Source: a virus
Virus record (IMG/VR): IMGVR_UViG_3300035099_000119
Coordinates: 1 to 24,899 of that record
Direction: 5' to 3' (one strand)
DNA: 24,899 bases
Of this stretch, positions 1 to 24,899 are shown piece after piece; positions within the stretch are counted from its first letter, which is position 1; each line of letters starts with the position of its first letter. The notes under the pieces were generated by a model. It saw only the letters and a list, made by a program, of their open reading frames with translations. It was not told the DNA's origin and searched no databases. The position numbers and the translations under genes were made by a program.

Positions 1-186
1 ATGACTCGCAATCCCACACAACTTGCTCTGACAGCCCTGTTTGCCTGGGCCGCTCTCGTAGAGGCGGCTCACGCACGCCGTGGCATAGAGAAAGCCGAGA
101 TACTGGAAACGGCGGGGCCGTTGGTGGCCGCCGTCTGCCTACTGTACATGGCGTCTGAAGCCTATGAGGGACAATATGGCATCTGA
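1..186 (+). CDS. Small hydrophobic protein, possibly membrane-bound (start at window edge)
   Basis: The frame opens with ATG at the first base of the window and gives 61 residues, so the true start may lie upstream and no ribosome binding site can be judged. Two hydrophobic stretches are visible, around residues 7-24 (ALTALFAWAALVEAA) and 39-51 (AGPLVAAVCLLYMA), separated by a charged piece (RRGIEKAEILE). This would fit a small two-helix membrane protein. Its 3' end overlaps the next gene, which begins at 176, so the two are probably translated together. Small two-helix proteins in late phage blocks are often holins, but nothing here proves that. The function is unknown. Confidence 0.5.
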   Translation: MTRNPTQLALTALFAWAALVEAAHARRGIEKAEILETAGPLVAAVCLLYMASEAYEGQYGI

Positions 187-790
187 ACCAGTGACCTCAC
201 GCGCTCTCCAGACCCGCGACGAGGCAGGCCTTACCCTCGCCCAAAAACGCCTGCTTGCCCACCTGGTAGAGGAGATAGATTGGCGCAAAGCCTGCGAGAA
301 AGCTGGCGTCTCCGTCTCGCAGTTTCGCTACATGCTCCGGTCCGACAAGGCATTCCAGGCGGCGTACAAGGACCTGTACAAAGGCGTCCTGATAGAGGCG
401 CGGTCTCATCTCACGTCCCTGATGCCCAAGGTAGGCCAGGTCTTTGAAGAGGGACTTGCCGCTAACGAGGCAAGAACCGTGGACGTAACCTGTCCTGAGT
501 GTGGGCATAACTTCCAGATTACTTTCCAGGGGCCAGCTTGGAATGTCCGGCTCAGGGTGAGCGAAGACTTGCTCAAGGCCCAAGGCGACCTAGCCCAAAA
601 GGTCATAGTTGAGGGTGAAGTCAAACACCGTAACCTCACCCTCGAAGACCTCTTAGCCCAGGCTATTCTGCGTCGGGGTGGCGAATTGCCCCCTCAAGTC
701 GAGGAGCGGCTCCGGCAGCAAGGTCTTGAGGTGACTGAGGGCGAGTACACCGTCCAATCAGAAGGGTTCCCCGACACACCAGCCGAATAA
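176..790 (+). CDS. Helix-turn-helix protein, terminase small subunit-like
   Basis: This is a 204-residue protein. An in-frame ATG exists at 164, but the ATG at 176 is preceded at the right distance by GAGGGA and is preferred. Residues about 20-65 (LAQKRLLAHLVEEIDWRKAC..AGVSVSQFRYML) read as a helix-turn-helix, with the 'acek-AGVS-qf-ymlrsD-aF' pattern common in small terminase subunits and phage regulators. A CPECGH motif at residues 106-111 forms half of a zinc knuckle, and the C-terminal part is charged and helical. In small terminases the N-terminal HTH recognises the packaging site and the rest forms an oligomeric ring. The large terminase lies far away at 6961, so a transcriptional regulator is also possible. 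No second CxxC is seen, so metal binding would need another molecule or other ligands. Confidence 0.72.
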   Translation: MASEPVTSRALQTRDEAGLTLAQKRLLAHLVEEIDWRKACEKAGVSVSQFRYMLRSDKAFQAAYKDLYKGVLIEARSHLTSLMPKVGQVFEEGLAANEARTVDVTCPECGHNFQITFQGPAWNVRLRVSEDLLKAQGDLAQKVIVEGEVKHRNLTLEDLLAQAILRRGGELPPQVEERLRQQGLEVTEGEYTVQSEGFPDTPAE

Positions 791-793
791 CCT

Positions 794-831
794 TGGGCTC
801 CTCTGGGTCCGGCATCGGGACTATCAGCCCA
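794..831. terminator. Weak stem-loop between convergent genes
   Basis: The 57-bp gap between two convergent genes contains TGGGCT (794-799) and AGCCCA (826-831), with a nested GTCC/GGAC pair (807-810, 818-821). A structure here could stop transcription from both sides. There is no T-tract on either strand, so this is only a weak bidirectional terminator candidate. Confidence 0.25.
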
Positions 832-847
832 CCACAGACGCAGCGCA

Positions 848-1117
848 TTAGCTCTGACTCTCACTCGCCAACGCTTCCATGCAAGCGGTCGGATACAGCC
901 GTGCAAGCCGTTGCAAGATGATGATGGCCGTCGCCTCGCGCAGGTACAGGTCGAAGTGGGTCATGTTCAGCCCACCATCGCTCCGCCGGTCAGCAGGCAG
1001 CCAGGCTATGACGTGAACCATCGGACAGCCGGACCCATTGTCAAAGGGCTTCACCTCCACTCTGTCTGTATCTTCCCACTGACACAGGCTTACCGAGATA
1101 CCTCTGTTGTTGACCAT
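848..1117 (-). CDS. Hypothetical protein, last gene of leftward cluster
   Basis: This is an 89-residue protein. The start is the ATG at 1117, preceded by GGAGG four bases upstream. An in-frame TTG four codons earlier lies inside that ribosome binding site and is rejected. The protein is mixed in composition, with a beta-like first half (VEVKPFDNGSGCPMVHVIAWLP) and a helical second half (LREATAIIILQRLARLYP). There is no signal peptide, membrane helix or recognised motif. It is the most distal gene of the leftward cluster and ends 58 bases from the convergent rightward gene. The function is unknown. Confidence 0.68.
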   Translation of the reverse strand: MVNNRGISVSLCQWEDTDRVEVKPFDNGSGCPMVHVIAWLPADRRSDGGLNMTHFDLYLREATAIIILQRLARLYPTACMEALASESQS

Positions 1118-1161
1118 TTCTCCTCCCAATTGTTAACCCTGAATATGCCGTTGGCCCCTAC

Positions 1162-1296
1162 TTAATAGGAGTGAGGCCGGTGCCACTCGCTGACTGTATC
1201 CTGGGCAACCATGTACCCATAGAAGTAGCAAGGGCAATCCTCGCTCACGCAGTAGCGGGCCGTTATCCGGTGCAACCAGCCTAGTAGTTTCCTCAC
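1162..1296 (-). CDS. Very small Cys-containing protein, GTG start
   Basis: A 44-residue frame begins with GTG at 1296 and ends with TAA at 1162. The GTG is preceded by GGAGG with a four-base spacer and overlaps the stop of the gene before it in a GTGA junction, the same coupling used elsewhere in this cluster. It begins MRKLLGWLHRITARYCVSED and continues with CPCYFYGYM. Three cysteines (C16, C21, C23) sit close together, and the N-terminus is basic and amphipathic. No family is recognised. Support comes from the ribosome binding site and coupling rather than similarity. Confidence 0.55.
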   Translation of the reverse strand: MRKLLGWLHRITARYCVSEDCPCYFYGYMVAQDTVSEWHRPHSY

Positions 1297-1502
1297 TTGT
1301 CCTCCCTTTCGGCCTGGAATTGGTCGATGCCCTCCAATGCCCGTGCTAGGAGCGCGTCCGTGTTTGCCCTAGCATGGGGGCCAGCGTGCTGGTAGGCAGC
1401 CGCCGCTCCGTGCAAGAAGGCAGCCGCCCGCACCAGGTGACGCGCAGGCCCCCGCTCTTGCGGTGGGGGTTTGGTCGGTAGAGAAGGTACGCGCACGCTC
1501 AT
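1293..1502 (-). CDS. Hypothetical 69-aa protein
   Basis: The start is the ATG at 1502, which overlaps the TGA of the preceding zinc-ribbon gene in an ATGA junction. The frame stays open upstream to 1679, but that stretch lies inside the zinc-ribbon gene. GGAG lies eight bases before the ATG. The protein has a Pro/Arg-rich start (PTKPPPQERGPARHLV), then an Ala/His-rich helix (AAAFLHGAAAAYQHAGPHARANTDALLARALEGIDQF), and a charged C-terminus. It could be a short helical hairpin. No function is recognised. Its 3' end is coupled to the next 44-aa gene by a GTGA overlap. Confidence 0.6.
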   Translation of the reverse strand: MSVRVPSLPTKPPPQERGPARHLVRAAAFLHGAAAAYQHAGPHARANTDALLARALEGIDQFQAEREDK

Positions 1503-1690
1503 TCCTCGTTCTCCTGTTCGAATATCGGCCTGGTGTGGTGCTCCCCTGTGGGGTTCGCCATCGGCGGCCACTGAGTATTGACCTTTCCCCGCCACCTTCG
1601 GCCTAGGATGCAACGCTCCTCGTGATAGCCGCAGGCCAGACACTCGCCCCTCACTATGAGGCCGCCGCAGCGTGGGCATTTACTCGCCAT
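1499..1690 (-). CDS. Small zinc-ribbon protein
   Basis: This 63-residue protein starts at an ATG with GGAGG seven bases upstream. It begins MASKCPRCGG and continues LIVRGECLACGYHEE, so C5/C8 and C17/C20 form a classic four-Cys zinc ribbon within the first 20 residues. The rest is Arg-rich, then acidic. Such single zinc ribbons usually mediate protein or nucleic-acid contacts. In phages they often occur in small early proteins that bind host transcription or translation machinery, but no partner can be named. It overlaps the preceding gene by 11 bases and the following gene by an ATGA junction. Confidence 0.72.
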   Translation of the reverse strand: MASKCPRCGGLIVRGECLACGYHEERCILGRRWRGKVNTQWPPMANPTGEHHTRPIFEQENEE

Positions 1691-1841
1691 TTGTTCGCCT
1701 CCGAATCTTGACTATCGCCTCGCGGTGACGCCAGCACTTGCGGCAGAGCCACAGGCCCATGTACTTTTGGCAAAGCCGCTTCCCACCGGCGCAGGCGCGA
1801 TACTTAGCGCCTTGACAGTACTCCAACGATTCGGCGTTCAT
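1680..1841 (-). CDS. Small Cys-rich, basic protein
   Basis: This is a 53-residue protein. The start chosen is the ATG at 1841, which overlaps the TGA of the preceding gene (ATGA). A GTG ten codons upstream is possible but lies inside that gene. Cysteines at 9, 17, 24, 33 and 36 with His39 could bind one zinc, ending in LCRKCWRHREA, and the tail is strongly basic (IVKIRRRTNGE). A nucleic-acid-binding zinc protein is a reasonable guess, but no family is recognised. It precedes and slightly overlaps the four-Cys zinc-ribbon gene, so the two metal-binding proteins would be made together. Confidence 0.6.
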   Translation of the reverse strand: MNAESLEYCQGAKYRACAGGKRLCQKYMGLWLCRKCWRHREAIVKIRRRTNGE

Positions 1842-2068
1842 TGCAGCGCCGACTTCACCGGCCCTTTCCACAGGACCTTGCCGCCGACATCGGGTAGGCC
1901 GTTGGGCTCAGCGATAATGCGAACCCAATCTTCCCCTGCCTGGTGCCACATGTCAACGCGAATCTGGCCGTCCCAGGATTGGGCAATGACCCTGACACCG
2001 CTTTCCTCGCTGCCTAGCCTGCTGGCCGAACTCCTGTTTCCCTCAACGTAGCCTCTGAAGTGCGCCAT
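1838..2068 (-). CDS. Hypothetical 76-aa beta-rich protein
   Basis: The ATG at 2068 is preceded by GAGGAG with an eight-base spacer. The sequence alternates short hydrophobic strands (GVRVIAQSWDGQIRVDMWHQ, then DWVRIIAEPNG) with turns, suggesting a small beta-sheet domain. There are no cysteines, membrane segments or recognised motifs. It begins two bases after the end of the preceding gene and overlaps the next by four bases, so it is firmly part of the leftward operon. The function is unknown. Confidence 0.68.
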   Translation of the reverse strand: MAHFRGYVEGNRSSASRLGSEESGVRVIAQSWDGQIRVDMWHQAGEDWVRIIAEPNGLPDVGGKVLWKGPVKSALQ

Positions 2069-2070
2069 GT

Positions 2071-2274
2071 TTATCGCTCCTCTTCCGCCCGTCTGAAGTT
2101 GCAGGCTTCTATCTCAGCCGGTGTCGCAAGCCGGATGGCCGTGCCGAATGGGTCTAGCTCTAGGGTCTCTCGGTCCATCTCCTGCCTGTCGGCAAAGGCC
2201 GCCGCATGTCTCGCCGAGGCCGCCTCAACATAGACGGTCTCCACCCACCGATACGTTACCACATACTTCGGCAT
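2071..2274 (-). CDS. Hypothetical 67-aa protein, DpnD/PcfM-like N-terminus
   Basis: The ATG at 2274 follows an AAAGGGG ribosome binding site. The N-terminal pattern MPKYVVTYRWVETVYVEAASARHAAAFADRQ is a beta-beta-alpha layout of the kind seen in short DpnD/PcfM-like phage and plasmid proteins, where a strand containing 'Y.V.....V.VEA.S...A' precedes a helix. This resemblance is only by eye. The C-terminal half is acidic, then basic. Its job is unknown. It is tightly spaced with the genes on both sides. Confidence 0.62.
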   Translation of the reverse strand: MPKYVVTYRWVETVYVEAASARHAAAFADRQEMDRETLELDPFGTAIRLATPAEIEACNFRRAEEER

Positions 2275-2298
2275 TGCACTTTCCCCTTTCCGGCGGCC

Positions 2299-2850
2299 CT
2301 ACCGACCGCCTAGACTGTCCCAAAAGGCGCGAGTGCGCCATGCATCCCTAATCGTTTCCCACGTGCGAAAGAACGCGCCCTGGGTCATAGCACGCTGCGG
2401 CCCAACCTGCGGGTGCTTCTCCCGCAGCAGCGCCAGGCACTTGGCCGTGAATTGGTCGCTACCATGCGGGGCAAGCCGGTCCAGCTTGTCCCGTTGCCGG
2501 TCGAAGTGGCGCTGACTGACTGGCCGCCACGAGGCGCTGTTGACAGCGGTGCCTACGACCTGTCCATGCCAGAGATAGAGGCATTCGCCGCACACGCCGA
2601 CCGGTTCGGCGTCTGGGTACTGTCGTTCTATTCTGGACTCAACGTGATACCATCCGTGCCCAGGCGTGCCGCCTCTATCCACGGCTGAGAGGCCCTTTTT
2701 CCCGCCACCGTGGTTGGCGCGGATGGCATACATCGTAGCGACCGCCGCGCCGAGCGTCTCGGCGGTGGCCTCGTCGTGTCCCTCTAGCATGGCGCACGCC
2801 TTGGCAAGGTGCGCCATGAGAGGCATTCGGTTCACCGCAAACCCATTCAT
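2299..2850 (-). CDS. Hypothetical 183-aa protein with CxxC motif
   Basis: The ATG at 2850 follows an AGGGGG ribosome binding site. It has an Ala-rich helical N-terminus (residues about 10-45), a Gly-rich turn (NHGGGKKG, about 47-53), a middle section with CGEC (C87/C90) in a beta-like stretch, and a charged helical C-terminus rich in Arg, Trp and Phe (FFRTWETIRDAWRTRAFW). No enzyme motif is recognised. A 12-bp inverted repeat lies just upstream of its ribosome binding site (2877-2929), so it may be separately controlled within the operon. It is one of the larger proteins of the cluster. Confidence 0.68.
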   Translation of the reverse strand: MNGFAVNRMPLMAHLAKACAMLEGHDEATAETLGAAVATMYAIRANHGGGKKGLSAVDRGGTPGHGWYHVESRIERQYPDAEPVGVCGECLYLWHGQVVGTAVNSASWRPVSQRHFDRQRDKLDRLAPHGSDQFTAKCLALLREKHPQVGPQRAMTQGAFFRTWETIRDAWRTRAFWDSLGGR

Positions 2851-2876
2851 GACTAACCCCCTTTCAGACTTCCGCT

Positions 2877-2929
2877 TCCGTGGCCGATTGACCCTACCGC
2901 TATCTCCTCTCTCTACTATCGGCCACGGA
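2877..2929 (-). promoter_or_regulatory. 12-bp perfect inverted repeat upstream of the 183-aa gene
   Basis: TCCGTGGCCGAT (2877-2888) is matched exactly by ATCGGCCACGGA (2918-2929), with a 29-base purine/pyrimidine-biased loop. In leftward transcripts it would form a stable stem ending about 15 bases before the ribosome binding site of the gene starting at 2850. There is no following U-tract, so it is not a standard terminator. It could be a transcript-processing or attenuation structure, or a DNA palindrome for a regulator. The 115-bp gap in which it sits is the largest inside the leftward cluster. Confidence 0.6.
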
Positions 2930-2965
2930 CGCCGATTCCTGAAGGACTGGACCGTGAAACCGGCG

Positions 2966-3253
2966 CTACTCTACCTGGTCGATAAAGGCGTCCAGATGCA
3001 AGCCCCCAACTACCACCCAGGCTGGAACCAGCTTGCCAAGCCGCCGGTGCCTAGCGTTCGCAGGCAAACGCAATATGCGCTCCGGTTCACCCGCGTTGCA
3101 GGCAGCGATGGCCCGCTTTGCGACTGGCACCATGCTTTCAGGTATCGGCGGGAAGTGATTGTGGGTCAGGTGCCAGCGCAACGCCTGGTCTAGGCTAATC
3201 TGGCCCCCGTCCACACACTCCGCCATACCCCGCGCTGTTGCGTATCCCATCAT
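2966..3253 (-). CDS. Hypothetical 95-aa protein
   Basis: The start is the ATG at 3253, overlapping the TGA of the preceding 226-aa gene (ATGA); AAAGGGGG lies directly upstream. A second ATG follows immediately. The protein has a helical region rich in His, Pro and Trp (LDQALRWHLTHNHFPPIPESMVPVAKRAIAAC), a basic stretch (RLPANARHRRLGKLV) and a hydrophobic beta-like end (PAWVVVGGLHLDAFI). No known family is recognised. The gene is followed by the gap that carries the 2877-2929 inverted repeat. Confidence 0.65.
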   Translation of the reverse strand: MMGYATARGMAECVDGGQISLDQALRWHLTHNHFPPIPESMVPVAKRAIAACNAGEPERILRLPANARHRRLGKLVPAWVVVGGLHLDAFIDQVE

Positions 3254-3930
3254 GCCCCCTTTCTGGCGTAGAGGGAAACGTATCCCTCACCGCCGCCAAT
3301 GCCCAGTCTCTCATAGTCCACGGCCACCTGGTAGCCTGCGTCGATGAGCCTCAGAGCCTCGTCGCAGAGCGCCTTGGTGCTAGCCTCATCGTGAGCATAC
3401 CAGTCTTCGAAGCCGTCCACCAGGCTGAAGCCGTGCTTCTCTAGGTCGCCACGGTTGAAGAACATCCCAGGTATCTCGCCCACCTCGAATTCTTCTCTCG
3501 GTAAGCCCTGGTCGTAGATGCTCTCTTCGTAGCAGCGCAGGCAGACCTCCTCGCACTCGTTCACTACGCGCACGTAGCTATGCCAGCCATTCCTTGGACA
3601 CTGGCGAATGACAAGCCGGTAGCACCACTCGCACAGGAAGTACCGAAAGTCGGCCCAACTGGTGTCGGTAAGCCGGTCGGCACAAGGTAAGCCGGTTCGC
3701 CAGTGGCACACGTGTATGATGGTAGGCTCTTCCTGCCAAGGGTCATCGTACACCTCCAGGGCTACCATCCGGCGACCTACACGCCCCCTAGCGCCACACT
3801 CGAAGCATTCTACCTGGGCCTCTTCGACAAGCTCCCGTAGCTCGTCCACCGGACGGTCAAACACGTTGCGGCGGACAAGGACGCTCCGACCGTCTAGGGT
3901 GCCCTGCCGCGCTAGCGTTACTGTGCGCAT
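3250..3930 (-). CDS. Cys-rich, multi-CxxC zinc-binding protein
   Basis: This 226-residue protein is preceded by an AGGGGGG ribosome binding site. Cysteines occur as a series: C42/C45 (CFECG), C75 with H76 and C83, C100/C103 (CEWC), C111, and C126/C130/C133. This suggests two or three zinc sites in residues 40-135. The C-terminal part (about 150-226) is cysteine-poor and acidic, ending in a beta-like segment with a Gly-rich turn (LGIGGGEGYVSLYARKG). The zinc part looks structural or nucleic-acid-binding; no nuclease signature is seen. It is the largest product of the leftward cluster and is coupled by ATGA to the next gene. The function is unknown. Confidence 0.72.
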   Translation of the reverse strand: MRTVTLARQGTLDGRSVLVRRNVFDRPVDELRELVEEAQVECFECGARGRVGRRMVALEVYDDPWQEEPTIIHVCHWRTGLPCADRLTDTSWADFRYFLCEWCYRLVIRQCPRNGWHSYVRVVNECEEVCLRCYEESIYDQGLPREEFEVGEIPGMFFNRGDLEKHGFSLVDGFEDWYAHDEASTKALCDEALRLIDAGYQVAVDYERLGIGGGEGYVSLYARKGA

Positions 3931-3940
3931 GTTCGCCCCC

Positions 3941-4126
3941 CTACTGCCACTCTTTGTGCACGCGGTCTACGGTGCGCCACAGGTAATCCTGGAAGGACAC
4001 CAGAGTGCTCCGCGTAACCTCGCCCTCGCCATACTCGTAGCCTAAGCGCTCGGCCTCGAACAGCGCTCCGGCTGCCTGGCGTAGCGCCAGCAGGTATCTA
4101 ATCCTAGCCTCATCTTTCTTTGTCAT
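3941..4126 (-). CDS. Hypothetical 61-aa helical protein
   Basis: The ATG at 4126 has AGGGGAG seven bases upstream and is preferred over an in-frame start 13 codons earlier. The sequence MTKKDEARIRYLLALRQAAG is strongly helical, and the rest (LFEAERLGYEYGEG...FQDYLWRTVDRVHKEW) suggests a second helix. It is a small charged alpha-helical protein with no recognisable motif. It ends 10 bases before the next gene, whose ribosome binding site overlaps its stop region. Its role is unknown. Confidence 0.65.
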   Translation of the reverse strand: MTKKDEARIRYLLALRQAAGALFEAERLGYEYGEGEVTRSTLVSFQDYLWRTVDRVHKEWQ

Positions 4127-4161
4127 GGCTTCTCCCCTATCCCAGGTCTGGTATGTCGGTC

Positions 4162-4341
4162 TCAATCTCGGTGAGTTGGCGCTGGTTGCACATCAATCAG
4201 CACCAATCCGGCACTACGCGCAATGGCCTGGGCCGTGGCTTCGGCGGACAGTGGGCCAAGAGCATCGAACGTATACGTCCGAATCTGTCCGCTGTCGTAC
4301 CTTGCCTCGAACCTTGCGATGTATCGCTTTGCCTTGGTCAT
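4162..4341 (-). CDS. Hypothetical 59-aa protein
   Basis: This short frame starts with ATG at 4341 and stops with TGA at 4162. The ATG overlaps the stop of the coiled-coil gene before it (ATGA), so translation is probably coupled; only GGAG close to the ATG serves as a ribosome site. The sequence MTKAKRYIARFEARYDSGQ is basic, followed by a strand-helix-strand layout (IRTYTFDALGPLSAEATAQAIARSAGLVLIDVQ). This beta-alpha-beta look resembles small phage proteins built on the 'y.v.f.a...a..A...A...' pattern. No specific family can be assigned. Confidence 0.55.
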   Translation of the reverse strand: MTKAKRYIARFEARYDSGQIRTYTFDALGPLSAEATAQAIARSAGLVLIDVQPAPTHRD

Positions 4342-4508
4342 GCTCCGTCTCGCTTTCTGCGGGCTGCGGTCTCCCGCTCTAGCTCCGCCACCGTCTCGGT
4401 GAGGCGCTTTAGGTGCCTGGTGAGGCTCTCGCTGAGAGCCACCAAGCGCCCAAGCTCCCTAGCGGTCGGTGGCAGCCTTCTCAGCGTTCGCTTTCGATAG
4501 GCCATCAT
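4338..4508 (-). CDS. Small basic coiled-coil protein
   Basis: This 56-residue frame starts with ATG at 4508 (a second ATG follows at once) after an AAAGGA ribosome site. Residues 1-20 are strongly basic (MMAYRKRTLRRLPPTARELG) and residues about 20-50 form a heptad-like helix (LGRLVALSESLTRHLKRLTETVAELERE) with a basic tail. This suggests a short dimeric coiled coil with basic ends, possibly binding nucleic acid. It lies directly downstream of the three tandem stem-loops at 4521-4581. No family is recognised. Confidence 0.58.
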   Translation of the reverse strand: MMAYRKRTLRRLPPTARELGRLVALSESLTRHLKRLTETVAELERETAARRKRDGA

Positions 4509-4520
4509 CCCGTCCTTTCT

Positions 4521-4581
4521 CCAAGGCTTCGGCCTTGGCCCCTACCCTGAGAACAGAGTAGGGGCGAGGGTCGAAACCCTC
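4521..4581 (-). promoter_or_regulatory. Three tandem stem-loops between two leftward genes
   Basis: Three perfect hairpins are packed end to end. CCAAGGC/GCCTTGG (4521-4538) has a 4-base loop; CCCCTAC/GTAGGGG (4539-4564) has a 12-base loop; GAGGGT/ACCCTC (4566-4581) has a 4-base loop that reads TTCG on the leftward strand, an especially stable tetraloop. The last begins at the stop codon of the 102-aa gene. No T-tract follows any of them in the leftward direction. A role in RNA processing, stability or attenuation, or as a protein-binding RNA, is more likely than simple termination. Confidence 0.6.
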
Positions 4582-4888
4582 ACCAATCCTCTTCTTCTGG
4601 CTCAGGGTCGCTTTCTTCCCAGGCAGCTATGGCTTCCTCTTCCGTGTCGTAGATGGTGGCGTACACAAACCCGCTGTTATCCTCATAGCATATCACATTG
4701 CCCACCCGCCAGTTGGCTCCGTCTATGTCATCGTAGAAGCCGTCCAGCATCGTGTGGTAGGCGTGATAGGCTGCGAGAGGTTCACCCTCAAACTTTCCAG
4801 GGTTCCTTATCTGGCCGTGCCAGGTGGTGAAGCCCCGCGCTTGGCACTCCAAGCACTCATCGGCCTCATCCGAGAATTGCTTTGTCAT
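4580..4888 (-). CDS. Hypothetical acidic 102-aa protein
   Basis: The ATG at 4888 has AAGGGAG five bases upstream. The protein starts with a CLEC motif (C12/C15) in an acidic context, has an aromatic, His/Tyr-rich middle (AAYHAYHTMLDGFYDDIDGANWRVGNVICYED) and ends in a very acidic tail (EEEAIAAWEESDPEPEEEDW). The strong negative charge recalls small DNA-mimic proteins of phages, but there is no family evidence. It is followed directly by the three tandem stem-loops. The function is unknown. Confidence 0.67.
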   Translation of the reverse strand: MTKQFSDEADECLECQARGFTTWHGQIRNPGKFEGEPLAAYHAYHTMLDGFYDDIDGANWRVGNVICYEDNSGFVYATIYDTEEEAIAAWEESDPEPEEEDW

Positions 4889-4900
4889 CTTGGCTCCCTT

Positions 4901-5074
4901 CTACCGGCGGTGCCTTCCACACACTGGCACCAACCGGTCACCTGCCTGATAGCGGGCCTTCCGCCCACAGACGTTGCACACTGGCTTTGCCTGCGACCTA
5001 GGCGGATACGTGAGCGCCGCCCTAGCCTCTTCGAATGTCTCCCTGGTCAGCCGGTTGGCCTCGGTCGCGTCCAA
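4901..5074 (-). CDS. Small zinc-binding protein, TTG start
   Basis: This 57-residue frame begins with TTG at 5074 behind a strong AAAGGGGG ribosome site with a six-base spacer, and stops with TAG at 4901. An N-terminal helix (DATEANRLTRETFEEARAALTYP) precedes a compact zinc motif, VCNVCG...VPVCGRHRR, with C33/C36 and C52/H55 as likely ligands. The layout resembles single treble-clef or ribbon modules that bind nucleic acid or protein. The clear ribosome site and intact zinc motif support it as real despite the rare start. The 90-bp gap upstream (5075-5164) shows no convincing promoter. Confidence 0.62.
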   Translation of the reverse strand: MDATEANRLTRETFEEARAALTYPPRSQAKPVCNVCGRKARYQAGDRLVPVCGRHRR

Positions 5075-5164
5075 TAGTCGCCCCCTTTCTGGCCCTGTGG
5101 CCTTGCTAGCTTCACTGGTATAATCGACCAGATTGCCCTAGTCTTGAGCCCCTTAACCAAATCT

Positions 5165-5413
5165 TCACTTCCAGATATACCACAACTGGGCCAGCCTGTC
5201 AAGCGCCGGGCGGTTGGCAATGTTGCGACTATCCCAGGCCGAATGGTCAGGCGGCCAGGCTGTCTGGAGCCGACTGCTTAGGGCCAGGTGAAGAATCGGC
5301 CTATCGGCTTGTCGAATTCGCCTCGCTCGATTCCGCTTTTCGCGCCGCCGCCTCGATTCGCCCGATTTTGGCCTGCCGCGCCTGGGGATGGGATTGGCAT
5401 TCTTTTTCTTCAC
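5165..5413 (-). CDS. Basic protein with AT-hook-like motif, first gene of leftward cluster
   Basis: This 82-residue frame begins with GTG at 5413 and has no clear ribosome site, so the start is uncertain. The N-terminus is extremely basic (MKKKNANPIPRRGRPKSGES followed by RRRREKRNRARRIR) and contains RRGRPK, which matches the core of an AT-hook DNA-binding motif. The C-terminal half is neutral and Trp-rich and looks folded. It would be the first product of the leftward cluster, where a DNA-binding regulator would be plausible. Frames on the other strand and in another minus frame also stay open here, which lowers confidence. Confidence 0.45.
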   Translation of the reverse strand: MKKKNANPIPRRGRPKSGESRRRREKRNRARRIRQADRPILHLALSSRLQTAWPPDHSAWDSRNIANRPALDRLAQLWYIWK

Positions 5414-5530
5414 GGGCGTCGTTTTCTGAACGGCTTTCGTTTTCGGGGTGTGACTCCCTCGTGTAACTACATAAACTTGACAAAACCCAACCTATATGTT
5501 AACCTGAAATTAGGCCACCACCCCTCAGAT

Positions 5531-5536
5531 TATAAT
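5531..5536 (+). promoter_or_regulatory. -10 box candidate in the divergent 5414-5565 region
   Basis: The 152-bp region between the leftward cluster and the rightward gene at 5566 is AT-rich for this genome. TATAAT (5531-5536) would place a transcription start near 5543, just ahead of the AGGAGG ribosome site at 5555-5560. No good -35 box sits at the standard distance. The sequence reads TATAAT on both strands (ATTATAAT), so it could also serve the leftward genes. TTGACA at 5477-5482 has only a weak -10 (TAACCT) 17 bases later. Confidence 0.45.
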
Positions 5537-5565
5537 ATGGCGGCGGCCAGATTCAGGAGGTCAAG

Positions 5566-6042
5566 ATGGAGATTCGGATTTGTTCAGTATGCGAGCGAGC
5601 TTATTTCGTCTTAGCAAATAGCTGCGAGACCCATTGTAGCCCCGCCTGCTGCCGGAAGGCAGACTGCCCCCAGGCCAAGCCGAAATACATGCCTGCGCCA
5701 CGGCGCTGTAAGGTCTGCGGCCTATCCTCAGTCCCAGGCAAGTGGGGCGGGTGGGAGAGATTCGCCCCCTGCGATGAAGGCTGCACGCGGTTCTACTACC
5801 ACTCGGAGCAGATTTATCGCTGCCTCGTCCACCACCCGAACGGCAAGCCCAGAATCCACCGGGACTACTGCTCCATTAAGTGCTATAACTCGGAGACCAA
5901 AGGGGCCGCTGAGACAAGGCGGCAGCAGCGCAGGCGTCATCGGGCCAGCCGGAATGTGTACAAGCGAGGCCAGAGGGAACTTGGCCGCGAGCAGGGCCAG
6001 AAGGAATGGTGGACGCCAGCAAGCCCCAGCCTCCGCCGCTAG
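5566..6042 (+). CDS. Cys-rich zinc-finger protein with basic C-terminus
   Basis: This 158-residue protein starts at an ATG with a textbook AGGAGG five bases upstream. It carries at least three metal-site clusters: C6/C9 with C20/C24/C28/C29/C34, C48/C51 with C69/C73, and C86 with C102/C106 (YCSIKCYN). Residues 112-145 are strongly basic (RRQQRRRHRASRNVYKRGQ), suggesting nucleic-acid binding. The 'yCS-kCyn...rr..r' ending is typical of phage proteins with FPG- or MYM-like knuckles, but no catalytic HNH residues are seen. It stands alone between the divergent region and a terminator-like hairpin, facing the virion operon, so it could be a regulator. That is inference only. Confidence 0.72.
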   Translation: MEIRICSVCERAYFVLANSCETHCSPACCRKADCPQAKPKYMPAPRRCKVCGLSSVPGKWGGWERFAPCDEGCTRFYYHSEQIYRCLVHHPNGKPRIHRDYCSIKCYNSETKGAAETRRQQRRRHRASRNVYKRGQRELGREQGQKEWWTPASPSLRR

Positions 6043-6079
6043 CCTGGACCTATTTTGCCTTAGCAATTTAGATTCAAAA

Positions 6080-6093
6080 TCGCCCAGGGGCGA
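6080..6093 (+). terminator. Terminator-like hairpin after the Cys-rich gene
   Basis: TCGCC (6080-6084) pairs with GGCGA (6089-6093) around a CAGG loop. A bulged outer extension (GATT at 6071-6074 with the following AATC) lengthens the stem. It lies 38 bases after the stop of the gene ending at 6042. The downstream sequence is AT-rich but lacks a clean T-run, so termination would be partial. Confidence 0.4.
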
Positions 6094-6156
6094 ATCTACG
6101 GCCCTCTATATAATATATATGTAGGGGTGATGGCCTTAAATCGACTTAACAGTTCT

Positions 6157-6189
6157 AACGTTCTACTCTCCTCGCACGAACGTTCTACT
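6157..6189 (+). repeat. Two 11-bp direct repeats upstream of the virion operon promoter
   Basis: AACGTTCTACT occurs exactly twice, at 6157-6167 and 6179-6189. The 22-bp start-to-start distance equals about two helical turns, so two proteins could bind the same face of the DNA. A related GTTCTA lies just upstream at 6152-6157. The repeats end 20 bp before the -35 box at 6210, the position expected for activator sites. Confidence 0.6.
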
Positions 6190-6209
6190 AACTACCAGAT
6201 AATTACCTA

Positions 6210-6239
6210 TTGACAAACATCTAGCCTTGCGCTTATTAT
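6210..6239 (+). promoter_or_regulatory. Strong sigma70-type promoter for the virion operon
   Basis: A perfect TTGACA (6210-6215) is followed after 18 bases by TATTAT (6234-6239), a five-of-six match to the -10 consensus. Predicted transcription starts near 6246, leaving a leader of about 86 bases before the first gene at 6332. The rest of the 289-bp gap 6043-6331 holds a terminator-like hairpin, the direct repeats and the leader inverted repeat. Confidence 0.7.
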
Positions 6240-6251
6240 CAGGATAGCACA

Positions 6252-6311
6252 GGGTGGGCTGGGTCCTCTCCTGTCTCTCCATCACCCCCCTAGCCTCCGC
6301 CTGGCCCACCC
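6252..6311 (+). promoter_or_regulatory. Inverted repeat in the leader of the virion operon
   Basis: GGGTGGGC (6252-6259) is exactly complementary to GCCCACCC (6304-6311), with a 44-base pyrimidine-rich loop. In the RNA it would form at the very 5' end and close just before the AGGAGG ribosome site at 6319-6324. It may stabilise the message or affect translation of the first gene. No known riboswitch class is recognised. Confidence 0.5.
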
Positions 6312-6331
6312 AAAGCTAGGAGGATACGTCA

Positions 6332-6463
6332 ATGGACACGGGCGACGCTCGCAACGCTTGGTCTCCACAGATGGCTTTCTGGAATACCGTAGGAACCATC
6401 GTCGGCAGCGTCGCTGGTCTAGCGGCGCTTGTAATTGCTATCGTAGCTCTCTTGAGGGGGTAA
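6332..6463 (+). CDS. Single-TM miniprotein
   Basis: This 43-residue frame starts at an ATG with AGGAGG eight bases upstream. A polar N-terminus (MDTGDARNAWSPQMAF) is followed by one clear membrane helix at residues about 19-41 (TVGTIVGSVAGLAALVIAIV) and a short RG end. The charge pattern is acidic outside and Arg after the helix. It is the first gene of the virion operon. Small one-helix phage proteins can be holin or spanin parts, superinfection-exclusion factors or structural peptides; nothing here discriminates. The strong ribosome site and clear membrane helix make it very likely real. Confidence 0.68.
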   Translation: MDTGDARNAWSPQMAFWNTVGTIVGSVAGLAALVIAIVALLRG

Positions 6464-6464
6464 C

Positions 6465-6626
6465 ATGTCCGTCAGAGAGGCCGCACGCAAGGCCAGAGTC
6501 TCCCAGAAGAAGGCAAAAATCATTCTGGAACACGGAGAAGTGCGCGGACACCCGCTCACACCGGCCCAAAGAGGCTATTTTGGCTGGATTGCGGGCGGTT
6601 CTAAGCCTCGAAAGGGCGAAAAATAG
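6465..6626 (+). CDS. Short conserved phage protein (GHPLTPAQRGYFG type)
   Basis: This 53-residue frame starts one base after the previous stop, with GAGGGGG as ribosome site. It begins with a basic helix (MSVREAARKARVSQKKAKIIL) and then carries a pattern I know from many short phage proteins near packaging genes: 'iL..GevrGhpLTpaQrgyFGwIAGGskP'. Such proteins are conserved in unrelated tailed phages, but their function is not established to my knowledge. Its place just before the terminase fits that pattern. The C-terminus is basic. Confidence 0.7.
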   Translation: MSVREAARKARVSQKKAKIILEHGEVRGHPLTPAQRGYFGWIAGGSKPRKGEK

Positions 6627-6691
6627 TGGTTTTAGGCCGAGATTCGGACATTCCGGCGCAAAATAAGCGCCGTTCAGTCAAAGGAGGAAGC

Positions 6692-6952
6692 GTGGCAACG
6701 CCGAAAACACTCGCAACGGCCAAGAAAAAGGGTCCTTTGAGCGAAATGAGCTTCAAAACCCGCCAGGCGGGTAGGGTTGGGGCTCTTCACAGGGCTCTTA
6801 ACATCCCAGAGGACCAGAAAATCCCCACTTCGAGGCTGATTGCGGAGCGGGATAGGCTCCACAAGATGGCGTCGGGCTCGAAGAAGCTCTCGCCGGAGAA
6901 CCTGCGCCGCCTTCAGATGATAAACGCGGCTCTGCGCTATCGCGGAGCGTAG
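6692..6952 (+). CDS. Hypothetical basic 86-aa protein before terminase
   Basis: The start is GTG at 6692, behind AAAGGAGG with a four-base spacer; open frame further upstream lacks a ribosome site. The N-terminus is Lys-rich (ATPKTLATAKKKGPLSEMSF) and the remainder has three helices (RQAGRVGALHRALNI, TSRLIAERDRLHKMA, SPENLRRLQMINAALRY). It could be a small DNA-binding or packaging-associated protein, given its place eight bases before the large terminase. The helix pattern does not match a small terminase clearly. The function is unknown. Confidence 0.7.
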   Translation: MATPKTLATAKKKGPLSEMSFKTRQAGRVGALHRALNIPEDQKIPTSRLIAERDRLHKMASGSKKLSPENLRRLQMINAALRYRGA

Positions 6953-6960
6953 GTCCCTCG

Positions 6961-8619
6961 ATGGAGGGCGCGGACCTAGAGGCGATTCTACTCGACCCAG
7001 ATAAGGCCGGAGAGTGGATAGAGACCTTTCTATCCGTTCCGACCGAGGAGGGTCGTATTGTGCGCTTCGTGCCAACGCCTCAGCAGAGGATGATGCTCAA
7101 GGCCCAGACAGGGCGGGACATCACCGTAAAGGGGCGGCAGACGAGGGCGAGTTCGCTCATCATGGCTCGGAACCTGCGCCGGATGACTACTCAGTACGGC
7201 CTGAACTGCGCCATCTTCACTCAGACCAACCAGATGACGCAGCTTTTCCGTGAACGCATCAAGCATCACCTGGAAGACCTGGCTCGGCACGACCTCAAGT
7301 ACGAAATAACCAGGGACAGCGATGAAGGACTGACCTTGGGGCGCATGTACAACCACTTTTTCTTCGGTTCTGCCGAGCAGCGCACGGGACCTCGCGGAAT
7401 CCAGACCGCCCACATCGTCCACTGCTCAGAGGTAGCCTTCTGGCCCGAAGATAGAGCCAAGACCATCTTCGGCGCTCTCATTCCGGCCTGTCCGCCCCCG
7501 CCGTTTGGCTGGTTCGACATCGAATCCACTCCAAACGGTGCTGGGGGCCTCTTTTACAAGTATGCGACCGACGCCCGCCCCCTGGTGCCCCTAAGCAAGT
7601 GGACTGTGCACTTCTACCCCTGGTGGTTGGAGGCAACCTACACCATCGAGTCTTACAGGGCTCTGTATCCTGTGGATGAGATGCTCGCTTCCTTCCGCGC
7701 CACCGACCAGGAGGAGGCGTTGATGCGGCTTCACGGCCTCACCCCAGGCCAGATACTCTGGCGGCGAATTCAGACCCTTGACCTGCTCAAAACGGGCAAG
7801 TATTTCGCCCAGGAGTACCCAGAGGACATAGCTTCGTGTTTCTTGACTGCTGGGGAAGGCTATTTTGCCGACGAAACCTTCGACCACCTGGGATATTACA
7901 AGGCACAGACCCACCCTGCGCCGTTTACTGCAACGGCGCTCAAGTACAGGGACTCGGAAGTCTCTTTCAGGGGCGGGCTGCTCCAGATATGGGAACCTCC
8001 GGTGGCTGGGGCCACGTATGCGGCTTTTGTGGACTGCGCCGCTGGTTTTTCTGGTGGAGAGGAGAGTGATGCCGACTATACGGCCATCGCCGTGCTAAAC
8101 GTGAAGACAAAGCACCATGTAGCGACTCTCCGCGTCAGGACGACCCCAGAAAGAGCCGGTGAGATGGCCTGCGCCATCGGTATGCTCTACAATGCCGCTT
8201 ACCTGGGTATCGAGCGCAATGGCTACGGCTCCGGCGCTCTGGCGAAGGCTAAGGAGCTTCAATATCCCAACCTATTCTACGACATCATCGCCAATCCGAA
8301 GAAACCGGAACTTGGATGGTGGACGTGTGAGACATCTCGTGATATGATGCTTAGGACACTGCGAGAGGCCGTGTTCGAGCACTCGCTCGTAACGCATGAC
8401 CTCGCTTTGGTCATGGAAATGGGCTCGTTCACCTGGGTGAACATAAAACAGCGCGGAGAGCGGCCATACAGGGCCGAGCACGCTAGCGGTGCCCACGATG
8501 ACCTGCTCTTCGCCGTTGCGGGAGCCCTGACTATTGCGCCTTACGCCCCTACGCGGATTCACTCATCCGCAGGGGTAATCAGAAAGGGGCAGGGCGCTCA
8601 TAGGCCCTGGATGAGATAA
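6961..8619 (+). CDS. terL: Terminase large subunit
   Basis: This 552-residue protein is the motor that pumps DNA into the prohead and cuts it. The ATPase part shows a Walker A-like VKGRQTRASS at residues 56-65 (the usual GK[ST] is absent, as in many terminases), the acidic Walker B region AHIVHCSEVAFW, and the coupling motif STPNG. The nuclease part shows three acidic sites in the RNase H-like fold: D358 in FVDCAAG, E418 in LGIERNG and D513/D514 in GAHDDLL. Length and order are standard. The ribosome site is weak (AGG), suggesting coupling to the gene eight bases upstream. Its stop overlaps the portal start by one base (TAATG). Confidence 0.95.
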   Translation: MEGADLEAILLDPDKAGEWIETFLSVPTEEGRIVRFVPTPQQRMMLKAQTGRDITVKGRQTRASSLIMARNLRRMTTQYGLNCAIFTQTNQMTQLFRERIKHHLEDLARHDLKYEITRDSDEGLTLGRMYNHFFFGSAEQRTGPRGIQTAHIVHCSEVAFWPEDRAKTIFGALIPACPPPPFGWFDIESTPNGAGGLFYKYATDARPLVPLSKWTVHFYPWWLEATYTIESYRALYPVDEMLASFRATDQEEALMRLHGLTPGQILWRRIQTLDLLKTGKYFAQEYPEDIASCFLTAGEGYFADETFDHLGYYKAQTHPAPFTATALKYRDSEVSFRGGLLQIWEPPVAGATYAAFVDCAAGFSGGEESDADYTAIAVLNVKTKHHVATLRVRTTPERAGEMACAIGMLYNAAYLGIERNGYGSGALAKAKELQYPNLFYDIIANPKKPELGWWTCETSRDMMLRTLREAVFEHSLVTHDLALVMEMGSFTWVNIKQRGERPYRAEHASGAHDDLLFAVAGALTIAPYAPTRIHSSAGVIRKGQGAHRPWMR

Positions 8620-10589
8620 TGGCGATTCCTGACACGGCAAAACTCCCCACAGACCGAGCCGAACGGCTCAAGACTGCCCTGGAGCAGAAGCTCATCTGGG
8701 GGCAGCGGTTCTGGAAGCCCCTGCACGACCGGATGGACTACTGGCTGAATATGTACCTCCTCCTGGACCTCGTTCAGCAAACCAAGCCCCTCGGCTTTCG
8801 GCGGTTCGTCTCCAACGACCCCAGAACAGGCCCAGACGCCGCCCTGTCCATTATGACCCGCAACGAGAGCTACTGGCGCATCGATATGCCCCCTGGCGTC
8901 GTGGACAAGGAGGAGCGCGAGCGTATTGGCCGCATCGAGCTTGCTCTTTCGGGTATCGTGGACGACATCGACGAAATGTTCCTCATGCGCGGCGATATGC
9001 CCCTGTGGAAGCAGGCAGCCTGGTTTGCCCTGATGCGCGGCTGGATATGGGGCAAGTTCCACGTCACCGAAGCCGCTCTGGAACTCGGCAGGCCAAGCCC
9101 ACTGCTGGCTGAGATGTATGATAGTCGCCAGGTGTATCCGAACTTCGATGGTGTCGGCCTGGCCGATGTTCTCATTCTCAAGTACACTACCTTGGCCGAA
9201 CTCTACAACCAGTACCAGGATGCCATGCCGGAGCTAGACTGGGACACCGTGGACATGAACGCCCCAGCCGCCAAGTTAGAGTTCTGGTCCAATACGCGCC
9301 GAGGGGTGCCTGGCATCAACGCCGTTCTCGCCGTCTATACTCCCGCCCAGGTGAATAGCGGGTTGATGCTAACCACGCCGGATGAGGTGGTCAGGACAGG
9401 CACAAGGGCGTGGCTAATTCCGCCCTACGAGCACGGGTACACGCCTGAGCAGCTTCCCGTTGTTGGCGTTCCCGTGAACGGCATCCCCATCAAGGCAAAG
9501 CCCTTCTCAGGGACTCTTGTCGATACCTCTTTGAAAGATAGGGCGGACCGGCTTGGTGCCAATCCACCCTCCTGGCATGACCCATCTGGTTGGGTCGCTG
9601 AGTCGGGCCGCTCTATTCTCGCCGCCGTTGAGGAGAACATTCCCCAGTACAATGAACTCATGGCGACGGCCCTTCAGCACTTCAGCATCGGCACCTATGG
9701 ACAGTGGGTGTTCAAGACCAGTTCGGGCGAGCTACCTGAGTTCGAAGAGGGCCTAAACGCCCGCATCCCACTGCACATCGGAGAAGAGGTGCAGAGGTTC
9801 GAGCCCGCACCTATCAGCCGAGATGCCTGGCAGCTTATGCAGGTGCTTAAAGAAGAGCGGCAAAGGGGGATGCTTTCCAGCATCCTCCAGGCTAGCTCTG
9901 CCTTCCAGGGGACGGGTATCCTATTCCAGCAGGTCATCCAGGCGGCCCTCAACGCCCTGGAGCCTTTTATGTCTGGGGTGGTCGCCTTCGGTGGTAGGAT
10001 GGGGTCATCTCTTCTGGAGCAGATGAAGGCGAAGAAGGACATCGGTGCTATGAGCCTCGTTGCTCGTACCAACCGCTCCTACTTCCGCATCGAGTTCGAC
10101 CCGAAGACTGAACTTCAGGAGCGGCGCTACAAGCCGCTGCCGGTGTTCAAGCCCTCCCTGCCTGAAGACTTCCTGATGAAGGCCCAGGTAGCCAGGATAC
10201 TCCTCGACCCGCGCAGGCCAATCGCCAGTCTCACCACGGTCCTCGACCGCGTGCTTCAGTGGGAAGACCCAGAGGGCGAGATTCAGCGTATCTTTGCTGA
10301 CATCGCCAATCTGGACCCCGTTATCGTTCTGGAGCGTGTGGCACAGGCTCTCGACGAGGAAGGGGAGAAGGAAATTGCTGCCCGCATTAGGCAGCAGGAG
10401 TTCCAGGCTGCGTTTGTCAAGGAGACGCAGTTTCGCCAGTTCCAGGCTCAGGCAGAGGCTACGCCTGGCCCTGGTCCAGAGACCGGCGCTACCACAGCGA
10501 CCGGCGGCCTGGGCGGTAGGCAGGGCCAGGGCCAGCCTGAGCAGGCTGGTGGCGGCATTGGCGTTCTGGGCGAGAGGGAACAGCCATAA
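8619..10589 (+). CDS. Portal protein
   Basis: This 656-residue protein directly follows the terminase with a one-base TAATG overlap. In tailed phages the portal is a dodecameric ring at one capsid vertex through which DNA passes. Supporting traits are the position, the length, an N-terminal helical region with many Trp and Tyr, a central part with the long helix 'ERQRGMLSSILQASSAFQG' and a following Gly/Phe-rich stretch, typical of the portal stem and crown, and an Ala/Gly/Gln-rich low-complexity C-terminus (about 600-650). No motif is diagnostic alone; the assignment rests mainly on order and overall character. Confidence 0.88.
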   Translation: MAIPDTAKLPTDRAERLKTALEQKLIWGQRFWKPLHDRMDYWLNMYLLLDLVQQTKPLGFRRFVSNDPRTGPDAALSIMTRNESYWRIDMPPGVVDKEERERIGRIELALSGIVDDIDEMFLMRGDMPLWKQAAWFALMRGWIWGKFHVTEAALELGRPSPLLAEMYDSRQVYPNFDGVGLADVLILKYTTLAELYNQYQDAMPELDWDTVDMNAPAAKLEFWSNTRRGVPGINAVLAVYTPAQVNSGLMLTTPDEVVRTGTRAWLIPPYEHGYTPEQLPVVGVPVNGIPIKAKPFSGTLVDTSLKDRADRLGANPPSWHDPSGWVAESGRSILAAVEENIPQYNELMATALQHFSIGTYGQWVFKTSSGELPEFEEGLNARIPLHIGEEVQRFEPAPISRDAWQLMQVLKEERQRGMLSSILQASSAFQGTGILFQQVIQAALNALEPFMSGVVAFGGRMGSSLLEQMKAKKDIGAMSLVARTNRSYFRIEFDPKTELQERRYKPLPVFKPSLPEDFLMKAQVARILLDPRRPIASLTTVLDRVLQWEDPEGEIQRIFADIANLDPVIVLERVAQALDEEGEKEIAARIRQQEFQAAFVKETQFRQFQAQAEATPGPGPETGATTATGGLGGRQGQGQPEQAGGGIGVLGEREQP

Positions 10590-10732
10590 TGGACAAGGAG
10601 TTTGTTCGCCGATACATCAGGGAGGCGCTCCGGCTGGAACGTCCGATGCCTGTGGATAGGAAGGCATCAGTTCTGCCCGAAATTGAGCGCCGGATTACGG
10701 GAGTGAGGAAGATTCTTCATGGCCGACGGTAA
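10589..10732 (+). CDS. Small basic 47-aa protein between portal and virion protein
   Basis: This short frame starts at the ATG that overlaps the portal stop (TAATG) and ends inside the start of the next gene (13-base overlap). The sequence MDKEFVRRYIREALRLERPM plus VDRKASVLPEIERRITGVRKIL is one or two strongly charged amphipathic helices. Tight overlaps on both sides make it likely to be translated. No family is recognised; a portal accessory or head component is possible only by position. Confidence 0.58.
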   Translation: MDKEFVRRYIREALRLERPMPVDRKASVLPEIERRITGVRKILHGRR

Positions 10733-11726
10733 CGAAACCCCCCAACCTTGGGAGCCTGGAGGGGAACTACCTCCTACGGCGACTCCGACCCCTGCACCGG
10801 AGGGCCAGCAGCCTGTTATGGCCGCTCCCCCTGCCGAGACCTCTGGCGAAGAGATGACCAGGGGAGAGCTTAGGCAGTTCCTCAAGACCTACCTGGGCAT
10901 GGACTTGCCGGTTACTATCGAAGACCTGTATGACGTGGCCAGCGCGTTGAAGATTCTGGACACTCAGCTTGCGGGGTCGGAGAAGCTTCCCTTCGTCGGA
11001 ACCATTATAAGTAAGCTCAGAGGAGCGGTGGTAAACACCCTCGTGAGATATGGACAGGAGTATTTCGGCAACCAGGGGCCACAACTTCAGAGCGCCTATA
11101 CCATCTTCTCTGAGCTTCTGCGCCCGCCGCAGCCTACTATCGAGAAGAGGCAGACCGCTGAGGAGTTCCTGAGCGACTTCAACCAGGGCTTCCGGCAGAC
11201 CGTTGAGGAGATGAGGGCGGCTGGGAAGATTTCCGGCAGGGAGGCCGAGTTTGCCTACAATATCCTCCGCCCCCAGTATCTTAACCGATACCTGGCCGAG
11301 CTTGGCAAGTTTGCTGAGGCCGGAGCAAGCCCCTTCGCTCTCAAGGAGGTCACCAGGGAGGAGCGCGGCGTTGCCCCTGGTACTACGGCTGGTGAGGCGT
11401 TGACAGCGGCCCTGGGAGAGGGCGTCAAGGAGCCCACCAGAATCAGGGAGGAGATTAGCGCGACGGCGGCTCCTGGGGCGACCGGAGCGGCGACAGCCAG
11501 CGCCCAGGTGACCAGAAGAGCAACGGAATTGCAAGAACAGGTCGAGAACATCGGTCGGGGCGTACCGAGGGAGTTCATTGCCCTGCCCAGAATTATGCCA
11601 ATGGATTTCCTGAAGAACCTGACCGCCGAGGAAATCAAGTTGGCCTACGCCGGTTCAGCGGAAGGTGGTGGTCGGGGCACCACTCCCGCTCCGGCTGGAT
11701 TCGCCTCTAGCGTAAGGAGGGTCTAA
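10719..11726 (+). CDS. Putative virion-associated protein (335 aa)
   Basis: Start ATG with a GAGG site ten bases upstream. Residues 1-45 are Pro/Thr/Ala/Glu-rich and likely disordered. Residues about 46-210 form a helical domain (GELRQFLKTYLGMDLP, DLYDVASALKILDTQL, TAEEFLSDFNQGFRQTVEEM), and residues about 215-335 are again Ala/Gly/Thr-rich with little structure apart from a short coiled-coil piece. This layout suggests an internal head or ejected protein. Its place between the portal and the giant protein, sharing Pro-rich linkers with both neighbours, supports a joint role. No homologous family is recognised. It is joined to the next gene by TAATG. Confidence 0.68.
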   Translation: MADGNETPQPWEPGGELPPTATPTPAPEGQQPVMAAPPAETSGEEMTRGELRQFLKTYLGMDLPVTIEDLYDVASALKILDTQLAGSEKLPFVGTIISKLRGAVVNTLVRYGQEYFGNQGPQLQSAYTIFSELLRPPQPTIEKRQTAEEFLSDFNQGFRQTVEEMRAAGKISGREAEFAYNILRPQYLNRYLAELGKFAEAGASPFALKEVTREERGVAPGTTAGEALTAALGEGVKEPTRIREEISATAAPGATGAATASAQVTRRATELQEQVENIGRGVPREFIALPRIMPMDFLKNLTAEEIKLAYAGSAEGGGRGTTPAPAGFASSVRRV

Positions 11727-11941
11727 TGAGTAGCCGTGGTGGTCCTAGCACTCTTGCCTATCTAGCCAAGCAGGCCCAGAACAGGGCGAAGGCGGCCTTG
11801 GCGCTGAAGATTACGCCCATTCCGAGCGGAGCGCCGCTCATCCCGAATCAGCCGCCCCAGCCAGCCAAGACTCAGGGTATTTCCGCTGACGAGGAGATGC
11901 TAAGGGCTGTGCGCGAGTTCTTGGGAAAGTTCAGTGGATAG
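11726..11941 (+). CDS. Hypothetical Pro-rich 71-aa protein
   Basis: The ATG overlaps the previous stop (TAATG), preceded by GGAGGG. The N-terminus is basic with an Ala/Lys helix (LAYLAKQAQNRAKAALALK), followed by a Pro-rich linker (PIPSGAPLIPNQPPQPAK) and a short C-terminal helix (ADEEMLRAVREFLGKF). It overlaps the beginning of the giant gene by eight bases. It may be a small companion of the giant protein. The function is unknown. Confidence 0.6.
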   Translation: MSSRGGPSTLAYLAKQAQNRAKAALALKITPIPSGAPLIPNQPPQPAKTQGISADEEMLRAVREFLGKFSG

Positions 11942-14900
11942 CTTCGAAGCCGGTATGGAAAAGTACCGGCAGGTAGAGGCCGAGCTTCAGCCCCCTCCTA
12001 AGCCTGGGCCGGTCTATACCTCCAAGGACATCATCCCGCCAGAGCCCGCTCCGAGGGCTCCGACCTACACTCCCCCTTCCCAGCAGGACTTTGAGCGGGC
12101 GCAGACGGAGCAGATTTTTAGCTACCTGCCCGACCTGGCTAGGGTGGTAGGGACTAAGCTCCGAACCGGCCAGTATGACCAAAATGACCTGCTCTACCTG
12201 GACAATCGCCTGGACTGGCTCTCCAAGTCCACCGGTCTGGACCGGAGGCACATCGGGCAGCTTTGGGCCATAGGGCTCAGTGAGGCCCAGTCTCCAGGCC
12301 GCTACACCAGCGGGCGTCCCACGATGGGTCCTGCCAGAGACCCCTTCGACATGGCGATGGAGGAACTGGCGGACAGCCTGGACTTCGAGTGGGAACCTCC
12401 TAAGCCTACTCTCGTACAGAAGGTTATAGGACAGGTTGGTGGAGGAGTAAGATGGTGGTGGGATAGGACGCTATGGAAAGCCATCCTGGATAATCCCCAC
12501 GCGCAGGCCATCCTGAACAATCCCTCAGTTCGGGATGCTCTCAAAGCGTCGGCCATCGGCGTGGGCCTTCCTCTGGTGGCCAGTGGGGGGTTCTGGGCTT
12601 CGATGGCTGGCCTCGCTCTCTTGCAGGCGGGCGGAGCGCCGGAGGCGGCCACCCAGATGGCTCTTGCTCCTCAGCTACTTCCTGGCCTCGGCAGGGTCGG
12701 ATTGAAGGAAGCAGCCGAGACCCTTCTGGGCCGCCAGTCGCTCAAGGCTGTGGCCGAGGCCGAAACAGAGCGGGCTGCGAACATAACCAAATGGGTTCAG
12801 GAGGCTGCGGAACTCGCGTCCAAGGAAGCACCCACGGCTGCTGAGCAGGCGCGCATCAACTATCTAGGCGAACGGGTACTCTCTGAGCTTGACCTGGCTC
12901 CGACGACGGAGGACCTTGGACGGCCCGTTGTGATGGGGGGCAAGGCGGGCACCCTGGTGGGCCTCCAACAGAATGTGCCCATTGTTCGGCTCCTAGGTGA
13001 GCAGGGAAAGGCTCTTCCCCCAGAGGCGCTGGGCGCTACCAAACCGGTGCTCGAATGGGCCGATGCCAATGCCGTGCCGACCAACATCAAGACGGGCACA
13101 TGGGCCGCCCTGAGTGCTGACCAGCCAGGCATGACCCCCAAGCAAGTTTCCGAGGCAACGAAGCGGCTGGTTGCTGACCTAGAGGCTGCCGGATACAAAC
13201 CCGTCCTGGGCACCGGCAAGTTTGAGGGCGTCGAGGCCCCCTCTGTCCTGGTGCCTGGTATGGATGGGCGGGCGGCGGCCACTTTCGGAAAGCGGTATGG
13301 GCAGAACTATGTCTTTACCAATGAGGGCCTGGTCAATGTCCAGACTGGCGTAACTACCCTGGCCGACCTGGAAAAGACAGAGTTTGGCTCACGGCTGGCT
13401 GACAACTACACAGAAATCCCCATAGGCGGTAAGAAGATACGCTTCTCCGTGCCCCTCACCAACGAGGAAAAGTTGCCGGAGACTGTCCGTGTCCTTGGCC
13501 GCCGAGGAAGCAGGGTCGGGGCTGGGGGAACCTTCCAGGTTGTAGGCCTGTCTGACGAGGACACTTACATCCTCCGTCCCCTCGGTGGGGCGGAAGGCAG
13601 CGAGTTCAAGATGGCAAAGTCAGCCACCGAGCCCTTCTGGACTCCCAGCGGGATGGCCCCAGAGGAGGTCGGCCTGTCCAGGGTGGAACGAGAGGCGGCG
13701 GCGGCTGCTGCCGGACGCCCCACGACAGTCTCCCTGGCTACCGTCGCTACGGATGAGGGGCGCACTATCACCCTCGCTGCCAACCGGATTGTCCGAGCGG
13801 GACCTGGCTTTGGCACCACGATGGCGTCCGAGGCTGCCGGTCTCAGAGCGGGCCAGGCCGTGGAAAATGCTCGACCCCTGGTGGTTACGCCTGGAGGCCT
13901 GCTGGGAGAACCGGTTGGGAAGGTTAGTCTCCACGGCACTAACTCTTCGGCTGGGCAGCTTATCATGGAGGGCGGGCTACGCTCAGGGAAGACCGGATTC
14001 GTCTTCACAACTGAGGACCAGACTACGGCGGCCACCCATGCCAAGGCAACGGTCAGAGAGCTTGGCGGCACTCCGACCGTCGTTTACACAGAGACTCCTG
14101 CCAGCCCCAATCTGATTTCTGCCGACGAAGCCTTTGCCATCCAGAAGGAGCTTGGTCTTCCTCGGACGGACGTGTGGCAGCCTCGGTTGGCTGAGGAACT
14201 TCGGAACCGTGGGATAGATGGGATTGACCTCAACGGACTGGGATTCCACAAGGCAGGCGACGTTGCCTGGGCCAATCCCTCCCTGGTACGCCCCGTCCTG
14301 GGTGCGCCAACGACCGGCTCCTACGAGGACCTCATCGAGGTTGCCAAAGGGGTCATGCGTGGAGATGCCCACGTCTTTGTCCTGAACCCCATTGCCGGAG
14401 GCGCAGGGGCAGGCCCATATAGTCCTACCCTGACGGCCCTTCTACGGCAGGTCAGCAACAACGCCTTTGACCGTGACCAATTACTGCTGTCCGTCTCAAA
14501 CGCCGCCAAGACGGTGACAATGCCGGAGGGCGTGGCTGGTAAGCTCTACAACGCGGCTCGCCGTCCATTCAATCCCTCTATCGGAAAGTACACCAGGCCA
14601 GCCTTTATTGCTGCCTATGCCCATAGAGAGATTGAGCAGACTCAGTTCGCTATCAAGATGCTTTTCCTCCAGAAGGCCATTCAGGAGGGACTCGGCCAGC
14701 GGTACTACAACCTGCTCCTCAAGGACCCCACAGGAAAGATTTTCCTCGACTTGTACAAGGGAACCATGCCTACCAACCCAGCCCGTGCGGACGCCGTTGG
14801 GAGGTTTGTCCACATGGTAGAACATGTGGATGACTACAAAGTTCCGGCGACCTGGCGGGAACTGTTCGAGGTTTGGCAGACCGGCCTGGATGCCGACTTC

Positions 14901-17597
14901 ACCCTGATGACCGATATGGGCTACCCTGGGAATCTGCTGGAGGCTGCCTACATTCCCCACATGGACTATGAGCCTAGCCCTTCTTTCCTGGATAACTTCT
15001 TCCGCGACAGGCCGATAGGCGGCGTCGGCGGGGGCGGGGGCCGCCTGGGACTCACCCGCGAACGCAAGTATCGGGGCATCGAGGACTGGGCCGAGTTTCT
15101 GGCAGAGCATGGGAGGCAACCCGAATATGACCCCTTCAAGCTGTACGCTCGCCGCCTGCTGGCGACGGCCAACCTGCGTACTAACCAGGTTTACCTCCAG
15201 GGTGTCATTGGAGCCTATGGGAAGCCGATTCCGAAGGGCAAGACTCCTCTGCTCGGCTGGCAGGAAATCATGCCTGGCGCTACGCCCCCGCTGGGGACCG
15301 CCCTCAAAGGCATCCGCGTGGGGCGCTGGCAGGTGCCGGATGAAGTAGCAGCAGAGGCCAGGAACCTCATGAATCCTGGTACTGAGGGCAGCGTTGCCCG
15401 TGCAGCGGAGGAGGTGCTGGATGTCTTTCGGGGCACCCTTCTGTCGGCTGACCTTTCTCCCTGGACTATCCAGGGGTACGCCCTCGCTGCGGCTGACCCC
15501 GTGCGCTTCCTGAGCACCTTTGCTCAGAAGGCCCAGCTTTCTCTTACCGAGGAAGGATTCATTACGGAGCTTGTCAACAACATCGACGCCTACACTCAGT
15601 TCGCTCGCGCTGGCGGAACGCTTTACATCTCCGCAGCGGACATTGTAAAAGGCTTCGGGACTAAGCGCCTGGTAGAGCGCATCCCAGGTATCTCCTGGTT
15701 GAACCAGATAGGCTACGGTCGCTGGCTGCCCATGATGAAGGTTCAGATGTGGCAGAGCATGACCCAGATGCTCATCGACCTCCAGCAGGAAAAGGGATTG
15801 TTCCAATGGTTCATCAAGGAGCTTCCTGGGCCGGTCCAGACAGCCCTCAAGAAGCTGGGGGGCGTCGAGGGCAAGACGGTGGAGGAACTGGCGCAAGCGT
15901 CGGCTGATATAGTAAACAATGTCGGGGGTGGCATTAACTGGGCCAACAGCATGACCCGACCGACGCTGGCGGGAAAGGCCATCATCCTCACCGAGGGCTG
16001 GGTGCGGGCTAACATGGGCCGCATCATCAACGCTACCAAGGTTGGCGACCCCAGGGGGGTACTGGCTCGGCGATGGCTATTTCAGGCTCTCGCGCAGACA
16101 GCCCTCATCTCCGAGGCCCTGTCCATTGCCCTCAGTGGCAAGCACGCTACTCTCGACCCCCGCGACGTGGACTTCCTGGACATTCAGGTTCCTGGAGGCT
16201 CCGTGCCCATCCTGCCGGGCAAAACCTATATTCGCACCGTTGCTCGCCTCATCGGGGGCAAGCCCTGGGACAACAGCGTGGAGGGCCGCGTCCAGGAAGC
16301 ACTCCGGTTCGGTGAGGGCCGCTTCGGTCAGTTTCTACGAATGGGCCTGGACATAGAGGCGGGGCAGGACTTCATGGGCCGGAAGATTGACAATCGAGCC
16401 CTCTACCTACTCCGCTCCGTCCTGCCATTAGCAGGCCAGGCGGCTGTGGATATGTTCTACGACCCGACCCAGCGTGGCCCAATCCCCACAACGGCGCAGT
16501 TCCTTGGCCTAAACTTCATCCCCACCCATCCGGTTGAGGCGCGGGATACCTTCATCAAGTCCCTCGGATTGGTGGACCCGCTCTCAGGCGAGCCGGTCGA
16601 GTCATACTTCGATATGTCCGAGGCCCAACGCAAGCAGTTTGATGAGGAGCATGGTGAGTATACCCAGGCGGTCAGGGAATGGCAGAGCCTCCACCAACGT
16701 CCCTCGGACGAACTCAACAAGGCGCGTGCCAAGACTACTGCGAAGATTGCGGCGCTGGGAAAGGCTTACCTGGGGCAGACGCTCACGCCGGAAGAGGTCG
16801 GGCTACTGGGCGGGGGCGAAGACTACCGGCGCATTGCCAACGACCGGACACTCTACGTCAAGATGCTCACCGGAATGGAGACGGAGTACTACCTGTCCAC
16901 AAAAGGTCTTCTGACTCCCGCAGAGGATGAGGAGCAAAGCACCGTCAACAAGGTTGTGCGTGGCTACTACGAGAAAGTCGTGGAGCCCTCTATCCAGGGC
17001 GGCGTTATCGACTCGGACATCTTCTACGACCTGGAGGGTCGCTATCGGGCGGCAGTACGGGAGGCGTTCGGGGATGAGGGCATAGCTGTCCTGGACCAGG
17101 AACTCGCCCTGCACACTACGGATGACCCTGTGGCTGCTGCTTACCATGCTGATGCCCGCGAGTGGGGAGACTACTATCGCTACCGGCGGTCGTTGTGGAC
17201 ACAGGCCAATGCTGAGAGGTTCGGCATCGACTGGGCGGCTGCTGGGCAGTATGGCAGTTTCAATTCCTACAAGGTTGCGGCCATCATCGCCACGAGAGAT
17301 GAGCTAAAGGGGAAGCCCTTGAATCCGGCCATCGGGATGTACCGTTCATCTCCCCGTGGGGATACCATCTATGAGCAGTTCGGAATCCGACCAGGCCAGC
17401 CTCTCACTGACGAGCAAGCGGGGGAGGTGGCGCAGGAGCTTGTGCGGCTGAACACCAGGAAGTACCAGGATGCCCTAACCTACAACACAGAAAATTGGCT
17501 CATAGAGCATCCAAACATCCTGTGTGACCTGACTTACTGGAACCAGATAGACCCGACCGAGAGGGTTAGGCCCTATCTAAGTCTTTGCCATAGGTAA
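11934..17597 (+). CDS. Giant 1887-aa polyvalent-like virion protein with ART-like region
   Basis: A single uninterrupted frame starts with GTG at 11934 (GGGAAAG upstream; an ATG at 11955 is an alternative). By eye the order is: Pro-rich N-terminus (1-60); helical part; hydrophobic membrane-like segment (about 204-240); a DUF3293-like region (about 388-465: W390, 'LSADQPGMT', 'YGQNYVFT'); a beta-rich part; an ADP-ribosyltransferase-like region (about 660-790) with LHGT (H667), 'GFVFTTEDQTTAATHA', 'GIDGIDL' and GDVAWANPSLV, where the expected final Glu appears to be Asp776; and a long helical C-terminal region (about 885-1887) containing 'LLSADLSPWTIQG' and further hydrophobic helices. This mix matches phage polyvalent proteins, proposed to be injected with DNA. 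Catalysis is unproven. Confidence 0.85.
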   Translation: MDSFEAGMEKYRQVEAELQPPPKPGPVYTSKDIIPPEPAPRAPTYTPPSQQDFERAQTEQIFSYLPDLARVVGTKLRTGQYDQNDLLYLDNRLDWLSKSTGLDRRHIGQLWAIGLSEAQSPGRYTSGRPTMGPARDPFDMAMEELADSLDFEWEPPKPTLVQKVIGQVGGGVRWWWDRTLWKAILDNPHAQAILNNPSVRDALKASAIGVGLPLVASGGFWASMAGLALLQAGGAPEAATQMALAPQLLPGLGRVGLKEAAETLLGRQSLKAVAEAETERAANITKWVQEAAELASKEAPTAAEQARINYLGERVLSELDLAPTTEDLGRPVVMGGKAGTLVGLQQNVPIVRLLGEQGKALPPEALGATKPVLEWADANAVPTNIKTGTWAALSADQPGMTPKQVSEATKRLVADLEAAGYKPVLGTGKFEGVEAPSVLVPGMDGRAAATFGKRYGQNYVFTNEGLVNVQTGVTTLADLEKTEFGSRLADNYTEIPIGGKKIRFSVPLTNEEKLPETVRVLGRRGSRVGAGGTFQVVGLSDEDTYILRPLGGAEGSEFKMAKSATEPFWTPSGMAPEEVGLSRVEREAAAAAAGRPTTVSLATVATDEGRTITLAANRIVRAGPGFGTTMASEAAGLRAGQAVENARPLVVTPGGLLGEPVGKVSLHGTNSSAGQLIMEGGLRSGKTGFVFTTEDQTTAATHAKATVRELGGTPTVVYTETPASPNLISADEAFAIQKELGLPRTDVWQPRLAEELRNRGIDGIDLNGLGFHKAGDVAWANPSLVRPVLGAPTTGSYEDLIEVAKGVMRGDAHVFVLNPIAGGAGAGPYSPTLTALLRQVSNNAFDRDQLLLSVSNAAKTVTMPEGVAGKLYNAARRPFNPSIGKYTRPAFIAAYAHREIEQTQFAIKMLFLQKAIQEGLGQRYYNLLLKDPTGKIFLDLYKGTMPTNPARADAVGRFVHMVEHVDDYKVPATWRELFEVWQTGLDADFTLMTDMGYPGNLLEAAYIPHMDYEPSPSFLDNFFRDRPIGGVGGGGGRLGLTRERKYRGIEDWAEFLAEHGRQPEYDPFKLYARRLLATANLRTNQVYLQGVIGAYGKPIPKGKTPLLGWQEIMPGATPPLGTALKGIRVGRWQVPDEVAAEARNLMNPGTEGSVARAAEEVLDVFRGTLLSADLSPWTIQGYALAAADPVRFLSTFAQKAQLSLTEEGFITELVNNIDAYTQFARAGGTLYISAADIVKGFGTKRLVERIPGISWLNQIGYGRWLPMMKVQMWQSMTQMLIDLQQEKGLFQWFIKELPGPVQTALKKLGGVEGKTVEELAQASADIVNNVGGGINWANSMTRPTLAGKAIILTEGWVRANMGRIINATKVGDPRGVLARRWLFQALAQTALISEALSIALSGKHATLDPRDVDFLDIQVPGGSVPILPGKTYIRTVARLIGGKPWDNSVEGRVQEALRFGEGRFGQFLRMGLDIEAGQDFMGRKIDNRALYLLRSVLPLAGQAAVDMFYDPTQRGPIPTTAQFLGLNFIPTHPVEARDTFIKSLGLVDPLSGEPVESYFDMSEAQRKQFDEEHGEYTQAVREWQSLHQRPSDELNKARAKTTAKIAALGKAYLGQTLTPEEVGLLGGGEDYRRIANDRTLYVKMLTGMETEYYLSTKGLLTPAEDEEQSTVNKVVRGYYEKVVEPSIQGGVIDSDIFYDLEGRYRAAVREAFGDEGIAVLDQELALHTTDDPVAAAYHADAREWGDYYRYRRSLWTQANAERFGIDWAAAGQYGSFNSYKVAAIIATRDELKGKPLNPAIGMYRSSPRGDTIYEQFGIRPGQPLTDEQAGEVAQELVRLNTRKYQDALTYNTENWLIEHPNILCDLTYWNQIDPTERVRPYLSLCHR

Positions 17598-17605
17598 ATG
17601 GGGCC

Positions 17606-17634
17606 TTGACGAAAGGCTTGGCCCATAGTAAACT
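17606..17634 (+). promoter_or_regulatory. Promoter candidate before the scaffold and capsid genes
   Basis: TTGACG (17606-17611, five of six to -35) is followed after 17 bases by TAAACT (17629-17634, four of six to -10). It lies in the 56-bp gap after the giant gene, with transcription predicted to start near 17642, just before the AAAGGAG site at 17643-17649. An overlapping short hairpin (GCCTT/AAGGC) is also present. It would give extra transcript for highly expressed head genes. Confidence 0.5.
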
Positions 17635-17653
17635 TCTCTTGAAAGGAGAACCC

Positions 17654-18403
17654 ATGTCACTCGAATCTTCGCCAGTCGGTTCGGTCCAGGTTGTTGAGCC
17701 CGGTTCTGCGGACGACCCCTTTACAGTGAAGCAGGACCAGCCCACGACCAGGCCGGACAATGTGCAGAGCCAGCCAGTGACGGAGGAGACCCCCGAATCA
17801 TCCGACTTGGAGTGGACTGAGGAGGATGATGCAAAACTTCTTGCCGAGCTAGAGGAGCAGGTTCAGGCTCGTGTGGCCGCTGCTCATTCCGGTCTCGACA
17901 AGAGGGTAGCTCAGTTTGAGAAGCAGGTGATGAGCCTCAGCGAAGAACTAGCTGCTGCTCAGAAGGCGGTGAAAGACGCCGAACGCCGGGCGGCGGCAGC
18001 GAATCTAAGCGAGGACCAGCTTGCGGTGCTCAAGGCCCAGTGGGAGGCCGAGGACCTAGAGGGTAGCCTGAAGATGAAGGAGAAGGCACTCGATGACTAT
18101 CTCCGCAACGTCACGGCCTACGACCTGGTTACTCGGTACGAAAAGTACGGTCTCACAGCCGAGCAGCTTGAAGAGGCTGAGTCGGTGGACGAAATGCACC
18201 TCATAGCTGAGCGAGTCAGGGCCGACTTCCTGGAGTCTGGCGGTAAGCCTGCCCCAAAGGGGCCTGCCGGAGCGAAAGCTCCCACGGACCTCGGCGGGCG
18301 AGCCCCTGGAGCGGAGCCCTTCAAGCTGGGCACCGAGCAGGGAGTGAAGAGCCTGGCTGATAACGTCCGCAACCTGTTCAAGCAGCCCGGCAACATTCTC
18401 TAA
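17654..18403 (+). CDS. Putative scaffold protein
   Basis: The start is ATG at 17654 behind AAAGGAG; a frame extension upstream covers the promoter candidate and is rejected. The 249-residue protein is acidic and disordered at the start (VQPVTEETPESSDLEWTEEDD), has a long coiled coil (about residues 55-120: RVAQFEKQVMSLSEELAAAQ and on), and ends with a Gly/Ala/Pro linker and a small basic helix (VKSLADNVRNLFKQPG). Scaffolds typically have this acidic, coiled-coil body with a basic capsid-binding C-terminal helix and lie just before the major capsid gene, as here. No protease motif is visible. Confidence 0.82.
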   Translation: MSLESSPVGSVQVVEPGSADDPFTVKQDQPTTRPDNVQSQPVTEETPESSDLEWTEEDDAKLLAELEEQVQARVAAAHSGLDKRVAQFEKQVMSLSEELAAAQKAVKDAERRAAAANLSEDQLAVLKAQWEAEDLEGSLKMKEKALDDYLRNVTAYDLVTRYEKYGLTAEQLEEAESVDEMHLIAERVRADFLESGGKPAPKGPAGAKAPTDLGGRAPGAEPFKLGTEQGVKSLADNVRNLFKQPGNIL

Positions 18404-18415
18404 AGGAGTACGAAA

Positions 18416-19621
18416 TTGGCTGGCAGCACTTCTACACTGCGGGTAGCTGGTTATCCGTCCGGCTATCCGGCAGAAATTGACGCCAACGTCAAGATTCGGT
18501 GGGTGGACAACCTGCTCATCAACATGAGTGAACGGTCCACCGACCTGCTCAAGTACTTGGGCGGACCCTCTCAGTTCACCTTCAATAACCCGAAGGTCGA
18601 GTGGGTCGAGGACGACGTTTGGAGTCGGCGGCCCACCCACGGCGCTCTTGCCGATGGTGAGGCCACCTCCCTTACTGTGACCGGACAGGCCCACCGCTAC
18701 CCTATCGGCACGCTTCTCCTGCACGTCGCTAGCGGCGAGATTGCTCGTGTGACGGCTATTGCCGACGCGAACACCCTCACCCTTCAGCGGGACGTGCCGA
18801 ACGCTGTGACCGAGGGTGCGTGGGCGACCAGCGACGAGGTTATCGTCGCCGGTCACGCTATGGCCGAGGATGCCGACTGGACCTTCCGCCCGTCTGCCAT
18901 CTTCCAGCTTCCCTACAACTACGCTCAGGTTCACTCGCTGGGCATTCAGGTCACATTCCGCCGCCAGAGCGTCGCCCTCTATGGGCTGCGCGGCACGGAC
19001 CTTGACATGGCGAGCGCCAATGCGGTGGCTGAGCAGTTCGTAGCGATGGAGCAGGAACTTGTCTCAGGGTACAGGTTCGCCGGTGCCTCCGCCGCCCGCC
19101 CTGCCCTGATGGGTGGCTTGCGCTTCTACATCAGGCTCGGCGGTTCGTCCGAGTCGGGCTCGGCCGTGACCACGAACTACAATTCGGCGGCCATCACCCG
19201 CAAGGACATCGATGACGACCTCCAGGAGTTGTTCTACGCCGTCGGCCCTGAGAAGATGGCACGGACTCTGCTGGTTCCGGCCTGGGCCAAGAGGAAGATT
19301 TCTAGCCTCTGGTCCTCGGCTGAGCGGCTCGGCCCCGGCACCAACGCTGCGGGCGTGGTCATCGACCGCTTCAACACGGACTTCGGCGTAGTTGATGTGC
19401 TCCTGCACACGGCTCTGGCGAAGAACGAGATGTACCTGCTCAACAGGGACATGATAAAGATGGGCAGCTTCGAGGGCCTTGGTCGGCCTCACCTGCTCCA
19501 GCTTGCCGCGCCGAGCGCGACTGGGCCTCGCGTCCAGAGGGCGTTCTATGCGGACGTGTCCTGCATGGTCAAGGGTGTCCAGGGTATGGGCTGCGGCTAC
19601 GGCTTCAGCACCACGAGCTAA
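18416..19621 (+). CDS. Major capsid protein, SU10/DUF5309 type, TTG start
   Basis: This 401-residue protein forms the icosahedral shell. It starts with TTG at 18416 behind a strong AAAGGAG with a seven-base spacer; the next in-frame ATG is some 35 codons inside, so TTG is well supported. The N-terminal half carries KVEWVEDDVW followed by a small beta-rich insertion (about 75-145) and then the HK97-like body, with 'YNYAQVHSLGIQVTFRRQSVALYG' features as in DUF5309/SU10 capsid proteins. The C-terminus contains 'ALAKNEMYLLNRDMIKMG', typical of the capsid A-domain edge. Order after a scaffold supports it. A separate scaffold rather than an N-terminal delta domain appears to be used. Confidence 0.9.
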   Translation: MAGSTSTLRVAGYPSGYPAEIDANVKIRWVDNLLINMSERSTDLLKYLGGPSQFTFNNPKVEWVEDDVWSRRPTHGALADGEATSLTVTGQAHRYPIGTLLLHVASGEIARVTAIADANTLTLQRDVPNAVTEGAWATSDEVIVAGHAMAEDADWTFRPSAIFQLPYNYAQVHSLGIQVTFRRQSVALYGLRGTDLDMASANAVAEQFVAMEQELVSGYRFAGASAARPALMGGLRFYIRLGGSSESGSAVTTNYNSAAITRKDIDDDLQELFYAVGPEKMARTLLVPAWAKRKISSLWSSAERLGPGTNAAGVVIDRFNTDFGVVDVLLHTALAKNEMYLLNRDMIKMGSFEGLGRPHLLQLAAPSATGPRVQRAFYADVSCMVKGVQGMGCGYGFSTTS

Positions 19622-19651
19622 TCAAGGTGACTGAAGAAAGGAGCCGAGCGC

Positions 19652-20116
19652 ATGTCTAGGGACTACATCACGGGAGCGGAGGTTATCCCCCCCTGCCCGG
19701 CGAGCGGAGTGGAGAGCGAGCCCAGCAAGACAGAAGTTGCAGGTGCGAAGATTAGTCTGAAGGGTACGATTCTGGACGAGATGACCCAGACGGCCCTGAC
19801 TAACACGGCAACCGTCACGGCTGCCCAGCTTCTCACTAAGGTGTTGGACGGCACGCCGACGGCGGCTGCGACCTACACCCTGCCCACGGCTGCACTTCTG
19901 GTAGCGGCCATTCCGAACGCCCGCGTAGGAGATAGCTTCTTCTTCGTGGTCAACAACAAGTCCGCTGGGAACAACACCATCACGGTGGCGGCTGGCGACG
20001 GCGGCGCGGCGGATGGGACGGTGACTGTGGCCCAGAACGTCATTCGTGCGTTCCTGGTCATCATCACCAACGTGACCTCCGGCAGCGAAGCGTACTTCGT
20101 GTACGGCATCGAATAG
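19652..20116 (+). CDS. Head decoration or head-fibre-like protein
   Basis: Start ATG with AAAGGAG eight bases upstream; 154 residues. After a short polar N-terminus the sequence is a repetitive beta-rich run: 'TAAATYTLPTAALLVAAIP', 'GDSFFFVVNNKSAGNNTITVAAG', 'GTVTVAQNVIRAFLVIITNV'. Alternating small, Thr and Val residues of this kind appear in capsid-surface decoration and fibre proteins encoded just behind the major capsid gene. They are thought to stabilise or decorate the head. There are no cysteines. The family cannot be named exactly. It is followed by a strong GC hairpin. Confidence 0.7.
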   Translation: MSRDYITGAEVIPPCPASGVESEPSKTEVAGAKISLKGTILDEMTQTALTNTATVTAAQLLTKVLDGTPTAAATYTLPTAALLVAAIPNARVGDSFFFVVNNKSAGNNTITVAAGDGGAADGTVTVAQNVIRAFLVIITNVTSGSEAYFVYGIE

Positions 20117-20131
20117 AGTTAGTACGCCAGT

Positions 20132-20160
20132 GGGGGCCGGGCGTTGACAATACGGCCCCC
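20132..20160 (+). promoter_or_regulatory. Strong GC hairpin after the decoration gene
   Basis: GGGGGCCG (20132-20139) pairs exactly with CGGCCCCC (20153-20160) around a 13-base loop. It sits between the stop at 20116 and the GGAGG ribosome site at 20170-20174. No U-tract follows, so it would act as a weak attenuator or as a block against RNA decay, lowering or separating expression of the downstream genes from the abundant head proteins. The loop also contains TTGACA, but no -10 box follows. Confidence 0.55.
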
Positions 20161-20179
20161 CAGACAATAGGAGGGTGAA

Positions 20180-20512
20180 GTGAAACTGAGAGTGGCTGAG
20201 AGGCTGATGCTCCTCAACCTGCTTCCCCAGGAAGGAGACATCACGACTCTTCGGGTAGTCCGAGACGCGCAGTCGGTGATTGGCCTATCCGAGGAGGAAC
20301 TAAAGGCCCTCGAACTGAAGCAGGAAGAGGGTCGGGTCATCTGGAAGGCGGAGGTTGACGTAGAGAAGGAGATTCCCATCGGCCCTAGGGCCACCAGTAT
20401 CATCGTTGAGAAGCTGGTTGCGCTCAACGCAGACAAGAAGCTGACCCTTCAGCAGGCGAGCCTCTACGAGAAGTTCGTAGAGCCGCCCACGTCGAAGGCC
20501 AAGAAGGAGTAG
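20180..20512 (+). CDS. Conserved-looking phage protein, 110 aa, GTG start
   Basis: GTG at 20180 follows GGAGG with a five-base spacer. The start MKLRVAERLMLLNLLPQEGD and the following helices resemble a short phage protein family often seen near head and connector genes: 'Mkl.v.eRl.ll.llP.eg...tl..vr......fs.eE......l'. This family is of unknown function to me. The protein is helical and charged with a Lys-rich tail. Its position among the head-completion genes suggests a role in head assembly or completion. Confidence 0.72.
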   Translation: MKLRVAERLMLLNLLPQEGDITTLRVVRDAQSVIGLSEEELKALELKQEEGRVIWKAEVDVEKEIPIGPRATSIIVEKLVALNADKKLTLQQASLYEKFVEPPTSKAKKE

Positions 20513-20515
20513 GAA

Positions 20516-21082
20516 ATGCCTAAAGTGTCAGAGATAGTCAATCCAGCCGATGCTGAGGTGCCGAACGCCGACGCCGAGGTGGAGCAGGCCAAGTCTGTAC
20601 TGGTCAAGATGGCCGACCTAGAGGCCCTGGTCCAGACGGCCCTGAAGAATGCCCCCAAGCCTCCTGCCGAGGAGACTGCTGGCCCTCCGCCAGGTACGCG
20701 GGTATTCGTTGCCCCCGCCTACCCGAACATGCGGGTTCTGGTGAAGCAGGGCAAGCTCATTCAGGCTCCAAGCCCTGACGGTCCCCGCGACATTCGGCGC
20801 GAGGGCGATGTGTGGGCTAAGTTCGTCGGCGGCATCCTTGTCACCGATGACCCTGACGTTATCGCCTGGTGCGAAGCCCATCACGATGTGTGCCGAGACG
20901 CCTACGACCCGAAGACCGAAGTGTGGGTGGCCCTGGTGCAGGCTCAGCGCGAGACGGCCACGAGCGAGGCCAAGCTGCCCCCAGGCTTGGACGTTGAAAA
21001 GCTCCTGGAGGGAGATATTGCTGGTCTGGGTGGTCTCACTGACCTGGTGAAGAACGCTCGGTCGGCAGCGGAGGTGCGGTAA
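20516..21082 (+). CDS. Hypothetical head-associated protein, 188 aa
   Basis: The ATG lies three bases after the previous stop, whose GGAG-containing end provides the ribosome site. The N-terminus is an acidic helix (residues 10-50), followed by a Pro-rich linker (about 50-62), a beta domain (about 62-120: VFVAPAYPNMRVLVKQGKL, 'VWAKFVGGILVTDDPDVIAWCEAH') and a helical C-terminus. The 'kFvgG.lvTdDpeviawle.H' pattern is common in phage proteins between capsid and tail genes, but I cannot name a function. It ends with a TAATG junction to the next gene. Confidence 0.68.
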   Translation: MPKVSEIVNPADAEVPNADAEVEQAKSVLVKMADLEALVQTALKNAPKPPAEETAGPPPGTRVFVAPAYPNMRVLVKQGKLIQAPSPDGPRDIRREGDVWAKFVGGILVTDDPDVIAWCEAHHDVCRDAYDPKTEVWVALVQAQRETATSEAKLPPGLDVEKLLEGDIAGLGGLTDLVKNARSAAEVR

Positions 21083-21447
21083 TGGCCCTGGTAACAGCCT
21101 GGAAGAAAGTCACCATTGCGGTTGGCGAATCCCTGTCCGACGCTCTGGATATCACCGGCATGGAGGTTTGCACTCTCCAGCAGGCTGACGATTGTGAAGG
21201 CGAAGTCTTTACGTTTCAGGGCTCCCTGGACGGCGAGACCTACGCTGACGTACAGACAGACTCAGCGGAGTTGTCCATAACTAAGTCGGATACCGACGCC
21301 CAGTCCTTCCTCTTGCCAGAGGCCAAGCGCCTACGGGGATTTGTCTCCATCAAGGTTCGCTCCGGCACGTCCACCCTTCCTACTGTCCAGACGACAGCCG
21401 ATGCTGTTATCTGGGTCGGACTGCGTGAACTGGGACCTGCTTGCTAG
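21082..21447 (+). CDS. Hypothetical beta-rich connector-region protein, 121 aa
   Basis: The ATG overlaps the previous stop (TAATG). The sequence is beta-rich throughout, with 'TFQGSLDGETYADVQTDSAE' and 'GFVSIKVRSGT' stretches and an ending 'AVIWVGLREL', suggesting a compact sandwich domain as seen in head-decoration or tail-neck proteins. There are three cysteines (near positions 30, 38 and 121), one at the very C-terminus. The exact role is unknown; placement argues for a structural part of the particle. Confidence 0.68.
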   Translation: MALVTAWKKVTIAVGESLSDALDITGMEVCTLQQADDCEGEVFTFQGSLDGETYADVQTDSAELSITKSDTDAQSFLLPEAKRLRGFVSIKVRSGTSTLPTVQTTADAVIWVGLRELGPAC

Positions 21448-21457
21448 GAGGTAGGCC

Positions 21458-22066
21458 ATGACCACGGCCACGGCCCTGGCCGCACGAATCTCCTGGCGCA
21501 TCCACGACGGCAACCAGGAGGAAATCAGCGCGGCCAATATGCTGAGTTTCCTCAACGATGCCATCGAGGACCTGGCCGGAGCGGGCTGGGTACTGCCGCT
21601 GGCCGAGGCTACTATCGCCCAGGTAGCCGCCACGTACATCTACACCGTCCCCGCTTCGTTCGTTTACATCAAGGAGCTTCGCAAAGAGGATGCGACTACG
21701 GCCAGCCTCTACAACGAGCTTATCCCCTATTGGGCTTGGCAGATTAGCCAGGGAGCATCGGACGCCCAGATTCGCCTTGACTCCCGCTGGTTCACTCCCA
21801 CGGCAGGCAAGAACATCCTGGTCATAGGGCAGAAGCGCATTGCAGCCCTGGGAGGCTCCGACACGGTGCCCGCTGGCTGCCTGGGCTTCATCCGAGAGCG
21901 GGCGACAGCCTATGCAGCGGCCTACGTCGCTGGCGGCGTCAGTGAGTATGCGGCCCAGCGCCGTGAGCTTGCCCAGATTGCCTTCAACATCTCCGAGCAG
22001 ATGCTTGTGAACATACCGGACGAGTTCAAGATAGCTGCTGGCTCCCGTCCGGTGCCTGGGAGATAG
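21458..22066 (+). CDS. Head-tail adaptor-like protein, copy 1
   Basis: Start ATG with AGGAGG six bases upstream; 202 residues. The N-terminal helical part has 'MLSFLNDAIEDLAGAGWVLPL', followed by a beta part with 'YIYTVPASFVYI' and a C-terminal helical region 'FIRERATAYAAAYVAGG', ending SRPVPGR. Proteins with an N-terminal 'iN.a..dl...gw' helix and a small beta domain occur as adaptors binding the portal in tailed phages. It is clearly paralogous to the next gene. Its final codons CCT GGG AGA TAG also provide the GGGAG ribosome site of the next gene. Confidence 0.75.
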   Translation: MTTATALAARISWRIHDGNQEEISAANMLSFLNDAIEDLAGAGWVLPLAEATIAQVAATYIYTVPASFVYIKELRKEDATTASLYNELIPYWAWQISQGASDAQIRLDSRWFTPTAGKNILVIGQKRIAALGGSDTVPAGCLGFIRERATAYAAAYVAGGVSEYAAQRRELAQIAFNISEQMLVNIPDEFKIAAGSRPVPGR

Positions 22067-22069
22067 GCC

Positions 22070-22771
22070 ATGACAACCTTCGCTGACCTAAAGAAGCGTG
22101 TCGCATTTCTGGCCCAAGACCCGACGATGGAGTTCATCCCCGACAGCCAGTATGGGGAGTTCATCAATGACGCCGTGCGGGACCTCACGATGAGTGGCTG
22201 GCTTCTGCCCCTCGACGAGGACACCAGTCTGACGATGGCGCAGAACACCTACGAATACGCCGTCCCTGCGGGCTTCGCCTACATCTACTGCATCTACGAG
22301 GAATCGGATACGACGCCCACCACCTACGACATCGTGGCCCCCTTCCACCAGTGGCGGCTGGCTATGAAGGCGACAGCCACTCCCTACATCGTCTTCAACG
22401 CAGACCTCTGGTATCCCCGCGCAGGCAAAAAGTTCCTGGTGCGGGGCCAGAAGCGCCCCTCCCTATACTCCGTCGACTCCGATACCATCGAGGCGCTCTT
22501 CGAGGGATTTCTACGCGAGCGGGCTGCGGCGTACGCTCTTTACTTTGCAGCCACCCTACCGCAGCCGGGGGCCGCTGACTACATACAAAAGGTGGAGGAT
22601 GACAGTCCCACCACGCGCCGAGGTCCCGTGCGGCCTGGCTTTGCCACGGAGCGCAGTCGGAACCTGGCGGCCCTGGCGAACATCAAGATGGCGTCGAGCG
22701 AGAGAATGCTCACCTTCCACCCCCAGGAGCTTCGGGTAAAGCCGAGTTCCAGGCACGTCCCTGGGAGATAA
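22070..22771 (+). CDS. Head-tail adaptor-like protein, copy 2 (paralogue)
   Basis: 233 residues, starting three bases after copy 1. Shared features in order are: 'FINDAVRDLTMSGWLLPLDE' (compare FLNDAIEDLAGAGWVLPL), 'YEYAVPAGFAYIY', 'W.PRAGKKFLVRGQKRPS', 'FLRERAAAYALYFA', and the end SRHVPGR. It has an extra loop before the C-terminus (PTTRRGPVRPGFATERSRNL) that copy 1 lacks. Two related adaptors may occupy different rings or steps in neck assembly. Its last codons (CCT GGG AGA TAA) again precede the next start as a ribosome site. Confidence 0.77.
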   Translation: MTTFADLKKRVAFLAQDPTMEFIPDSQYGEFINDAVRDLTMSGWLLPLDEDTSLTMAQNTYEYAVPAGFAYIYCIYEESDTTPTTYDIVAPFHQWRLAMKATATPYIVFNADLWYPRAGKKFLVRGQKRPSLYSVDSDTIEALFEGFLRERAAAYALYFAATLPQPGAADYIQKVEDDSPTTRRGPVRPGFATERSRNLAALANIKMASSERMLTFHPQELRVKPSSRHVPGR

Positions 22772-22773
22772 TC

Positions 22774-22974
22774 ATGAGGTGTTCCTGCGGCGGCGAGGTG
22801 GACTGGGTACTGACCCAGACATTCGATGAGGGTGACATACTCGCTCTAGAGTGCCTGGAGTGCGGTGCCGACTTCTCAGACCCCGATGAGGAGACCATCA
22901 TCGAGAACGGCGAAATAAGGACAATGAAGAGATGGCCGACGCCTTTGATGACACCATCACCCTCGGCGGAGTAA
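22774..22974 (+). CDS. Small zinc-ribbon protein in the connector region
   Basis: Start ATG follows the GGGAG at the end of copy 2; 66 residues. C3/C5 (MRCSCGG) and C27/C30 (ECLECGADF) form a likely zinc ribbon, followed by an acidic stretch (DPDEETIIENGE). The last 14 codons overlap the next large gene. It could be a small tail or neck accessory, or a regulator. Another of the many zinc motifs of this phage, it has no assigned function. Confidence 0.6.
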   Translation: MRCSCGGEVDWVLTQTFDEGDILALECLECGADFSDPDEETIIENGEIRTMKRWPTPLMTPSPSAE

Positions 22975-24899
22975 CCTTCCCATGCCGTGGACCTGTTATG
23001 GTCAAACCCATCTCGGAGTTCACGGCTGGGATGAAAGTTGGCCGTGCAACTTACGATGAGCGCCTGCAAGCCTTCTGGCTGGTCCTCGACGATTACTCCG
23101 GTGGTATCAACCATCGCCGTCTGGATGTCCGAGAGGCGCTTGGTACTGTCTGGGACAACGACAGCGGCGTGGACCTTCGCCGCCCAGGTCACGTTACCCT
23201 CCCGCCCCTCCAATCCAGCGCCTCTTTTACCGCTCCGGCAGCCTATAACTATACCGCCCGCCAGCCCTCAGTACCCATCATCGGCTCCGACGTAGGCTCC
23301 CTGCTGACCCACGTAGGTTTTGGCGGCTCTATCTATCGCTCCGCCGATGCCTGCGCGACTCTAACTAAGTCCGCCGATGTAGCGAGCGCGTATATGATTG
23401 CCCGCATCCTGGAGTTTGCAGCCAGAGGGACGGCCACTCTCTACGCCTTTCCAGAGGGCACCGGTGGCGCGGCCCACTACGTCAAGTCCACCAACGGAAC
23501 TTCCTGGGCAGCAGCCGGAGCCGGAGCGACCAAGACCTGGGAGGATGCTGTCATCTGGTCGGCTTACGGGCAGGACATCATCATTGCCACAACGCCCATT
23601 GCCAAGATAGGCTACTCGGAGGATGGCGAGAACTGGAACGTGGACAGCACCGACCCCGATGTTGCCAAACCCATCTGGCAGGCCAACTACGGACGTGTTC
23701 AATTTGTGGGCACCTACATGGCTCCCTGGGGCAATCCGGCTGTCTACTTCCTGGCCCGTGACGATGCTGGCCTGCAATGTCTCTTCGTCCTCGACTTCTA
23801 CTCCCGCCAGGCATACAAGGTGGATGTGGGCAACAAAATGCACCTCCACGATGCTCTGGTCTGGAACGGCTCCATCGTTGTCACCGACGGCTGGTCGGTG
23901 AAGCAATACAATCCTGGCTCCCAGGAGATAGTACGGGACATCAGCTTCCCCAGGAAAGCGGGGCTCTGCTCAGCCCTGGCCGGTGCGGTCATCGTCAAGC
24001 TCATCGGGGGCGACGACTACCTCTACGCCGTGCTCTACAAGCACGACGGAGCCAGCCAGATTATCTGCTACAATGGCGCTGGCTGGACGACCCTCGGCCC
24101 AGAGGTAGCCTCGTTCGCGTCCGTTGTCTGTGGCATCGCATCCCTCTGGTATCCGGCGACAGTGGCGACGACGCGGCGCATCGTCATGTGCGGAGGCTCC
24201 AGCTTCTCGTCTGCTGGGACGCCGAAGACCGTTACCATGCCCCTGCCGAACGCCGGTGAGGTGCCCGTTGTGGGAACCGACTCCTTCACTGACGGCCCTC
24301 TTTCCTACGTCACCGGCTGGATTGACGGCGGCTTTAGGGAGATAGATGGCACCCTCTTCTGGATGAAGATTGATGCCTTCAGCCTGGGGGCCACGGAGAC
24401 GGTGAAGGTGGAATACCAGCTAGACAACGCTGAGTCTAGTGCCTGGACTCAACTGGTGGACGCCAACAACGCGCCTATGGTGTTCGACTCGCTGACCGAC
24501 ATAGGCTACTTCTCAGCCGCCAATCCCAAGAAGGGCGTCCAGTTCAGAACCGTCCGGTTCCGCATCACCCTGGACAGGGGAGGCACAGCCACAGCCTCGC
24601 CTGAGCTTATCGCTCTCATTCTCCTCTTCGACAAGAAGCCCACACTCCGAGAAGCCTGGGCATTCCGCATCGATGTGAACCGGATGCTGGAAACAAAGGC
24701 TGGCGCGGCACCCGCCTACACCATCGACGGCGCAGCCCCCACGGTGGAAAACATCTGGGCAAAGCTGCGGTCTCTATGGAACACCAAGCCTCTCCTCGAC
24801 TTCTCGGTTCCCAATGTCCGAACTGGGATGCTGGTCCGTATCGCTGACATGCCAGGCACGTTCGACGATTTCCGCAACGCCGTAGACGGCAAGGGGTAT
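22932..24899 (+). CDS. Large tail or fibre protein, partial (beta-propeller-like)
   Basis: An open frame starts with ATG at 22932 (GAAGAG just upstream, 43-base overlap with the zinc-ribbon gene) and runs to the window end without a stop: 656 codons are seen. The N-terminus is MADAFDDTITLGGVTFPCRG. Repeated blade-like stretches follow, such as 'GGSIYRSADACATLTKSAD', 'AHYVKSTNGTSWAAAGAG', 'IIATTPIAKIGYSEDGENWN' and 'FWMKIDAFSLGATETVKVEYQ', which suggest a beta-propeller or repeated beta domain. The later part (about 530-656) looks like a separate beta domain ending 'FDDFRNAVDGKGY'. Such proteins are tail-tip, baseplate or host-binding components. The C-terminal end lies outside the window. Confidence 0.82.
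   Translation, partial: MADAFDDTITLGGVTFPCRGPVMVKPISEFTAGMKVGRATYDERLQAFWLVLDDYSGGINHRRLDVREALGTVWDNDSGVDLRRPGHVTLPPLQSSASFTAPAAYNYTARQPSVPIIGSDVGSLLTHVGFGGSIYRSADACATLTKSADVASAYMIARILEFAARGTATLYAFPEGTGGAAHYVKSTNGTSWAAAGAGATKTWEDAVIWSAYGQDIIIATTPIAKIGYSEDGENWNVDSTDPDVAKPIWQANYGRVQFVGTYMAPWGNPAVYFLARDDAGLQCLFVLDFYSRQAYKVDVGNKMHLHDALVWNGSIVVTDGWSVKQYNPGSQEIVRDISFPRKAGLCSALAGAVIVKLIGGDDYLYAVLYKHDGASQIICYNGAGWTTLGPEVASFASVVCGIASLWYPATVATTRRIVMCGGSSFSSAGTPKTVTMPLPNAGEVPVVGTDSFTDGPLSYVTGWIDGGFREIDGTLFWMKIDAFSLGATETVKVEYQLDNAESSAWTQLVDANNAPMVFDSLTDIGYFSAANPKKGVQFRTVRFRITLDRGGTATASPELIALILLFDKKPTLREAWAFRIDVNRMLETKAGAAPAYTIDGAAPTVENIWAKLRSLWNTKPLLDFSVPNVRTGMLVRIADMPGTFDDFRNAVDGKGY

What the first reader, a model, noticed from the sequence alone, without database searches (positions are those of the whole stretch)
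11934..17597. Giant 1887-aa protein with membrane-like, DUF3293-like and ART-like parts between portal and scaffold
One unbroken frame makes up almost a quarter of the window. The order of parts, hydrophobic segment, DUF3293-like region (about 388-465) and ADP-ribosyltransferase-like region (about 660-790), followed by a thousand-residue helical region with 'LLSADLSPWTIQG', matches the idea of polyvalent proteins carried by the virion and injected with DNA to counter host defence. The exact combination and the place between portal and scaffold may define a new subgroup. Domain names are by-eye calls.
Basis: partly seen in the sequence, partly recalled or inferred. Interest (0 to 1): 0.85.

Follow-up and report, generated by a model that had tools for sequence, protein, structure and literature searches.

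The report
Giant phage protein with swappable effectors
A virus of bacteria encodes an unusually large protein, next to its shell-building genes, that most likely travels into the host with the viral DNA and carries two defence-disarming enzyme-like parts, one resembling enzymes that destroy the cofactor SAM and one resembling ADP-ribosyltransferases, in a slot whose contents are swapped between related viruses.

Summary
The 1887-aa frame is real and belongs to a family. A giant gene (1496-2156 aa) sits between the putative portal gene and the scaffold/capsid genes in 14 other contigs wherever the DNA extends far enough. The C-terminal helical core of the window protein is homologous to 11 of them; three are linked only by gene order. 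The core is under purifying selection.

DUF3293 is confirmed beyond the sub-threshold Pfam hit. The AlphaFold model of that part is a confident ferredoxin-like fold, and its best PDB match is phage T3 SAM lyase. An independent profile comparison supports homology (score 28.9; best of 200 shuffled controls 16.6). The Gly, Glu and Gln that SAM lyases strictly conserve are near-invariant in DUF3293 and present here, with the Glu one residue out of register. The ART-like part (aa 661-791) matches ART folds and has His667-Phe691-Asp776, close to the His-Tyr-Asp of phage polyvalent ARTs.

In one pair of relatives the flanks are 82-88% identical in DNA while an internal cassette is wholly replaced: a slot for exchangeable effectors.

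Best reading: a phage-type polyvalent protein, packaged, ejected with DNA, acting on SAM-dependent defences and host proteins. Packaging and both activities are inferred. New variant of a known kind.

The parts
11934..17597 (+). Giant gene, 1887 aa, GTG start
   Evidence: same-place relatives
11934..12083 (+). Proline-rich N-terminus (aa 1-50), also proline-rich in most relatives
   Evidence: sequence; relatives
12567..12623 (+). Weak hydrophobic segment aa 212-230; similar segments lie shortly before the effector slot in L004, L013-L016, L018, L030
13095..13346 (+). DUF3293 domain, aa 388-471, beta-alpha-beta-beta-alpha-beta, SAM-lyase-like; Gly426, Glu434 (one residue out of register), Gln457
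13914..14306 (+). ART-like domain, aa 661-791; His667 (strand 1), Phe691 (strand 2), Asp776 (start of last strand)
14775..17597 (+). Conserved helical carrier core, aa 948-1887, includes LLSADLSPWTIQG (15438-15476) and ILTEGWVRANMG (15984-16019)
   Evidence: structure model too poor to use
6961..8619 (+). Terminase large subunit
   Evidence: PHROG phrog_2 E 1.1e-21
8619..10589 (+). Putative portal (656 aa)
   Evidence: position; marginal phrog_64
10719..11726 (+). 335-aa helical, proline-rich protein X, same slot as a LysM protein in ctptF532
17606..18403 (+). 265-aa coiled-coil protein, putative scaffold
   Evidence: position next to MCP
18416..19621 (+). Major capsid protein (SU10-like)
   Evidence: PF17236 E 2.9e-30

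Best explanation
The gene encodes a phage-type polyvalent protein. (1) Inferred: it is made late with the head genes and packaged in the virion through its long helical C-terminal core, near portal or scaffold. (2) Inferred: it is ejected with the DNA, the hydrophobic stretches helping it pass or line the envelope. (3) Shown at sequence level in relatives: a middle slot whose cassettes are exchanged between related phages. (4) Inferred from fold and conserved residues: in this phage the slot holds a SAM-lyase-like domain (DUF3293) that would destroy SAM, or the messenger SAM-AMP, so disabling SAM-dependent restriction, BREX or type III CRISPR signalling from the first moment of infection. (5) Inferred: the neighbouring ART-like domain modifies a host macromolecule with ADP-ribose. 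Estimated likelihoods: ejected effector carrier about 0.7; SAM-lyase-type activity about 0.45; active ART about 0.5.
For: Gene order portal - X - giant - scaffold - MCP is conserved in independent contigs and in the complete genome of Podoviridae sp. ctptF532. Core homology: W-L017 29% over 1049 aa; hhalign W-group to L004/L005 99.1%, E 1e-18, 689 columns; L004/L005 to the L013-type group 99.5%, E 2e-22. Core dN/dS 0.11-0.14. Cassette swap L018/L028: flanks 85% and 82% identical in DNA; 535 nt versus 421 nt between them with no similarity. DUF3293: AF2 pLDDT mostly 70-96, ferredoxin-like order; PDB top hit T3 SAM lyase 8bb1, E 9.6e-3, prob 1.00, also 7ock; BFVD hits include SAM hydrolases and a DUF3293 protein, prob 1.00. 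Profile comparison DUF3293 to SAM lyases scores 28.9 against 16.6 at most in 200 column shuffles. Gly 21/23, Glu 22/23, Gln 23/23 in cellular DUF3293 line up with G55/E68/Q94 of T3, the residues strictly conserved in SAMases, with the Glu essential (PMC7877911). ART: Foldseek hits to bacterial ART toxins, KptA/Tpt1 and ParT and to an ART-PolyVal-like phage protein; the W/L005 ART module is homologous to that of L013-L018 (score 35.8 versus 17.2 at most shuffled); H-Y-D is the known active site of polyvalent ARTs (PMC5512222). ARTs are often encoded near portal and terminase and carried in virions (PMC9503650).
Against: No virion proteomics. No match to PF18760, and no curated family match for the core. 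Foldseek E-values against the PDB are weak (best 9.6e-3). The SAM-lyase active site needs a trimer, which is untested in a 1887-aa chain; the Glu of the window domain is shifted by one residue, and Asn27 of T3 is not kept. ART Tyr is Phe here, and the third acid is missing in L013-L018, so some copies may be inactive. The core model is unusable (pLDDT 41).
Confidence: 0.65

Rival explanations
1. A structural ejection protein of the T7 gp15/gp16 kind: its job is to form part of the channel that brings DNA through the envelope, and the small domains are minor or decorative.
For: Largest gene next to the head genes; long helical core; no recognisable tape measure or sheath among the tail genes of L013, L017, L011 and ctptF532; a homologous-position giant in a genome deposited as Podoviridae. 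Known ejection proteins diverge fast, vary in size and swap domains (PMC8954989).
Against: Position between portal and scaffold differs from the usual ejection-protein operon. It does not explain the clean replacement of one internal cassette. No sequence link to T7, P22 or N4 ejection proteins was found.
Confidence: 0.2
2. The ART-like and DUF3293 modules are catalytically dead and serve only to bind nucleotide or partners inside the virion.
For: Phe for Tyr in the ART-like part, the third acid lost in L013-L018, and the Glu of the window DUF3293 shifted by one residue.
Against: Gly, Glu and Gln are all present in W, L005 and L004 despite great divergence elsewhere. His and Asp are kept in the W and L005 ART.
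Confidence: 0.25
3. A MuF-like polymorphic toxin used by prophages to kill competing bacteria, with an immunity gene beside it.
For: Same genomic slot as MuF/minor capsid proteins in distant relatives with a related capsid protein; MuF proteins carry exchangeable enzymatic domains (PMC5576092).
Against: No MuF family match. Variable part is internal, not C-terminal. Only 8 bases separate the giant from the next structural gene, leaving no room for an immunity gene.
Confidence: 0.07

Closest known systems
Phage-type polyvalent proteins (Iyer et al. 2017, PMC5512222)
   Same: Very large multidomain protein encoded among head genes, with an H-[YF]-D type ART and another conflict-type domain, plus long helical regions
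   Different: No listed polyvalent domain model tried here (LPD38, ART-PolyVal) hits it; a SAM-lyase-like domain is not mentioned in that paper's main text (no hit for 'S-adenosyl', 'lyase' or 'DUF3293'); the helical core is a family of its own with a mid-protein exchangeable slot
Phage T3 SAM lyase / Svi3-3 / SAM-AMP lyase (PII-like fold; PMC7877911, PMC12255297)
   Same: Predicted fold, element order, and the Gly-Glu-Gln set that SAM lyases conserve
   Different: T3 SAM lyase is a free-standing protein made early in the host; here the domain is built into a giant, presumably virion-borne protein; activity untested
N4-type virion RNA polymerase and other ejected giants (PMC12633501)
   Same: A giant ejected protein with an enzyme part and long helical regions for packaging and ejection
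   Different: No polymerase domain; other gene order; no sequence link found
MuF polymorphic toxins (PMC5576092)
   Same: Same slot after the portal gene, exchangeable enzymatic parts
   Different: No MuF domain; variable part internal; no immunity gene
Podoviridae sp. ctptF532 protein UOF79210.1
   Same: 2156-aa protein of unknown function in the same gene order; homologous to the L011/L012 giants
   Different: No detectable sequence homology to the window protein itself

Membership tests
Phage-type polyvalent protein | Several disparate conflict-type domains in one polypeptide | tested here: met
   DUF3293/SAM-lyase-like and ART-like domains in one frame
Phage-type polyvalent protein | Encoded among virion head genes of a portal-terminase phage | tested here: met
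   portal itself called mainly by position
Phage-type polyvalent protein | Packaged and injected | not testable with these tools
   needs virion mass spectrometry and translocation assay
ART-PolyVal (PF18760) | HMM match | tested here: not met
   no match at E <= 1 in 13 records
ADP-ribosyltransferase superfamily | ART fold | tested here: met
   AF2 plus Foldseek: ART toxins, KptA/Tpt1, ParT prob 0.82-0.99 among the best ranks; residue ranges of the matches are not printed
ART of the H-Y-D type of polyvalent proteins | His in strand 1, Tyr in strand 2, Asp in strand 5 | tested here: inconclusive
   His667 and Asp776 fit by position in the model; Tyr is Phe691
DUF3293 (PF11697) | Match above curated cut-off | tested here: not met
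   18.1 and 23 bits against 25; profile from 23 cellular members gives E 6.6e-6
SAM lyase (T3/Svi3-3 type) | PII-like ferredoxin fold | tested here: met
SAM lyase (T3/Svi3-3 type) | Gly-Glu-Gln active-site set | tested here: inconclusive
   all three present in W, L004, L005; Glu in W is shifted by one residue
SAM lyase (T3/Svi3-3 type) | Trimer and cleavage of SAM | not testable with these tools
   biochemistry needed
MuF protein | MuF domain | tested here: not met
   no Pfam, PHROG or NCBIfam match

The most novel reading that the evidence does not exclude
The whole DUF3293 family is a previously unrecognised branch of PII-fold SAM or SAM-AMP lyases, and this phage lineage builds one, together with an ART, into an exchangeable slot of a giant protein injected with its DNA, so that SAM-dependent defences are disarmed before any phage gene is expressed.
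Probability: 0.35. Interest if true: 0.78.

Novelty: new variant of a known kind. Interest (0 to 1): 0.62.

Why it matters
It gives a testable function for DUF3293, a domain of unknown function found in bacteria and phages for which no paper turned up in the library searched. It also suggests that SAM removal can be delivered by the virion itself rather than made after entry, and it defines a family of giant carrier proteins in which anti-host cassettes are swapped like cargo, a place to mine for new counter-defence enzymes.

Tried and rejected
Pattern scans with the window giant or with its core plus L017 found no further relatives; the capsid protein was the handle that worked. tblastn of the giant in 50,697 phage records: none. 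HMMs for ART-PolyVal and LPD38: none (the LPD38 search rang in no control either, so it does not show absence). Core structure model: pLDDT 41, not searched. I first read L004 as carrying ART then DUF3293 in swapped order; profile tests do not support an ART in L004, L017 or L028, so that claim is dropped. Weak tblastn matches of the DUF3293 stretch to microvirus pilot proteins (E 0.2-10) were judged chance. Deep homology of L011/L012/ctptF532 giants to the window core: not detected, so they count as syntenic only.

Full report
Observation. The frame 11934-17597 (+, GTG, 1887 aa) is open and the largest in the window. The window is a 24.9-kb linear IMG/VR record. Around it lie a terminase large subunit (6961-8619), a portal-sized gene (8619-10589), a 335-aa gene X (10719-11726), a coiled-coil gene (17606-18403) and an SU10-like major capsid gene (18416-19621).

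Family. Searching with the giant itself found nothing. Searching with the capsid protein brought in related contigs, and a second search with the giants found two more. Wherever the DNA extends far enough, a giant gene sits in the same place: 1932 aa in L004, 1896 in L005, 1941 in L011, 2021 in L012, 1572 in L013, 1554 in L014, 1496 in L015, 1615 in L016, 1951 in L017, 1598 in L018, 1551 in L028, 1536 (5' open) in L030, and a 5'-truncated copy in L003. A complete circular genome deposited as Podoviridae sp. ctptF532 has the same order with a 2156-aa protein and a LysM protein in the slot of gene X. More distant phages with a related capsid protein have a small minor capsid or unnamed gene in this place and no giant.

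Homology of the core. The window protein and L017 share 29% identity over 1049 aa. Profile comparison links this pair to L004/L005 (99.1%, E 1e-18, 689 columns) and L004/L005 to the L013-L018 group (99.5%, E 2e-22, 372 columns); L011/L012 and ctptF532 are linked to the rest only by gene order. dN/dS is 0.11-0.14 in the core of close pairs, so the protein is under purifying selection. An AF2 model of the core was too poor to use (pLDDT 41).

Cassette slot. L018 and L028 are 88% identical in DNA over the first 1.8 kb of the shared stretch (the portal-sized gene), 85% up to about aa 376 of the giant, and 82% or more after the slot. Between these lie 535 nt in L018 and 421 nt in L028 that do not resemble each other at all. 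L018 has the ART-like module there; L028 has something else. L013 and L030 show the same dip. In the window the slot is larger and holds DUF3293 and the ART-like part.

DUF3293. Pfam gives E 0.0041, below the cut-off; in single-record searches the window scores 2.7e-6 and L004 4.8e-4. A profile of 23 cellular DUF3293 sequences gathered here finds the window domain at 6.6e-6 and that of L004 at 6.6e-5. The AF2 model shows beta-alpha-beta-beta-alpha-beta, mostly at pLDDT 70-96. Foldseek against the PDB puts phage T3 SAM lyase first (8bb1, E 9.6e-3, prob 1.00; 7ock also prob 1.00), and the viral library returns SAM hydrolases and a named DUF3293 protein at prob 1.00. The tool does not print which residues were aligned; the length (82-98 columns) and the independent sequence test point to this domain. 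That test, hhalign of DUF3293 against seven phage SAM lyases, scores 28.9; 200 column-shuffled controls reach at most 16.6 and the reversed profile 10.0. The reported probability is only 42-55%, both profiles being shallow. Residues invariant in the seven lyases (Asn27, Gly55, Glu68, Gln94 of T3) meet columns conserved in 23/23, 21/23, 22/23 and 23/23 cellular DUF3293 sequences. Published work names the Gly, Glu and Gln as the strictly conserved set, the Glu being essential (PMC7877911), and Glu and Gln recur in SAM-AMP lyase (PMC12255297). The window has Gly426, Glu434 and Gln457, with Glu one residue out of register; L005 and L004 have all three in register. The Asn is not kept in the window.

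ART-like part. aa 661-791 is modelled with pLDDT mostly 80-93, and PDB matches include several ART-fold proteins; viral matches include an ART-PolyVal-like protein. The module is homologous to the one in L013-L018 (score 35.8, shuffled maximum 17.2). His667 lies in strand 1, Phe691 in strand 2, Asp776 at the start of the last strand. The polyvalent ART family has His, Tyr and Asp in these strands (PMC5512222).

Mechanism. Shown here: gene position, core homology, domain folds by prediction, conserved residues, cassette exchange. Inferred: packaging, ejection, SAM or SAM-AMP cleavage, ADP-ribosylation. Polyvalent proteins and virion-borne ARTs encoded near portal genes are an established idea (PMC5512222, PMC9503650), and phage SAM lyase counters restriction and BREX (PMC12255297). 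A virion-delivered SAM lyase would act before phage gene expression.

Limits. Few and shallow alignments; no isolate; Foldseek E-values against the PDB are modest; tail type of the window's own phage is not settled, although no tape measure or sheath was recognised in relatives.

Noticed in passing
L076:2851-3279 (also L077): Two viral contigs carry a free-standing 142-aa DUF3293 protein, a small and convenient test case for SAM-lyase activity.
   Followed up: partly
window 10719-11726; L032:6014-7399: The gene between portal and giant is a LysM protein in ctptF532 but an unrecognised proline-rich helical protein in the window.
   Followed up: partly
L016 giant, about aa 1301-1400: An extra stretch absent from the close relatives L018 and L028 near the C-terminus, possibly a second variable site.
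   Followed up: no
L013:16448-17044: HNH endonuclease gene among the tail genes, probably a homing insertion.
   Followed up: no
giants, ART region (window 13980-14120): PHROG phrog_2110, unknown function, weakly matches 5 of 12 giants (best E 0.0068); in the window the match lies in the ART region, so that family may be ART-like.
   Followed up: no
L020: A distant relative of the capsid protein (28%) lies in Glycomyces arizonensis, a hint that the lineage may include actinobacterial phages.
   Followed up: no
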